Assembly (NCBI RefSeq): GCF_024346135.1
Contig: NZ_JAGQCJ010000005.1
Location: 124,001 to 188,000, forward strand
DNA length: 64,000 nt
Reading direction: 5' to 3'
Origin: Cyanobium sp. CH-040
GTDB lineage: Bacteria > Cyanobacteriota > Cyanobacteriia > PCC-6307 > Cyanobiaceae
Part shown: piece after piece, positions 1 to 64,000 of the stretch
Layout of the letters: each line of letters begins with the position of its first letter
Position numbering within the stretch: position 1 is the stretch's first letter
Made by a program: the position numbers and the translations under genes
The notes under the pieces: model-generated
The model's database searches: none
The model's input: the letters and a program-made list of their open reading frames with translations, nothing else
What the model was told of the DNA's origin: nothing

Positions 1-638
1 ACACCGATCTGGCCCCCACCGATCCCCTGGCCTTCAAGGACCGGCGCAGCTACGCCGACCGCCTGCGCGACAGCCAGCGCAGCACCGGCCTGCGTGACGC
101 GGTGGTGACCGGGCTGTGCCGCTGCAGCGGCCTGCCCCTGGCCCTTGGGGTGATGGATTTCCGCTTCATGGGCGGCTCCATGGGCTCGGTGGTGGGGGAG
201 AAGCTCACCCGGCTGATCGAAGAGGCCACCGCCCGGCGCATGCCCGTGCTGATCGTCTGCGCCTCCGGTGGCGCGCGCATGCAGGAGGGCATGCTCAGCC
301 TGATGCAGATGGCCAAGATCTCCGGGGCGCTGCAGCGGCACCGGCAGGCCGGGTTGCTCTACATCCCCCTGCTCACCCACCCCACCACCGGGGGGGTGAC
401 CGCCAGCTTCGCCATGCTCGGCGACCTCATCCTGGCCGAACCGAAGGCCCTGATCGGCTTCGCCGGCCGCCGCGTGATCGAGCAGACCCTGCGCGAGAAA
501 CTGCCCGATGGCTTCCAGACCGCCGAGTACCTGCGGGACCACGGCTTCGTGGACGCGATCGTGGACCGCACCCAGCTGCGCTCCACCCTGGCCAGCCTGC
601 TGCGCATCCATGGCTGCCGTGAGCGCGTCACCGCCTGA
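1..638 (+). CDS. accD: Acetyl-CoA carboxylase carboxyltransferase subunit beta (5' end outside window)
   Basis: The AccD half of the carboxyltransferase moves the carboxyl group from carboxybiotin to acetyl-CoA, giving malonyl-CoA for fatty acid synthesis in the cytoplasm. The reading frame is open from base 3 and contains the crotonase-like core: [15 protein letters not shown], then [10 protein letters not shown], which matches the conserved AccD acyl-CoA pocket, and [12 protein letters not shown] further on. The N-terminal zinc ribbon is not visible because the gene begins upstream of the window. The tail ends RERVTA at 638. Identification is secure; only the start is missing. Confidence 0.95.
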
Positions 639-639
639 G

Positions 640-1113
640 ATGCCGGCCGCCCGACCGCTGATGCGACCCGCAGGCACCGCGACCCTGCAAGCGGCGGCCG
701 TCCGCTGGCTGGCCGGGCTGATCGCCTGCTGCGCCCTCCTGCTGCTCCTGCCTGTGCTGCCGGCGGCGCGCCCGGCGCCCGCCCTGGCGGCCTCGGTGGA
801 GTGGCGGGAGGTGCCCGCCAGCGAGGCCGGCCGCCAGTGGTGGGACGCAGGCAGCCTGCGGCTCACCTCGGGCGGCAACCTCAGCGTTCTCAGCCGCTTC
901 CAGCCCGCCGCCACGGACGGCCAGGCACGCCCCCGCATGGGCGATCTCTATGTGATGGAGATCGACTGCGGCCAGAACCTCTACCGCGACACCTCGGTGA
1001 ACGGCCTGCCGCGCTTCCGGGCCGAGTGGCAGCCCGCCGACGGCGACCCGCTGCTGATGGCGGTGATCGCCGCCAGCTGCGAGGCCGGTGCGCCGCTGCT
1101 GCAGGCTGGCTGA
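640..1113 (+). CDS. Uncharacterised secreted or membrane-anchored protein
   Basis: I do not recognise the family. The first ATG after accD lies one base beyond the accD stop; ATGs at 610 (overlapping accD) and 661 are also in frame. About 157 residues: a basic, then strongly hydrophobic N-terminal segment (LIACCALLLLLPVLPAA) ending in an Ala-rich APALAAS stretch looks like a signal peptide. The mature part is about 110 residues with two cysteines, in IDCGQNLYRD and ASCEAG, that could pair outside the cytoplasm. Close spacing suggests cotranscription with accD. Function unknown. Confidence 0.7.
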   Translation: MPAARPLMRPAGTATLQAAAVRWLAGLIACCALLLLLPVLPAARPAPALAASVEWREVPASEAGRQWWDAGSLRLTSGGNLSVLSRFQPAATDGQARPRMGDLYVMEIDCGQNLYRDTSVNGLPRFRAEWQPADGDPLLMAVIAASCEAGAPLLQAG

Positions 1114-1129
1114 ACCTCGCTCCGCGTCC

Positions 1130-2212
1130 ATGGCCACCACTCCCGCCGCCGCCGCCCGGCCCCTGGGCGTGGCGATCGCCGGCCTCGGGTTCGGCGAGGC
1201 GGTGCACCTGCCGGCGCTGCGGTCCTGCCCCGGCACCGAACCGGTGGCGCTCTGGCATCCGCGCGCCGAACGCCTGGAGGCCGCCTGCCGGCAGGCGGAG
1301 CTGCCCGGCCACAGCGATTTCGAGGCCCTGCTGGCCGATCCGGCCGTGGAGGCGGTGGTGATCGCCACACCGCCGGAACCGCGCTTCGAGCTGGCGTGCC
1401 GGGCCCTGGAGGCGGGCAAGCACCTGATGCTGGAGAAGCCCGTGGCCCTCAGCGCCCGGCAGGCCGAGGAGCTGCAGCGGCTGGCCATGGCCCGGGGCCT
1501 CACCGTGGCGGTGGACTTCGAATACCGGGCGGTGCCCCTGTTCCGCCAGCTGCACGCGCTGGTGAGTGCGGGCGTGCTGGGGGAGCTGGTGCTGGTGAAG
1601 CTCGACTGGCTGATGGGCAGCCGTGCCGATCCGACCCGCCCCTGGAGCTGGTATTCCCAGGCCGCGGCCGGCGGTGGCGTGCTCGGCGCCCTGGGCACCC
1701 ATGCCTTCGACCTGCTGCACTGGCTGGTGGGACCCACCCGCAGGCTTCAGGCCCAGCTGAACACGAGCATCGACGAGCGGCCCCTGGCCGACGGCAGCGG
1801 CCGCACGGGCGTGGTGGACGCGGAGGACATCGCCCTGGTGCAGCTGCAGCTGGACGGACCGACGGGCCGGACGGTGCCGGCCCAGGTGAACCTGGCCTCG
1901 GTGACCCGGCGCGGGCGGGGCTGCTGGCTGGAGCTCTACGGGCGCGAGGGCACCGCGGTTCTGGGCTCCGACAACCAGGCCGACTACGTGCACGGCTTCA
2001 ATCTCTGGCTGGCCCGGGGCAACGAGCCCCTGCGGCGGCTGGAGCCCGATCCGCGCTTCGCCTTCCCCCGCACCTGGGAGGACGGCCGCATCGCACCGGT
2101 GGAGCGTCTGCACGGCTGGTGGAGCGAGGCGGTGCGCCAGGGGCGGCCGATGGTGCCAGGGCTGGCGGAGGGGGTGGCGAGCCAGCGCTGCTGCGACCGG
2201 GCCCGGGAGTGA
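1130..2212 (+). CDS. Gfo/Idh/MocA family NAD(P)-dependent oxidoreductase
   Basis: A 360-residue cytoplasmic dehydrogenase-type protein. The N-terminal Rossmann fold is visible as VAIAGLGFGEAVHLPAL (residues about 12-28), followed by AVVIATPP and GKHLMLEKPVALS, the EKP motif typical of this family whose lysine takes part in catalysis. The C-terminal half is the usual alpha/beta substrate domain. The substrate cannot be inferred from sequence; family members act on sugars, inositols or biliverdin. ATG at 1130 follows the previous stop by 16 bases. It could be distantly related to biliverdin reductase-type enzymes, but nothing specific supports that. Confidence 0.85.
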   Translation: MATTPAAAARPLGVAIAGLGFGEAVHLPALRSCPGTEPVALWHPRAERLEAACRQAELPGHSDFEALLADPAVEAVVIATPPEPRFELACRALEAGKHLMLEKPVALSARQAEELQRLAMARGLTVAVDFEYRAVPLFRQLHALVSAGVLGELVLVKLDWLMGSRADPTRPWSWYSQAAAGGGVLGALGTHAFDLLHWLVGPTRRLQAQLNTSIDERPLADGSGRTGVVDAEDIALVQLQLDGPTGRTVPAQVNLASVTRRGRGCWLELYGREGTAVLGSDNQADYVHGFNLWLARGNEPLRRLEPDPRFAFPRTWEDGRIAPVERLHGWWSEAVRQGRPMVPGLAEGVASQRCCDRARE

Positions 2213-2289
2213 GAAGGGCGGCCGCCGCATCCAGGGGCAGGACGTGCCCAGCAGTACGGCCATCCGGTATCAGAGTGAACGCTGACAGT

Positions 2290-2307
2290 CAGTAGCAACC
2301 GCTACTG
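2290..2307. promoter_or_regulatory. Palindrome with GTA-N8-TAC core (possible NtcA-type site)
   Basis: CAGTAGC-AACC-GCTACTG is a perfect 7-bp inverted repeat with a 4-base spacer. Its core reads GTA, eight bases, TAC, the consensus of the cyanobacterial nitrogen regulator NtcA. I see no TAN3T box at the usual distance (about 22 bases) downstream, so a class II activated promoter is not obvious. It lies about 138 bases before the start of the 37-residue gene. It could also be a weak transcription stop, since TGTTT follows. Confidence 0.35.
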
Positions 2308-2444
2308 TTTCTGGACGTTGACCATGGGGCCCAGCCCCAGCGGCGGAAGTAGGGGCAGCCCAGGGAGTCATCCGCAGGCCACACCCGAAGCAACGCGCCA
2401 TCCACACCCGAGCCCACGGGCCGGTTTTCCTCGGAGGCACGTCC

Positions 2445-2558
2445 ATGTCCATCACCACGGCCAGACAACTGGCGCGTCAGGCCGAAGAGGCCCGCCGTGC
2501 CGCCAAGCAGAACGGGTTCACCGTTCAGTCCCTGCGCAGGCAGCAGCTGATCGACTGA
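2445..2558 (+). CDS. 37-residue basic small protein
   Basis: An ATG at 2445 preceded by a strong GGAGG ribosome binding site (2433-2437) opens a 37-codon frame ending at 2558. The product is rich in Arg, Gln and Ala ([12 protein letters not shown], then [10 protein letters not shown], ending RRQQLID), is predicted helical and has no membrane segment. It is followed after 32 bases by a strong terminator, so it looks like a discrete monocistronic unit. I do not know its function. The clear ribosome site and terminator make a real gene likely despite the size. Confidence 0.65.
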
Positions 2559-2590
2559 TCAGGCCGCATCCGGCAGCCGGTGTCGCGTCC

Positions 2591-2620
2591 GCCCCGTCCG
2601 GCTTCGCCGGACGGGGCTTT
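2591..2620 (+). terminator. Rho-independent terminator of the small gene
   Basis: A 12-bp perfect GC-rich stem (arms 2591-2602 and 2606-2617) with loop TTC, or UUCG if the closing pair opens, is followed by TTT. It ends the transcript of the 37-residue gene and insulates the aldolase gene behind it. Confidence 0.85.
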
Positions 2621-2709
2621 CTGCTGAGCGGGCGCTGGCGGCGGACAGATCGTTGCGATTGGCATCACCTAGACTCCCCCCCAGTCCATCCCCAGACCAG
2701 AGGTTTCCC

Positions 2710-3783
2710 ATGGCGCTCGTTCCGCTTCGGCTGCTGCTGGATCATGCCGCCGAAAACGGCTACGGCATCCCGGCGTTCAACGTGAACAACCTGGAGCAGG
2801 TGCAGTCGATCATGGAGGCGGCCAACGAGACCGACTCGCCCGTGATCCTGCAGGCCTCCCGCGGCGCCCGCAGCTACGCCGGGGAGATCTTCCTGCGCCA
2901 CCTGATCATCGCCGCCACCGAGACCTATCCCCACATCCCCGTGGTGATGCACCAGGACCACGGCAACAGTCCTGCCACCTGCTATTCCGCCATCACCAAC
3001 GGCTTCACCTCCGTGATGATGGACGGCTCCCTGGAAGCTGACGCCAAGACCCCCGCCAGCTACGACTACAACGTGGCCGTCACCAAGGAAGTGGTGGACG
3101 TGGCCCACAGCGTCGGCGTGAGCGTGGAGGGTGAGCTGGGTTGCCTGGGCTCCCTGGAAACCGGCAAGGGTGACGCCGAGGACGGCCACGGCTTCGAGGG
3201 CGAGCTCTCCCGCGACATGCTGCTCACCGATCCCGCCGAAGCCGCCGACTTCGTGGCCAAGACGAAGGTGGACGCCCTGGCCATCGCCATCGGCACCAGC
3301 CACGGCGCCTACAAGTTCACCCGCAAGCCCACGGGCGAAGTGCTGGCCATCAGCCGCATCGCCGAGATCCACAAGGCCATCCCCAACACCCATCTGGTGA
3401 TGCACGGCTCCTCCTCGGTGCCCCAGGAGTGGCTGGACATGATCAACCAGTACGGCGGCCAGATCCCCGAGACCTACGGCGTGCCCGTGGAGGAGATCCA
3501 GGAGGGCATCCGCAACGGCGTGCGCAAGGTGAACATCGACACCGACAACCGCCTTGCCTTCACCGCCGCAGTGCGTGAGGCCGCCGCCAAGGATCCCGCC
3601 AACTTCGATCCTCGCCACTTCAACAAGCCCGCCCGCGAGTACATGAAGCGGGTGTGCCTCGATCGCTACCAGCAGTTCTGGTGCGCCGGCAACGCCAGCA
3701 AGATCAAGCAGCAGACCATCAACTACTACGCCGGTCTGTACGCCAAGGGCGCCCTCGATCCCAAGACCGCCGTGGCCGCCTGA
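2710..3783 (+). CDS. fba: Class II fructose-bisphosphate aldolase (Calvin cycle subtype)
   Basis: Zinc-dependent aldolase of 357 residues joining dihydroxyacetone phosphate with glyceraldehyde 3-phosphate or erythrose 4-phosphate, in the Calvin cycle and gluconeogenesis. Visible family marks: GIPAFNVNN near the N-terminus, [10 protein letters not shown] with the metal-binding His, [48 protein letters not shown] and the C-terminal [12 protein letters not shown]. Length equals the usual cyanobacterial enzyme. The start ATG follows a GAGGTTT ribosome site. It lies between two terminators (2591-2620 and 3827-3848), so it is probably monocistronic. A TAGACT hexamer at 2670-2675 could be its -10 box. 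Confidence 0.96.
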
Positions 3784-3826
3784 TCCGGCTCAACAGCCCG
3801 GACCCGGTACCACGATCGGTTCAGAC

Positions 3827-3848
3827 AGGGGGCATCCGCCCCCTTTTT
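3827..3848 (+). terminator. Rho-independent terminator after fba
   Basis: Seven-bp stem (AGGGGGC at 3827-3833 paired with GCCCCCT at 3838-3844), four-base loop, and a run of five T. Classical intrinsic terminator 44 bases after the fba stop. Confidence 0.88.
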
Positions 3849-3872
3849 GATGGGCTGGCATCGGTGCCGATC

Positions 3873-3937
3873 CCAGTGGCCGGGCCTGTGCCAGTGGCCG
3901 GGCCTGCGCCAGTGGCCGGGCCTGCGCCAGTGGCCGG
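3873..3937. repeat. 18-bp tandem repeat, 3.6 copies
   Basis: Unit CCAGTGGCCGGGCCTGNG occurs at 3873-3890, 3891-3908 and 3909-3926, then 11 bases of a fourth copy. It sits between the fba terminator and the stop codon of the convergent UPF0182 gene (3962), so it is noncoding as I read it. Copies 2 and 3 are identical, which suggests recent slippage. Confidence 0.85.
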
Positions 3938-3961
3938 GGGGTCAGCGTTGGGTCGCTGTCC

Positions 3962-6802
3962 TCAGGGCGCCTCGACCGCGGTGGGGGGCACGTCGCTGGC
4001 CAGGATCGAGCGGCCGGGATCCAGCAGCGCCTCGATCGCCTGCGCCAGGGTGGGCTCCATGGCGATGCGGGTGCCGTCGCTCACCACCACCCGGGTCAGC
4101 GTGGGCAATCCGCCCTGGCGGGCCTTGAGATACACCGGCTCCACGTAGAGCAGGGCCTCGCCCACGGGCAGCACCAGCAGGTTTCCCTGCACCACCTGGG
4201 CCCCGGACCGGCTCCAGAGGCCGAACTGCTGGCTGATGGTCGGGTTCTGGTTGATCAGGGCGGTGATCTGCTCGGGCCCGAGGATCGGCGTCTGACTGGG
4301 GAAGCGCAGCACCTCGAGTTTCCCGTAGTTGGCGCCGTCGCTGCGGGCCGCCAGCCAGGCCACCAGGTTGGGGCGCGCCAGCGGTGTGAGCGGCTGCAGC
4401 AGCAGGAACTCCGGCGGCAGGTCGGACGACAGCTGGCCGCTGATGTGATAAGGCACCATCGGCACCAGTTCGGACCCGTAGATCTCCTTGGGGATCTGCC
4501 ACACGTCGTCGCCGCTGTAGAACACGGCCGGATCGGTCACGTGATACCGGAGCAGCTGGCTGGTCTGCAGCTCGAACTGGGGGATCGGGTAGCGGATGTG
4601 GGCCAGCAGCGCCGGCGGCATCGCCTCCAGCGGCTGGAACAGCTCCGGAAACAGCCGCTGCCAGGCGGTGATCAGCGGGTCTTCCGGTTCGGCCACGTAG
4701 AGGGCCACGCCCCCTCCGTAGGCATCAACCACGGCCTTCACCGAATTGCGGAGGTAGCGCACGTCCGGGCGTCCGGGCACCGGGGCGCTGTAGGGATAGG
4801 TGCGGCTCATGGTGAAGCCGTCCACGATCCAGAACTGGTGCTGCCCGGGCGGGAACGGGCCGGCATCGGCACCGAGGTTCACCGTGGCCAGATAGGGCTC
4901 GGCCTCGAAGGCCACGAAGGGCACCAGCCGCCCCACCCGCTCCCGCACCTCCCGGCGCAGCAGCAGCCGGGTGTCGGCGGTGAGCGCGCCGCTCACCAGC
5001 AGCCGCGGCTCGCGCAGGTAGAGCGCCGCCGCCAGCCGCGCCGCCGTGCTGCGCAGCGGCACCCCGGCCTGGCCACCGTAGTGGGTGTAGAAGTTGTCTT
5101 CCCCCTCGGGAAAATTGAATTCCCGCACCTGGGTGGGCGCCAGGCCGTAGGGCCCCGGCAGGGTGCCGAAATAGAGGCTGGGCATCCCCACCGGGATCGC
5201 CGCCTTCACCTGCTCCCGGCTGATGTTCAGCTCGGGGCTGCCGGAGATGCGGCTGTTGGCCCCCAGATCACTGATGAAGAACTCCGGCAGGCCGTCCGGG
5301 GTGCTGGTGTTCACCGGGGTGACGGTGAAGCCCTGGCCGTGGGTGAACACCAGATGACGGTTCAGCCAGGTGCGCGCCGCCGGCTGCAGGCCGGAGATGT
5401 CCACCTCCCGGGCGGTGATGATCACCTGCTGCTGCTGGGGAGGAGCGTCACCGGCGGCGATCGCGTAGCGGTCCACCGTGGGCTCGGTGAAGCGATAGAA
5501 CACCCGCAGCTGCTGCAGCTGACGGTTGGTGTCCAGCAGCGGCCTGCTGTCCCAGAGCCGGATGTTGCGGATCGTGGCCTGGCTGCGTTTCAGGTCGGTG
5601 CGGGTGATCCGGGCGCTGGGGTTGACGCTGCGCACATTGATGCGGTCCAGCTCGAAGGCCGCCCGGGTGGCCTCGATGGAGCGGGCCAGGTAGGGGGTTT
5701 CCCGCTCCAGTTCGCGCGGGTTCACCACCAGCAGCTGCAGCACCGGCAGCAGCAGGCCCTCCAGCAGCAGCACCAGCAGCAGCAGCACGCCGCTGAGCAG
5801 GAAGGTGCGGCCGCGCCAGCCGCGTCGCGGCAGGGGCAGCACCAGCAGCAGCCCCGTCACCAGCGCCAGCACACCGGCGAGGCTGCGCAGCGGCAGCGAC
5901 ACATGCACGTCCACCCAGCCCGCCCCCGGCACCGAGCCCTGGGTGCTGAGCATCAGCTGATGGCGGCTCAGCCAGAAGGCAGCGGCCAGGGCCATGGCGA
6001 AGACGCCGAAGGGCAGGCGCAGGGCCCGCAGCTGGGCGGCGGAGAAGCCGCCGAAGCGTCCGTCGCTGAGCTGGGGGGGACGGGCCATCAGCCCCCACAG
6101 GGCCGCGGCCGTGTGGGTGGTGCCAAGGGCGATCGCCAGGGTGAGCCCGAAGGCCAGGGCCGGGAACCGGGCCAGGGCGAAGCTCACGTCGGCACCGAGC
6201 ATGGGATCGCGCAGGCCGCTGTCGGGAACCAGCAGGGCCAGGCTCCACAGCCCCCAGCCCCTGGCCAGGGCCAGGGCGGCGGCGGCGCTGGCCAGGAAGG
6301 CCAGCAACCGGGGCGTGCGCAGCGGGGCACGCACCAGGGCCACCAGCAGGGGGAGGATCAGCAGGGCCACCGGCAGCCAGGGCAGATCAGCCAGGGCCAC
6401 CAGGCCATGCAGCCGGCGCGGATCAAAGGAATCGCGCAGCAGGCGCTCGGCCAGCCGCAGCAGCAGCAGCAGCGGCAGCAGCTGGGCGGCCGCCAGCACC
6501 AGCAACGTGAGCAGGTAGGGAGCGGGGGCCAGGGGGAAGCGGGCTGGCTCGCCCGCGGCGACCACCGGCCGGCGCCACAGCCAGCCCAGCCAGCCCTGCA
6601 GGCCGGCGCCCAGGGCCAGACCCAGCGCCAGACCCAGGGCCTGCAGCAGCCAGCGCCGCACCAGCACCGTCCCCCATCCGAACTGCTCGAACCACCGCCA
6701 TTCGACCCAGGTGCGGGCGGCCGTGAACAGCAGCGCGGCCAGCAGGATCACCGCTGCGGCCAGCAGCACCGGCCAGGGAAGGCGCCGCAGTTGCCGCCGC
6801 AT
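3962..6802 (-). CDS. UPF0182 family large membrane protein
   Basis: A 946-residue protein of the COG1615/UPF0182 family, function unknown. The first 360 residues or so contain about seven hydrophobic segments (for example near residues 12-30, 50-70, 95-120, 140-165, 210-235, 320-345), consistent with a polytopic N-terminal half. The rest is a large hydrophilic domain, probably extracytoplasmic, with conserved-looking blocks such as RVFYRFTEPTVDRY and QFWIVDGFTMSRTYPYSAP. ATG at 6802 starts MRRQLRRLPWPVLL, a positive-inside leader. It is divergent from thrC. Length fits the family. Confidence 0.88.
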   Translation of the reverse strand: MRRQLRRLPWPVLLAAAVILLAALLFTAARTWVEWRWFEQFGWGTVLVRRWLLQALGLALGLALGAGLQGWLGWLWRRPVVAAGEPARFPLAPAPYLLTLLVLAAAQLLPLLLLLRLAERLLRDSFDPRRLHGLVALADLPWLPVALLILPLLVALVRAPLRTPRLLAFLASAAAALALARGWGLWSLALLVPDSGLRDPMLGADVSFALARFPALAFGLTLAIALGTTHTAAALWGLMARPPQLSDGRFGGFSAAQLRALRLPFGVFAMALAAAFWLSRHQLMLSTQGSVPGAGWVDVHVSLPLRSLAGVLALVTGLLLVLPLPRRGWRGRTFLLSGVLLLLVLLLEGLLLPVLQLLVVNPRELERETPYLARSIEATRAAFELDRINVRSVNPSARITRTDLKRSQATIRNIRLWDSRPLLDTNRQLQQLRVFYRFTEPTVDRYAIAAGDAPPQQQQVIITAREVDISGLQPAARTWLNRHLVFTHGQGFTVTPVNTSTPDGLPEFFISDLGANSRISGSPELNISREQVKAAIPVGMPSLYFGTLPGPYGLAPTQVREFNFPEGEDNFYTHYGGQAGVPLRSTAARLAAALYLREPRLLVSGALTADTRLLLRREVRERVGRLVPFVAFEAEPYLATVNLGADAGPFPPGQHQFWIVDGFTMSRTYPYSAPVPGRPDVRYLRNSVKAVVDAYGGGVALYVAEPEDPLITAWQRLFPELFQPLEAMPPALLAHIRYPIPQFELQTSQLLRYHVTDPAVFYSGDDVWQIPKEIYGSELVPMVPYHISGQLSSDLPPEFLLLQPLTPLARPNLVAWLAARSDGANYGKLEVLRFPSQTPILGPEQITALINQNPTISQQFGLWSRSGAQVVQGNLLVLPVGEALLYVEPVYLKARQGGLPTLTRVVVSDGTRIAMEPTLAQAIEALLDPGRSILASDVPPTAVEAP

Positions 6803-6881
6803 CGGTGCAGACCACTCCGGCCGACCATAGGCAGAGCCACGGCGGCGGGCCAGCGGCGATATCCGAGTACAGAGGTCGGCT

Positions 6882-6911
6882 TTTATCGTCGGCCCGGTAC
6901 TGCACTGTTAG
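6882..6911 (+). promoter_or_regulatory. Candidate promoter for thrC
   Basis: TTTATC (6882-6887) and TGTTAG (6906-6911) are separated by 18 bases and lie in the most AT-rich part of the divergent UPF0182/thrC spacer. A start about 7 bases later would give a leader of roughly 22 bases before the GTG at 6940. Sequence match only. Confidence 0.35.
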
Positions 6912-6939
6912 CCTCCGGCTTTCCCCCAAGGGTTCCACC

Positions 6940-8223
6940 GTGACGGCCACCCTCTCCCGGTCCGCCCTCTCCGGACCCACCTTCACCGGCCTGCGCTGCA
7001 AGGAGTGCGGCGAGCCCTACGCGGCCGGTGCCCGCCACGTCTGCGAGGACGTGTGCTTCGGACCCCTGGAGGTCGTCTACGACTACGACGCGATCAAGGC
7101 CAGGGTGAGCCGGGCCACGATCGAGGCCGGCCCCGCCTCGATCTGGCGCTACCGCGAATTCCTGCCGATCGAGGGCGACCCGATCGACGTGGGCACGGGC
7201 TTCACGCCCCTGCTCAAGGCCGACAACCTGGCCAAGCGCCTGGGCCTGAAGAGCCTCTACATCAAGAACGACGGCGTCAACATGCCCACCCTGTCCTTCA
7301 AGGACCGGGTGGTGAGCGTGGCCCTCACCCGCGCCCGCGAGCTGGGCTTCACCACCGTGAGCTGCGCCTCCACCGGCAACCTGGCCAACTCCACCGCCGC
7401 CATCGCCGCCCACGCCGGCCTGGAGTGCTGCGTGTTCATCCCCAGCGATCTGGAGCTGGGCAAGGTGCTCGGCACCCTGATCTACAACCCCACCCTGATG
7501 GCGGTGAAGGGCAACTACGACCAGGTGAATCGCCTGTGCTCGGAGGTGGCCAACACCTACGGCTGGGGTTTCGTGAACATCAACCTGCGCCCCTACTACT
7601 CCGAGGGCTCCAAGACCCTGGGCTACGAGGTGATCGAGCAGCTGGGCTGGGAACTGCCCGACCACATCGTGGCGCCCCTGGCCTCCGGCTCCCTGTTCAC
7701 CAAGATCCGCAAGGGCTTCGACGAATTCATCAAGTGCGGCCTGGTGGAGGAGAAGCCCGTGCGCTTCAGCGGCGCCCAGGCCGAAGGCTGCAGCCCCATC
7801 GCCCAGGCCTTCGCCGAGGGCCGCGACTTCATCACGCCGGTGAAGCCGCACACCATCGCCAAGTCGATCGCCATCGGCAACCCGGCCGACGGCCCCTACG
7901 CGATTGACATCGCCAACGCCACCAAGGGCAGCATCGCCGCGGTGAGCGATGCCGAGATCATCGAGGGCATCAAGCTCCTGGCCGAAACCGAGGGCGTGTT
8001 CACCGAAACCGCCGGCGGCACCACGATCGCGGTGCTCAAGAAGCTGGTGGAGCAGGGCAGGATCAACCCCGAGGAGCGCACGGTGGCCTACATCACCGGC
8101 AACGGCCTCAAGACCACCGAGGCCGTGGCCGACGCCATCGGCGCGCCTTACACGATCGAGGCCCAGCTCGACAGCTTCAAGGCCGCCTGGCAGCAGGCCC
8201 AGGCCGATCACGCCGCCGCCTGA
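6940..8223 (+). CDS. thrC: Threonine synthase
   Basis: PLP enzyme turning O-phosphohomoserine into threonine, last step of threonine synthesis. 427 residues from a GTG start. It has the N-terminal Cys pair of plant-type synthases (LRCKECGEPY, C20/C23, then HVCEDVC) and the PLP lysine in TLSFKDR (K121). The phosphate-binding CASTGNLANS and the C-terminal TAGGTT-like ETAGGTTIAVLKKL are also present. The frame is open further upstream but has no better start; AAGGGT 5-10 bases before GTG may serve as ribosome site. A sulfur-carrier gene follows 42 bases downstream in the same direction, which makes a sulfur-amino-acid role for one of the two worth considering. Confidence 0.93.
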   Translation: MTATLSRSALSGPTFTGLRCKECGEPYAAGARHVCEDVCFGPLEVVYDYDAIKARVSRATIEAGPASIWRYREFLPIEGDPIDVGTGFTPLLKADNLAKRLGLKSLYIKNDGVNMPTLSFKDRVVSVALTRARELGFTTVSCASTGNLANSTAAIAAHAGLECCVFIPSDLELGKVLGTLIYNPTLMAVKGNYDQVNRLCSEVANTYGWGFVNINLRPYYSEGSKTLGYEVIEQLGWELPDHIVAPLASGSLFTKIRKGFDEFIKCGLVEEKPVRFSGAQAEGCSPIAQAFAEGRDFITPVKPHTIAKSIAIGNPADGPYAIDIANATKGSIAAVSDAEIIEGIKLLAETEGVFTETAGGTTIAVLKKLVEQGRINPEERTVAYITGNGLKTTEAVADAIGAPYTIEAQLDSFKAAWQQAQADHAAA

Positions 8224-8265
8224 CGGCGTTCACCCATCCCCCACCTCCGACTCCAGCCCGACCCC

Positions 8266-8541
8266 ATGGCCGTTCAGGTTCTGATCCCCACCCCCCTGCA
8301 GAAGTTCACCGCCAACGAGGCCAGCGTGGAACTGGAGGCGGCCAGCGTCTCCGCCCTGGTGGAGGCCCTCGAGAGCCGCTTCCCCGGCATCCGCGCCCGC
8401 CTCTGCGACGAGGGCGGCAAGCTGCGCCGCTTCCTGAACATCTACGTGAACAGCGAGGACATCCGCTTCCTGGACAACGAAGCCACGCCCCTCAAGGACG
8501 GCGATGAGGTGTCGATCGTGCCGGCCGTGGCCGGCGGCTGA
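8266..8541 (+). CDS. MoaD/ThiS family sulfur carrier protein, CysO-like
   Basis: A 91-residue beta-grasp, ubiquitin-like protein ending in a Gly-Gly tail ([10 protein letters not shown]). Such tails are adenylated and thiocarboxylated so that the protein donates sulfide. The central [17 protein letters not shown] and the C-terminal block resemble, from memory, mycobacterial CysO rather than MoaD or ThiS; CysO feeds a PLP cysteine synthase. Here the neighbour 42 bases upstream is threonine synthase, also a fold-type II PLP enzyme. Whether the pair works together is inference. It could instead serve molybdopterin or tRNA thiolation. Confidence 0.85.
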
Positions 8542-9594
8542 GTGGCCTTTCGTAGCGACGGCGGCAACGCCCCAGCAGCGGCTGCCGCTCAATAGCGTTA
8601 CATCCTCGAGGCCGGTGGGACGACCCGCCCGCCGGCCCGTCACCGCCGCCATCCGGCGCGCCCCACCATGACCCAGGTTCCCTTCCATCCCCTGAGCGCA
8701 CCGGCGGCTCAGGCGGGCGACTCCAGCGCACCCGCCGGCTGGCAGGCCAAGGCCCGGATCTTCGACTACCGCCAGGCCGCCAATCCGGTGCGGCGGGGGC
8801 TCACCGAGCCGATCCCCGATCACCACTGGAGTGCCACCGTCCACCAGAGCGGATCCACCGGGGTGATCCCCCTCGATCTCAGCGCCGAGCTGGGCTGCAG
8901 CGGGCCGGCCACCAGCCCCGCGCTGTCGGCCAACTTCCTGCGCATCCTGGCGGGCGAAGGGCTCAAGGCCGCCGCCGCCGCCACCAGCGCGCTCTTCTAC
9001 GTGCTGCACGGTGAGGGCACCCTGGCCTGGGGCGGCCGCGAGCTCTGCTGGGGGAAGGGGGATGTGATCGCCCTGCCCCACGGCGACGCTCCCCTGTTCC
9101 AGGCCGGCCAGGACAGCGTTCTCTACTGGGTGCACGACGCCCCCCTGCTGCGCTATCTGGGCGCCGAGCCCGCCGCGGCACGCTTCGAGGCCGTCCACTA
9201 CCCGGCGGCGCTGCTGGAGGAGAAACTGCAGGCCCTGCTCGCCGATCCCAGCTCGGCGCGCAGCAACCGGCTCAGCCTGCTGCTGGCCAACGCCGATCTG
9301 CCCGCCAGCCGCACGGTGAGCCACACCCTCTGGGCGATGCTCGGCGTGGTACCGGCAGGAGCCGTGCAGCCCCCCCACCGGCACCAGTCGGTGGCCCTGG
9401 ATCTGGTGATCGACTGCGATCCCGGCTGCTACACGCTCGTGGGCACCGAGCTCAACGACGACGGCACCATCCGCAACCCCAGCCGCTCGATCTGGGAGCC
9501 GGGGGCGGCCTTCGTGACCCCCCCGGGCCACTGGCACGCCCACGTGAACGAGAGCGGCCGCATGGCACGCCTGCTGCCGATTCAGGATGCCGGG

Positions 9595-11511
<1,917 letters not shown>

Positions 11512-11600
11512 GGCAATCCGACGCTGCCGCGAGCCTAGCGATTTGACGGAGGGCCAGTCCGCAGCCGAAGATCGTTGTTTGGCCGCAAGAGAGCACGGGG

Positions 11601-11780
11601 ATGGCTGTTCCCAAGAAGAAGACATCGAAGGGCAAGCGCAACCAGCGCCACGCCACCTGGAAGGCCAAGGCCTCCGTCGCGGCGCAGCGCGCCATGTCCC
11701 TCGGGAAGGCCGTGCTCAGCGGCCGCGCCCAGGGATTCGTCTACCCCATCGACACCGAGGAAGACGGCTCCGAGGACTGA
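11601..11780 (+). CDS. rpmF: 50S ribosomal protein L32
   Basis: 59 residues, [20 protein letters not shown] onward, the standard L32 N-terminus (AVPKKKTSK) with a basic RNA-binding half followed by an acidic tail ending [11 protein letters not shown] at 11601 follows GCACGGGG. The last 40 bases overlap, on the opposite strand, the end of the glycerate kinase gene. It lacks the zinc-binding Cys pairs seen in many L32 proteins. Confidence 0.95.
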
Positions 11781-12850
11781 TCGGACACGCGCTCCCGGGC
11801 GGGATCCGCGGCGATCAGCCCGCGGGCCGCGATCAGCCGGCGGCGGCCATCGAGCACACCCACCGCTACTGCCGGCAGGCCGGAGCCTGAGTCCAGCGGC
11901 CGGGTGATCAGTGGGTCCTGGTAGAGCTCCGGAGGCAGGCTGCACAGACTGGCCCGCACCAGCCGCTCGAGGGCTTCGGCCGCCAGGGCGTGGCCCCCGG
12001 CACGCCGCTGCCGGGCTTCCGCCTGGAAGCGCCAGCGCCGGGGCCAGCTCCAGCGCTGCGGCCGCAACAACCAGAGCTCGTCCAGCCGTCGCCAGGCCGG
12101 CAGGTAACCCTGCAGGGCCTGGTCCCAGCGGGGCAGCCAGGCCCGCTCGGCAGCGCTGAGGGCCAGCCGGTCGCCAGCTGCCAGCGACGCGCCAGCTGCC
12201 AGTGGCCCATTGTCGTTCGCGCTGGGGTCCGGCGCTCCGCGGCCCACCGCCTCCAGGTCCACCGCCCCCAGGGCGGCACCAAGCGGCCGGCATCCCAGCA
12301 GCCAGCCCTCCAGCAGCAGGGCATCCGCCTGCGACACCTGCTCGCCGCAGCGGTCCCCCTCGCCGCCCCGCAGGGTCTTGTCGAAACGGGGCAGAACCAG
12401 GGCATCACCGGCCCGCCAGCGGTCGAGACTGCGGCAAAGCAGCGCCACGTCGTGGCTGCCGGGGGGAACGCGGCTGACCGCGAAGGGATTGCCCTGCAGG
12501 GCCGCGAGGCGCTGCGGCCAGGGCAGATAGAGATCATCGATCGAAGCCACCGCCAGCCGCAGCCCCTGCGATTGGGCGAGCTGGGCGAGCAGGCGACAGA
12601 GCGTGCTCTTGCCGGCACCAACCGGCGCGTTCAGACCGATGGAAGGACGCAGTCCCCGCTGGACCAGCAGCCGCAGGCGGCAGAGCAGCGGCAACGCGAA
12701 CTCCCGGATCAGCGCCCGATCGATCCGCTGCTCGATGGGCTGCTCGATGGGCTGCCCGTTCTGTTGCCCGGTCTCCAGGCCCTCCGGCAGGACCGGCCGC
12801 CAGCCCTGCGGGTCGGCGATGCCGCAATGACGTGCCAGAACCGCATCCAT
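11741..12850 (-). CDS. D-glycerate 3-kinase, plant/cyanobacterial GLYK type
   Basis: Phosphorylates glycerate to 3-phosphoglycerate, the last step of photorespiratory salvage. 369 residues. A P-loop ([13 protein letters not shown], about residues 70-82), ASIDDLYLP, a VPPGSHD segment, [14 protein letters not shown] and [11 protein letters not shown] match the P-loop kinase fold of plant GLYK. The N-terminus carries a QPIEQPIEQ duplication. The start ATG overlaps the stop of the upstream Ycf20 gene by one base, so translation is probably coupled. The final 40 bases overlap rpmF in antisense. Confidence 0.85.
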
Positions 12851-13197
12851 CAGGTGCCCAGCTTGTAGGCCTCCAGCACCACGGCGTACACCAGCCCCAG
12901 GCGCAGGTTGTCGACCACCCGCCAGCCGAGGCCGGGCTGGTCCCGCACCATGCGCCCGCGCAGGCGCACCACCAGCTCCAGCAGCACCACCACGGCGAGC
13001 ACCATCGCCGGCCGGCCGCCGGGGAACAGGGGCAGCACGTAGGAGGTGACGTTCCCGCCGGCATAGAAGCCCAGCAGCAGGGCCAGCAGCACGGCGCTGC
13101 GGTGACGCCAGCTGCCGCGCAACTGACCGGCGATCAGCTCGGCCAGGCCCTCGCTCAGGCGCTGGAAGCGGGTGCGCTGCAGGGGCGTGGGTCTCAT
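12850..13197 (-). CDS. Ycf20-like (DUF565) membrane protein
   Basis: 115 residues with two to three hydrophobic segments (VLLALLLGFYAGGNVTS, AMVLAVVVLLELVVRL). The C-terminus NLRLGLVYAVVLEAYKLGT matches the signature end of Ycf20/DUF565 proteins of cyanobacteria and plastids, as I remember the family. In plants and algae a Ycf20-like protein affects non-photochemical quenching; the bacterial role is unclear. ATGA overlap with the upstream phosphatase and TGATG overlap with the downstream glycerate kinase place it in the middle of a coupled operon. Confidence 0.8.
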   Translation of the reverse strand: MRPTPLQRTRFQRLSEGLAELIAGQLRGSWRHRSAVLLALLLGFYAGGNVTSYVLPLFPGGRPAMVLAVVVLLELVVRLRGRMVRDQPGLGWRVVDNLRLGLVYAVVLEAYKLGT

Positions 13198-13931
13198 GGC
13201 AGGTGCTGCAGATAGGACAGCGTGATTCCCTCCGCCGGGCAAGCCGGGCCGCGCAGCACCCGGCCCTCGCCCCCCAGTGCGGACACCACCGCCCGCGCCG
13301 CCGCGAAGCGCTCCAGGGGCTCCAGGCCGCCGTAGTGGCTGAGGGTGAGCAGGCAGGGCAGGCCGGCGGCGGTGGCCGCCGCCAGACCGGCGGGCGAATC
13401 CTCGATCGCCAGCGCGGCCCCACCCTCCAGAGCCAGGCCGCGCAGAGCCAGAACGTAGGCCTCGGGATCGGGCTTCTTGCGCGCGACGTCGTCGCCGCAC
13501 ACCCACAGATCGAAGGCCTCCGCCAGGGAACCGAGCAGCCGCTCGGCCAGGGCCTGCACAGCCGCACGGCCACTGGTGGTGACGATCGCCTGGCGCAGAC
13601 CCGCCGCCGCCGCGGCGCCGATCAGGGCGGCGACCCCCGGCCGCAGGCCCAGGCTGCCGGCGGCCATCAGCTCGGCGTAGTGGCGCTGCTTGCAGGCCTG
13701 CAGGGCCTCCACCCGGCGGGGATCGGGCTCGGCATCCTCCAGGGCCACCAGCGCCGCCCGGATGCGCTCACGGCCGCCGCTGATCGCCAGCCAGTGGCCG
13801 TACTCCTCGGCCTCCCAGTGCAGGGGCACGCCGTATTCGGCGAAGGCCCGGTTGAAGGCCAGGCGGTGGCCGTCGCGCTCGGTCTCCGCCAGGGTGCCGT
13901 CCACATCCCAGAGCAGGGCCCGCAGGGCCAT
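13194..13931 (-). CDS. cbbY: HAD-family phosphatase, CbbY type (xylulose-1,5-bisphosphate phosphatase-like)
   Basis: 245 residues. HAD motif I is DVDGTLAETERDGHR (nucleophile D9, acid D11); the ETE/DTE plus GHR pattern and AFNRAF are typical of CbbY, which removes the Rubisco inhibitor xylulose 1,5-bisphosphate. Motif II is IVTTSGR, motif III lysine lies in VARKKPDPEAY, and motif IV is AIEDSPAG. ATG at 13931 is preferred over 13985 because the homologous region begins there. First gene of the operon with ycf20 and glycerate kinase. It could be a phosphoglycolate phosphatase, but motif I argues for CbbY. Confidence 0.83.
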   Translation of the reverse strand: MALRALLWDVDGTLAETERDGHRLAFNRAFAEYGVPLHWEAEEYGHWLAISGGRERIRAALVALEDAEPDPRRVEALQACKQRHYAELMAAGSLGLRPGVAALIGAAAAAGLRQAIVTTSGRAAVQALAERLLGSLAEAFDLWVCGDDVARKKPDPEAYVLALRGLALEGGAALAIEDSPAGLAAATAAGLPCLLTLSHYGGLEPLERFAAARAVVSALGGEGRVLRGPACPAEGITLSYLQHLP

Positions 13932-13986
13932 CGGCAAGCCGCGCACGCTGGCCCGCCAGCCTAGGCAGCCCACCTGGACGCCCACA

Positions 13987-15921
13987 ATGGGGGGCCGAAC
14001 CGCCGTCGCCGCGTTGCTCCCCGCCCTTCACGAGCAGCGCTGGCAGCTTCCCGCGGCCCTCGGAGCGCTCAGCGATCCGACAGCGCTGCGGCAGCTCAAC
14101 CCGCCCGGAGCCGAACCACTCCCCGAGCCTCTGCTGGCCCTGCTGGCACGGCGGGGCCACACCAGCGCCGAGGCGGTGGCGGCCCTGCTCGCCCCCCCGG
14201 CGGCCCCCGAGCCGCTCGAGCACTTCGCCGACCTGGCCGTGGCGGCGGCACGGCTGGAGCAGGCCTGCCGCGGCGGCGAGGCGGTGGCGATCTGCGGCGA
14301 CTACGACGCCGACGGCATGACCAGCACGGCCCTGCTGGTGGGGGTGCTGAGCCGACTCGGAGCCAACCCCCGGGGAGCCATCCCCAGCCGCATGGAGGAC
14401 GGCTACGGCCTCAACGCCGCCATGGTGGAGGAGCTGGCGGGCGAGGGGGTGGGCCTGCTGGTGACCGTCGACAACGGCGTCTCCGCCCACGAGGCCCTGG
14501 AGCGGGCCCGGGACCTGGGAGTGGAGGTGATCCTCACCGATCACCACACCATTCCGGCCACGCTCCCGCCCCATCTGGCCCTGCTGCACCCCCAGCGCAC
14601 GCCGGAGGGTTCGCCCTTCCGCGGCCTTGCCGGCGTGGGTCTGGCCTACGTGCTGGCGGCGGCACTGTGCCGGCGGATGGGCAGCGCCGAGGGGCTGCGC
14701 ATGGCCATGGACCTGTTCTGCGTCGGCACCATCGCCGACATGGCGCCGCTCCAGGGGGTGAACCGCCGCTGGCTGATCGACGGACTGCCCCGCCTGAGCA
14801 GCAGCGGCCTGGCGGGACTGCAGGCCCTGCAGCGCCTGGCCGGCATCGAGGGGCAGCCCCTCGATGCCGAGGCGGTGGCCTTCCGCATCGCCCCCCGCAT
14901 CAACGCCGTGGGGCGCCTGGGGGACCCGCGGCTGGTGGTGGAGCTGCTCACCACCGGCGAGCCTGAGCGTGCCCTCGAGCTGGCCCGCGACTGCGAGACC
15001 CTCAACCGCCAGCGGCGGGAGCTCTGCGAGGCGATCGAGGCCGAGGCCCTGGCGCTGCTGGAGGCCGATGGCAGCGAGCGGCCTGCCTTCCTGCTGCTGG
15101 CCCAGAACCACTGGCACCACGGCGTGATCGGCATCGTGGCCGCACGGCTGGTGGAACGGCTAAACCGGCCCTGCGCCCTGCTGGCGGGGGAGGGCAACGG
15201 CCGCCTGCGGGCCTCGGTGCGTGCTCCGCGGGGCTTCGCCGTGGATGGGGCCCTGCAGGCCTGCGCCGAACTGCTCGAGCGCTTCGGCGGCCACCCGGCC
15301 GCCGGCGGCTTCAGCGTGCGCGCCGAGCGGCTCGAGGCGCTGCGACAGCGGCTGGAGGAGCGGGCCCGGCTATGGCTGCAGGAGCGCGGTGGCAGCCATC
15401 CGGTGGAACCGGAGGCACTGCTGCGCCTGGCGGCGATCGACCGGGAGTTCCTGCGCCAGCAGCGGCGGCTGGAACCGTTCGGCATCGGCCACCCCCAGCC
15501 GGTGTACTGGAGCAGCGGCTGCGAACTGGTGAGCCAGAAGCTGCTGCGGGGCGGCCACCTGCAGCTGGAGCTGGAGCAGGACGGCGCCCGGCTGCGGGCG
15601 ATCGGCTGGCGCTGGCAGGGGGAAGCCCGGCTGCCGCGCTGGCTGGATGTGGCCTACCGGCTGCGGCTCGACCGCTGGCAGGAGCGGGAGCGGCTGCAGC
15701 TGGAGCTGGTGGGGGTGCGGCCCAGTGCGACGGGCGAGCATGGAGAGGGCGAAGTGATCCTGCAGCGCGGAGACCGGCTCTACTGGTGCCGCCGCGACGG
15801 GGAGGGGCTGGTGATCCGCAACGCCACCGGTGAGGAACTGCACAGCGCCAGCAGTCCGGACCACCCCTATCTAAGGGCCCTGCTGCAGGACGCGGCCATG
15901 GCCCTGGGCCTGGCCGCCTGA
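13987..15921 (+). CDS. recJ: Single-stranded-DNA-specific exonuclease RecJ
   Basis: 5'-3' ssDNA exonuclease for recombination and repair. 644 residues from ATG 13987. DHH-superfamily metal motifs are visible: CGDYDADGMTSTALL (about residues 102-116), VTVDNGVSAHEAL, the name-giving DHH in LTDHHTIP (about 184-191), and LFCVGTIADMAPL. The DHHA1 part has HWHHGVIGIVAARL and FGGHPAAGGFS. The C-terminal OB-like domain runs to about residue 580. Divergent from cbbY with about 55 bases between starts. Confidence 0.94.
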   Translation: MGGRTAVAALLPALHEQRWQLPAALGALSDPTALRQLNPPGAEPLPEPLLALLARRGHTSAEAVAALLAPPAAPEPLEHFADLAVAAARLEQACRGGEAVAICGDYDADGMTSTALLVGVLSRLGANPRGAIPSRMEDGYGLNAAMVEELAGEGVGLLVTVDNGVSAHEALERARDLGVEVILTDHHTIPATLPPHLALLHPQRTPEGSPFRGLAGVGLAYVLAAALCRRMGSAEGLRMAMDLFCVGTIADMAPLQGVNRRWLIDGLPRLSSSGLAGLQALQRLAGIEGQPLDAEAVAFRIAPRINAVGRLGDPRLVVELLTTGEPERALELARDCETLNRQRRELCEAIEAEALALLEADGSERPAFLLLAQNHWHHGVIGIVAARLVERLNRPCALLAGEGNGRLRASVRAPRGFAVDGALQACAELLERFGGHPAAGGFSVRAERLEALRQRLEERARLWLQERGGSHPVEPEALLRLAAIDREFLRQQRRLEPFGIGHPQPVYWSSGCELVSQKLLRGGHLQLELEQDGARLRAIGWRWQGEARLPRWLDVAYRLRLDRWQERERLQLELVGVRPSATGEHGEGEVILQRGDRLYWCRRDGEGLVIRNATGEELHSASSPDHPYLRALLQDAAMALGLAA

Positions 15922-15940
15922 ACGGCTCCCAGAGCGCGCC

Positions 15941-16048
15941 TCAGAGGGCGCCGCGGCGGTAGAAGAGGATGAAGATCACAGCCGGACCGGCCAGGGTGAT
16001 CAGGGCCAGGGCGGTGAAGTTGGCGATCAGGTGGAAGTCGATGCCCAT
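15941..16048 (-). CDS. psb30: Photosystem II protein Psb30 (Ycf12)
   Basis: A 35-residue single-span protein of the photosystem II core periphery. Its central [20 protein letters not shown] matches the invariant Psb30 pattern of a hydrophobic span with AGPAVI followed by basic residues and a short tail (GAL). ATG at 16048 gives [11 protein letters not shown]. It lies alone on the minus strand between recJ and the YkgJ-like gene, convergent with recJ. Confidence 0.9.
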
Positions 16049-16168
16049 GGGTGCCGGTGCGCTGGAGCGAATCGCTGGGCGCCAGAGTAGGGCCCGGCCA
16101 CGGCCCGGCCGGCTGCAGCCCTGGCTCTGTGACCGGTTGTCACGCGACTTCCCCCGCCGCATCACCCC

Positions 16169-16525
16169 GTGAAGCCAGCCCCCACCTGGACCTGCATCGC
16201 CGGCTGCGGCGCCTGCTGCCGGCTGGATCCGGAGCTGCGGCAGGAGGCCCTGGAGGCTCTGAACCCCGCCCAGCGGCAGGAGTACCTGACGCTGGTGGGC
16301 GCGGATGGCTGGTGCCGCCACTACGACACCGGCGGCCGGCGATGCCGGGTGTACGACGGCAGGCCGGATTTCTGCCGCGTGGCCAATCTCATGGCGCTGT
16401 TCGGCGCCGAAGGCCAGGCTGCCGATGCCCTGGCGATCGCCTGCTGCAAGCAGCAGATCCGCAGCGAGTACGGCGGCCGTGGCAAGGTGATGCGCCGCTT
16501 CCTGCGCGCGATCCGCCGATCATGA
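16169..16525 (+). CDS. YkgJ-family cysteine cluster protein
   Basis: 118 residues from a GTG start. Eight or more cysteines occur in the family pattern: [15 protein letters not shown] at the N-terminus, [21 protein letters not shown], and ACCKQQ near the C-terminus. This resembles the UPF0153/YkgJ zinc or iron-sulfur cluster domain. The stop overlaps the ATG of the next gene (ATGA), so it is translationally coupled to a GDT1-type transporter. Role unknown; a metal-linked function is suggested by ligands and context only. Confidence 0.8.
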
Positions 16526-16944
16526 CCAGCAGCGAGGATCCCAGCAGCTCCCCGGCCACCTCTCTGGAGCCCGCTCTGGAGCCCGCAGCGGGGCCGGCTG
16601 GCGATTCCAGCCCGCACGGAGCGGGAACCGGGGCCTTCCTCGGCGCCCTGGCCACCACTTTCACCACCGTGTTCCTCGCCGAGCTGGGCGACAAGACCCA
16701 GCTGGCGGCCCTGCTGCTCTCGGCTCAGTCCGGGCGGCCGCTGCTGGTGTTCATCGGCGCTTCCCTGGCCCTGATCAGCTCGAGCCTGGTGGGGGTGCTG
16801 CTGGGCCGCTGGCTGGCCCGGCTGCTGCCGGCCCACGAGCTGGAACGGCTGGCCGGCCTGCTGATGGTGGGACTGAGCCTCTGGCTGGGCCGTCAGGCGG
16901 TTCTGCAGCTCAACGCCCCGCCCCCGGATCTCCCCCTGGGCTGA
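16522..16944 (+). CDS. UPF0016/GDT1 family half-size cation transporter, first of a pair
   Basis: 140 residues: a Pro/Ser/Ala-rich N-terminal extension of about 40 residues, then a three-span unit with the family signature ELGDKTQLAALLL, followed by LLVFIGASLALISSSLVGVLLG. Full-length members have two such units in one chain; the cyanobacterial one (Mnx) exports manganese. Here each unit is a separate gene, the partner being at 17033. Translation is coupled to the YkgJ-like gene. Manganese or calcium transport is inferred from the family. Confidence 0.85.
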   Translation: MTSSEDPSSSPATSLEPALEPAAGPAGDSSPHGAGTGAFLGALATTFTTVFLAELGDKTQLAALLLSAQSGRPLLVFIGASLALISSSLVGVLLGRWLARLLPAHELERLAGLLMVGLSLWLGRQAVLQLNAPPPDLPLG

Positions 16945-17032
16945 GTCCGCCCGGGCACAACCCGCCGCACCACAGCCCACCTCCCGCCTGCTGCCCACTG
17001 CCCAAAGCCGCCTGCCGCCCGCTACCCGCGAA

Positions 17033-17341
17033 ATGGACCTCAGCCTGCTTGCCTCCACCTTCGTCACCGTCTTCCTGGCGGAGCTGGGCGACAAGACCCA
17101 GCTGGCGATCGTGAGCATCAGCGGCACCTCCAGCCGGCCGCTGGCGGTGTTCGCCGGCAGCTCCCTCGCCCTCGTGCTGGCCAGCCTGCTGGGGGCGGCG
17201 GCCGGCGGGTCGCTGTCGGCGGTGATCCCCACCAACCTGCTGCAGCTGGCCGCCTCGGGCGGTTTCCTGGTGCTGGGGATCCGCCTGATCCGCAAGGCCG
17301 CCAGGGCCGAGGCCGGCGCAGTGGACGCCGAGGAGGTCTGA
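17033..17341 (+). CDS. UPF0016/GDT1 family half-size cation transporter, second of a pair
   Basis: 102 residues with three hydrophobic spans. The signature ELGDKTQLAIVSIS sits at residues 17-30, almost identical to the neighbour's signature, with VFAGSSLALVLASLLGA after it. It lacks the long N-terminal extension of the first copy. 88 bases separate the two, without an obvious terminator. The likely functional unit is a heterodimer of both halves, in membranes of the cell or thylakoid. Confidence 0.87.
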   Translation: MDLSLLASTFVTVFLAELGDKTQLAIVSISGTSSRPLAVFAGSSLALVLASLLGAAAGGSLSAVIPTNLLQLAASGGFLVLGIRLIRKAARAEAGAVDAEEV

Positions 17342-17483
17342 GGCGCGCGGCTGCATACAATCGGCCCAGTTGGAGGAGGGTCGAGGGCATCGCTCCGAGC
17401 CCGGTCCCGCCACTCCCGATCGCCATCCCCGCGCGCCCCCTGGGGCGATTCCCGATGGCCACCGCCAAACAACCCGCTACCCC

Positions 17484-19835
17484 ATGAAGTTCACGGTCGC
17501 CGACCTGCTCGACCAGCTTCCCGCCCACGAGGCCCTACCCCCGACCCGGCTCGAGAAAGCCCTGGGGCTGAGCCACACCACCGACAAGCAGCAGCTGCGC
17601 ATCGCCCTCGATGGCCTGATCAGGCTGGGCCTGATCCAGGAGAGCGAAGCCGGTCTGCAGCGCAGCGACGCCCCCGATCTCATCCCCGCCCGGCTGCGCT
17701 GCTCCAGCAAGGGGTTCTGCTTCGCCCTGCGGGAGGACGGCGGCGAGGACATCTACATCCGTGAACACCAGCTGAACCACGCCTGGAACGGCGATCGGGT
17801 GCTGGTGAAGGTGACCCGGGAAGGCGGCCGGCGCCGTTCCCCCGAAGGCGGCGTGCAGTGCATCCTCGAACGCCAGACCCCCTCCCTCCTGGCCCAGGTG
17901 GAGCAGCAGCAGGAGCAGCTGGTGGCCACCCCCCTGGACGACCGCCTGCTGACCACCGTGGTGCTCACCGCCGGCGACGCCGAGCACCTCGACCCGGAGC
18001 AGGAGTCGGTGGTGGAGGTGGTGATCGACCGCTATCCGGTGGCGCAGTTCGCTCCCCAGGGGCATGTGGCCCGGCGGCTGCCCGTGAACGGCGGCGAGGA
18101 GGCCGACCTGGAGCTGCTGCTCACCAAGCACCGGCTCAACAGCCGCCCCGCCTGCCCCCGCGCCAGCCTGCGCACTCCCGTCGCCGCCGAACGGGAGGAC
18201 CTCACCGGCCAGGCGGCGCTGCTGCCGCAGCTGTGGTCGGGCCAGGGGGCGCCGCCCCTGCCGGCGCTGGCCCTGGAAGCCCGCGAGGGGGGCTGGACCC
18301 TGTGGCTGCACAGTCCCGCGGTGGCCGAACGCGTCAGTGCCGGCACCAGCCTCGACCAGTGGTTGCGGGACCAGGCCGATGCGCTCTGCGTGGGGCGCCA
18401 GTGGCTGCCCCTGCTCAGCCCCGCCCTCACCAAGGCGGCGGCGTTCGCGCCGGGAGAGGAACAGGCGGCCGTGTCGGTGGCCCTGGAGCTCGACGGCGAC
18501 GGCCGGCTGCAGGGCTACCGCTTCTGCCGCAGCCGGATCAAGCCGCTGGCCGCGGTCGACCTGGCCGCCCTCACCGCCCTGGTGGAGCGCAAGCCGAAGA
18601 GCCGCACCGTGCCGGCGGCGCTCAAGCCGGTGAAGAACGCCCTGGAGCAGCTCGAGCAGCTGGTGGAGCTCAGTCAGCGGCTGCGCGAGCGCCGGCTGGA
18701 GAGCGGTTCGATCGAGCTCGACCTGCCGATGCCGCCGATCGCCTGCCTCGCCGATCTCACCGTTCCCTCGCCGAGCCCGGCCCAGCAGGGCTGGCTGGTG
18801 GCCCTGCCGCCCCATCACCCCGGCGCCATCCTGCGCGAGGCGGTGCTGCTGGCCGACCGGGCCCTGGGCGAGCACCTGGCGGCCCTGGGCCTGCCGGCGA
18901 TCTTCGCGCTCAACCCCGGACCCGACAGCGGCGACCTCAACGACGTGGCCAAGGCCGCGCTGGCGCTGGAAATCCCCCTGGAGCTGGGTGAGGAGGGCCA
19001 TGCCGGCGCCGCCGAGCTGGCGGTGGCCTTCGCCGCCAGCAGCCGCAGCCGCTCGCTGCAGCAGCAGCTCTGCGGGGTGCTGCAGCCCGTGCAGCTGAGC
19101 ACCACCCCCGGCAGCGTCGCCCTGGCCGGGCTGACGGGTGAGGAGGCGGCCCTGGCCCCCTGGAGCTGTCCCGGGCTGCACTACGCGGACATCTGGAACC
19201 AGCGCCTGCTGGTGGTGCTGCTCACCCAGGGCAAGGACCGGCCCAGTCCGCGTCACAAGACCAGCGTCGATCTGGCGTCGCCCGCCTGCCACGGCAGCAT
19301 CGACTGGCCCCTGCTGGAGCCGGACCAGCTTGCCGACCTGCAGCAGGCCCACGAGCACGGTCTGGTGCAGCGGCTCAATGGCCGCAGGCGGTTCCGTGCG
19401 GAGCTGGAAGCCGACCTGCTGGCGATGGCTCAGGCCCGTCAGGCCGAACCGCTCGTGGGCCAGGTGCTCCCGGGTGTGATCAGCGGTGTGCAGAGCTACG
19501 GCTTCTTCGTGGAGGTGCCCCCCTCCAACGTGGAGGGCCTCGTGCACGTGAGCTCGCTCAAGGACGACTGGTACGAGTACCGGTCGCGGCAGAACCGGCT
19601 GGTGGGCCGCAAGAACCGCCGCACCTACATGCTGGGCGACGCGGTGGAGGTGGAGATCCAGAAGGTGGATGCCCTGCGCCACCAGATCGATCTGGCCGTG
19701 GTGCAGCCCGAGCTGGAGCCCCTCGACGAGCGGGAGGCGGACGCCGAGGACGCCGACGCCGACGTCAACGCCGACGCTGCAGCGCACGAGGAGCAGGAGC
19801 ACTTCGCCCCGGTGCCCGTGCTCAGCGAGGTCTGA
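17484..19835 (+). CDS. RNase II/RNB-family protein with S1 domain, catalytic aspartates not found
   Basis: 783 residues. N-terminal helix-turn-helix-like segment (MKFTVADLLDQLPA), cold-shock-like parts around 60-110, an RNB-type body, and a C-terminal S1 RNA-binding domain near 657-735 (VLPGVISGVQSYGFFVEVPP, VEGLVHVSSL). RNB landmarks: EDLT near 239, TSLDQWLRDQADAL, SGSIELDLP near 405, and ADIWNQRLL near 565. The block that should hold the four metal-binding Asp residues, between EDLT and WTLWLHSP, has none of them, and the usual SPIRRY-type motif is gone. It may bind RNA without cutting it. The ubiX start follows 3 bases after the stop. Confidence 0.78.
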   Translation: MKFTVADLLDQLPAHEALPPTRLEKALGLSHTTDKQQLRIALDGLIRLGLIQESEAGLQRSDAPDLIPARLRCSSKGFCFALREDGGEDIYIREHQLNHAWNGDRVLVKVTREGGRRRSPEGGVQCILERQTPSLLAQVEQQQEQLVATPLDDRLLTTVVLTAGDAEHLDPEQESVVEVVIDRYPVAQFAPQGHVARRLPVNGGEEADLELLLTKHRLNSRPACPRASLRTPVAAEREDLTGQAALLPQLWSGQGAPPLPALALEAREGGWTLWLHSPAVAERVSAGTSLDQWLRDQADALCVGRQWLPLLSPALTKAAAFAPGEEQAAVSVALELDGDGRLQGYRFCRSRIKPLAAVDLAALTALVERKPKSRTVPAALKPVKNALEQLEQLVELSQRLRERRLESGSIELDLPMPPIACLADLTVPSPSPAQQGWLVALPPHHPGAILREAVLLADRALGEHLAALGLPAIFALNPGPDSGDLNDVAKAALALEIPLELGEEGHAGAAELAVAFAASSRSRSLQQQLCGVLQPVQLSTTPGSVALAGLTGEEAALAPWSCPGLHYADIWNQRLLVVLLTQGKDRPSPRHKTSVDLASPACHGSIDWPLLEPDQLADLQQAHEHGLVQRLNGRRRFRAELEADLLAMAQARQAEPLVGQVLPGVISGVQSYGFFVEVPPSNVEGLVHVSSLKDDWYEYRSRQNRLVGRKNRRTYMLGDAVEVEIQKVDALRHQIDLAVVQPELEPLDEREADAEDADADVNADAAAHEEQEHFAPVPVLSEV

Positions 19836-19838
19836 ACC

Positions 19839-20495
19839 GTGGCCCCGGAAGCGCCGGTCGTGCTGGCCATCTCCGGCGCCTCGGCCCAGCCCCTGGCCCA
19901 GCGTGCCCTGCAACTGCTGCTGGAGGCCGGTGAGGCCGTGGAACTGGTGACCAGCCGGGGGGCGATCGGCGTCTGGCAGGCGGAGCTGGGGGTGCAGGTG
20001 CCGGGCGATCCGCGGGCCCAGGAACGCTTCTGGCGGGAGCGCACAGGCTGCAGCGGCGGCCAGCTGCGCTGCCATCGCTGGAACGACCAGGCGGCCGCGA
20101 TCGCCAGCGGCAGCTTCCGCACCCGAGGCATGGTGATCCTGCCGGCCTCGATGGGCACCGTGGGCCGCATCGCCACAGGCGTGGCCCTGGATCTGGTGGA
20201 GCGGGCCGCCGACGTGCACCTCAAGGAGGCCCGGCCCCTAGTGATCTGCCCCCGGGAGACCCCCTGGAACCTGGTGCATCTGCGCAACCTCACCAGCCTG
20301 GCCGAAGCGGGCGCGCGCATCGCCCCGCCGGTGCCGGCCTGGTACCACCAGCCCCGCACGATCGAGGACATGGTGGACTTCCTGGTGATCCGGGTGTTCG
20401 ACCTGCTCGGCTACGACCTGGGGATGCTGCGGCGTTGGCAGGGCCCGGTGCGGCGTGCAGACTCTGGCCCTGGCCGCCGCGACGCCGCCTCTTGA
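19839..20495 (+). CDS. ubiX: UbiX family flavin prenyltransferase
   Basis: Makes prenylated FMN, the cofactor of UbiD-type decarboxylases. 218 residues from GTG. Recognisable blocks are VLAISGASAQPLAQRAL for FMN binding, then ILPASMGTVGRIATGVA, RPLVICPRETPWN and the C-terminal RTIEDMVDFLVIRVFDLLG. In cyanobacteria the partner would be a UbiD-like decarboxylase of the plastoquinone route, which is not in this window. The last bases overlap the TTG start of the following gene. Confidence 0.9.
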   Translation: MAPEAPVVLAISGASAQPLAQRALQLLLEAGEAVELVTSRGAIGVWQAELGVQVPGDPRAQERFWRERTGCSGGQLRCHRWNDQAAAIASGSFRTRGMVILPASMGTVGRIATGVALDLVERAADVHLKEARPLVICPRETPWNLVHLRNLTSLAEAGARIAPPVPAWYHQPRTIEDMVDFLVIRVFDLLGYDLGMLRRWQGPVRRADSGPGRRDAAS

Positions 20496-21025
20496 GCCTG
20501 CTGCGCCGACTGCTGCTGCTGCCCCTGCTGGCCCCGCTGCTGGCGGTACTGGTGATCGGGGCGGTCAACCCGCGGCCGGCGGTGCGCATGCGTCTGCTCA
20601 CCTGGACCTCGCCGCCGCTGCCGATCGGGGTGTGGCTGCTGCTGGCCTCCGGCGGCGGGGCGGTGCTCAGCGCCGGCGCCACCGCCCTGGCCCTGCAGGG
20701 CCAGAGGCCACCGCTCCAGCGGCAGGTGGTCCGCGAGGTGTGGCCGGAAGCGGAGGATCGGCGCGCCCCGCGCAACGCAGCGCCGCCGCCCCCCCCGGCG
20801 CAGGCGGCGGCGTCCGCAGCCGGCCCCAGCCGCCCGCCGGGGGAGCCGGCACCCACCGTCGCGGTGACCTACCGGGTGATCCGCCGCCCGGCTGCCGCCG
20901 CCGCGCCGGCCGAGCGTCAGGGCGGCGAGCGGCATGGCGCAGGTGGCGGCGCCACCCCGGCCAGCGGCACCACGCAGGCTGGCGGCGACGATGGCTGGGA
21001 GCCCCTGCCGGGCGAGGACTGGTGA
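20492..21025 (+). CDS. Uncharacterised two-span membrane protein with low-complexity tail
   Basis: 177 residues if translation starts at TTG 20492, which overlaps the ubiX stop (TTGA). Two hydrophobic segments (LLLPLLAPLLAVLVIGAV and IGVWLLLASGGGAVLSAGA) with a short polar turn resemble the LapA/DUF1049-like layout. A Pro/Ala-rich cytoplasmic tail of about 100 residues ends in DDGWEPLPGEDW, an acidic, aromatic terminus that looks conserved. No catalytic motif. Function unknown. Confidence 0.7.
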   Translation: MSLLRRLLLLPLLAPLLAVLVIGAVNPRPAVRMRLLTWTSPPLPIGVWLLLASGGGAVLSAGATALALQGQRPPLQRQVVREVWPEAEDRRAPRNAAPPPPPAQAAASAAGPSRPPGEPAPTVAVTYRVIRRPAAAAAPAERQGGERHGAGGGATPASGTTQAGGDDGWEPLPGEDW

Positions 21026-21077
21026 GACCAGAGCCCTGACTAGAGTCGGGCCGCCGACGCGCGGGGCCCTGATTCCA

Positions 21078-21578
21078 GTGAGCGATCCCACTCCAAGCGA
21101 TCCCACTCCAGCCGAAGCCGCCAGCGAGGCGGCAGCCGCACCTCCGGCCGCCAAGCCCGGACCCACGGCCACCGTCAAGCCCGCCGCCAAGGCCGAGGCC
21201 AAACCGGCCAGGCCGCCGGCTCCGGAGGACGCCCCCTTCGCCAGCTTCGTGCCCGACGCGCTCCTGCCGGCCCTGGCCCGGGAGATCCGCAGCTACGGAG
21301 GACCGGAGCCGCAGCTGCGCTTCGAGCAGGGGAGCATGCCGGTGGTGGGTGGCCCCTGCTGGATGGTGGCGGGCGAGCTGCCGGGAGAGCGGCGCTTCTG
21401 GCTCTGCTTCACCGCCGAGGACATCGGCTCAGCCAAGACGGTGGCCCTGGCCGAATCGGGCAGCGAACCCACCCTCCTGGAGCCGTTCCTGTCCGATGAG
21501 AAGAAGATGAGCCAGGCGCTGCTGGTGTCGCGGCTGGTGCAACGGCTCAACGGCCAGAAGTGGCTCGGCCCCAACTGA
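21078..21578 (+). CDS. DUF2996 family protein
   Basis: 166 residues from GTG 21078. The first 60 are Ala/Pro/Lys low complexity (tandem [10 protein letters not shown]). The folded part has [39 protein letters not shown], and ends [15 protein letters not shown], which I recall as the conserved C-terminus of DUF2996, a cyanobacterial and plastid family. Its molecular role is not settled; soluble and cytoplasmic by sequence. It precedes acsF in the same direction by 92 bases. Confidence 0.75.
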
Positions 21579-21601
21579 ACTGCACCGGCACTGCAGCGTC
21601 G

Positions 21602-21610
21602 CTTTACATC
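21602..21610 (+). promoter_or_regulatory. CTTTACATC element upstream of acsF
   Basis: An AT-rich island in GC-rich DNA, 61 bases before the acsF ATG. It differs by two bases from the GTTACATC octamers seen in other spacers of the window (8597, 36345, 53412). It resembles one half of the RpaB-binding HLR1 element ((G/T)TTACA(T/A)(T/A)), but no second half follows. A TACGAT hexamer at 21638-21643 could be a -10 box. Confidence 0.3.
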
Positions 21611-21670
21611 GACCACCCCCGGCGGCTGGATGGCCCTTACGATGCCGTCACCGCCCCGTGCAGCCCCTCG

Positions 21671-22774
21671 ATGGTGCCCCCCTCCGCAGTCGCTCCTACC
21701 GCTGCCCCGGCCGGCCAGCCGGTCGGCACCCCCGACGCCCCGGCCATCAAGGACCCGGTGAAGGACACGATCCTCACCCCCCGCTTCTACACCACGGATT
21801 TCGACGCCATGGCGGCGATGGATCTGCGGCCCAACGAAGTCGAGCTGGAGGCCATCTGCGAGGAGTTCCGCAAGGACTACAACCGCCACCACTTCGTGCG
21901 CAACGCCGAGTTCGAAGGCGCCGCCGACAAGCTCGACCCAGAAACCCGCAAGGTGTTCGTGGAGTTCCTCGAGCAGAGCTGCACCTCCGAGTTCTCGGGC
22001 TTCCTGCTCTACAAGGAACTCAGCCGCCGCATCAAGGAGAAGAACCCGCTGCTGGCCGAGTGCTTCGCCCACATGGCCCGCGATGAGGCCCGCCATGCCG
22101 GCTTCCTCAACAAGGCGATGAGCGACTTCGGGCTGCAGCTCGACCTGGGCTTCCTCACCGCCAACAAGGCCTACACCTACTTCAAGCCCAAGTTCATCTT
22201 CTACGCCACCTACCTGAGCGAGAAGATCGGCTACTGGCGCTACATCGCCATCTACCGCCACCTCGAGAAGCACCCCGAGAGCAAGATCTTCCCGATCTTC
22301 AACTTCTTCGAGAACTGGTGCCAGGACGAGAACCGCCACGGCGACTTCTTCGACGCCCTGATGAAGGCCCAGCCCGACACCGTGCGCGGCTTCACCTCCC
22401 GCCTGTGGTGCCGCTTCTTCCTGCTGGCGGTGTTCGCCACCATGTACGTCCGCGACGTGGCCCGCAAGGAGTTCTATGAAGCGCTGGGCCTGGATGCGCG
22501 GGAGTACGACAAGTACGTGATCGACAAGACCAACGAGACCTCCGCCCGGGTGTTCCCGGTGGTGCTCGACGTGCGCAACCCCCGCTTCTGGGACGGACTG
22601 GAGCGGCTGGTGGCCAACAACGCCCGGCTGAGCGCCGCCGACGAGAGCGCGGCACCTGCTCCGCTCAAGACCCTGCGCAAGCTGCCCTACTGGCTGGCCA
22701 ACGGCCTGCAGATGGCCCAGCTGTTCCTGATGAAGCCGGTCCGCAGCGAGGAGTTCCAGCCGGCCGTGCGCTGA
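21671..22774 (+). CDS. acsF: Mg-protoporphyrin IX monomethyl ester (oxidative) cyclase
   Basis: Diiron enzyme that forms the fifth ring of chlorophyll using oxygen. 367 residues. Diiron ligand motifs are visible: [30 protein letters not shown] and [12 protein letters not shown], each carrying E/H ligands. [13 protein letters not shown] near the N-terminus is typical. The first 25 residues are a Pro/Ala-rich extension. It needs the Ycf54 partner, which is not seen here. A hairpin follows the stop. A single cyclase gene of the aerobic type fits an oxygenic phototroph. Confidence 0.96.
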
Positions 22775-22781
22775 ACCCGGG

Positions 22782-22818
22782 CCCCCGGACCGGGCGCCGT
22801 GGCGTCCAGGTCCGGGGG
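22782..22818 (+). terminator. Hairpin after acsF, possible terminator
   Basis: Ten-bp perfect stem (CCCCCGGACC at 22782-22791 with GGTCCGGGGG at 22809-22818), 17-base loop. The following TGCATTTG has only a short T run, so termination efficiency is uncertain. Confidence 0.5.
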
Positions 22819-22849
22819 TGCATTTGCTAGGACGAGCGGACCGCGTTCG

Positions 22850-24286
22850 ATGCCGATGGTCGTCACCGCTCCCCCGCCCCGCCTGCAGCAGCTGGACGCC
22901 GGCTGGCGACACCGGCTCGAGCCCCTGCTGGCCGCCGGCCGGGCCGCCGGGGCCGACCTGGTGGAGGTGTTCCTGGAGCGCATCGAACACGTCGGCGTGC
23001 TGGCCGAGCAGGACGGCATCACCAGCGTCAGCCCGGCCTTCGGCATGGGAGCCGGGCTGCGGGTGTTCCGGGGTCTGCGCGACGGCTTCGTGAGCACCAA
23101 CGACCTCAGCCAGGCCGGCCTGATGGCCGCCCTGGAGCAGGCCCTGGGCATGCTCGGCCTGGAGCTCAGCGCCGTGGCGGCGAGCCGCTTCGACGGCCTC
23201 CCCGACCTGCGCGACCACGGACTCGGCAAGGGGGACTGGCTGCAGCGCTGTCCCGGCCTGCCCGAGGCCACCGGCCGGCTGCTGGAAGGCACCCGGCGCC
23301 TGGAGCAGGTGGGCCGCCATCTGCAGGTGCGCCGCGGCAGCTACGCCCGCGACTGGCAGGAGGTGCTGGTGGCCGCCAGCGACGGCACCTTCGCCCGCGA
23401 CGTGCGCCTGCACCAGTCCCTGGGGCTGAGTGTGCTGGCGGCGGACGGCGAGCACCGCGCCAGCATCGGCCGCCGCTACGGCAGCGCCGGCCGGCCCGAC
23501 CAGCTGCGCGAGTGGGACGTGGACGCCAGTGCCCGGGAGGTGTGCGAGAGCGCCGGCACGATGCTCTACGCCGACTACGTGGAGGCCGGCCAGATGCCGG
23601 CGGTGCTGGCCAACCGCTTCGGCGGGGTGATCTTCCACGAGGCCTGCGGCCATCTGCTGGAGACCACCCAGGTGGAGCGCGGCACCACCCCCTTCACCGA
23701 CAAGGTGGGCGAAGCGATCGCCCACCAGGCCGTGACGGCCATCGACGAGGGTGTCAGCGACGGTGCTTTCGGTTCCCTGTCGATGGACGACGAGGGCATG
23801 GAGCCCCAGCACACCGTGCTGATCGAGAACGGCGTGCTGCAGCGCTTCCTGTCCGACCGGGCCGGCGAGCTGCGCACCGGTCACGCCCGCACCGGCAGCG
23901 GCCGGCGCCAGAGCCACGGCTTCGCCGCCGCCAGCCGCATGCGCAACACCTACATCGCCGCCGGTCCCCACACCCCCGAGGAGCTGATCGCCTCGGTGGA
24001 CCACGGCCTCTACTGCAAATCCATGGGGGGTGGCAGCGTCGGCCCCACCGGCCAGTTCAACTTCTCGGTGGAGGAGGGCTACCTGATCGAGAACGGCCGG
24101 CTCACCAGGCCGGTGAAGGGGGCCACCCTGATCGGGGAGGCCAAGGAGGTGATGCCGCGCATCTCGATGTGCGCCAACGACCTGGAGCTGGCCGCCGGCT
24201 TCTGCGGCTCGGTGAGCGGCAGCGTCAACGTCACCGTGGGCCAGCCCCACATCAAGGTGGACACAATCACCGTGGGGGGCCGCTGA
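22850..24286 (+). CDS. tldD: TldD metalloprotease subunit
   Basis: TldD and TldE form a heteromeric metalloprotease that degrades unfolded peptides and matures some modified peptides. 478 residues from ATG 22850 (22856 is also possible). The zinc motif HEACGHLLE (HExxxH, H263) is present, followed by the family blocks [19 protein letters not shown] and NTYIAAG. The C-terminal [21 protein letters not shown] and VGQPHIKVD are typical. The tldE gene starts 2 bases after the stop. Confidence 0.93.
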
Positions 24287-24288
24287 CC

Positions 24289-25737
24289 ATGACACCGACC
24301 ACCGCAGCCGTCACCCCGTCAACCGCCACCGCCACCGCCACCGCCACCGCTGACAACGCCGCCGCGAGCGGGCTGGATGCAGCGGCCCTGCGCGGCACGC
24401 TGGAGCGCCTCGCCGCCAGCCACGGCATCCGCCAGTGGGACCTGGGCGCCTCCTGCAGCACCGACATCTCGGTGCAGGTGGACCGGGGCGAGGCCAAGCA
24501 GATGAAGGGTGCCCAGCGCAGCGCCATCACCGTGCGGGTCTGGAACGACGAGGGACTGGTGGGAGTGACCAGCACCTCCGACCTCTCCGATGCCGGCCTG
24601 GAGACGGCCCTGGTGGGGGCGCGGGCCGCCAGTGCCTTCGGCAACCCCGACGACACCCCCGCCTTCTCGCCCCTGGCGACGGCGCCGCTGCCGGAGCTGG
24701 AGCAGCCCCTGCGGCCGGCGCGGCCGATCCTGCGCCTGCTCGACACCCTCCAGGACGCCGAGCGGCAGCTGCTGGAGCGCCACCCCGCGATCGGCACCGT
24801 GCCCTACAACGGCCTGGCCCAGCGGTTGAGCGAGCGCCTCTACCTCAACAGCGCCGGCGCCTGCCGCCAGCAGCGCCTGAGCACCGCCAGCCTCTACCTC
24901 TACGCCCGGGCGGAGGAAACCGGCCGCAAGCCCCGCAGCGCCGGCGCCGTGCGCATGGCCTACGGCGTCGACGACCTCGATGTGGCCGGCTGCATCGACG
25001 AGGCGGCCGAGCGCACGATCAGCCACCTCGACTACGGCCCGATCGACACCGGCCGCTACACCTGCGTGTTCACCCCGGAGGCGTTTCTCGATCTGATCGG
25101 CGCCTTCTCCAGCCTGTTCAATGCCCGGGCCGTGCTCGACGGCGTCAGCCTCAGCGGTCGCAACGCCATCGGCCAGCCCCTGGCGGTGCCATTCCTGTCG
25201 ATCCACGACAACGGCCTGCATCCCGGCAACATCGGCGCCGCGGCCTTCGACGGCGAGGGCACGCCCACCCGCCCCCTGGCCCTGGTGGAAGGCGGTGTGC
25301 TGCGTCACTTCCTGCACTCCGAGGCCACGGCCCGGGCCTTCGGGGTGGAGCCCACCGGCCACGCCGGCATGGGCGCCAAGGTGTCGGTGAGCCCCGACTG
25401 GTTCGAGGTGGGGCCCACCCCCGGCAGCGACGGCGGCCAGCAGGGTCTCGACCACCGGGCGCCGGGCCAGAGCGATGGCCCCGGGCTGGTGGTGATCGAT
25501 TCCCTCTCGGCCCTGCATGCCGGCGTCAAGGCCAGCCAGGGCAGCTTCTCGCTGCCCTTCGACGGCTGGCTGGTGCGCGGCGGCGAGGCCCGCTCGATCG
25601 AGGCCGCCACGGTGGCCGGCGACATCCGCCAGCTGCTCAACGCGATCGTGGGCTTCGAGGGCGAGGCGAAGATCACCCCCGACGGCCTCTGCCCGCACGT
25701 GTGGGTGGAGGATCTGTCGATCACCGGCGACGCCTGA
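24289..25737 (+). CDS. tldE: TldE/PmbA, non-catalytic subunit of the TldD/E protease
   Basis: 482 residues. Shares the TldD fold without the HExxxH motif, as expected. Marks: DISVQVDRGEAKQMKGAQ, GVTSTSDLSDAGL, RTISHLDYGPIDTGRYTCVF, PFLSIHDNG, and GDIRQLLNAIVGFEGEAK. Residues 12-21 are a TA repeat from the hexamer repeat at 24322. It starts 2 bases after tldD, so the subunits are made together. Confidence 0.92.
   Translation: MTPTTAAVTPSTATATATATADNAAASGLDAAALRGTLERLAASHGIRQWDLGASCSTDISVQVDRGEAKQMKGAQRSAITVRVWNDEGLVGVTSTSDLSDAGLETALVGARAASAFGNPDDTPAFSPLATAPLPELEQPLRPARPILRLLDTLQDAERQLLERHPAIGTVPYNGLAQRLSERLYLNSAGACRQQRLSTASLYLYARAEETGRKPRSAGAVRMAYGVDDLDVAGCIDEAAERTISHLDYGPIDTGRYTCVFTPEAFLDLIGAFSSLFNARAVLDGVSLSGRNAIGQPLAVPFLSIHDNGLHPGNIGAAAFDGEGTPTRPLALVEGGVLRHFLHSEATARAFGVEPTGHAGMGAKVSVSPDWFEVGPTPGSDGGQQGLDHRAPGQSDGPGLVVIDSLSALHAGVKASQGSFSLPFDGWLVRGGEARSIEAATVAGDIRQLLNAIVGFEGEAKITPDGLCPHVWVEDLSITGDA
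24322..24351. repeat. ACCGCC hexanucleotide repeat inside tldE
   Basis: Five contiguous copies of ACCGCC (the last ends CT instead of CC), coding Thr-Ala repeats near the TldE N-terminus. Copy changes stay in frame. Confidence 0.8.
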
Positions 25738-25779
25738 CCGTCGGAGCGGGGGGTCTGTGGGCAGCCCAAGCTGGGGGCC

Positions 25780-26859
25780 ATGAAGATCCTGTTCTGGGGC
25801 ACCCCGGCCTACGCGGTGCCCAGCCTCGATGCCCTGGTGACCGCCGGCCATGAGCTGGTGGGGGTGGTGAGCCAGCCCGACCGGCGCCGCGGCCGCGGCA
25901 AGGAGCTGATGCCCAGCTCCGTGAAGGCCCGCGCCCTGGAGCTGGGCGTGCCGGTGTTCACGCCGGAACGCATCCGCCGGGAACCGGCCATCCAGGCCGA
26001 GCTGGCGGCCCTGGGCGCCGACGCGTCGGTGGTGGTGGCCTTCGGCCAGATCCTGCCGCCGGAGGTGCTGGAGCAGCCGCCGCTCGGCTGCTGGAACGGC
26101 CACGGCTCCCTGCTGCCGCGCTGGCGGGGGGCGGCGCCGATCCAGTGGAGCCTGATCGAGGGCGACAGCCACACCGGCGTGGGCATCATGGCCATGGAGC
26201 CCGGGCTGGACACCGGACCGGTGCTGGTGGAACGGGCGATCCCGATCGGGCTGCTGGAGAACGCCAGCCAGCTGGCCGGGCGGCTGGCCAGCCTCACCGC
26301 CGAGCTGCTGGTGGAGGCGATGCCCCGCATCGAGGCGGCCGGCCCCGGCCCGCAGGCCGAGCGGCTGGCGCGGCTGGAGGTGCGGCGCCAGAGCGAGGAG
26401 GGCATCACCTACGCACGGCTGCTCAGCAAGGAAGACTTCGCGATCGACTGGGCTGAGCCGGCGCTGACGATCCACCGGCGAGTGATGGGGCTCCATCCCG
26501 GCGCCCACACGACCTGGGGCGAGCAGCGCCTGCGCCTGCTGGCCACCGAGCCGCTGGTGGTGCGCCTGAGCGATCAGCTCAGCGCCGAGGCGGCCGCCCT
26601 CTGCGGCAGGCGCTGGGCGGAGCGGCTGGGCGACGCCCCGGGCACCGTGCTGGCCGTGGAGCCCGGCGTCGGCGCCGTGCTGGCCACCGGCGGCTGTCCG
26701 CTGCTGCTGCGGGAGGCCCAGCTGGCGGGGCGGGCGGCCTGCGCGGGGCAGGCGCTGCTGCAGCAGCTGGGCCTGCGCCCCGGCGACCGGCTGGGGACGA
26801 TGTCTCGTTCTGTGTTGTCAGGGGTCTCACACGTCTCGGAGACCGACAGGCATCGCTAG
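25780..26859 (+). CDS. fmt: Methionyl-tRNA formyltransferase
   Basis: Formylates initiator Met-tRNA with 10-formyl-tetrahydrofolate. 359 residues. MKILFWGTPAYAVPSL start, SQPDRRRGRGK loop, catalytic WNGHGSLLPRWRGAAPIQ (N and H) and MEPGLDTGPVL carrying the Asp. C-terminal OB domain from about residue 210. The last about 20 residues (MSRSVLSGVSHVSETDRHR) look like a non-conserved extension. It follows tldE by 42 bases. Confidence 0.93.
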   Translation: MKILFWGTPAYAVPSLDALVTAGHELVGVVSQPDRRRGRGKELMPSSVKARALELGVPVFTPERIRREPAIQAELAALGADASVVVAFGQILPPEVLEQPPLGCWNGHGSLLPRWRGAAPIQWSLIEGDSHTGVGIMAMEPGLDTGPVLVERAIPIGLLENASQLAGRLASLTAELLVEAMPRIEAAGPGPQAERLARLEVRRQSEEGITYARLLSKEDFAIDWAEPALTIHRRVMGLHPGAHTTWGEQRLRLLATEPLVVRLSDQLSAEAAALCGRRWAERLGDAPGTVLAVEPGVGAVLATGGCPLLLREAQLAGRAACAGQALLQQLGLRPGDRLGTMSRSVLSGVSHVSETDRHR

Positions 26860-26898
26860 AGAGGGAGCACAACCGGCTGCACGGCGGGGGCACCAGCC

Positions 26899-27165
26899 AT
26901 GACCACCATCACCAGCGCCGGCACGAACAGCGCGGGCAGGACCAGCACAGCCACCCGGCCCGGGGGCCAGCCGGAAGAACATTCAGGAGCGGCGTCCAGG
27001 AGCCTCTCGTTCGTGGCCGAAACCGGCGATGGCTGCCGCATCTACCGCCACACCAACGGCCTGTATGCGGTCTGCGCTCCCGGCAGCGACGGTCCGACCC
27101 GCACCGCCGCAACCCTCCCCTGCGCCTACGCCACCTGTCAGGACATCACCCGCATGGCAGGCTGA
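26899..27165 (+). CDS. Small uncharacterised protein
   Basis: 88 residues from ATG 26899. Ser/Thr/Gly-rich first 35 residues, then a compact part with VAETGDGCRIYRHTNGLYAVC and three to four cysteines (GC, AVC, LPC, ATC). No family recognised. Its last 28 bases overlap the convergent gene at 27138. Moderately likely to be real because codon use matches neighbours and the Cys-containing half looks structured. Confidence 0.55.
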   Translation: MTTITSAGTNSAGRTSTATRPGGQPEEHSGAASRSLSFVAETGDGCRIYRHTNGLYAVCAPGSDGPTRTAATLPCAYATCQDITRMAG

Positions 27166-27356
27166 TCGGACCCCAGCTGGGGCTGGGAGCGGCGGTAGCG
27201 CCCGTGCAGGTCCTCGAGCTGCTGGTGCACCGCCCGCAGCTGCTCGCGGATCGGGCCGCTGTCCTCGATGCGGCCGAGCGCCAGGAGCATCGACTCGATC
27301 TGGCTCTTGCAGTCGATCAGCACGCGGCACTGCGGTGATCCGGGCTCGTAGGGCAT
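27138..27356 (-). CDS. Small helical uncharacterised protein
   Basis: 72 residues from ATG 27356: MPYEPGSPQCRVLIDCKSQI followed by amphipathic helices (SMLLALGRIEDS, REQLRAVHQQLEDLHGRYRR). No catalytic motif or membrane span; two cysteines near the start. Possibly a coiled-coil or small regulatory protein. It may be transcribed from the region between it and the helicase gene end (27407). Function unknown. Confidence 0.6.
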   Translation of the reverse strand: MPYEPGSPQCRVLIDCKSQIESMLLALGRIEDSGPIREQLRAVHQQLEDLHGRYRRSQPQLGSDQPAMRVMS

Positions 27357-27406
27357 AGGAGGCAGGTCGGGGGAGGAACGCTCTGGCGCCCCTATCCGAG
27401 CGGAGG

Positions 27407-28624
27407 TCAGCGGTTGCGGTTGTGTCGGTTGTTGCCGTTTGCAGACCGACGGCTGCGGGCGGGAGCAACCGGCTGGCGAGCGCTCCGCCCCCCCCGCCCA
27501 CGGCCGCCGCTGAGATCGAGCGGTGGCGCCGAGAGCACCGTGGGCTCGAAGCCAGGCACCTCCCGGCTGGGCAGACGGCTGCCGAGCAACCTCTCGATGG
27601 CCCGGAGCAGCTCATGCTCCTCGGCCGCCACCAGGGAGATGGCGTGGCCGGGATGGCCGGCCCGGCCAGTGCGGCCGATGCGGTGCACGTAGTCCTCCGC
27701 CTGGTTGGGCAGATCGAGGTTGATCACATGCGGCAGCTGGTGGATGTCGATGCCGCGGGCGGCGAGGTCGGTGGCCACCAGCACCCGCAGCTCACCGCTC
27801 TTGAAGCCCGCCAGGGCCCGGGTGCGGGCGCCCTGGCTCTTGTTGCCATGGATGGCCGCCGCGGCCATGCCGGCCTTGCTGAGGGTCTCGGCCATGCGGT
27901 TGGCGCCGTGCTTGGTGCGGGCGAACACGAGCACCTGCTGCCAGTCGCCCGTAGCGATCAGGTGGCACAGCAGCTCGGACTTGCGGGCCATGTCGCAGGG
28001 GTGGAGCAGGTGCTCCACCGTGGGGGCAGCCTGGTTCTCCGGCGTCGCCTGCAGCTGCACCGGGTTGTGCAGCAGACCGTGGGCCAGGGCCTTGATCGGG
28101 CCGCTGAAGGTGGCGGAGAAGAGCAGGTTCTGGCGCCGCTCCGGCATCAGCGCCAGCAGGCGGCGGATGTCGCGGATGAAGCCCATGTCGAGCATGCGGT
28201 CGGCCTCATCCAGCACCAGCATCTCCACCCGGTCGAGGCGGATGGCGCCCTGCTGCTGCAGATCGAGCAGCCGCCCGGGTGTGGCCACCAGAACGTCGGC
28301 GCCGGCCAGCAGCCGGTTGATCTGGGGATTGATCTTCACGCCGCCGAACACCACGTCGCTGCGCAGATCCAGAAAGCGGCCGTAGGCGGCCACGTTCTCC
28401 GCCACCTGGGCGGCCAGCTCGCGGGTGGGGGTGAGCACCAGGGCCCGTACCACGCCGCCCCGGGCATGGGGGCCGTGGCGCAGCCGCTCCAGCATCGGCA
28501 GGGTGAAGCCGGCGGTCTTGCCGGTGCCCGTCTGGGCGGCCGCCATCACGTCACGGCCCTCCAGCACCGCCGGGATGCACTGCCGCTGGATCGGCGACGG
28601 CTGGCTGTAGCCCTTGACGGCCAC
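27407..28624 (-). CDS. DEAD-box RNA helicase, start unresolved
   Basis: ATP-dependent RNA helicase. Motifs in order: Q motif [19 protein letters not shown], Ia [13 protein letters not shown] ([14 protein letters not shown]), [40 protein letters not shown]-terminal Arg/Gly/Asn-rich tail ([22 protein letters not shown]). The first in-frame canonical start is GTG 28624, but the frame is open up to 28900. Upstream codons give [20 protein letters not shown], including the aromatic residue that normally precedes the Q motif. No ATG, GTG or TTG occurs in that extension, so the true start is unclear. Confidence 0.88.
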
Positions 28625-28690
28625 CGCCTTGACGATCGGCAGGCCCAGCCCGAGGTCGGCGAAGGCGGCGGCGCACTCAGGAGCTCGATC

Positions 28691-28738
28691 GGCGGGCGGT
28701 GCGGCGGGCGGTGCGGTGGGCGGTGTGGTGGGCGGTGC
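28691..28738. repeat. 12-bp tandem repeat, four copies
   Basis: GGCGGGCGGTGC at 28691-28702 and 28703-28714, then GGTGGGCGGTGT and GGTGGGCGGTGC. In the helicase frame it would code a Pro/Thr/Ala linker just before the Q-motif region; being a multiple of three, copy changes keep the frame. Confidence 0.75.
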
Positions 28739-28952
28739 GGTGGCGGCCTGACGGGAGGACGGGCTGACGGACTCCGCAGGAGCCGCGGCGGCGGTGGCCC
28801 TCTGCGAGGAGGCCGGCCGGGTGGTGCTGCCGGCGGGCCGGCGCCGGCGCCGCGAGCCGGGGGTGGTGCTGGTGATGGGAAACGCTGGTGCGGTGGCGTT
28901 TCACCCTACGGGCTGAATCCCTGGACCCATGAGCAGGGACGCCGGGATTGAT

Positions 28953-29696
28953 TCAGGTGTAGAGCTGCCTGGCCGTGTGCAGCACCCCCAGCAGCTCGGC
29001 GTCCTCGAGGTCGAGCAGCTCGGCGCAGCCCTGGGAGCCGAGCCAGCGGCGCAGGGCCGTCGCCCCCTCCGCGCCGTCAAAGCCCGCGAAGAAGCCCTCC
29101 TGGGCCGCCAGCACCCGGAACTTGAGGAACTCCAGCAAGCGGCTGCGCAGCCGCACCGGCTCGATCAGGCGGCAGTGCCGGCCGTCCACCCCCAGCTCCA
29201 GTTCCAGCTCCAGTGCCGCGTCGTGGCCCACGGCCTCGATCCAGGGGGCCAGCACCTCCAGCTGGTCGTCCGGCTGGTGGTGGCGCTCCTTGGTGGCTGG
29301 ATCAGGCCGGTAGATCCAGCCCGCCACCGGAGCGGCGGGCTGGTGGCAGGTGACCGCAGGGCAGGAGGACGGCTGCCGCCAGCGCAGCAGGCAGGGCCAG
29401 AAGGAGAAGGTTTCAGGAGGGTGGAGGGTGGTCCAGGCCAGCCGCTCCACATGCCAGGCGGGCTGGCGCAGCAGCCAGCGGCCGCCGGGCACGCGCAGGT
29501 TGAGGGTGCCGGGATGGCAGCTGGAGAGGTCCAGCCCCAGCCGGGCGAAGTGAGGGATCTGGAGGGCGATCGTGCCGGCGGGATAGGGGCTGCCGGGCGC
29601 CGTGCCGGAGGCCACACCGTGGCCCCGCACCCGCTGACAGCGATGCCAGCGCAGGGCCTCGGCCGGAATCGGCGGTGGCGCGGCGGCGATCGCCAT
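28953..29696 (-). CDS. Conserved-looking protein of unknown function with a DUF120-like block
   Basis: 247 residues from ATG 29696, which overlaps the stop of the upstream DUF6464 gene (TGATG). Residues about 25-65 read GVASGTAPGSPYPAGTIALQ, PHFARLGLDLSSCHPGTLNL, faintly recalling the G-x-S / PGTLN elements of CTP-dependent riboflavin kinases. The middle has YRPDPATKERHHQPDDQLEV, and the C-terminus is helical (RSRLLEFLKFRVLAAQEGFF). No firm family assignment. Translational coupling to DUF6464 suggests a joint role. Confidence 0.7.
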   Translation of the reverse strand: MAIAAAPPPIPAEALRWHRCQRVRGHGVASGTAPGSPYPAGTIALQIPHFARLGLDLSSCHPGTLNLRVPGGRWLLRQPAWHVERLAWTTLHPPETFSFWPCLLRWRQPSSCPAVTCHQPAAPVAGWIYRPDPATKERHHQPDDQLEVLAPWIEAVGHDAALELELELGVDGRHCRLIEPVRLRSRLLEFLKFRVLAAQEGFFAGFDGAEGATALRRWLGSQGCAELLDLEDAELLGVLHTARQLYT

Positions 29697-30103
29697 CAGA
29701 GCGGCCCTGCTGACCGCGGCCCCGAGGAATGCGGCCCCGAGGAAAGCGGCCCCGAGGAAAGCGGACTGAAGTGGCTGCAGCGATCGCAGGGCCCCTCGGG
29801 AAGCACGGCGCAGCGCAGCAGCGGGCTGCGGGCGTTGAAACGGCACTGGGGATCGCCGATCACCCAGCCGCCGCCCCAGCGGCGGGCATCGCCGGGCCGG
29901 CGCTGGATCTTCACCTGCAGGGCCACCGCCGCCAGCTCGTAGCGGCCGCTGCGCAGCCGGTAGCGATGGCGGCGCTGCAGCACCAGGAAGCTGCGCGGGC
30001 CGCACTCCAGCCAGCGGCCGGGCTGGGGCACCTCGCTGAGGGCCTCCACCTCCAGGTGCTCCAGCAGCCGATCACTGCCGATCTCGCGCAGCTCCACCCG
30101 CAT
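29696..30103 (-). CDS. DUF6464 family protein
   Basis: 135 residues from ATG 30103. The blocks EVPQPGRWLECGPRSFLVLQ, RRHRYRLRSGRYELAAVALQ and WVIGDPQCRFNARSPLLRCA with PEGPCDRC match, from memory, the cyanobacterial DUF6464 family; the three cysteines may bind metal. The C-terminal 20 residues are SSGPx repeats from a 15-bp tandem repeat and are probably disordered. Upstream of the 28953 gene in a coupled pair. Confidence 0.75.
   Translation of the reverse strand: MRVELREIGSDRLLEHLEVEALSEVPQPGRWLECGPRSFLVLQRRHRYRLRSGRYELAAVALQVKIQRRPGDARRWGGGWVIGDPQCRFNARSPLLRCAVLPEGPCDRCSHFSPLSSGPLSSGPHSSGPRSAGPL
29716..29760. repeat. 15-bp tandem repeat, three copies
   Basis: GCGGCCCCGAGGAAA at 29731 and 29746 and one variant at 29716 (last base T), coding a Ser-Ser-Gly-Pro-x pentapeptide repeat at the C-terminus of the DUF6464 protein. 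Confidence 0.85.
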
Positions 30104-30112
30104 CGCTGGCCC

Positions 30113-30889
30113 TCAGTCGGCCTCCGCCAGCAGCCGTCGCGCCGGATTGCGCTCGGAGAATCCCCACAGGAACAGGGCGCCCACCACGGCCAGCAGCAGC
30201 CACTCGGGGGGCGCCAGATCGGGAAGCCCCAGGCGCAGCAGCAGCCGCAGCCCCACCAGACCGACGGCCAGATAGCCGGCAGTCTCCAGATGGCGGTAGA
30301 TCTCCAGCCAGCGGATGAACAGCTCGGCGGTGAGCCGCAGCGCCACCACGCCGATCACGCCCCCGGCGATCACCAGGCCCAGCCGGTCGCTGACCGCCAC
30401 CGCAGCGGCCACGCTGTCGAGGGAGAAGGCCAGATCGGTGAACGCCAGGGTGGCCACCACGCTGCCCAGGGTGGCGCTGAGGTGCTCGCCTGGATGGCCG
30501 CCCACATGGGCACGTGACGCATCGGCGTCACAGACATCGGCCTCGAACCCCTCCTCCTTGCCGGCGAAGACCAGCATCAGGTGGCGGCCGCAGAGCCAGA
30601 GCAGGTAGGCGGAGGCCGCCAGCTGCAGCGGCCAGAAGTTCAGCACCCAGCGGGCCGCCAGGATCAGGCCGATGCGGAACACCAGCGCCAGCAGCAGACC
30701 CAGGTTGAGGGCCATCTCCTGCCGGGAGCGGTCATGAAGCCGACGCGAGATGGCCGCCAGGGCGATGGCGTTGTCGGCGGAGAGCACCGCCTCCAGCGCC
30801 ACCAGCAGCGGCAGCAGCAGCAGGATTTCGTGCCACTGATCCGCCGACTGCAGGATCGGCGTGAGCGAGTCGATCGTTCCGGCTTCCAT
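30113..30889 (-). CDS. TerC family integral membrane protein
   Basis: 258 residues from ATG 30889 (a GTG at 30910 would add 7). Seven or so membrane spans; the TerC signature acidic residues are visible in ALEAVLSADNAIALAA and FTDLAFSLDSVAAAVAVS, each an Asp within a span and thought to bind metal ions. A His/Asp-containing cytoplasmic loop (DVCDADASRAHVGGHPGEHL) lies between. Family roles include manganese export and loading of secreted proteins and, in plants, thylakoid biogenesis. It is divergent from the gene at 30941. Confidence 0.88.
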   Translation of the reverse strand: MEAGTIDSLTPILQSADQWHEILLLLPLLVALEAVLSADNAIALAAISRRLHDRSRQEMALNLGLLLALVFRIGLILAARWVLNFWPLQLAASAYLLWLCGRHLMLVFAGKEEGFEADVCDADASRAHVGGHPGEHLSATLGSVVATLAFTDLAFSLDSVAAAVAVSDRLGLVIAGGVIGVVALRLTAELFIRWLEIYRHLETAGYLAVGLVGLRLLLRLGLPDLAPPEWLLLAVVGALFLWGFSERNPARRLLAEAD

Positions 30890-30940
30890 CTCGATCAGCG
30901 GGGGGATCACTCTAGGAAGGCCATTTTCGGACAGTCAGCG

Positions 30941-31693
30941 ATGCAGTTCCTGGCGCGGCTGGTGCATGCCGAGCCCGGCACGCGGGTGGTGGAGGTCACC
31001 GCCCGGCGGGAGGGGAACACCCTGGGCCGTGCCCTCGGCGAGGCCGCCACGGCCGAAGTGGCAGAGGAGCGGGCGCTGCAGCGGCTGCGGCAGCGGCTGG
31101 GCAGCCCCGCTGCCGCAGCCGTGGCTGCGCCGATCCCAGCGCGTCCGGAGCTGCCGTCCCCAGCTCCGCCGGAGGCTGCGGCGGAAACCGTGCCGGAGCC
31201 GCCGCCGGCCGATGCGCCGCCGCAGCCAGTCCCGCCGCCGGCCGAGGAACCGCCCGCCGATCCGGAGGACTGGAGCGCGGAGCTCACCCGCATCGACCTG
31301 CAGCTGCGCCGCATCGGCTGGCAGCGCGACCAGGAGGCCACCTTCCTGGAGCGGGCCTTCGGCCATCCCAGCCGCAGCCGCATCACCACCTACCGCGACC
31401 TGATCGCCTATCTGGAACTGCTGCAGGGACTGGCGGAGGGCAGCGATCCGGCCCAGGCGCCCGTGCCCCTGCGCCGGGCCGAGCTGCTGGGGCAGTGCGA
31501 TCAGCTGCTCGGCCAGCTGGGCTGGAACGCCGGCCAGGGCCGGCAGTTCCTGGAACGGCACTTCGCGCTCACCAGCCGGCAGCAGCTCAGCGATGCCCAG
31601 CTGCTGCAGTTCAACATGCTGCTGGAGGAGTCGCTGCTTCAGCCCGGCGGCAACCCGCCGCCGTCAGGGGGAGGCCAGGCCGAGGGCGGCTGA
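30941..31693 (+). CDS. Uncharacterised protein with duplicated C-terminal helical domain
   Basis: 250 residues. N-terminal 45 residues (MQFLARLVHAEPGTRVVEV) form a possible alpha/beta unit, then a Pro/Ala linker of about 60. Two related about 45-residue repeats follow, the first LQLRRIGWQRDQEATFLERA near 125 and the second CDQLLGQLGWNAGQGRQFLE near 190. Both share a GW-x(5-6)-FLER-x-F core and continue to a helical stretch ending in YL/FN and L. No enzymatic motif. The last 30 bases overlap the convergent gene at 31664. Confidence 0.68.
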   Translation: MQFLARLVHAEPGTRVVEVTARREGNTLGRALGEAATAEVAEERALQRLRQRLGSPAAAAVAAPIPARPELPSPAPPEAAAETVPEPPPADAPPQPVPPPAEEPPADPEDWSAELTRIDLQLRRIGWQRDQEATFLERAFGHPSRSRITTYRDLIAYLELLQGLAEGSDPAQAPVPLRRAELLGQCDQLLGQLGWNAGQGRQFLERHFALTSRQQLSDAQLLQFNMLLEESLLQPGGNPPPSGGGQAEGG

Positions 31694-32641
31694 ACCGGCC
31701 GCGGGGCGGCAATGGCGGCGCAGCAGTTCCGCCCCGTATCCCAGGCGGTGCTGGTTGGCGTAGGCCTCGCGCTCCAGCTGGCGCTCCAGCAGCGAGGCCT
31801 GGCTGTAGAGGGGGTCGTTGAGCACAGGCTGGAGCGCGGAGGGCACCTGCTCGCTCAGGCCCAGGGGCCGCGGCGAGGCGCGCAGGTGACCGCTGCTGCA
31901 GCTCTGGGCCACATGGATGGCCTCATGGTTGAGCACCTGGAAGAACTCGGCACTGCCGCTCTGCAGCACCGTGGGCTTGATGCGCAGGCTGCGCTCCCGC
32001 GGATCCCACTCACCCGCCGCGCCCCGCTTGAGCGGCTGGCTGAGCTGGATGCGCACGCCCACCCCGACGAGGTCGGCCAGCAGCTCCCGGATGGCCTCAC
32101 GCTCCTGGCCGAAGCTGGGCGGATTGAGCATCAGGGAGCGGATCTCGGCCACCGAGAGCTGGGGATCACCGCTGCGGCGCTTGTAGTGATAGCGGGTGCG
32201 GCCGTCGGGCAGTGGTTCGGCCCTGGGGATCCAGGCGGCGTCGGCGCGCGCCAGCTGGTCCATCAGCGTGGGCTCATCGATGCCCTCGAGGCCGCCCGGG
32301 CCGGGGGGCGGCAGCAGCGCGGCCAGCTGGGGCGGCGCATCCAGCAGCAGGGGCAGGTCGTGGACGGCCGGCAGCTCCAGACCGGTGAGCCGCCGCTGAA
32401 CCTCCGCCGCCGGCGGGAGCACGGTGAGGCCGAAGCCGAGGGCCGCCAGCCCCCCCACCAACAGCGCCAGAGGCCCCACGCCCCGGCGCCGCTTCAGGGA
32501 GGCGCCGCAGTGCTGGCAGATCCAGACGCCGTCGGGACGGCGTCGCATCGCCAGCGGCCTGGCACGGCAGTGGGGGCAGTGATAGTGCTCCACCGGGGGA
32601 TTCTGACCGGGCGCCGGGGCGGAGTGCAGCGGCACGCCCAC
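31664..32641 (-). CDS. Zinc-ribbon, membrane-anchored HExxH protein (putative metallopeptidase)
   Basis: 325 residues from GTG 32641, or 309 from GTG 32593 (VEHYHCPHC). N-terminal zinc ribbon with CPHC and CQHC pairs, one transmembrane span ([18 protein letters not shown]), then a domain of about 240 residues containing [11 protein letters not shown], an HExxH motif typical of zinc peptidases. Downstream acidic candidates for the third ligand are in [14 protein letters not shown]. The catalytic domain would lie outside the cytoplasm if the ribbon is inside. I know no characterised homologue. Confidence 0.7.
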
Positions 32642-32679
32642 GGCGATTGCGAAGATCGTGGGCCGTCTGCCCGCCCCCC

Positions 32680-35600
32680 ATGCCCCTGTCCCCCCTGGTG
32701 CGCCAGCTGCAGCAGGTGCCCCTCACCGGGGAAGTGCTGGCGCGGATCGGGCGCAGCGAGCGCCTGCGGCTGAGCGGTGCGGGCCGGGCGGCGCGCTCCC
32801 TGATCAGCAGCGCCCTGGCGGCCCAGGCCGGGGCGGGAGCCGAGGGGCCGGCGCCGCTGCTGGTGGTGGTGCCCACCCTGGAGGAGGCGGGCCGCTGGGC
32901 GGCGCTGCTGGAGCTGATGGGCTGGCGCAGCTGCCAGCTCTACCCCACCAGCGAGGGCAGCCCCTACGAGCCCTTCGATCCCACCAGCGAGATCACCTGG
33001 GGCCAGCTGCAGGTGCTCAGCGAGCTGCTGGATCTGGGCAGCGAGGAGAGCAACGCCAACGGCCAGCAGCGGCTGGCGATCGTGGCCACCGAGCGGGCCC
33101 TGCAGCCCCACCTGCCGCCCCCGGCCGCGCTGAAGGAGCAGTGCCTGAGCCTGCGCAAGGGCGACACCCTCGATCTCGAGGAGCTGGGCGAAACCCTCAC
33201 CCGCCTGGGCTACGAGCGCGTGCCCACGATCGAGCAGGAGGGCAGCTGGAGCCGCCGCGGCGACATCGTCGACGTGTTCCCGGTGAGCAGCGAGCTGCCG
33301 GTGCGCCTGGAGTTCTTCGGCGAGGAGCTGGAGAAGCTGCGCGAGTTCGACCCCGCCACCCAGCGCTCCCTCGATCCGATCGAGGTGGTGCGGCTCACCC
33401 CCAGCGGCTACGGGCCGCTGATCGCGGCTGCCCTGCGCGAGGCCATGCCCGAGGGCCTGGAACAGCTGCTCAGCTCTGAGGCCCTCGAGCAGCTGCTGGA
33501 GGGCGGCACGCCCGAGGGGCTGAGGAGGCTGATGGGCCTGGCCTGGAACCGGCCCGCCTCCCTGCTCGACTACCTGCCCGCCGCCACCCTGGTGGCGATC
33601 GATGAGCGGCGCGCCTGTCTGGCCCACGGCCAGCAGTGGTTCGACCATGTGGTGGAGCACCACGCCGAAACAGAAGCCGAACTGGGTCTCAAGCCCGGCA
33701 CCAGCCTGCCCCCGGTGCAACACCGCCCGCCGGCCGACACCCTGGCCGAGGCGAGCCAGGCCTTCACGGGCTTCGACCTGGCCGAGCTGCACGAGAGCGA
33801 CGGCCACGGCAACAGCTTCGATCTCACCAGCCGGCCGGTGCCGGCCTACCCCAACGCCTTCGGCAAGCTGGCCGAGCTGATCAAGGGCTTCCAGCGCGAC
33901 AAGGCCACGGTGTGGCTGCTCTCGGCCCAGCCCAGCCGGGCGGTGGCGCTGCTGGAGGAGCACGACTGCGTCAGCCGCTTCGTGCCCAACCCCGGCGACC
34001 TGCCGGCGATCGAGCGGCTGGTGGAGCAGGGCACGCCGGTGGCCCTCAAGAGCCGGGGCACCGCCGAGCTCGAGGGCCTGCAGCTGCCGGCCTGGCGGCT
34101 GGTGCTGATCACCGACCGGGAGTTCTTCGGCCAGCACGCCCTGGCCGCCACGGGTTATGTGCGCCGCCGCCGCAAGGCCGCCAGCCGCACGGTGGACCCC
34201 AACAAGATGCGCCCCGGCGACTTCGTGGTGCACCGCAACCACGGCATCGGCAAGTTCCTGAAGCTCGAGAAGCTGGCGATCGGCGGCGAATCGCGGGATT
34301 ACCTGGTGGTGCAGTACGCCGACGGCCTGCTGCGGGTGGCCGCCGACCAGCTGGGCAGCCTGGGCCGCTACCGCGCCACCGGCGACACGCCGCCCGAGCT
34401 CAACCGCATGGGCGGCACCGCATGGACCCGGGCCAAGGAGCGGGCCAGGAAGGCGATCCGCAAGGTGGCGGTGGATCTGGTGAAGCTCTACGCCGAGCGC
34501 CACAAGGCGCCGGGCTTCGCCTACCCCGCCGATGGCCCCTGGCAGAGCGAACTCGAAGACTCCTTCCCCTACGAGCCCACGCCCGATCAGGTGAAGGCGA
34601 TCGCAGATGTGAAGCGCGACATGGAGCAGCCCTCGCCGATGGACCGGCTGGTGTGCGGCGATGTGGGCTTCGGCAAAACGGAGGTGGCGATCCGGGCGAT
34701 CTTCAAGGCGGTGACCGCCGGCAAGCAGGTGGCGATGCTGGCCCCCACCACGGTGCTGGCGCAGCAGCACTGGCGATCCCTGAGTGAGCGCTTCGCCCCC
34801 TACCCGGTGAAGGTGAGCCTGCTCAACCGCTTCCGCACCGCCGGCGAGCGCAAAACCATCCTCGAAGGGCTCAACGAGGGCACCGTGGACGTGGTGGTGG
34901 GCACCCACCAGCTGCTCTCCAAGGGCACGGCCTTCAGGCAGCTGGGTCTGCTGGTGGTGGATGAGGAGCAGCGCTTCGGCGTGAACCAGAAAGAAAAGAT
35001 CAAGGCCCTGCGCAAGGACGTGGACGTGCTGACGCTGAGCGCCACGCCGATCCCGCGCACCCTCTACATGAGCCTCTCCGGCGTGCGCGAGATGAGCCTG
35101 ATCACCACGCCGCCGCCCCTGCGCCGGCCGATCAAGACCCACCTGGCCGCCCTCGATGAGGAGGCGGTGCGCAGCGCCATCCGCCAGGAGCTGGATCGCG
35201 GCGGCCAGGTGTTCTACGTGGTGCCGCGGGTGGAGGGGATCGAGGAGGTGGCCGAGCGGCTGCGGCTGATGATCCCGGGCCTGAAGCTGCTGGTGGCCCA
35301 CGGCCAGATGGCCGAGGGCGAGCTGGAGAGCGCCATGGTGGCCTTCAACGCCGGTGAGGCCGACCTGATGCTCTGCACCACGATCGTGGAGAGCGGCCTC
35401 GACATCCCCCGCGTCAACACAATCCTGATCGAGGACGCCCACAAGTTCGGCCTGGCCCAGCTGTATCAGTTGCGCGGCCGGGTGGGCCGCAGCGGCATCC
35501 AGGCCCACGCCTGGCTGTTCTATCCCGGCGATGCCTCCCTGAGCGAGGCTGCGCGGCAGCGGCTGCGGGCGATCCAGGAATTCGCCCAGCTGGGCAGCGG

Positions 35601-36291
35601 CTACCAGCTGGCCATGCGCGACATGGAAATCCGCGGCGTGGGCAACCTGCTGGGGGTAGAGCAGAGCGGCCAGATGGAAACCATCGGCTTTGACCTCTAC
35701 ATGGAGATGCTGCAGGAGTGTCTGGCCGAGATCCAGGGCCAGGACATCCCGGCGGTGGACGACACCCAGATCGACCTGCCGATCACCGCCTTCATCCCGG
35801 GCGACTGGATCAGCGACAACGACGAGAAGATGGCCGCCTACCGCGCCGCCGCCGAGTGCGGCACCCCCGAGGCGCTGCTGCAGCTGGCGGCCGACTGGGT
35901 CGACCGCTACGGCGCCATGCCGGCGCCGGTGACCGCCCTGCTGCAGCTGATGGAGCTCAAGCTGCTGGCCAGGCGCTGCGGCTTCTCACGCATCAAGCCG
36001 GAGAAGCCCAACATCGCCCTGGAGACGCCGATGGAGGAGCCCGCCTTCCGGCTGCTGCGCCAGGGTCTGCCCCAGCACCTGCATGGGCGGCTGGTGTATC
36101 AGGCGGGCGGGGGTGCCACCGCCAAGGTGCTGGCCCGTGGCCTGGGGGTGCTGCCGATGGAGAAGCAGGTGGAGGAGCTCAAGGGGTGGCTGGCCCAGAT
36201 GGCCGCCCAGATCCCCGGCGCCGACGGCCTCACCGAGGCCCAGCGCGTCGAGCAGCAGGCGGCGCAGAACGAGGCGGTGCTGGCGGTGTGA
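32680..36291 (+). CDS. mfd: Transcription-repair coupling factor Mfd
   Basis: DNA translocase that releases stalled RNA polymerase and recruits nucleotide excision repair. 1203 residues. UvrB-like N-terminal part ([31 protein letters not shown]), a RNA polymerase-binding domain near residue 505-570 ([17 protein letters not shown]), then a RecG-like motor with Walker [10 protein letters not shown] (about 658-666), [17 protein letters not shown], and [12 protein letters not shown] with RGRVGRSG. C-terminal TRCF domain to the end. ATG at 32680. It stands between divergent and convergent small genes. Confidence 0.96.
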
Positions 36292-36344
36292 ACGGCCGGG
36301 CGGCGTGAGCTGGGCGGCCGGCAACGGCAACGCGGCAAATCTTT

Positions 36345-36352
36345 GTTACATT
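36345..36352 (+). promoter_or_regulatory. GTTACATT element before the 55-residue gene
   Basis: GTTACATT sits in a markedly AT-rich 30-base stretch in the spacer after mfd, 39 bases before the ATG at 36391. It equals one half of the HLR1 consensus for the high-light regulator RpaB; the position where the second half should be (AGAACTTT) does not match. It may instead be part of the promoter. Confidence 0.35.
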
Positions 36353-36390
36353 GATGAGAACTTTCATGAAGCACCAGCGGAGCGGCAGGC

Positions 36391-36558
36391 ATGGGTGAAC
36401 TGATCGAGGTGGGCCGCTCGTCCGGCGGGGTGCTGCCGCTGGTGTCCACCCTGGTCAGCGTGCTGGCGCTGGGCCTCTACGCCCTGCTCCAGGACGGTGG
36501 CCGCAACGACGACGACGATTCCGGCCCCGGTGGCGGCCTGATGCAGCCGGTGGCCTGA
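36391..36558 (+). CDS. 55-residue small membrane protein
   Basis: ATG at 36391 follows GGAGCGGCAGGC and opens 55 codons. One hydrophobic span (GVLPLVSTLVSVLALGLYALL) is followed by an acidic, glycine-rich tail (RNDDDDSGPGGGLMQP). This is the size and shape of a thylakoid or plasma membrane small subunit, but I cannot match it to a known one. The spacer before it holds promoter-like AT-rich sequence. Confidence 0.55.
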   Translation: MGELIEVGRSSGGVLPLVSTLVSVLALGLYALLQDGGRNDDDDSGPGGGLMQPVA

Positions 36559-36571
36559 GCGCCCGTCCCCA

Positions 36572-36629
36572 CACCTCAGCGGCTGCCCCGGCTCGTGTTG
36601 CACCTCAGCTGCTGCCCCGGCTCCTGTGG
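36572..36629. repeat. 29-bp tandem duplication across the DUF6737 stop codon
   Basis: Two adjacent 29-base copies (36572-36600 and 36601-36629) identical at 26 positions. The second copy contains the last codons and the stop of the minus-strand DUF6737 gene; the first copy lies just beyond the stop. Confidence 0.7.
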
Positions 36630-36895
36630 TAGGCCTCGGGAGCCAGCACCAGAAACAGCCACCACCACAGCAGCACCGCCACGGCCGCCGCTGCTGTGAG
36701 CCACCAGCGCTGCCATACCAACCAGCTGGCAGCGATCCCCAGCAGCCCCGTGAGCAGGATGCTCCAGGGCTGGCACCACCAGGGCTTCAGGTCCCAGATC
36801 GAAGGGCCGGGCACGAGCTCTGCCGGCCCAGGCTCAGCTGGAAACTGAAGCTGTGGCTGGCCGGTGTCCAGCTGAGCGGGATCCGGCTGGTCCAA
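36605..36895 (-). CDS. DUF6737-like small membrane protein
   Basis: 96 residues from TTG 36895, two bases after the ctp stop. A variable N-terminus of 30 residues is followed by IWDLKPWWCQPWSILLTGLL, a very Trp-rich block I associate with the cyanobacterial DUF6737 family, and a second span AAAAVAVLLWWWLFLVLAPE. Two membrane spans, short basic end. Operon with ctp by spacing. Function unknown. Confidence 0.7.
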   Translation of the reverse strand: MDQPDPAQLDTGQPQLQFPAEPGPAELVPGPSIWDLKPWWCQPWSILLTGLLGIAASWLVWQRWWLTAAAAVAVLLWWWLFLVLAPEAYHRSRGSS

Positions 36896-36897
36896 GC

Positions 36898-38247
36898 TCA
36901 GCGCGGCACGGTGGCGTCAGCGCGGGGCAGGGCCGAGGGCAGGTTGGCGCTGCCGGGCATGTAGCCGCGGGCGGGGCTGCTGGCGCTCTGCAGCTTCTTC
37001 ACCAGGGTGCTCTCGGCCACCCGGTACTGGCTGTCGCGGCGGGTGCCGATGTCCTCGAGCCTGAGGCGCTGGGCCTCCTGCTCGCTCATCTTCACCTGCA
37101 CATCGGGCTGGATGCCGTGCCTGTTGATGTCGCGGCCACTGGGGGTGAGGTAGCGGGCGATGGTCACGGTCATGCCGCTGCCGTCGGAGAGGCTGCGCAC
37201 CGACTGCACCAGACCCTTGCCGAAGGTCTTCTCACCCACCAGCACGGCCCGCTTGTTGTCCTGCAGGGCGCCGGAGAGGATCTCGCTGGCGCTGGCCGAC
37301 CCCTCGTTCACCAGCACCACGATCGGCCGGGCCGTGAGGGCGCGGCCGTTGGCCCGCTGCACGTCGGTGATGCCCCGGCGGGTCTGGGTGGAGACGATCG
37401 TGCCTTCGTTGAGCAGCTGGCGGGCGATCTCCACGCTGGCCATCAGCAGGCCGCCGGGATTGCTGCGCAGGTCGAGCACATAGCCGGCCACGTCCTCCTT
37501 CTCCAGCTCGCGCAGGGCCGCGCGCATGTCCTTGGTGGCGTTGGCGTTGAACTGCTTGAGACGGATGTAGCCGATCCTGGTGCCGTCGGGGGTCACATTG
37601 ATCTGGTGATCCACCGCGTGCAGTTCGATCAGCTCGCGGGTGAGGGCAACCTCCAGGCTCTGGTTGTCGCGGCGCAGCGAGAGGTTCACCGTGGTGCCCA
37701 CCTTGCCGCGGATCAGCCGCACCGCGTCCTCGGTGCTCATGCCCTTGGTGCTCTTTCCATCGATGGCGGTGATCACATCCTTGGGCTGCACGCCGGCACG
37801 GGAGGCGGGGGAGCCCTTGATCGGCGCCACCACCACCAGCTCCTTGGTGTCCTTGTCGAGGCTCAGCTGGATGCCCACCCCGGAGAGTTCACCGGAGGTG
37901 TCGATCTGCATCTCCCTGAACTCCCGCGGGTCCAGGAAGCGGGTGTAGGGGTCGTCGAGGGTGGCGAGCATGCCGCGGATCGCCTCGTGGGCGTCCTTGG
38001 GCGAGGCATAGCTGCGGGCCAGCACGTCGCGGCGCAGGTCACGCCACTGCTCGGCCGTGTACTTGCCGTTGGTGTCGAGGAAGTCGCGGAAGACGATCTG
38101 CCAGGTCTGGTCGATCACCTCCTTGGGGCTGTCCAGAACGCGCGGGCTGCCCGTGGACGGGGCCACAGCCTCGCGCGCCATCACGGCGGTGGCGGCGCAG
38201 GCGCCCAGTCCGACCACCACCACCAGACCGCTGCGCATCCTGGCCAT
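36898..38247 (-). CDS. ctp: Carboxyl-terminal processing protease (S41 family)
   Basis: Periplasmic/lumenal serine protease; one cyanobacterial member (CtpA) trims the D1 precursor of photosystem II. 449 residues from ATG 38247 with an N-terminal signal segment (GLVVVVGLGACAATAVMA). PDZ domain about 125-210 (GVGIQLSLDKDTKELVVV, GVQPKDVITAIDGK), catalytic Ser in EGSASASEILSGAL (about 317) and Lys in VGEKTFGKGLVQS (about 340). Which Ctp paralogue it is cannot be decided here. Confidence 0.93.
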   Translation of the reverse strand: MARMRSGLVVVVGLGACAATAVMAREAVAPSTGSPRVLDSPKEVIDQTWQIVFRDFLDTNGKYTAEQWRDLRRDVLARSYASPKDAHEAIRGMLATLDDPYTRFLDPREFREMQIDTSGELSGVGIQLSLDKDTKELVVVAPIKGSPASRAGVQPKDVITAIDGKSTKGMSTEDAVRLIRGKVGTTVNLSLRRDNQSLEVALTRELIELHAVDHQINVTPDGTRIGYIRLKQFNANATKDMRAALRELEKEDVAGYVLDLRSNPGGLLMASVEIARQLLNEGTIVSTQTRRGITDVQRANGRALTARPIVVLVNEGSASASEILSGALQDNKRAVLVGEKTFGKGLVQSVRSLSDGSGMTVTIARYLTPSGRDINRHGIQPDVQVKMSEQEAQRLRLEDIGTRRDSQYRVAESTLVKKLQSASSPARGYMPGSANLPSALPRADATVPR

Positions 38248-38290
38248 TGCTGAGGACCCCGGCGGCCCGCGAGAGTGATTTCAAGCTAGC

Positions 38291-38316
38291 GCTCCCGGAC
38301 CGACGATCCCGGGAGC
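38291..38316. repeat. Inverted repeat between ispG and ctp
   Basis: GCTCCCGG (38291-38298) and CCGGGAGC (38309-38316) form an 8-bp stem in the spacer behind ispG. No T run follows on the minus strand, so it is a hairpin of uncertain function, possibly a weak terminator for ctp's upstream neighbour. Confidence 0.4.
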
Positions 38317-38360
38317 CATGGGCGATTCAGCGCCTGGATGCTGAGCGTGACCCGAAGGCC

Positions 38361-39617
38361 TCAGGGGTCCACCCAGCGGCCGTCCTCCTTGATCAGGGCG
38401 ATCAGGGCCTCCACCCCCTCGGCCTCCGGAACCCGCCGGATCTCCTCCCGGCCGCGGTAGAGGGAGATGGTGCCGGGGGTCTTGCCCACATAGCCGTAGT
38501 CGGCATCGGCCATCTCGCCGGGGCCATTGACGATGCAGCCCATCACGGCGATGTCGAGGCCGGTGAGGTGGGCGGTGGCGCTGCGCACCTGGTGCAGCAC
38601 CTCCTCGAGGTTGAACAGGGTGCGGCCGCAGCTGGGGCAGGCCACGTACTCCACCATCGTTTTCCTCAGGCCCAGGGCCTGCAGGATCGAGTAGCAGACG
38701 GGGATCTCCTTCTCGGGAGCCTCGGTGAGCGAGACGCGGATCGTGTCGCCGATGCCCTCGGCCAGCAGCGGTGCGATGCCGGCGGTGCTCTTCACCCGGC
38801 CGTAGTCGCCGTCGCCGGCCTCGGTCACGCCCAGATGCAGGGGGTAGTGGAACCCCTCCGCATCCATGCGGTCGGCCATCATCCGGTAGGCAGCCATCAT
38901 CACCGGCGCCCGTGAGGCCTTCATCGACACCACGATGTTGTGGAAGTCGAGGCGGTCGCAGATGTGGATGAACTCCATTGCGCTCTCCACCATCCCCAGG
39001 GGGGTGTCGCCGTAGCGGAACAGCATCCGCTCGGCCAGGGAGCCGTGGTTGACGCCGATGCGCAGGGCCTTGTCCTGCTCCTTGAGCACCTTCACCAGGG
39101 GCTCGAAGGTGGCGGTGATGCGCTCGCCGATGGCGGCGATCTCCGCATCCGTGAATTCGGTGCGGTTGGGGTCGGGCTTGTCGAACACGAACAGTCCCGG
39201 GTTGATGCGCACCTTGTCCACGTGCTGCACCACCTCCAGGGCGATCTTCATGCCGTTGTGGTGCACGTCGGCCACCAGCGGCACCGGCTGGTAGGTGCTC
39301 TCCAGCCGCTGTCGGATCTCGCCCATCGCCCTGGCGTGGGCCAGCGACGGCACCGTGACGCGCACGATCTCGCAGCCCGCCTCGTGCAGGCGGCGGATGC
39401 CGGCGGTGGCCCCCTCGATGTCGAGGGTGTCCTCGTTGATCATCGACTGCACCACCACCGGGTGGTCGCTGCCGATCCACACGTCACCCACGCGCACGCT
39501 GCGGGTCTTGCGGCGCCGGATCAGCGTGTCGTAACGGGGATTGCTGGCCCAGTCGGCCGCCGATCCCGCCGGAGCGGCGGACGGGGAACCGTCGGGGCGG
39601 GCCAGGGTGCCGGTCAT
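38361..39617 (-). CDS. ispG: 4-hydroxy-3-methylbut-2-en-1-yl diphosphate synthase (IspG/GcpE)
   Basis: Iron-sulfur enzyme converting MEcPP to HMBPP in the plastid-type isoprenoid pathway; in cyanobacteria ferredoxin is the electron donor. 418 residues. Typical blocks are [49 protein letters not shown]-like [10 protein letters not shown] and [10 protein letters not shown]. The cluster ligands lie in [11 protein letters not shown] and [10 protein letters not shown]. The first 25 residues are variable. ATG at 39617. Confidence 0.95.
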
Positions 39618-39665
39618 GGCGGGGGCGGGGCCAGGGATGGGCCCAAGGCTGTCACAGGAGGGGGT

Positions 39666-40343
39666 TCAGCTGACGGGTTGCCGCGGCTCCTCCAGCTGGT
39701 CGAGGCGGCGGCGCACGTCCTGCAGGTCGTGCCAGGTCAGCCACTTGGGGCTGCCCTGCTGGCGCGACGGATTGCGCAGCAGATAGGAGGGATGCAGGAT
39801 CGGCATCAGCCAGCGGCCCGCCAGCGGCTCGCGCTCACCCCGGCGCCACTGGCCGCGCAGGCGGGTGATGCCCCCCTTGATGCCCAGCACCCCCTCCAGG
39901 GCGGAGGCGCCGGCGAGCAGGATCACGGCCGGATCCACCAGGCGGATCTGCTGCTCCAGCCAGGGCCTGCAGGCCTCGATCTCCAGCGCCGTGGGTTTGC
40001 GGTTGCCGGGGGGGCGGCACTTCACCACATTGCAGATGTAGGCGTCGCGGTTGGAGTCGATCGCCACGCTGGCCAGCATCTGGTCGAGCAGCTGGCCGGC
40101 CCGGCCCACGAAGGGCTGGCCGGTGGCGTCCTCCTGGGCACCGGGGCCCTCGCCGATCACCATCAGCCGGGCGGCGGGGTTGCCGCGGCTCACCACCACG
40201 TGCGTGCGGCCGTCGGCCAGGCCGCAGCGGCGGCAGCGGCGGCAGTCGTCCCCCAGCTGCCCGAGGTCGGCTGCGATCGGGCCGGGGCTGGCCTCGCCCA
40301 GCGGCAGCTGCAGCGGCAGGGATGGGGGGTCCATGGCGGTCAT
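39666..40343 (-). CDS. Uracil-DNA glycosylase, family 4 type
   Basis: Iron-sulfur DNA repair enzyme removing uracil. 225 residues from ATG 40343 (ATG 40334 also possible). Four cysteines for the cluster are visible: CRRCRRC near the N-terminus and CNVVKCRPPGNRKP in the middle. Motif A GEGPGAQEDATGQPFVGRAG (catalytic loop) and motif B HPSYLLRN are diagnostic of family 4. Divergent from the aminotransferase gene, sharing a 244-base upstream region. Confidence 0.9.
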   Translation of the reverse strand: MTAMDPPSLPLQLPLGEASPGPIAADLGQLGDDCRRCRRCGLADGRTHVVVSRGNPAARLMVIGEGPGAQEDATGQPFVGRAGQLLDQMLASVAIDSNRDAYICNVVKCRPPGNRKPTALEIEACRPWLEQQIRLVDPAVILLAGASALEGVLGIKGGITRLRGQWRRGEREPLAGRWLMPILHPSYLLRNPSRQQGSPKWLTWHDLQDVRRRLDQLEEPRQPVS

Positions 40344-40587
40344 CCTGCCGCGCGCGCCGGCCCCGCCCGCGGCGCGAAAGGAAGTGTGAGAAGTGTGAAT
40401 CGGAGCCGGAATCGCCCCCTGAACAGTGGCGATTGGTGCGGCAGGATACGCGGGTAGCCCATCACGCCGCGCCGATCCCAAGCCGGCACCGCCGCCGATG
40501 CCGACCTCCGGGATGCCGGTCAGCGTGACCCCTGTTGCCCAGGTGCCGGAGGTTCAGACCCCGGATCACCCCCTACCCGCCACCGCG

Positions 40588-41793
40588 ATGCCCGCACCCA
40601 GGCCGGCGCTCAGCCTCAGTCCGGCCGAGCGGCTGAGCACCCGGGCCCGGGCCCTGAAGCCCTCCCTCACCCTGGAGATCGCCGCCAAGGCCAAGCAGCT
40701 GCGGGCCGACGGCCGCGACATCTGCAGCCTCAGCGCCGGCGAACCGGACTTCGAGACGCCGGACTTCATCCGGAGGGCGGCGGCGGAGGCCCTCGAGGCC
40801 GGGCTGACCCGCTACGGGCCCGCCGCCGGCGAACCGGCGCTGCGGGAGGCGATCGCCGCCAAGACCGGCCGGGAGAACGGCCGCCCCACCAGCGCCGCCG
40901 AGGTGCTGGTGACCAACGGCGGCAAGCAGGCGCTCTACAACCTCTTCCAGGTGCTGCTGGAGCCCGGCGACGAGGTGCTGCTGCCCTCGCCCTACTGGCT
41001 GAGCTACCCGGAGATCGCCCGCATGGCCGGCGCCCGGGTGGTGGAGCTGCCCAGCGGCGCCGGCCAGGGCTTCCGTCTCACCGCCGCCCAGCTGGAGGCG
41101 GCGATCACCCCCGCCAGCCGGCTGCTGGTGCTGAACAGCCCCGGCAACCCCACCGGCACGGTGCTGCACCGCAGCGAGCTGGAGGCGATCGCGGCGGTGC
41201 TGCGCCGCCATCCCCATGTGGCGGTGGTGTGCGACGAGATCTACGAATTCCTGGTGGGTCCGGGGCAGGAGCACGTGAGCCTGGCCGGCCTGGCGCCCGA
41301 CCTGGCCGACCGGGTGTTCATCGTCAACGGCTGCGCCAAGGGCTGGGCGATGACCGGCTGGCGCATCGGCTGGCTGGTGGCCCCCCAGCCGGTGATCAGC
41401 GCCGCCGCCGCCCTGCAGAGCCAGACCACCAGCAACGTCTGCACCTTCGCCCAGTACGGCGCCCTGGCGGCGGTGAACGGCCCGCGCGACTGCGTGCAGG
41501 CCATGGCCGAGGCCTTCAGCCGCCGCCGGGCCCTGCTCAGCGACGGGCTGCGCGCCATCCCCGGGCTCACCCTGCAGCCGCCGGAGGGGGCCTTCTACGC
41601 CTTTCCCGACCTCAGCCACTACGGCCTCGATTCGATGCAGCTGTGCAACCGGCTGCTGGATGAGGTGGGGCTGGCGGTGGTGCCGGGAGTGGCCTTCGGC
41701 GACGACCGCTGCATCCGCCTCTCCTGCGCGGCCTCCGCCGCCACCATCGAGGACGGCCTGGCCCGGCTGGGACGCTTCCTGGCCAGCCTCTGA
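40588..41793 (+). CDS. Class I aspartate-type aminotransferase
   Basis: PLP-dependent transaminase, 401 residues from ATG 40588; in-frame ATGs at 40498 and 40513 would add a low-complexity leader. Blocks: LSAGEPDFETP, TNGGKQALYNLFQ, SPYWLSYPE, NSPGNPTGTV, VVCDEIYE, and the Schiff-base lysine in GCAKGWAMTGWRIGW; RLSCAAS near the end carries the carboxylate-binding Arg. This is the I-gamma aspartate/prephenate aminotransferase type. Exact substrate (aspartate or prephenate) not determined. Confidence 0.92.
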   Translation: MPAPRPALSLSPAERLSTRARALKPSLTLEIAAKAKQLRADGRDICSLSAGEPDFETPDFIRRAAAEALEAGLTRYGPAAGEPALREAIAAKTGRENGRPTSAAEVLVTNGGKQALYNLFQVLLEPGDEVLLPSPYWLSYPEIARMAGARVVELPSGAGQGFRLTAAQLEAAITPASRLLVLNSPGNPTGTVLHRSELEAIAAVLRRHPHVAVVCDEIYEFLVGPGQEHVSLAGLAPDLADRVFIVNGCAKGWAMTGWRIGWLVAPQPVISAAAALQSQTTSNVCTFAQYGALAAVNGPRDCVQAMAEAFSRRRALLSDGLRAIPGLTLQPPEGAFYAFPDLSHYGLDSMQLCNRLLDEVGLAVVPGVAFGDDRCIRLSCAASAATIEDGLARLGRFLASL

Positions 41794-41870
41794 GGCTGGG
41801 GCAACAGACGCTGCCGGGGGCAGTCACTCCGGCGGGCAGGATCGGGGGGTCGTCATTTCCCCTTCATCCG

Positions 41871-42833
41871 ATGACTGCCCGAGAACGCTGGGCCGTTGCG
41901 CTCGCCGGCCTGCTGCTGATCGGCCTGCTGCCAACGGCCTGTTCCCCCCGACCCGACTCCGGCGGCGACCCCGCTGCCGATGGCGCCAGCAGCGAAGCCG
42001 CCCGTCCGCAGGAGAAGCGGGTGCTGCGCATCGGCGCCATTCCCGACCAGAACCCCGAAAAACTCAACCGCCTCTACGGCCTGGTGGCCGATGAGCTGAG
42101 CGAGCAGCTCAAGGTGCCGGTGCGCTTCGTGCCGGTGACGGACTACACCGCAGCCGTGAGCGCCTTCCGCACCGGCGATCTCGACCTGGTGTGGTTCGGC
42201 GGCCTCACCGGCGTGCAGGCCTGGCTGCAGAAGCCCGGCGCCCGCGCCCTGGCCCAGCGCGACATCGACCGCTCCTTCCGCAGCGTGTTCATCGCCAGCG
42301 CCGGCAGCGGCCTCAAACCCTTCACGGAGCAGAGCGGCCTGCAGCAGCTCAGGGGCAAGCGCTTCACCTTCGGCTCGGAGAGCTCCACCTCCGGCCGTCT
42401 GATGCCCCAGCACTTCCTCAACCAGGCCGGCGTGCAGCTGAGCGACTTCGCCGGCGGCAACCCGGGCTTCAGCGGCAGCCACGACGCTCTGATCGCCCTG
42501 GTGCAGAGCGGCACCTACGACGCTGGCGTGGTGAACGAGGAGGTGTGGGAAAGCCGCCTGGCGGAGGGCAAGGTGGACACCAGCAAGGTGGTGGAGCTCT
42601 GGCGCACGCCGGGCTATGCCAACTACACCTGGGTGGTGCAGCCGAACCTGGACACGGACTACGGCCAGGGCTTCACCGAGCGGCTGGAGCAGGCCTTCAC
42701 CGGCCTCAGCGCCAAGGATCCGCGCCAGGCCCAGATCCTGGAGCTGTTCGGCGCCGAGCGCTTCGTGCCGGCCAGCAACGACCAGTACGCGGCCATCGAG
42801 GCGGTGGGGCGCCAGATCGGCAAGATCCGCTGA
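41871..42833 (+). CDS. phnD: Phosphate/phosphite/phosphonate ABC transporter substrate-binding lipoprotein (PhnD family)
   Basis: Periplasmic binding protein, 320 residues. Lipoprotein signal LLIGLLPTACS (lipidated Cys about 24), then IGAIPDQNPEKLNRLYG, typical of PhnD/PtxB proteins, VRFVPVTDYTAAVSAFRTGD with LDLVWFGG, and FGSESSTSGRLMPQHFL. The stop overlaps the start of the ATPase gene (TGATG). Ligand could be phosphonate, phosphite or phosphate. Confidence 0.9.
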   Translation: MTARERWAVALAGLLLIGLLPTACSPRPDSGGDPAADGASSEAARPQEKRVLRIGAIPDQNPEKLNRLYGLVADELSEQLKVPVRFVPVTDYTAAVSAFRTGDLDLVWFGGLTGVQAWLQKPGARALAQRDIDRSFRSVFIASAGSGLKPFTEQSGLQQLRGKRFTFGSESSTSGRLMPQHFLNQAGVQLSDFAGGNPGFSGSHDALIALVQSGTYDAGVVNEEVWESRLAEGKVDTSKVVELWRTPGYANYTWVVQPNLDTDYGQGFTERLEQAFTGLSAKDPRQAQILELFGAERFVPASNDQYAAIEAVGRQIGKIR

Positions 42834-43582
42834 TGCCCGCGCCCTGCCTGCTGGAGCTGGAGGACATCCACGTGCGCGGCCGGGGCACGCCCCGGCTGCA
42901 GGCGGTGTCGCTGCGGCTGCGGGCGGGGGAGCGGGTGGCGCTGCTGGGGCCCAGCGGCGCCGGCAAGAGCACCCTGCTGGCGGTGGCCAACGGCCTGCTG
43001 GTGCCCGATCGGGGCCGGGTGCTGTGGCAGGGGGAGCCCCGGGCCCGCTCCGCGCGCGCCCGGCGCCGCCAGCAGGCGCGCATCGGCACCCTCTGGCAGG
43101 ACCTGCGTCTGATCGAGGAGCTGAGCGTGCAGCAGAACCTCAACGCCGGCCGCCTGGGGCAGTGGGGCTGGCCGCGGGCAGTGCTCAACCTGCTGCTGCC
43201 GCTGGAGAGCGAGGCCTGCGCCCGGGTGCTGCGCCGGCTCGATCTGGATCCGGCCCTGCTGGATCAGCCCGTGGCGGCCCTGTCGGGAGGCCAGCGGCAG
43301 CGGGTGGCCCTGGGGCGGCTGCTGCGCCAGGAGCCGGCGCTGCTGCTGGCCGATGAGCCCCTGGCCAGCCTCGATCCCCGCCTGGCCGGCGAGCTGCTGG
43401 CGCTGCTGCTGGAGGAGGGCGACAGCCCGCGCGCCCTGCTGCTCAGCCTGCACCGGCCCGACCTGCTGGGCGGCTTCGACCGGGTGGTGGGGCTGCGGGC
43501 GGGGCGGGTGCAGTTCGACCGGCCGCTGGCGGCGCTGGACCCCGGCCTGCTGGCGGAGCTGTACGCCGGAGCGGCGGCATGA
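42833..43582 (+). CDS. phnC: Phosphonate-type ABC transporter ATP-binding protein
   Basis: 249 residues. Walker A GPSGAGKSTL (about 40-49), Q loop in TLWQDLRLIEELSV, signature LSGGQRQRVALGRLL, Walker B LLLADEPLASLDP, switch His in SLHRPDL. It overlaps phnD by one base at its start and the permease by four bases at its end (ATGA), a tightly coupled three-gene importer. Confidence 0.92.
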   Translation: MPAPCLLELEDIHVRGRGTPRLQAVSLRLRAGERVALLGPSGAGKSTLLAVANGLLVPDRGRVLWQGEPRARSARARRRQQARIGTLWQDLRLIEELSVQQNLNAGRLGQWGWPRAVLNLLLPLESEACARVLRRLDLDPALLDQPVAALSGGQRQRVALGRLLRQEPALLLADEPLASLDPRLAGELLALLLEEGDSPRALLLSLHRPDLLGGFDRVVGLRAGRVQFDRPLAALDPGLLAELYAGAAA

Positions 43583-45186
43583 GCACGGGGACGGCGCTGG
43601 CGGAACCCGGCTGGGCCGCACCGGACCGCTGGCGGCCGGCGGCGCCGCTGTGGCCGCTGCTGCCGGCGCTGGTGCTGCTGCCGCTGCTGGCGCTGCTGCC
43701 GGGCCTGAGCCATGGCGGCGGCTGGAACCTGGTGGGCCGCTTCGCCCTGGCGGCGCTGCGGCCGTCGCTGGATCCGCTGGTGCTGGCCTCGGTGCTGCGC
43801 GGCCTGGCCGTGACCGTCGGACTTGCGCTGCTGGGCTGGGCCCTGAGCCTGGCCCTGGGAGTGGTACTGGGGGTGCTGAGCGCCCGCGTGGTGTGGGGCC
43901 ACCGGGCGGAGCTGATCCGCAGGCTGCTGGCACTGCCGCGCTCGATCCATGAACTGCTCTGGGGCCTGCTGCTGCTGCAGCTGGTGGGCCTGCAGCCGGC
44001 GGTGGCGGTGCTGGCGATCACGATCCCCTTCGCCGCCCTGGTGGCGCGGGTGGTGAGCGACCAGCTCGACGCCCTGCCCACCGGCCGGCTGGAGGCCCTG
44101 CGCGCCGCCGGGGTGGCGGAGCCGGCGGCCCTGCTCACCGCCCTGGGGCCGCCGCTGCTGCCCCAGGTGCTGAGCTACGGCGGCTACCGGCTGGAGTGCG
44201 CCCTGCGCAGCGCCACCCTGCTGGGGGTGTTCGGCCTGGGGGGCCTGGGCACGGAGCTGCGGCTGACGCTGCAGTCGCTGGCCTTCGAGGAGCTGTGGAC
44301 CGGCCTGTGGGCGCTGCTGGCGGCGATGCTGCTGCTGGAGCGGCTGGTGGGCTGGCTGCGGCGGCGCTGGACGATGCCGGCCCGCTTCGGCCTCGGCTCC
44401 GACACCGGCAGCACCGGCAGCGGCACCCCCGGCCGTGAGGTGGGCCGGCGGGGGCGGGAGCTGCTGCTGGCGGCGGTTCTGCTGCTGCCGCTGCTGGTGG
44501 CGGTGGCCTGGGGCCTGCAGGTGGATCCGGCCAGCCTGCTGCGCTGGCAGCCGCTGCCGCCGCTGCCGCCGGCGGACTGGGCGGCGGTGGCGGCCCTGCC
44601 CTGGCCCAGGCTGGTGGCCAACACCCTGGTGCTCACCCTGCTGGCCGCCGCCCTGGCGGTGGGAACGGCGCCGCTGCTGCTGCTGCTGGTGAGCCCCTGG
44701 CCCTGGGGCCAGGGGCTGGTGCAGGTGCTCTGGGCCCTGGGACGGCTGTGGCCGCCGCCGCTGATCGCCCTGCTGCTGCTGCTGGTGCTCAAACCGGGGG
44801 TGATCACGGGTGCCCTGGCCCTGGGCCTGCACAACCTGGGCGTGCTGGGCCGGCTGCTGATGGAGAGCGCCGAGCACAGCGGCGAGAGCCGCGAGCAGGC
44901 CCTGCTGGGGGCCGGCTGCGGCCCGCGGCTGGCCCTGCTCTACGGGCGCTTCAGCGGCCTGGCCCGCCCCTACCTGGCCTACGGCGCCTACCGGGCCGAC
45001 GTGATCCTGCGCGAGTCGGTGGTGGTGGGACTGGTGGGGGCCACGGGGCTGGGCAGCCAGCTGCTGGAGGCCCTGAGCGGCTTCGCCTATGACCAGCTGG
45101 CGGCGCTGATGCTGGTGTATGCGGCACTGACGCTGCTGGGGGAAGAGCTCAGCGACCGCCTGCGCCGACGCCTGCTGAGCGGCTGA
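43579..45186 (+). CDS. phnE: Phosphonate-type ABC permease, fused double-domain PhnE
   Basis: 535 residues with about twelve hydrophobic spans arranged as two homologous permease halves. The EAA-type loops are visible twice: EALRAAGVAEPAALLTALGP in half one and EQALLGAGCGPRLALLYGRF in half two. The linker near 265-290 is Gly/Ser-rich (GSDTGSTGSGTPG). Ordinary PhnE proteins have one half and dimerise; here the two are fused, so one chain may complete the pore. Third gene of the importer operon. Confidence 0.88.
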   Translation: MSTGTALAEPGWAAPDRWRPAAPLWPLLPALVLLPLLALLPGLSHGGGWNLVGRFALAALRPSLDPLVLASVLRGLAVTVGLALLGWALSLALGVVLGVLSARVVWGHRAELIRRLLALPRSIHELLWGLLLLQLVGLQPAVAVLAITIPFAALVARVVSDQLDALPTGRLEALRAAGVAEPAALLTALGPPLLPQVLSYGGYRLECALRSATLLGVFGLGGLGTELRLTLQSLAFEELWTGLWALLAAMLLLERLVGWLRRRWTMPARFGLGSDTGSTGSGTPGREVGRRGRELLLAAVLLLPLLVAVAWGLQVDPASLLRWQPLPPLPPADWAAVAALPWPRLVANTLVLTLLAAALAVGTAPLLLLLVSPWPWGQGLVQVLWALGRLWPPPLIALLLLLVLKPGVITGALALGLHNLGVLGRLLMESAEHSGESREQALLGAGCGPRLALLYGRFSGLARPYLAYGAYRADVILRESVVVGLVGATGLGSQLLEALSGFAYDQLAALMLVYAALTLLGEELSDRLRRRLLSG

Positions 45187-45201
45187 GCGGCGCCCGCGCC
45201 C

Positions 45202-46248
45202 TCAGCGGCTACCCGCCACCAGGCCACGCTGCAGCAGCAGCTGGGCGGCAGCCTCGGCGCTGAGCTCCCCCAGCTCCACCGGCTGGCTGGTGTGGGCGCT
45301 GAGGTCGTGGTCGTAGCAGCGGTCGTAGTAGTCGAGCATCTGGCGGCAGGCGGCGGTCCAGTCGCGCGCGGCGATCGCCTCCAGGGCGGCGGCGGTGCGC
45401 TGGGGCCCGAGGCGACGGGCGATGCGCCGGGTGGCCTCGGCCAGCTCCTGCGGGTCCTGCACGCCGTAGATGCGCACCAGCTGGGCGAGGCGGTGCTCCA
45501 GGGGTCGCTGCACCGCCAGCGCCGGCGCCGCCTTCATCTGCCGCCAGAGGCCGGCGGGGATGCGGCAGCGGCCCACCTGCACGCTCTCGGCCTCCAGCCA
45601 GATCTCGGGCGCTCCCTCCAGGCCGCGCAGGGCCAGGGCCAGGCGGTTCTCGTAGTGCTCGCTGCTGGGCTGGGGCGGCAGGCCCAGGGCCCCGAAGCTG
45701 CTGCCGCGGTGGTGGGCCAGGCCCTCCAGGTCCACCACGGCCACGCCGCACTCCGCCAGGGCGAGCAGCAGGTCGGTCTTGCCGGTGCCGGTGCGGCCCC
45801 CCAGCAGGCGCAGCGGCCAGGGCCGCTCGAACTGGGCCAGCACCCAGCGGCGGTAGGCCTTGTAGCCGCCCTCCATCAGCACCGCCGGCAGGTCGAGCTG
45901 GGCCGCCAGCCAGGCGACGCTGGCGCTGCGCATGCCGCCGCGCCAGCAGAGCAGCCGCAGGGGCGCGCCGGGGCTGGCGGCGGCCCGCCTTGTCAGTTCG
46001 GCGCCCATCGCCTCCAGGCGCGGGCCCACCAGGGCGAGACCGCGCAGCACCGCCGCCTGGCGGCCCTGGCCCTTGTAGAGGGTGCCCACCTCGGCCCGGC
46101 CCGCGTCGTCGAACAGGGGCAGGTTGAGGGCGCCGGGAATGTGGCCCTGGGCGAACTCGGCGGGGGTGCGCACGTCCAGCAGCGGCCCCGGCGCCGCCAG
46201 GAACGCCTCCACCGCCAGCCGATCAGGGGCGGTTCCGCTCACCGGCAC
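45202..46248 (-). CDS. mnmH: tRNA 2-selenouridine synthase (MnmH/SelU)
   Basis: Replaces sulfur by selenium (via a geranylated intermediate) at the wobble 2-thiouridine of some tRNAs. 348 residues from GTG 46248. Rhodanese domain with LLDVRTPAEFAQGHIPGALN and the catalytic Cys in LLCWRGGMRSASVAWL (about residue 96), then a P-loop domain (LLGGRTGTGKTDLLLAL). The frame continues upstream into an 18-bp tandem repeat; GTG 46242 is also possible, so the start is uncertain. Convergent with phnE. Confidence 0.9.
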   Translation of the reverse strand: MPVSGTAPDRLAVEAFLAAPGPLLDVRTPAEFAQGHIPGALNLPLFDDAGRAEVGTLYKGQGRQAAVLRGLALVGPRLEAMGAELTRRAAASPGAPLRLLCWRGGMRSASVAWLAAQLDLPAVLMEGGYKAYRRWVLAQFERPWPLRLLGGRTGTGKTDLLLALAECGVAVVDLEGLAHHRGSSFGALGLPPQPSSEHYENRLALALRGLEGAPEIWLEAESVQVGRCRIPAGLWRQMKAAPALAVQRPLEHRLAQLVRIYGVQDPQELAEATRRIARRLGPQRTAAALEAIAARDWTAACRQMLDYYDRCYDHDLSAHTSQPVELGELSAEAAAQLLLQRGLVAGSR

Positions 46249-46278
46249 GCGCGAGGTTCCACTCGCCGCCCCGCCCGG

Positions 46279-46330
46279 GGTTCCGCCCACGCTTGAGGTT
46301 CCGCCCACGCCCGAGGTGCCGCCACGCCTG
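46279..46330. repeat. 18-bp tandem repeat upstream of mnmH
   Basis: GGTTCCGCCCACGCYYGA at 46279-46296 and 46297-46314, with a decayed third copy to 46330. It lies between the divergent mnmH and hydrolase starts. If translated in the mnmH frame it would give Val-Gly-Gly-Thr-Ser repeats. Confidence 0.7.
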
Positions 46331-46395
46331 GGGCAATGCTGCCTGGCCGGGGGCTGGTGCAGGATCGGGCCGTGTCCGCGCCCGCCCCGCTGCCG

Positions 46396-47073
46396 ATGCC
46401 CGTCGCCGTGCCCCGCAAGCTGATCGTGCTGGGCGACAGCGGTGTGTACGGCTGGGGCGATCCGGAGGAGGGGGGCTGGTGCGAGCGGCTGCGGCGCCAC
46501 TGGATGGGGCTGCCGGCGGCGCCGGTGCTCTACCCGCTGGGGGTGCGCGGCGACGGGCTGGAGCGGGTGGCGGCCCGGCTGCAGAGCGAGGTGGGCTGCC
46601 GCGGCGAGCTGCGCCGCCAGCGTCCCCACGGCGTGCTGCTGGCGGTGGGCCTCAACGACACGGCCCGGGTGGGCCGCCCCGACGGCCGGCCCCAGCTGGA
46701 GCCGGAGGGCTTCCTGTTCGGCCTGGAGCAGCTGCTGCAGCGGGCCCGCGCCAGCGCACCGGTGCTGGTGCTGGGGCTGACGCCGGTGCTGGAGGAGGCG
46801 ATGCCCTACGCCGAGGTGCTCTGGTATGGGCTGGAACAGGTGCGGCGCTACGAGGCCCTGCTGGAGGAAGCCTGCCTGGAGGCGGATGTGCCCTTCCTGC
46901 CGCTGCTCGACCATCTGCTGGCCGATCCCCGCTGGCCGCAGTGGCTGTGCGACGACGGCCTGCACCTCAACAGCGACGGACACCGGCAGGTGTACGAACG
47001 GGTGCGGCAGTGGCCGGCACTGCTGGCGTGGGCGGGGCTGGAGCCGCTCCAGCTCACCACCGCGCTGCGCTGA
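46396..47073 (+). CDS. SGNH/GDSL-family hydrolase
   Basis: 225 residues from ATG 46396 (46336 and GTG 46372 are in frame). Block I is LIVLGDSGVYGWGDPEEGGW with the catalytic Ser in GDS; block III GLNDTAR supplies Asn; block V is DDGLHLNSDGHR with Asp and His. The order fits esterase or lipase-type SGNH enzymes. No signal peptide. Substrate unknown. Followed by a small GC hairpin (47085-47100). Confidence 0.85.
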   Translation: MPVAVPRKLIVLGDSGVYGWGDPEEGGWCERLRRHWMGLPAAPVLYPLGVRGDGLERVAARLQSEVGCRGELRRQRPHGVLLAVGLNDTARVGRPDGRPQLEPEGFLFGLEQLLQRARASAPVLVLGLTPVLEEAMPYAEVLWYGLEQVRRYEALLEEACLEADVPFLPLLDHLLADPRWPQWLCDDGLHLNSDGHRQVYERVRQWPALLAWAGLEPLQLTTALR

Positions 47074-47084
47074 GCGCGCCGTCA

Positions 47085-47100
47085 TCCCCCGTTCGGGGGA
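47085..47100 (+). terminator. Short GC hairpin after the SGNH hydrolase gene
   Basis: TCCCCC and GGGGGA close a GTTC loop, 12 bases after the stop. No T run follows, so it is at best a weak or rho-assisted terminator. Confidence 0.4.
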
Positions 47101-47145
47101 GCACCGAGGCCGGTGCTGGTGAAGGGATGCGCCCGGGGCGGAACG

Positions 47146-47161
47146 ACCGTGAAACCACGGT
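47146..47161. promoter_or_regulatory. Inverted repeat upstream of the sigma factor gene
   Basis: ACCGTG-AAAC-CACGGT, a perfect 6-bp palindrome with a 4-base spacer, 33 bases before the sigma factor ATG. Position fits an operator or a leader hairpin; no binding protein can be named. Confidence 0.35.
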
Positions 47162-47194
47162 TCTCACGCCGGTTCCGTCCAGTCCCGTTCCGCC

Positions 47195-48154
47195 ATGTCC
47201 CGTTCCCTCTGCCGCGTCCACGCGGCCGGCTCCCAGACCAGCGCGCACCGGCCCCGAGCCGGCCAGGCCGATCCCGCATCCGCAGGCGGCGCCGCCGCCG
47301 GCACCCATCACCAGCGCAACCGGGCGCTGCTGCGGGAGCTGGGCCGCAGCCGCCGCTGCGAGGCGCGGCTGCACTGGCGCAACGCCCTGGTGGTGAACAA
47401 CCTGGCCCTGGTGCGGCTGGTGGCCAGCCGGGAGAGCCGCCGCACCGGCAGGCCCTTCGATGAGCTCCACGCCACCGGCTGTCTGGGCCTGATCCGGGCG
47501 GTGGATGGCTTCGACGCCGCCCGGGGGGTGGCCCTGAGCAGCTTCGCGATCCCCTACATCCGCGGCGCCATGCTCCAGGAGCAGCGCGACCGCGACCAGC
47601 CGCTGCACACCCCCCGGCGCCTGCGGGAACTGCAGCGGCGGGCCGAAAAGCTGGTGGAGCAGCGCCGCGGGGCGGGGCTGGCGGGCCTGGCCGACCACGA
47701 GCTGGCGGCGGCCCTGGGCTGCAGCCTGGAGCGCCTGAAGGAGGCCGGCCGGGTGAAGCGGGCCCTGCGGGTGAGCAGCCTCGATCAACCCGCCCCGGGC
47801 ACGGGCGACGACGCCGACGCTCCCCCCTGGCTGGAGCTGGTCGCCGCTCCCGGCGAGCCATGGGACGAGGACGGGGCCGACGGCCAGCGCGGCTGGCTGC
47901 GGCGCGCACTGCGGCGCCTCGAGCCCGCCCAGCGGGAGCTGCTGGAGGGCCGATGGATCGATGGCCTGAGCTGGCGGGAGCTGGCGCGGCTGCAGGGCTG
48001 CAGCAGCGTCGTCTGCCGGGAGCGGGCCCAGACGCTGCTGGCGCGGCTGCGGGCCGAGGCCGGTGCTGGCAGCGCAACGGAGGCCGAAGCCTGCGGTCAC
48101 GCCGCCAGCCAGCCCCAGGCGAGCATCGCCAGCGCTGCCGCCAGGGCGGTCTGA
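47195..48154 (+). CDS. RNA polymerase sigma-70 family factor, group 3 (SigF-like)
   Basis: 319 residues. Region 2: LVVNNLALVRLVASRESRRT, GCLGLIRAVDGFDAARGVAL and SSFAIPYIRGAM with RDRDQPL, the 2.4 segment for -10 recognition. Region 3: HELAAALGCSLERLKEA. Region 4: LRRLEPAQRELLEGRWIDGL with SWRELARLQGCS, a helix-turn-helix. Lacks region 1, as alternative sigma factors do. In cyanobacteria SigF-type factors control motility or envelope genes. The end overlaps the DUF92 gene by 58 bases. Confidence 0.88.
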   Translation: MSRSLCRVHAAGSQTSAHRPRAGQADPASAGGAAAGTHHQRNRALLRELGRSRRCEARLHWRNALVVNNLALVRLVASRESRRTGRPFDELHATGCLGLIRAVDGFDAARGVALSSFAIPYIRGAMLQEQRDRDQPLHTPRRLRELQRRAEKLVEQRRGAGLAGLADHELAAALGCSLERLKEAGRVKRALRVSSLDQPAPGTGDDADAPPWLELVAAPGEPWDEDGADGQRGWLRRALRRLEPAQRELLEGRWIDGLSWRELARLQGCSSVVCRERAQTLLARLRAEAGAGSATEAEACGHAASQPQASIASAAARAV

Positions 48155-48891
48155 ACGCCGTTCACCAGCTCGTTGCTGAGCCAGGCGAAGCGGCGCTGGG
48201 CGGTGGCACCGATCACGCTCTCCAGCAGCGTGGCCGCCAGGCCCACCAGGACGATCAGCAGGGCGGCGGTGAGGGCGGACGGCGGGCCGGGCAGCAGCCC
48301 CAGGCCCAGGGCCAGCAGCACCATCACCACACTGCCCGCCAGGCTGGCGAGGGTGCCCTCCAGGCTGATGGCCCCCTCGGTGCCGGGCGGCACGGGCCGC
48401 AGGGTGGTGATCAGCACGGTGCGGCGCCCCCAGCGCTTGCCGATCTCGCTGCCGCAGGTGTCGGCCAGCTTGGCGGCGAAGCTGGCGGTGAAGCCCACCA
48501 GCAGCGTCGGCAGCCAGGCCGGCGGCGCCAGGGCGATCACCATCGCCAGCAGGGCGCCGGTGGCCGCCGACCCCCAGACGTTCTCGGGCCCGCGGCGGCC
48601 GCCCCGGGCCTCGGCCAGGCCCTGGGCCTGCTTGCGGCGCAGGCCCAGCCGGGTGACGAGCGAGCCGAGCAGCAGGTAACCCACCACCGCCAGCCAGCCG
48701 CGTACACCCAGGCAGCCCCAGAGCACGCTGCCGAGGATGCCGGCATGCACCCAGCCGGCGGGGGTGAGCAGGGGCAGGCGCTGGGCGACGGCGATCAGGG
48801 CCGCATTGAGGGCCAGGGCGAGCAGCCAGGCCAGCGGCTCCTGGGGCGCCGGCAGGGCCAGCGGGCTGAAGGCGGCGAGCAGGGGGGCCAA
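48097..48891 (-). CDS. DUF92 family membrane protein, VTE6-like phytyl-phosphate kinase candidate
   Basis: 264 residues from TTG 48891. About six spans. Family marks: GWVHAGILGSVLWGCLG, RRGPENVWGSAATGALLAMV, VGFTASFAAKLADTCGSEIG and GTEGAISLEGTLASLAGS, as in TIGR00297/DUF92. The plant member VTE6 phosphorylates phytyl phosphate for tocopherol and phylloquinone synthesis; the same role here is inference. ATG starts are lacking upstream in this frame. Confidence 0.78.
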   Translation of the reverse strand: MAPLLAAFSPLALPAPQEPLAWLLALALNAALIAVAQRLPLLTPAGWVHAGILGSVLWGCLGVRGWLAVVGYLLLGSLVTRLGLRRKQAQGLAEARGGRRGPENVWGSAATGALLAMVIALAPPAWLPTLLVGFTASFAAKLADTCGSEIGKRWGRRTVLITTLRPVPPGTEGAISLEGTLASLAGSVVMVLLALGLGLLPGPPSALTAALLIVLVGLAATLLESVIGATAQRRFAWLSNELVNGVQTALAAALAMLAWGWLAA

Positions 48892-48996
48892 GGGCGGCGG
48901 CCGCGGCGGGCCGCCCCAGTGTGTTGCACACCCCTAAGGGAGCCGCCGCTGCGGAGCCGTGACGGCGGATAATCGCCCCACGTGCCGGCAGCGCCG

Positions 48997-49416
48997 ATGA
49001 TCTTCAAGCGCAAGGACTCCTTCTTCCTCGACCTCAGCAAGCCCGCTGACAAGGCCCCGGAGAAGAGCGCCGGCAAGGCCGAGCCCAAGGCGGCCTCCAA
49101 AGCGGCACCCACTGCGGCGCCGAAGGCTCCGGCTCCCGCAGCGGTGCAGGTGGCCGTGAAGGAGCCCGCCCCCGCGGCCCCCGCCCCGGCCCCCGCGGCC
49201 CCCGCCCCGGCCGCCGGCGGTCAGCCGGTGCTCACCACCGCCGAGGCGATCGCCGCCGAGCTGCGCGCCGCCCAGGAGGCACGGCCGGCACCCAGCCAGG
49301 CCACCTTCGCGCCGGAGTGCCTCAACCCGGCCAACGCCGTGCCCAGCCGCCGCCGCAAGGCCGGCGCCAACCTGGCCACCTTCAAGGCGATGGCGGACGA
49401 GATGTTCCGCAGCTGA
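48997..49416 (+). CDS. Uncharacterised protein with Lys/Ala/Pro-rich linker
   Basis: 139 residues from ATG 48997 (GTG 48982 also in frame). Short N-terminal motif MIFKRKDSFFLDLSK, a long Ala/Pro/Lys low-complexity middle containing a duplicated PAPAAPAP run, and a C-terminal block (LTTAEAIAAELRAAQEARP, FAPECLNPANAVP with SRRRKAG, TFKAMADEMFRS). End blocks look conserved, the middle is probably disordered. Function unknown. Overlaps rsmE by 35 bases at the 3' end. Confidence 0.65.
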   Translation: MIFKRKDSFFLDLSKPADKAPEKSAGKAEPKAASKAAPTAAPKAPAPAAVQVAVKEPAPAAPAPAPAAPAPAAGGQPVLTTAEAIAAELRAAQEARPAPSQATFAPECLNPANAVPSRRRKAGANLATFKAMADEMFRS

Positions 49417-50227
49417 GCCCCCGCCGCCAGGCGGCCATCAGGACGGCGGCGCTGACCGCGGCGGTGGAGCTGCGCAGGATCGTGGCCCCCAGGCTCACGG
49501 GTCGCCACCCGGCCGCTTCGGCCTGCCGCTCCTCGGCCGGCGTCCAGCCGCCTTCCGGCCCGATCGCCACCACCACCGCGGCCGGCGCGGCCTGCACCCC
49601 GGCCAGCGCCTGCTCCAGAGAAGGCAACCCCTCGCGGCGGGTGGTGGCCAGCAGGCCGAGGGCTGTGGCGAGCACCTTGGGCTGCCCGTCGGCCGCTGCG
49701 GCAGCGGCGGGCGGCAATCCAGGCGGCAATGCGGGCGGTGAGGCAAGCCACCCTTCGGCGGGCTGGACGGGATCCAGCAACGGCAGCCACAGCCGCTCGC
49801 ACTGCTCGCTGGCCTCGCGCAGGATCGCCGCCTGCCGCTGGGGCTTCAGCGGCTCGGCGGCGGCGCTGCGGCCGGCACGCAGGGGCGTGAGCCGGTCGAT
49901 GCCCAGCTCGGAGGCCATGCGCAGCAGCACGTCGGCGTCCTGGCGCGGCAGGGCCACCGCCAGCGCCAGCCGGGGCTTGGGCGGCGGCTCGCTCTGCAGC
50001 GGCTGACCGGGGGGCTGCTCGAGCAGGGCACTGGCCGGCTCGCCGGGGGTCTCGGGAGCGAGGGTGGCGCTCCAGAGGTGGCCGGCGCCATCCACCAGGG
50101 CGAAGCGCTCCCCCGGCCGCAGCCGCAGCACCCGGCGCAGGTAGTGGGCCTCGGATGGCTCCAGCGTCACCGCAGCGCCCGCGATCCGGGCGGGGGGTAC
50201 CAGCAGCCGCCGCCATTCGCGCGCCAC
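49382..50227 (-). CDS. rsmE: 16S rRNA (uracil(1498)-N(3))-methyltransferase RsmE
   Basis: SPOUT methyltransferase acting on 16S rRNA. 281 residues from GTG 50227. PUA-like N-terminus (HYLRRVLRLRPGERFALVDG), then the knot domain with AVVVAIGPEGGWTPAEERQA and PVSLGATILRSSTAAVSAA, the SAM-binding trefoil signature. A Pro/Ala insertion lies near 165-185. Downstream of the DUF3531 gene by 10 bases, so likely the same operon. Confidence 0.92.
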   Translation of the reverse strand: MAREWRRLLVPPARIAGAAVTLEPSEAHYLRRVLRLRPGERFALVDGAGHLWSATLAPETPGEPASALLEQPPGQPLQSEPPPKPRLALAVALPRQDADVLLRMASELGIDRLTPLRAGRSAAAEPLKPQRQAAILREASEQCERLWLPLLDPVQPAEGWLASPPALPPGLPPAAAAAADGQPKVLATALGLLATTRREGLPSLEQALAGVQAAPAAVVVAIGPEGGWTPAEERQAEAAGWRPVSLGATILRSSTAAVSAAVLMAAWRRGLSCGTSRPPSP

Positions 50228-50237
50228 GCCGCTGCGC

Positions 50238-50693
50238 TCAGCTGCCGGCGAAGGGCAGCAGCTCCTCGGGCTGCTCCTCGATCGGCCAGTCGTCGTTGAC
50301 GCCGCCGATCACCAGCTCGTCGATCTCCACCACGTCGATGCTGAGCTGGCTGAAGGTGTTGATCAGCACGTCGAGGGCGACGGCGTCGCTGAGGCCCAGA
50401 TCCACCCAGCAGCGGGCCCAGCAGCCCTGGTATTCCACCGGCCCCATGTTGTGCATCAGCGCCCGCTGGGCGTGGACGGCGGCCTCGGCGTCGTAGGCCA
50501 TCCAGCTCAGCTCGCCGCCTTCGGCCTCGTGGGCCTGGAGGTTCTCGGCGTTGAAGCCGCCCAGCTTGCCGAGGAAGAACCAGCTGTCGAAGGCGGTTTC
50601 CACATAGCCCCGCTCCCCCTGGCCGGGGGGATGGGGAAAGCGCAGCCAGATCCAGCAGTTGAAGGGATCGACCTCGCGGAAGCGCACCTCCAT
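50238..50693 (-). CDS. DUF3531 family protein
   Basis: 151 residues from ATG 50693: MEVRFREVDPFNCWIWLRFP, then GYVETAFDSWFFLGKLGGFN and NMGPVEYQGCWARCWVDLGL, acidic C-terminus (DDWPIEEQPEELLPF). This matches my recollection of DUF3531, a cyanobacterial and plastid family without known function. Soluble. First gene before rsmE. Confidence 0.82.
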   Translation of the reverse strand: MEVRFREVDPFNCWIWLRFPHPPGQGERGYVETAFDSWFFLGKLGGFNAENLQAHEAEGGELSWMAYDAEAAVHAQRALMHNMGPVEYQGCWARCWVDLGLSDAVALDVLINTFSQLSIDVVEIDELVIGGVNDDWPIEEQPEELLPFAGS

Positions 50694-50785
50694 GGCAAGG
50701 GCCTCGGCAGCGGTGGGGCAGGAGGGTCACGATCCCACACGGCCATGCCAGCCGGCGGCAGCCTGTGGCCAGTCATGCTGGGGCG

Positions 50786-51457
50786 ATGCTGGAACTGAGC
50801 GGCGTGCGCTACCAGCCGGCCACGGCGGCCGGTCCGGTGCTGGACGATGTGAGCCTGCGGCTTGAAGCCGGGCGGCTGGGGCTGGTGGCCGGCCCCAGCG
50901 GCGGCGGCAAGACCACGCTGCTGGAGGTGATCGGCGGCCTGGCGGAGCCGGAGCGGGGCACGATCCGCTGGAACGGCGAGGTCCTCAGCGGCCGCCAGCG
51001 GCGCTGGCTGTGCGGGCTGGTGTTCCAGTTTCCCGAACGTCATTTCCTCGGCCTCACCGTGGGCCAGGAACTGCGGCTGGGGCACCGGCGGCTAGAGGCC
51101 GGGCGGGTGGAGCAGGTGCTGGCGCGGGTGGGGCTGGGCCAGCAGTCCCTGCGGCAGCAGCCGGAGCGCCTGAGCGGCGGCCAGCAGCGGCGGCTGGCGC
51201 TGGCGGTGCAGCTGCTGCGCGATCCGCGGGTGCTGCTGCTCGATGAACCCACCGCCGGCCTGGACTGGGCGGTGCGCAGCGAGGTGGTGGGGCTGCTGGG
51301 GGATCTGGCGAAGGAGCGGGCGGTGCTGGTGGTGACCCACGAGCCGGAGCTGTTCGCGGCGCTGGAGCCGCTGAGCTGGCGGCTGGAGGGGGGCCGGCTG
51401 AACCCCATGGACGAGAAGGCGCTCCGTACCATGCCCGCAGCCAGGGGCCAGGGATGA
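50786..51457 (+). CDS. ABC transporter ATP-binding protein (ECF/ABCI-like)
   Basis: 223 residues from ATG 50786. Walker [14 protein letters not shown] (about 39-51), the ECF-like Q-loop region [18 protein letters not shown], signature [13 protein letters not shown], Walker [13 protein letters not shown], switch His in VTHEPELF. The Q-loop text resembles cobalt/energy-coupling ATPases and plant ABCI proteins. No membrane partner is adjacent; instead hslO overlaps its end by four bases. Confidence 0.87.
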
Positions 51458-52374
51458 GCGATCAGCTGCTGCGGGCCACGGCCGCCGGAGGCGGCATCCG
51501 CCTGGTGGCCGTCACCACCAGCGCCGCCAGCCGCGAGGCGGCGCGGCGGCACCGCCTGTCGTTCCTCACCACTGCCCTGCTGGGGCGGGCGATGACCGCC
51601 GGCCTGCTGCTGGCCAGCTCGATGAAGGTGGCCCACGGGCGGGTGAACCTGCGCATCGCCTCCGACGGTCCGCTGCGCGGGCTGATGGTGGATGCCGGCC
51701 GCGACGGCAGCGTGCGCGGCTACGTGGGCAATCCCGAGCTGGAACTGGATCTGGTAGAGGAGGCCGACGGCAGCCACCACTTCGACTTCCGCGCCGCCAC
51801 CGGCACCGGCTACCTGCACGTGGTGCGGGACCTGGGCGAGGGCGAGCCCTACAGCTCCACTGTGGAGCTGGTGAGCGGCGGCATCGGCGATGACCTGGCC
51901 TCCTACCTGCTGCACTCGGAGCAGACGCCCTCGGCGGTGTTCGTGGGCGAGCAGATCGACAGCCACGGCATCCGCTGCAGCGGCGGGGTGCTGGTGCAGG
52001 TGCTGCCCAAGGCGGCGCGGGAGCCGGCGCTGGTGGCGCTGCTGGAGGAGCGCTGCCGGGAGGTGACGGGCTTCAGCCAGCGGCTGGCCGCCTGCGAGGG
52101 GCACCTGCAGACACTGCTGGAGGACATCTTCCCCGACCTCGACCCCCAGCCGCTTGACGGCGGCGGCAGCAGCGAGGCGGTGCGCTTCGCCTGTCCCTGC
52201 AGCCGCGGCCGCAGCCTGGGTGCCCTGAAGCTGCTGGGCCGCGACGAGCTCAGCAGCATGCTGGCGGAGGACGGCCAGGCCGAGCTCACCTGCCACTTCT
52301 GCGGCGAGGTGTACCGGGTGGACGGGGCGGAACTGCAGGGGCTGATCGACGAGCTGGCGCCGGCTGGCCGCTGA
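51454..52374 (+). CDS. hslO: Redox-regulated chaperone Hsp33
   Basis: Cytoplasmic holdase activated by disulfide formation. 306 residues. N-terminal domain has [17 protein letters not shown] and [22 protein letters not shown]-like [30 protein letters not shown]-type motif. The C-terminal zinc redox switch is CPCSRGR followed by CHFCGEVY (CxC plus CxxC). Start overlaps the ABC ATPase stop (ATGA). Confidence 0.95.
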
Positions 52375-52395
52375 GCCAGCGGCCAGCGACGAGGC

Positions 52396-53082
52396 TCAGG
52401 CCACCAGCAGGGCGGCGAGCAGCAGCAGCAGCAGGGCCGGCAGGCTCTGCACCTGGGCCAGGTTGAGGGGAAGGCCGAGGGGCAGGCTGGCGGAGCCCAG
52501 GGCGCCCACCAGCAGGCCGCCGAGCACGAGGCCGATGCTGAGCAGGCCGAAGCCCCAGCCCACGGCCGCGAGGAAGCGGCGCCGGCGGCGCTGCAGCACC
52601 ACCACGCAGAGGGCGGTGCCGAGGGCGAGCAGCAGTTCGGCCGGGGCGGTGGGCACCAGCAGCAGCAGGCCCAGCAGGGCGCCGTAGCCGCCCAGGGCGA
52701 GCCAGCGGTCGTTGCCCTCGGCCATCGCCAGGGTGGGGGCGGCGAGGGCGGGGGTGGCGACGCGGGGCAGGGCCACCTTGGGCAGGACCGGCAGCGAGGG
52801 GCGCGGCGGCGGCGGCGCCAGCTGCTCGCGGGCCGAGGCGCTGCGGGCGGCGGTGCTCACCCGGCCCTGCTGGCGCTCCTTGAGGCGGTCCATGAGCACG
52901 GCGTCGTAGGCCGCCTCCACCCGGGAGCGGGCGATGGGATCCTCGCCGGCTTCGTCAAGGCGGGCCTGGCGGGCGGCCTGCACCTCATCGAAGCTGGCGT
53001 CCGGGCTCACCCCCAGCCGCTCGTAGGGCCCGGCCGAGGGATCGGATCCGGAATCGGAGGGCGGCTCGCGGAGATCGTTCAT
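52396..53082 (-). CDS. CPP1-like (DUF3353) J-like membrane protein
   Basis: 228 residues. N-terminal J-like domain without the HPD motif (YERLGVSPDASFDEVQAARQ, EAAYDAVLMDRLKERQQGRV), a Pro-rich linker, then four hydrophobic spans. This is the layout of CPP1/DUF3353, which in plants stabilises protochlorophyllide oxidoreductase; its presence near chlorophyll genes of the genome would fit, but function here is inferred. Convergent with hslO. Confidence 0.82.
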   Translation of the reverse strand: MNDLREPPSDSGSDPSAGPYERLGVSPDASFDEVQAARQARLDEAGEDPIARSRVEAAYDAVLMDRLKERQQGRVSTAARSASAREQLAPPPPRPSLPVLPKVALPRVATPALAAPTLAMAEGNDRWLALGGYGALLGLLLLVPTAPAELLLALGTALCVVVLQRRRRRFLAAVGWGFGLLSIGLVLGGLLVGALGSASLPLGLPLNLAQVQSLPALLLLLLAALLVA

Positions 53083-53150
53083 CAGGGGGGCCGGTGCAGG
53101 AAGGGCCTGTGCAGGAGGGGCCTGCCTGCAGAGAGGTTATCGAGCCCGCC

Positions 53151-53396
53151 CTAGAAGAGGGGCTTGCTGCAATGGAATCCGGCTTCGCGCTGGAGCCGCT
53201 GGCGCTGGCGCTCGGCTTCGGCGGGATCAAGGCGGTGACGGCGCTTGAGCAGGGGCATCTGGGGGGGCAGGTGGCTGCCTTCACGCATCTCCACCGTGGA
53301 GAGGCCGGCGGGACCGACGCCGGCGTGGTTCTGGAAACTCACGTAATCCCAGCCCCCATCGGCACGGGGGCGCACCAGCCAGACGGAATCCGGCAT
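53151..53396 (-). CDS. Small protein, possibly DUF1651-like
   Basis: 81 residues from ATG 53396: MPDSVWLVRPRADGGWDYVS, then a loop, LPPQMPLLKRRHRLDPAEAE and a helical end. The pattern (short beta N-terminus, PP-x-LLK-x-R, A-E-A helix) recalls DUF1651 of marine picocyanobacteria, with low certainty. A GTTACATC octamer (53412-53419) lies directly upstream on the coding side. Confidence 0.6.
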   Translation of the reverse strand: MPDSVWLVRPRADGGWDYVSFQNHAGVGPAGLSTVEMREGSHLPPQMPLLKRRHRLDPAEAERQRQRLQREAGFHCSKPLF

Positions 53397-53411
53397 CGCT
53401 CTTGACGCTTC

Positions 53412-53419
53412 GTTACATC
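53412..53419. promoter_or_regulatory. GTTACATC element between prfC and the 81-residue gene
   Basis: GTTACATC on the plus strand, i.e. GATGTAAC reading toward the minus-strand gene that starts at 53396. It is the same octamer as at 8597-8604 and near-identical to 36345 and 21602. Sixteen bases before the ATG, so TGTAAC may simply be the -10 region. Confidence 0.3.
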
Positions 53420-53459
53420 TCAGTCTGGCGCGCCCACAGGGCCGGTGTGGGGCCGGGGC

Positions 53460-55115
<1,656 letters not shown>

Positions 55116-55168
55116 TGGATCAGCCTGCCAGGCCACCAGGATGGGAGGGATGGGTCGCACCCGCCGGC

Positions 55169-56293
55169 ATGCCCCAGTCCCACGACCGCGTCCATCCCCG
55201 ACGCCGCCACCAGACCACGAGCGAGTGGTCCACCATCCGACGCCCGTCCAGCCAGGCGACCACCTTTCTGCCCCCCGGCACACCGGTGTTCGTGGGGGAG
55301 CGCAAACAGGATGAGGCCACTCTGCACCTGATCCACTTCGACCGGGAGCGGTTGCACGAGGTGGAGGAGGCGAGCCTGGCGGACTGCCGGGACTGCCTAC
55401 CTTTCCCAGGCCTCACGTGGGTGAATGTGAGCGGAGTGCACGACGTGAGCCTGATCGAAGCCCTCGGCGGACTGTTCGGCCTGCACCCGATGACGATGGA
55501 GGACATCGCCGACACCTCCCAGCGGCCGAAGTGGGAGGAGTTTCCCGACTACGGGTTCATGGCACTGAAGATGCTGGCGATCAGCGAGGCCGATGCGGAG
55601 GTGCAGATCGAGCATGTGAGCCTGATCCTGGGCCCCGATTGGGTGCTCACCTTTCTCGAGGACGACGGTGACGTGTTCGCCAGCGTGCGCAGCCGCATCC
55701 GCCGCGGCATCAGCCGTGTGCGCAGCCTGGGGGCCGACTATCTGGCGTCGTGCCTGATCGACGCGGTGATCGACCACTACCTCCTGGCAGTGGAGTGGAT
55801 CAGTGATCAGATCGAGATCTTCGACACCCATGTGCTGAACCACCCCGAGCAGGTGCGGATCCAGGAGATCCACCACTTCAGGCGGGACCTGCTGGCACTG
55901 CGGCGAGCCGTGTGGCCGATGCGGGAGGTGCTGGGGGCCGTCTCCAAGAGCGAAGCCAGCGTGGTGAGCGACGAGACCGGCGTGTTCTGGCGCAACCTCT
56001 ACGACCACACGGTGCAGGTGATCGACATGGTGGAGACCAGTCGCGACACCCTGATGAGCCTGCAGGACACCTATCTGTCCAGCCTCAGCAACCGGATGAA
56101 CGGCGTGATGAAAACCCTCACGGTGATCTCCACGATCTTCATCCCACTCACATTCATCGCCGGGGTGTACGGGATGAACTTCCAGCACATGCCCGAGCTC
56201 GGCTGGCGCCTGGGCTACTACGGGGTGCTGGTGCTGATGCTGGTGATCGCGGTGGCCCTGGTGGTGTGGATCCGCCGCCGGGGCTGGCTGTGA
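55169..56293 (+). CDS. corA: CorA family magnesium/cobalt transporter
   Basis: 374 residues from ATG 55169. Long cytoplasmic N-terminal funnel ([40 protein letters not shown]), long helix with [20 protein letters not shown], two C-terminal membrane spans, and the CorA pore signature YGMNF in [15 protein letters not shown]. The first 30 residues are basic ([12 protein letters not shown]) and variable. Confidence 0.93.
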
Positions 56294-56308
56294 GGGGCAG
56301 CGCCGGCG

Positions 56309-57223
56309 TCAGGGAACGGGGGGTTCACCGAGGGTCCAGACGCCATCGCGGCGGTGGAAGCGGATCCAGCTGCGCAGGCCTTCGCCTGCGTGGATCACCA
56401 GCACGGCGCGATCGCCCCGCTCCACCAGGAGCAGCCCCGTGCCGCTCAGGCCGCGCAGCTGATCGGCGGCCAGCCCACGGAGCAGCTCCAGCAGCTGGGC
56501 CTCGGGGATCTCCGCAGGAAGCGGGGCCACAGCCGCCGGATCCTGGGCCCGCAGGCGAGCCAGGCCGGCGGCGTCGAGGGAGGCAACGGTGCGGGCCCGC
56601 TCCAGCGCCAGCCGGCCCTGGGGGGTGGCCCGCACGGCGTCGCCCCCTTCCACCCGGGCCGTCACGGCGGGCTCGGGTTGCACCGGCAGATCCACCTGGA
56701 AGACGAGGGAGCGGATGTCATCCGCGTCGGGAGGGGCTGACGACTCCCGGCTGTAGGTGAGGGCGGCCCTCAGGCGCCGGGCCTGGAAGGAGAACGTCTC
56801 GAAGGCACCCGGGCCCGGCCCGCCGGAGCTGTAGAGCGACAGGGACGCCATCACCGCACCCGCGCCGTTGACGGGGGAAAGCAGGGGGGAGATCTGCACC
56901 TGCTCCGGGGCCGCTGGATCGACCTCCACCAGCACCGCGCGCAAGGCACCGCCGCGGCTCAGCTCCTGCAGACGCAACTGGGGCAGAACCCCCTGCAGGA
57001 GTGCGGGATCCACGGGTGCCTCGCTGAGCAGCAACCGCAGCCGCGGGCCGCCGGCGTCGAACCCCTCGGCACCGTCATGGAGGAGGGCCGCTCCATGGGT
57101 GAGAACGAGGCGCTGCCGGCCGCTCACCAGCTCCCCCCGCACCAGCGCGGGGTGAGGAGCGGCGAACGCCGGAGCGGCCAGCACCCAGGCCGCCAGGGCT
57201 GCGCTGGCCACAAGCACACGCAT
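56309..57223 (-). CDS. Uncharacterised secreted protein
   Basis: 304 residues from ATG 57223 (57247 adds eight). A clear signal peptide (RVLVASAALAAWVLAAPAFA, cleavage before APHP). The mature part is mostly beta-like with no cysteine clusters: VRGELVSGRQRLVLTHGAAL, RLRLLLSEAPVDPALLQGVL, and near the end LSGTGLLLVERGDRAVLVIH and GVWTLGEPPVP. I do not recognise it. Periplasmic or lumenal location is likely. Divergent from nrdJ. Confidence 0.68.
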   Translation of the reverse strand: MRVLVASAALAAWVLAAPAFAAPHPALVRGELVSGRQRLVLTHGAALLHDGAEGFDAGGPRLRLLLSEAPVDPALLQGVLPQLRLQELSRGGALRAVLVEVDPAAPEQVQISPLLSPVNGAGAVMASLSLYSSGGPGPGAFETFSFQARRLRAALTYSRESSAPPDADDIRSLVFQVDLPVQPEPAVTARVEGGDAVRATPQGRLALERARTVASLDAAGLARLRAQDPAAVAPLPAEIPEAQLLELLRGLAADQLRGLSGTGLLLVERGDRAVLVIHAGEGLRSWIRFHRRDGVWTLGEPPVP

Positions 57224-57355
57224 CGGCGCTGCCACGGATGCAGCCATCCTCCCCGTGGCGGAGGGGAGAGGACGGGCGACGCTGCCTCTGGTGCCAGGCG
57301 CCCCTTGCACACCCCACCAGTGGCGTTAGGGTTTCCCTCACCCGAGCTCCGCCCC

Positions 57356-59713
57356 ATGACCGCCTCCGCCACGCCACCAGCAGCAGCGGCCGCAGCAGCT
57401 GCGGCGGAAAAGGCCTTCGAGGCACCGGCGCGGGGCGACTTCCCGCCCACGGCGCCGGCAGCGAACCCGGTGTTCTACCGCACCTATTCGCGCCGCCAGG
57501 AGGCGGGCCGCGAGAGCTGGCGGCAGGTGGCGGAGCGCAACCTGGAGGGCCTGCGCCAGCTGGGCAAGCTGAATCAGGCGGAGGTGGATCTGCTGCGACG
57601 CATGCAGCTGCAGCAGAAGTCGCTGCCGTCGGGGCGCTGGCTGTGGATCGGCGGCACGCCCTGGATCGAGCAGCGCCACAACTTCAGCGGCGCCTACAAC
57701 TGCACCTCCACCAACCTGGTGGACTGGGAGGCCTTCGGGCTGATGATGGACCTGGCGATGATGGGCTGCGGCACCGGCGCCATCATCGAGCCGCGGCTGA
57801 TCTCGAAGTTGCCGGCGGTGCGCAACTGCCTGGTGATCACCGGCGTGGCCGACATCGGCGCCACCCCGGCGGGCCAGCGCCAGCAGGCCACCACCCACAC
57901 GATCGACGGCAACCGGGTGGCGATCAAGGTGGGCGACACGCGCCGCGGCTGGGTGGACAGCTACCAGCTGCTGCTGGAGCTGAGCAGCGACGCGCGCTTC
58001 GACGCCGGCGCGCCGATCGAGATCAGCGTGGATCTCTCCGATGTGCGGCCGGTGGGCGAAACCCTGAAGGGCTTCGGCGGCATGGCCAACCCGGTGAAGC
58101 TCAAGGACCTCTACGGCCGCGTGGCCCAGATCCTCAACAAGGCCCAGGGGCGGCAGCTCACCTCGGTGGAGTGCTGCCTGCTGATCGATGAGGCGGCGGT
58201 GACGATCGTGGCGGGCAACATCCGCCGCAGCGCGGGAATGCGCCAGTTCTCGGCGGAGGATGCATCGGCCGCCGGCGCCAAGGACAACCTCTGGCAGCAG
58301 GACAGCGAGGGCAACTGGCGGATCGATCCGGAGCGCGACGCGCTGCGGATGGCGAACCACACGCGCGTGTTCCACACCCGCCCGAACTGGGAGACGGTGC
58401 TGGAGGCGGTGACCAAGCAGTTCCAGAGCGGCGAGGGCGCGATCCAGTTCGCCCCCGAGGCGATCGCCCGCTCCAATGCCGACCTGCTGCCCACCCTGGA
58501 GCTGCGCGAGGAGTTCGTGGGGATCTACTGCGACCAGGGCCGCGAGCAGGCGGCGAACTGGCTGAAGCTGCACCACCCGGGCCTGGAGGCCGACGAGCTG
58601 GAGCACCGCCTGGGCCGCTACGGGCTGAACCCCTGCGGCGAGATCCTCGGCGCCGACTTCCACTGCAACCTGGCCGAGATTCATCTGAATCAGATCCACC
58701 CGACAGACTTCCAGGCCCAGGAGGACGCCTTCCGCGCCGCCGCCATTGCCGTGGCGTGTCTGCTCAATCACGACTTCGAGGTGGAGCGCTACCGCCAGAG
58801 CCGGGCCTGGGATCCGATCGTGGGCGTGAGCTTCACGGGCCTGTTCGACTTCTTCGTGCATGCCTTCGGCACGCCGTGGCTGAAGTGGTGGGAGGCGGGC
58901 CGGCCGGATTCGGAGGAGGGCCGGGCGTTCAAGGCGCGCGAGGCCGACTACCTGCAGCGCTGGAAGCGGATCGTGCACGAGGCGGTGTGGGAATACTGCG
59001 ACCGCCACGGCATCCGCCGGCCGAACCGCTGCACCACGGTGCAGCCGGCGGGCACCAAGAGCCTGCTCACCGGCGCCAGCCCGGGCTGGCATCCGCCCAA
59101 GGCGCAGCGCTTCATCCGCCGCATCACCTTCCGCAAGAACGATCCGGTGGCGCTGGCGTGTCTGGACTACGGCTACACGATCGTGCCGAGCCAATCGGAC
59201 AAGGATGAGCAGGGGCGGCTGCTGGATGATCCGTTCGATCCGCGCTGCAGCGAGTGGCTGGTGGAGATCCCCACGGAGGTGAGCTGGGCGAACCTGCCCG
59301 GTGCCGACACGGTGGAGATCAACAACTTCTCGGCCCTGGCGCAGTTCGACTTCTACATGCAGGTGCAGCAGCACTACACGGCCCACAACACCAGCGCCAC
59401 GATCGAGTTCCGCGAGAACGAGATCGAGCCGCTGGCCCACAAGATCCACGAGGCGATCGAGGAGGGCTTCGGCTACATCTCGGCGGCGCTGCTGGCCCGC
59501 TTCGACGCCAACGCCACCTTCCCGCGGCTGCCGTTCGAGCCGATCGACAAGGCCACCTACGAACGGCTGCACCAGGAGGTGGAAGGCCGCCGCCGCACCG
59601 CTGACTTCTTCGAAGCCCTCGCCCGCTACGACCGCGGCGAACTGATGGAGGCCGGCCCCGCTGGGTGTGATTCGGACAAGTGCCTGCTGCCGTTGGCGAA
59701 GCCTGAGGGGTGA
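57356..59713 (+). CDS. nrdJ: Adenosylcobalamin-dependent ribonucleoside-triphosphate reductase (class II, NrdJ)
   Basis: Makes deoxyribonucleotides using a B12-generated thiyl radical. 785 residues from ATG 57356; Ala-rich start (16 of the first 20 or so). Active-site features: YNCTSTNLVD (C116), GLNPCGEILG (N425, C427, E429, the radical cysteine loop), CTTVQPAGTKSLLTGASPGW, and the C-terminal shuttle pair CDSDKC (C771, C776) as in the Lactobacillus enzyme. This is the monomeric triphosphate-type enzyme found in many picocyanobacteria. It marks the last core gene before the island. Confidence 0.95.
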   Translation: MTASATPPAAAAAAAAAEKAFEAPARGDFPPTAPAANPVFYRTYSRRQEAGRESWRQVAERNLEGLRQLGKLNQAEVDLLRRMQLQQKSLPSGRWLWIGGTPWIEQRHNFSGAYNCTSTNLVDWEAFGLMMDLAMMGCGTGAIIEPRLISKLPAVRNCLVITGVADIGATPAGQRQQATTHTIDGNRVAIKVGDTRRGWVDSYQLLLELSSDARFDAGAPIEISVDLSDVRPVGETLKGFGGMANPVKLKDLYGRVAQILNKAQGRQLTSVECCLLIDEAAVTIVAGNIRRSAGMRQFSAEDASAAGAKDNLWQQDSEGNWRIDPERDALRMANHTRVFHTRPNWETVLEAVTKQFQSGEGAIQFAPEAIARSNADLLPTLELREEFVGIYCDQGREQAANWLKLHHPGLEADELEHRLGRYGLNPCGEILGADFHCNLAEIHLNQIHPTDFQAQEDAFRAAAIAVACLLNHDFEVERYRQSRAWDPIVGVSFTGLFDFFVHAFGTPWLKWWEAGRPDSEEGRAFKAREADYLQRWKRIVHEAVWEYCDRHGIRRPNRCTTVQPAGTKSLLTGASPGWHPPKAQRFIRRITFRKNDPVALACLDYGYTIVPSQSDKDEQGRLLDDPFDPRCSEWLVEIPTEVSWANLPGADTVEINNFSALAQFDFYMQVQQHYTAHNTSATIEFRENEIEPLAHKIHEAIEEGFGYISAALLARFDANATFPRLPFEPIDKATYERLHQEVEGRRRTADFFEALARYDRGELMEAGPAGCDSDKCLLPLAKPEG

Positions 59714-59728
59714 AGCTCTGCATGCGGG

Positions 59729-59756
59729 GGGTGGTTCACGGGTCCGTGAACCACCC
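59729..59756. repeat. Perfect 12-bp palindrome right after nrdJ
   Basis: Arms 59729-59740 (GGGTGGTTCACG) and 59745-59756 (CGTGAACCACCC) with a 4-base loop. 15 bases after the nrdJ stop, followed by TTGT. It could end nrdJ transcription, but the T run is poor. A related smaller hairpin lies at 59860-59880. Confidence 0.7.
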
Positions 59757-59859
59757 TTGTGCGGTTGATCGTCGGTGGCATACCGCAGGTGCTCCAGGGT
59801 CTCTCAAGTTTTTGCGCGCAGGAAGCAGGGGCGATATACGGCAAACTGCGTGGTGGGGA

Positions 59860-59880
59860 GGGTGGTTTGCGGAACCATCC
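59860..59880. repeat. Second, related palindrome in the nrdJ-island spacer
   Basis: GGGTGGTT (59860-59867) pairs with AACCATCC (59873-59880) with one G-T pair and a 5-base loop. It repeats the outer arms of the 59729 palindrome. AAAAACTAGT follows, where the composition turns AT-rich. Confidence 0.5.
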
Positions 59881-59922
59881 AAAAACTAGTTGGGTAGACT
59901 CCAAGTCTTCAGTCGAAACCCT

Positions 59923-60405
59923 ATGACTCATAACTTCGAACGCCTGAAGGCACACATCCTGTCACTGTCTTCGAGCAGCGATTTCCAAATCGCAAAGACA
60001 GAATGGGATCTCGTAGGCGTTGAGATTAGCGAGGAGCTTGATCAATGCCCTTGCGGAAAGGAGATCAAAGAGCATTGTTACATCCATAACAGGCTGACCG
60101 GCAGAGAGACATATGTCGGGAATGTATGCATCAATCGATTTATGGGACTTGATACGGGAACATTGTTCGCAGGGCTTAAACGGATCAAGGCTGACGGCGA
60201 CGCCGCGCCAAACGATGCGTTAATTGAGCATGCGAATTCCCATGGATACCTCTACGACAACGAATACGAGTTTCTCAAGCAGACCTCGAGAAAACGCAGA
60301 CTATCCGATAAGCAGCTTTCTTGGAGGCAAAAGATAAACAGGCGAATCACATCTCAGACTGTCGTTAGAAAGCGGGGGGATGTCAAGCCGAAGCCTTCCT
60401 CTTAA
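59923..60405 (+). CDS. Uncharacterised protein with paired-cysteine motif, phage/island type
   Basis: 160 residues from ATG 59923 (TTG 59890 would add 11). The central part LDQCPCGKEIKEHCYIHNRL followed by TYVGNVCINRFMGL carries four cysteines plus His in a zinc-ribbon-like arrangement. I recall similar motifs in hypothetical phage and plasmid proteins but cannot name the family. The basic C-terminus (KQTSRKRRLSDKQ, NRRITSQTVVRKRGD) suggests nucleic acid contact. Base composition is clearly more AT-rich than the left part of the window, with codons such as ATA, TTA and AGA, which indicates recent acquisition. Confidence 0.65.
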   Translation: MTHNFERLKAHILSLSSSSDFQIAKTEWDLVGVEISEELDQCPCGKEIKEHCYIHNRLTGRETYVGNVCINRFMGLDTGTLFAGLKRIKADGDAAPNDALIEHANSHGYLYDNEYEFLKQTSRKRRLSDKQLSWRQKINRRITSQTVVRKRGDVKPKPSS

Positions 60406-60517
60406 TGCTACCCAACATCAAGATACAGAAGACGGGCGCGGTGGAGTCCGGCTATGCAGAGCCCCATGCCCGCTTCTGATCTTGAGCGTTAAACTGCATC
60501 ACGCCCAGTCATCAACT

Positions 60518-60970
60518 ATGCTAAAGACTCTCTACATCGACCTCGACAACGTGCTTGTCGACTTCCCATCTGCATTTCCATTGGTCGAACCAAAGCAGCT
60601 GGAAGAGTTCGCCGGGCACCTCGACGACATCCCAGGTATCTTTAGCCTCATGCAACCGGTAGCGAAGGCCGTTGAATCCTTCGAGGAACTAGCAGCAATC
60701 TACGATACATACATACTCTCAACTTCCCCTTGGGATAACCCTTCTGCCTGGTCTGACAAGCTGCTTTGGGTGAAGAAGCACCTTGGAAAGCCGGCGTATA
60801 AGCGCCTCATTCTCAGTCACCATAAGCATCTCAATATTGGTCACTTCCTTGTGGACGACCGAACCAAGAACGGTGCCGACAAGTTCACCGGAGAACATAT
60901 CCTATTCGGCTCGGAGCGCTTCCCTGACTGGCCAACCGTGGTGCACTACCTACGGGATCATGCGGCCTAA
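60518..60970 (+). CDS. HAD-family 5'-nucleotidase, NT5C-like
   Basis: 150 residues from ATG 60518. Motif I is YIDLDNVLVDF (two Asp of the DxD pair, with Asn where Gly is usual), motif II ILSTSPWDNPSAWSDK, then LLWVKKHLGKPAYKRLILSH with the motif III lysine, motif IV HFLVDDRTKNGADKF. This order matches the small deoxy-(pyrimidine) 5'-nucleotidase NT5C family often found in phages and islands. It lies in the AT-rich stretch, 112 bases after the previous gene, both reading in the same direction. Confidence 0.75.
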   Translation: MLKTLYIDLDNVLVDFPSAFPLVEPKQLEEFAGHLDDIPGIFSLMQPVAKAVESFEELAAIYDTYILSTSPWDNPSAWSDKLLWVKKHLGKPAYKRLILSHHKHLNIGHFLVDDRTKNGADKFTGEHILFGSERFPDWPTVVHYLRDHAA

Positions 60971-61100
60971 CCCGTCGTTGTGGCCGACCGCCGACAAGCG
61001 TTGCTTACCAGATCCCTCGTCCCTGCGCTCCTCAGCAGCGGCTGAGCGTACGCGTCGGGCTCACCCCCCATGCCCCGCACTCAGCAGGCAGCTCGGATGA

Positions 61101-61130
61101 ATGACAAGGCTGGCCACTTCTGAGTACAAT
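61101..61130 (+). promoter_or_regulatory. Sigma-70 type promoter of the restriction operon
   Basis: ATGACA (61101-61106, five of six with TTGACA) and TACAAT (61125-61130, five of six with TATAAT) are 18 bases apart. The ATG at 61141 lies only 10 bases after the -10 box, so the transcript would start at or within a few bases of the start codon, i.e. be leaderless or nearly so. Confidence 0.6.
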
Positions 61131-61140
61131 TCCGAGAAGA

Positions 61141-62505
61141 ATGGACTTGCTCGACCTGCTCAAGCGACCTGAGGGCAAGACGCTGGAGTTCAAGCGTGAC
61201 CTCTCCTCGCCCGATGGTGCGCTGAAAACGGTCGTCGCCTTTGCCAACACCGCTGGCGGCACTCTGCTGATCGGCGTCGACGACCGCAGCAGGGACGTGC
61301 GCGGCGTTCCCGACCCACTGGATGAGGAGGAGCGCCTCGCCAACCTCATCAGCGACCGGATCAGCCCGCGCTTTGTGCCGGAGATCGAGATCCTGCCCTG
61401 GAGACGGACGCAGGTGCTGGCACTCCAGGTGCATCCCAGCCCGAGTCGCCCCCATCACCTGATTCGCGAGGGGCCGGCAGCCGGCGTGTACGTGCGGGTG
61501 GGTTCCACCAACCGCCGTGCCGACGCCGAGCTGATCGAGGAGCTGCGCCGTTTCTCCAGGGGCGATGGCTTCGACGAGCAGCCCATGCCGGGCCTCAGCT
61601 CGGAAGACCTCGACTTCCGAGCGGCTTCCGAGTCGTTCGCACCGTTCCGCTCCCTCCGCCGCCGCGATCTGGAGATCCTGCGGCTCGTGTGCGACCACCA
61701 GGGGCGGATGGTGCCGACCGTGGGCGGCATGATCCTCTTCGGCCACGAGCGCGAGCAGCACTTCCCGGACGCCTGGATTCAGGCCGGCCGCTTCGGCGGC
61801 ACAGACAAGAGCCGCATCCTCGATCGGATCGAAATCCACTCCTTTCCCGTGCAGGCGGTGGAGGAAGCGATCGCCTTCGTGCAGAAGCATTCCTGGCACG
61901 GCGCCGAGATCGGCGCGGTTCGCCGCATCGACCGCTGGACCCTCCCTCCCGAAGCCGTGCGGGAAGCCCTGATCAATGCGGTGGTGCACACCGACTATTC
62001 ACAGCGGGGCGCGCCGATCCGGCTGGCGATCTTCGACGATCGCCTGGAGATCGAGAACCCTGGCCTGCTGCCCTTCGGGCTCACGGTGGCCGACCTTCCC
62101 CTTGGCGTGTCCAAGTTGCGCAACCGCGTGATCGGGCGCGTGTTCCAGGCGCTAGGCCTGGTCGAGCAGTGGGGTAGTGGCATCCAGCGCATCAACGGCG
62201 TCTGCCGAGACGCCGGCCTGCCCCCACCGGTTTTCGAGGAGATAGCCATGCGCTTTCGCGCCACCATTCCCACCACCCCGGTGGGACCAACGGTGGTCGA
62301 CATAACCGATCAGGCGATCCTCGCCAGCCTGAAGCAAGGCCAGGGGTTGGCCACCCGGGAAATTGCCGCCATCATCGGCCTGTCGGCCCGGGCCACGCGC
62401 ACGCGGCTGGCGCGCCTGATTGATCGCGGGCTGGTCCGCGAGATCGGCACCAGCGCCAAGGACCCGCAGCGGAAATACTTCCTGGCTGAGGGTGGTCTGC
62501 CATGA
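61141..62505 (+). CDS. AlbA_2 (Schlafen-like) DNA-binding / HATPase / winged-helix protein (COG2865 type)
   Basis: 454 residues. N-terminal AlbA_2 domain (LEFKRDLSSPDGALKTVVAF, NTAGGTLLIGVDD, about 15-125) with YVRVGSTNRRAD at its end. A HATPase-like middle follows with ALINAVVHTDYSQRGAPIRL, NPGLLPFGLT and QWGSGIQRI. A C-terminal winged helix is near 385-450 (LATREIAAIIGLSARATRTR). COG2865 members are usually called transcriptional regulators, and are common beside restriction genes. Its stop overlaps the next start (ATGA). GC is high again, unlike the two genes before. Confidence 0.83.
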   Translation: MDLLDLLKRPEGKTLEFKRDLSSPDGALKTVVAFANTAGGTLLIGVDDRSRDVRGVPDPLDEEERLANLISDRISPRFVPEIEILPWRRTQVLALQVHPSPSRPHHLIREGPAAGVYVRVGSTNRRADAELIEELRRFSRGDGFDEQPMPGLSSEDLDFRAASESFAPFRSLRRRDLEILRLVCDHQGRMVPTVGGMILFGHEREQHFPDAWIQAGRFGGTDKSRILDRIEIHSFPVQAVEEAIAFVQKHSWHGAEIGAVRRIDRWTLPPEAVREALINAVVHTDYSQRGAPIRLAIFDDRLEIENPGLLPFGLTVADLPLGVSKLRNRVIGRVFQALGLVEQWGSGIQRINGVCRDAGLPPPVFEEIAMRFRATIPTTPVGPTVVDITDQAILASLKQGQGLATREIAAIIGLSARATRTRLARLIDRGLVREIGTSAKDPQRKYFLAEGGLP

Positions 62506-64000
62506 ACCTGACGCGCGAACAGAAGGCCCGCCTGGACATCGATGCTGCCCTGGAGGCGGCGGGCTGGATCCTGCAGAACCGCGACGCCATCAATCTCGCC
62601 GCCGGGCCGGGGGTGGCGCTGCGCGAAGCCAAGATGGCCAGCGGCCACGGCTTCGCCGACTATCTCCTGTTCGTGAACGGCAAGGCGGTGGGCGCCATCG
62701 AGGCCAAGCCGGCGGGCCACACCCTCAGCGGCGTGGAGATCCAGTCGGGCAAGTACGCCGCCGGGCTGCCGGCGGGCCTCAATCCGCCGGTCACGCCGCT
62801 GCCCTTCGTATACATGAGCACGGGGGTGGAGACCCGCTTCATCAACGGCCTCGACCCCGACCCGAAGACCCGCACGATCTCCGCCAACCTGCCCCACATC
62901 CACCGGCCCGAAACCCTGGCGGAGTGGATCCAGGCCGAAACGCTCGATGTCTGGGTGAAGCGGCTGCACGCCGAGGGGGGCGGCCTGTACACCGCCGCCG
63001 AAGCCACCAAACCCGCGTCGTTGCGGGCACGCCTCACCACCCTGCCGCCCCTGGAGCCCGGCACTCTCTACGCGAACCAGATCGAGGCCGTCACGAACCT
63101 GGAGCACTCGCTCAAGGCCAACCGCCCGCGGGCGCTGATCCAGATGGCCACCGGGTCCGGCAAGACGATCGCCGCGGTCACCGCCGTCTACCGGCTGATC
63201 CGCTACGGCGGCGCCCGCCGGGTGCTGTTCCTGGTGGATCGCGGCAACCTCGCCAAGCAGGCCGAGAAGGAATTTCAGGGCTACCGGGTGCCGGAGGATC
63301 AGCGCAAGTTCACCGAGCTCTACAACGTTCAGCGCCTCAGCTCGAACACGATCCTGGAATCGAGCCGGGTGGTGATTTCCACGATCCAGCGGATGTATTC
63401 GATGCTCCAGGGCGAACCCGAGCTCGATCCCGCGCTTGAAGAGGGCTCCCTGTTCGAGAGCAGCGGTGAGACCAGCCTGGAACCCCTGCCGGTTGTGTAC
63501 AACGCGGCCCTGCCCTTGGAGTTCTTCGATGTGGTGGTGATCGATGAGGTGCACCGCTCGATCTACACCCTCTGGCGCCAGGTGGTGGAGTACTTCGACG
63601 CCTTCCTGATCGGGCTCACGGCCACGCCGTCGAAGCAGACCCTCGGCTTCTTCAACAAGAATCTTGTGATGGAGTACAACCACGAGCGCGCCGTGGCCGA
63701 TGGCGTGAATGTGGACTTCGAGATCTACAAGATCCGCACCCGCATCACCGAAGGCGGCGCCACGGTGGAGGCAGGCCCCGACACCATGCTCGGCTTCCGC
63801 AACCGCCGGACGCGAGCGCTGCGCTGGGAAGCTCCGGACGAAGACCTCAGCTACGACCCCAACGAGCTCGACCGCCGCGTGGTGGCGAAGGACCAGATCC
63901 GCACGGTCATCCGCACCTTCCGCGACCGGCTGCCCGTGGATCTGTTCCCGGGCCGCAAGGAGGTGCCGAAAACGCTGATCTTCGCCAAGGACGACAGCCA
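62502..64000 (+). CDS. hsdR: Type I restriction endonuclease subunit R-like helicase (3' end outside window)
   Basis: Starts ATG 62502 and stays open to the window end, about 499 residues seen. Nuclease-like N-terminus with the D-x(n)-E-x-K pattern FADYLLFVNGKAVGAIEAKP (about 48-67). Helicase motif I is LIQMATGSGKTIAAVTA (about 207-223), Ia-like RRVLFLVDRGNLAKQ, DEAH-like DVVVIDEVHRS, III LIGLTATPSKQTLGFF. This is the HsdR layout; stand-alone DEAD/DEAH restriction-like proteins share it. No hsdM or hsdS is visible upstream; they may follow beyond the window. Confidence 0.85.
   Translation, partial: MNLTREQKARLDIDAALEAAGWILQNRDAINLAAGPGVALREAKMASGHGFADYLLFVNGKAVGAIEAKPAGHTLSGVEIQSGKYAAGLPAGLNPPVTPLPFVYMSTGVETRFINGLDPDPKTRTISANLPHIHRPETLAEWIQAETLDVWVKRLHAEGGGLYTAAEATKPASLRARLTTLPPLEPGTLYANQIEAVTNLEHSLKANRPRALIQMATGSGKTIAAVTAVYRLIRYGGARRVLFLVDRGNLAKQAEKEFQGYRVPEDQRKFTELYNVQRLSSNTILESSRVVISTIQRMYSMLQGEPELDPALEEGSLFESSGETSLEPLPVVYNAALPLEFFDVVVIDEVHRSIYTLWRQVVEYFDAFLIGLTATPSKQTLGFFNKNLVMEYNHERAVADGVNVDFEIYKIRTRITEGGATVEAGPDTMLGFRNRRTRALRWEAPDEDLSYDPNELDRRVVAKDQIRTVIRTFRDRLPVDLFPGRKEVPKTLIFAKDDS

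Follow-up and report, generated by a model that had tools for sequence, protein, structure and literature searches.

The zam locus and its domains

The window, a stretch of 64,000 nucleotides from Cyanobium sp. CH-040, carries the zam gene, whose frame runs from an ATG to the stop codon without an internal stop (Table 1). The preliminary description had read this long frame as intact and not as a simple pseudogene, and the 783 amino acid product, which is under purifying selection, agrees with that reading. The Pfam domains OB_RNB, CSD2, RNB, and S1 were found in the protein. Its best named matches are proteins of the same type from Cyanobium and Synechococcus, and the nearest named relative is found in Cyanobium sp. 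Prado107 (91% identity).

zam is preceded by two genes, the products of which we take to be of the GDT1/UPF0016 type, and is followed by a gene that presumably encodes a UbiX-type flavin prenyltransferase. The order GDT1-GDT1-zam-ubiX is kept in most Cyanobiaceae records, usually with acsF and tldD next, and the zam-ubiX pair is conserved in many other families as well. In the window, the GDT1-type pair, zam, ubiX, a 214 amino acid ORF, acsF, and tldD lie in one direction between 16522 and 24286, and most Cyanobiaceae share this order. The chlorophyll cyclase gene acsF thus lies near zam, a gene with pigment phenotypes. Some Prochlorococcus records contain zam but lack a ubiX match in the expected position, and others contain ubiX with no acsF match nearby. 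A linkage of zam with rpsR/rpmG was ruled out, as rpsR adjoins the Rnb gene. A leader ORF of 10 codons (17455-17487) overlaps the zam start and, among the relatives checked, is conserved only in the two nearest. A consensus scan revealed no promoter-like or terminator-like sites, and an Rfam search of the window returned no matches.

Table 1. Coordinates of zam, its neighbours, and the parts of its product in the window; residue numbers refer to window Zam, except D201/D207/D209/D210, Tyr253, and Arg500, which follow E. coli RNase II.
Feature	Coordinates	Strand	Remarks
First upstream neighbour	16522..16944	+	Order conserved
Second neighbour before zam	17033..17341	+	Order conserved
zam CDS	17484..19835	+	783 aa, RNB-family pseudonuclease; Pfam RNB 3.8e-37, OB_RNB 1.2e-19, S1 8e-12
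N-terminal helix-turn-helix domain	17484..17681	+	Residues 1-66; present in RNase R, absent from RNase II
CSD1	17682..17873	+	Residues 67-130; most conserved domain, dN/dS 0.00-0.09
C73 and C79 (CSSKGFC)	17700..17720	+	Counterpart of the published C73/C79 redox pair of PCC 7002 Zam
CSD2 region	17874..18191	+	Residues 131-236; approximate boundaries
RNB fold without active site	18192..19283	+	Residues 237-600
Former metal site	18204..18278	+	Residues 241-265; Q249, P257, L259, P260 replace D201, D207, D209, D210
C302 in place of Tyr253	18387..18389	+	Cys in 81% of Cyanobiaceae Zam
Degenerate SPIRRY motif	19158..19205	+	PWSCPGLHYADIWNQR, residues 559-574; Arg500 replaced by L565
S1 domain	19449..19718	+	Residues 656-745
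Downstream neighbour	19839..20495	+	Starts three bases past zam

The AlphaFold model of window Zam (pLDDT 88.8, pTM 0.87) has the fold HTH-CSD1-CSD2-RNB-S1, which is of the RNase R type. The helix-turn-helix, a feature of RNase R (PMC12320835), is formed in the model by helices 5-11, 20-26, and 32-48. The best PDB matches of the model are the RNase R structures 8cdu and 5xgu, and the pseudonuclease Ssd1 (7am1) was also matched. Window Zam aligns with B. subtilis RNase R from residue 18 of the latter, and the RNase R model TIGR02063 matches from residue 14 with 199 bits, far under its cut-off of 598 bits. The protein had initially been called RNase II-like, but sequence, TIGR02063, and PDB matches all point to RNase R as the closest enzyme.

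The top fold match shows RNase R on a 30S degradation intermediate, and the helix-turn-helix kept in window Zam is the part by which RNase R is held at helix 23 of 16S rRNA (PMC12320835). Both observations would suit a pseudo-RNase R that docks, like B. subtilis RNase R, through its HTH, CSD, and S1 domains at the mRNA exit/16S 3' end of the 30S subunit, where it acts as a non-cleaving shield or a decay competitor. This role is nevertheless unlikely, as the N-terminal domain is among the less conserved parts of Cyanobiaceae Zam (entropy 1.82), and it is Rnb, not Zam, that is linked to rpsR in the genome.

Identity as Zam and the erased catalytic site

Zam is recognized by a degenerate RNB active site together with two CSDs and one S1 domain, all of which are found in the window protein. 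The protein also falls within the Zam clade, apart from Rnb (SH-aLRT 99). It is almost certainly the picocyanobacterial Zam, devoid of catalysis. An odd RNase II-like gene thereby becomes a known and named regulator. A paper of 2012 gave Synechocystis a single RNase II-family member and did not mention Zam (PMC3293843). The degenerate active site of Zam was described in 2022 (PMC9145284). The family and the loss of its site are therefore already published; the history of repeated loss, for which no published account was found, is added here.

None of the four metal ligands of E. coli RNase II is present in the aligned window protein, as the preliminary description had proposed for this RNB-family protein. 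The last residue of the R-E-D-L-T stretch is 241, and neither Asp nor Glu occurs in residues 242-264 (GQAALLPQLWSGQGAPPLPALAL), which confirms the reported lack of Asp in the block after EDLT. Tyr313 (E. coli RNase II numbering) is replaced by L360. The SPIRRY-type motif had been called missing; it is present in a degenerate form (CPGLHYADIWNQR, residues 562-574), but its Arg is lost. As controls, E. coli RNase II and RNase R show all four Asp in the same alignment. All 22 cyanobacterial Rnb-type rows keep D201, D209, and D210, with D or E at 207, and retain both Tyr and Arg500. The RNB paralogue of the same genome, Rnb (655 aa), has all four Asp and reads TIDDDDTLDVDD.

The alignment of the metal site is consistent with the fold, because in the AlphaFold model Q249 follows the strand 246-248 and L259/P260 stand just before the strand 261-267. 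The structure prediction suggested earlier as a check thus agrees with the aligned non-acidic residues. The suggested alignment with picocyanobacterial orthologues showed the same replaced site in about 80 other Cyanobiaceae Zam records, with P257, L259, and P260 common to the family, which rules out sequencing error or chance. RNB-family catalysis is a two-metal mechanism (PMC12320835), and such catalysis is not expected in window Zam.

The dead site has been fixed again in a new form. In 64 Cyanobiaceae Zam members (<85% identity), W251 is found in 97%, P257 in 97%, L259 in 91%, P260 in 86%, and C302 in 81%, which gives the pattern W/P-x-L-P in the family of the window, while position 249 is unconstrained. 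A third CSD1 cysteine, C126 (17859-17861), is invariant in Cyanobiaceae Zam and is mostly Leu, Val, or Ala in other Zam; it is a possible extra redox partner. The dN/dS ratio is below 1 in every domain, with 0.00-0.09 in CSD1, 0.03-0.10 in S1, and 0.16-0.35 in RNB; selection is strongest on CSD1 and S1. In Zam from outside Cyanobiaceae, the mean frequency of the commonest residue is 0.86 in CSD1, 0.86 in S1, and 0.60 in RNB. In Rnb, the pattern is reversed (CSD1 0.59, S1 0.56, RNB 0.72).

A decaying gene, in which the loss of the site is incidental, would fit the faster evolution of the RNB domain relative to CSD1 and S1. This explanation was refuted and carries practically no probability, as frames are intact in related genomes, gene order is conserved, and selection is purifying in every domain, with CSD1 and S1 nearly frozen. 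A non-cleaving RNB descendant is well supported because the metal ligands, the Tyr clamp, and the Arg are lost under purifying selection while a canonical paralogue exists in the genome.

Graded and repeated loss of ligands

Each of the 92 genomes sampled from the class gave a high-score match in the P0001 search, with almost no matches outside the class. Three genomes of the class, from two families, gave only Rnb-level matches; two of these are fragmented assemblies and one is a single contig. The published claim that Zam occurs in every cyanobacterial genome may therefore fail. One genome that also carries Zam encodes a third RNB-type protein, whose site is intact.

Ligand content is graded. 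No row among the 88 Zam from across the class has four Asp; three are found in 13 rows, two in 17, one in 11, and zero in 47. In a search of 390 genomes, the 30 proteins with the highest RNB scores are all Zam and likewise never carry four Asp. Zam proteins with three Asp are of the type D-A/V-D-D (one D-T-D-D), with R-D-D-D in one genome, where D207, D209, and D210 are kept and D201 alone is lost, unlike the common D-A/V-D-D. Some distant Zam retain D201, D209, D210, both Tyr, and Arg500. Within genus g111, two rows carry D201 and Arg500, and in a third row these positions are Arg and Gln. The Zam of the largest genus in the sample of family f23 reads D-V-D-D, which would fit the nuclease-active Anabaena Alr1240 if, as we guess, the genus is Nostoc-like.

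A quick Zam/Rnb tree was built without the site columns. On this tree, Zam forms a single clade (99), and the state without Asp requires 10 changes. A single clade without Asp was rejected (p-AU 5e-47), for a group defined after the site states had been seen. Long branches (Gloeobacter-like f43, f18, and picocyanobacteria) cluster and may attract each other, and no branching order is claimed. The change counts are compatible with loss or gain. Loss is favoured because repeated regain of D201, D209, and D210 is implausible, and ligand loss in Zam thus appears stepwise and repeated. The claim in the literature that Zam always lacks the site may need qualifying for lineages with D201, D209, and D210.

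The CSD1 Cys pair is present in 86 of the 88 Zam and in no Rnb, and it is kept in Gloeobacter-like Zam (a guessed name), in which the site is lost. The pair likely predates the losses because of this distribution. Together with these data, it can be tentatively hypothesized that the redox function of the pair is older than nuclease loss. The ancestor would then have been an RNase R-like Zam that carried D201, D209, and D210 at the least. It would have lost its activity separately in the Gloeobacter-like, the picocyanobacterial, and further lineages, while Zam of the D-A/V-D-D type in others may still cleave RNA. If true, an active Anabaena Alr1240 would be reconciled with dead Zam elsewhere, and Zam would parallel, in bacteria, the fungal series from Dis3L2 to Ssd1. 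The series from three ligands to zero, with a constant Cys pair, offers natural steps for testing at what point, and for what reason, an exonuclease turns into a pseudoenzyme.

The same distant Zam with D201, D209, D210, both Tyr, and Arg500, and the report that Alr1240, called Zam in PMC9145284, degrades unstructured RNA could be taken to mean that window Zam has kept exonuclease activity, with a single metal or with acidic residues from elsewhere in the protein. This is highly improbable for the family of the window, in which substitutions have removed every ligand along with Tyr253, Tyr313, and Arg500, P/L/P is re-fixed, and the stretch after the R-E-D-L-T motif offers no acid.

Proposed function and comparison with known systems

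In PCC 7002, Zam has a redox-active disulfide between C73 and C79, its deletion causes a photosynthesis phenotype, and C-to-S mutants phenocopy the deletion (PMC9145284). Redox gating of Zam is considered likely because of this phenocopy. Neither nuclease activity nor RNA binding was seen with purified PCC 7002 Zam, although the protein was prone to aggregation and the data were not shown (PMC9145284). The preliminary description had suggested an RNA-binding, non-cleaving descendant; its non-cleaving half stands and agrees with the published view of Zam, and its RNA-binding half is tentative, given this result, although CSD1 and S1 are the domains conserved best. Anabaena Alr1240, which PMC9145284 calls Zam, was reported to bind and stimulate RNase E via its CSD and S1 domains, and a review describes it as an active exonuclease that degrades unstructured RNA.

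Because the CSD1 and S1 domains are conserved and the C-to-S phenotypes are published, window Zam is probably a non-cleaving, redox-gated regulator that uses CSD1/S1 to act on RNA or RNase E. Zam is a cyanobacterial RNB paralogue of RNase R architecture in which 3'-5' exonuclease chemistry is lost, and its C73-C79 disulfide would serve as a redox switch of regulation through CSD1/S1. Two routes can be proposed by analogy. In one, the OB-fold surface would bind RNA, as in yeast Ssd1; this route is tentative. In the other, Zam would bind and stimulate RNase E, as reported for Alr1240; this route is somewhat more plausible but still short of an even chance. The RNase E result may not transfer to fully dead Zam, because Alr1240, called Zam by PMC9145284, is described as nuclease-active. 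By either route, RNA turnover would be tuned by the photosynthetic redox state. If Zam served purely as a protein scaffold, for instance for RNase E, and did not touch RNA, this would agree with the CSD/S1-mediated binding of Alr1240 and with the lack of RNA binding by the purified protein. However, CSD1 loop L12 of Zam retains the basic residues and the Phe through which RNase II contacts its RNA (PMC9145284), and this loop reads RCSSKGFCF in window Zam, so a pure scaffold is rather improbable.

Published Zam (sll1910 of Synechocystis PCC 6803, A1543 of PCC 7002; the acetazolamide resistance protein; PMC9145284) shares with window Zam two CSDs, RNB, S1, the degenerate site, the Cys pair with identical residue numbers, and an intact Rnb in the same genome. 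Picocyanobacterial Zam differs in that every ligand and the Tyr/Arg residues are lost, P-x-L-P with an upstream Trp is re-fixed, and the invariant C126 is unique to this family. RNase R (E. coli Rnr, 5xgu; B. subtilis, 8cdu) shares the domain order including the helix-turn-helix and is the best match in sequence and structure, whereas window Zam lacks its metal ligands, Tyr clamp, and SPIRRY Arg and scores well below it with TIGR02063. Cyanobacterial Rnb (RNase II; sll1290 and the paralogue of the same genome) is of the RNB family like Zam, but keeps D201, D/E207, D209, D210, Tyr253, Tyr313, and Arg500, is conserved in RNB rather than in CSD1/S1, and lacks the Cys pair.

The fungal pseudonucleases Ssd1 and Dis3L2 (PMC8934651, PMC8097288) likewise have an RNB fold with four ligands lost, a conserved CSD surface, and repeated loss of activity. 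In yeast Ssd1, the four ligands are replaced by Ser, Val, Glu, and Phe, and RNA is bound on the CSD surface (PMC8934651). Active-site residues were lost at least four times in the Ssd1 family, after a second function had arisen (PMC8097288). The fungal proteins differ from Zam in their separate origin, and Ssd1 has channel-blocking insertions and is the only one with known RNA targets. Ssd1-type proteins are characterized by an RNB fold that has lost its ligands and is still under purifying selection, a combination also found for window Zam. Yeast Ssd1 is the closest worked analogue of Zam.
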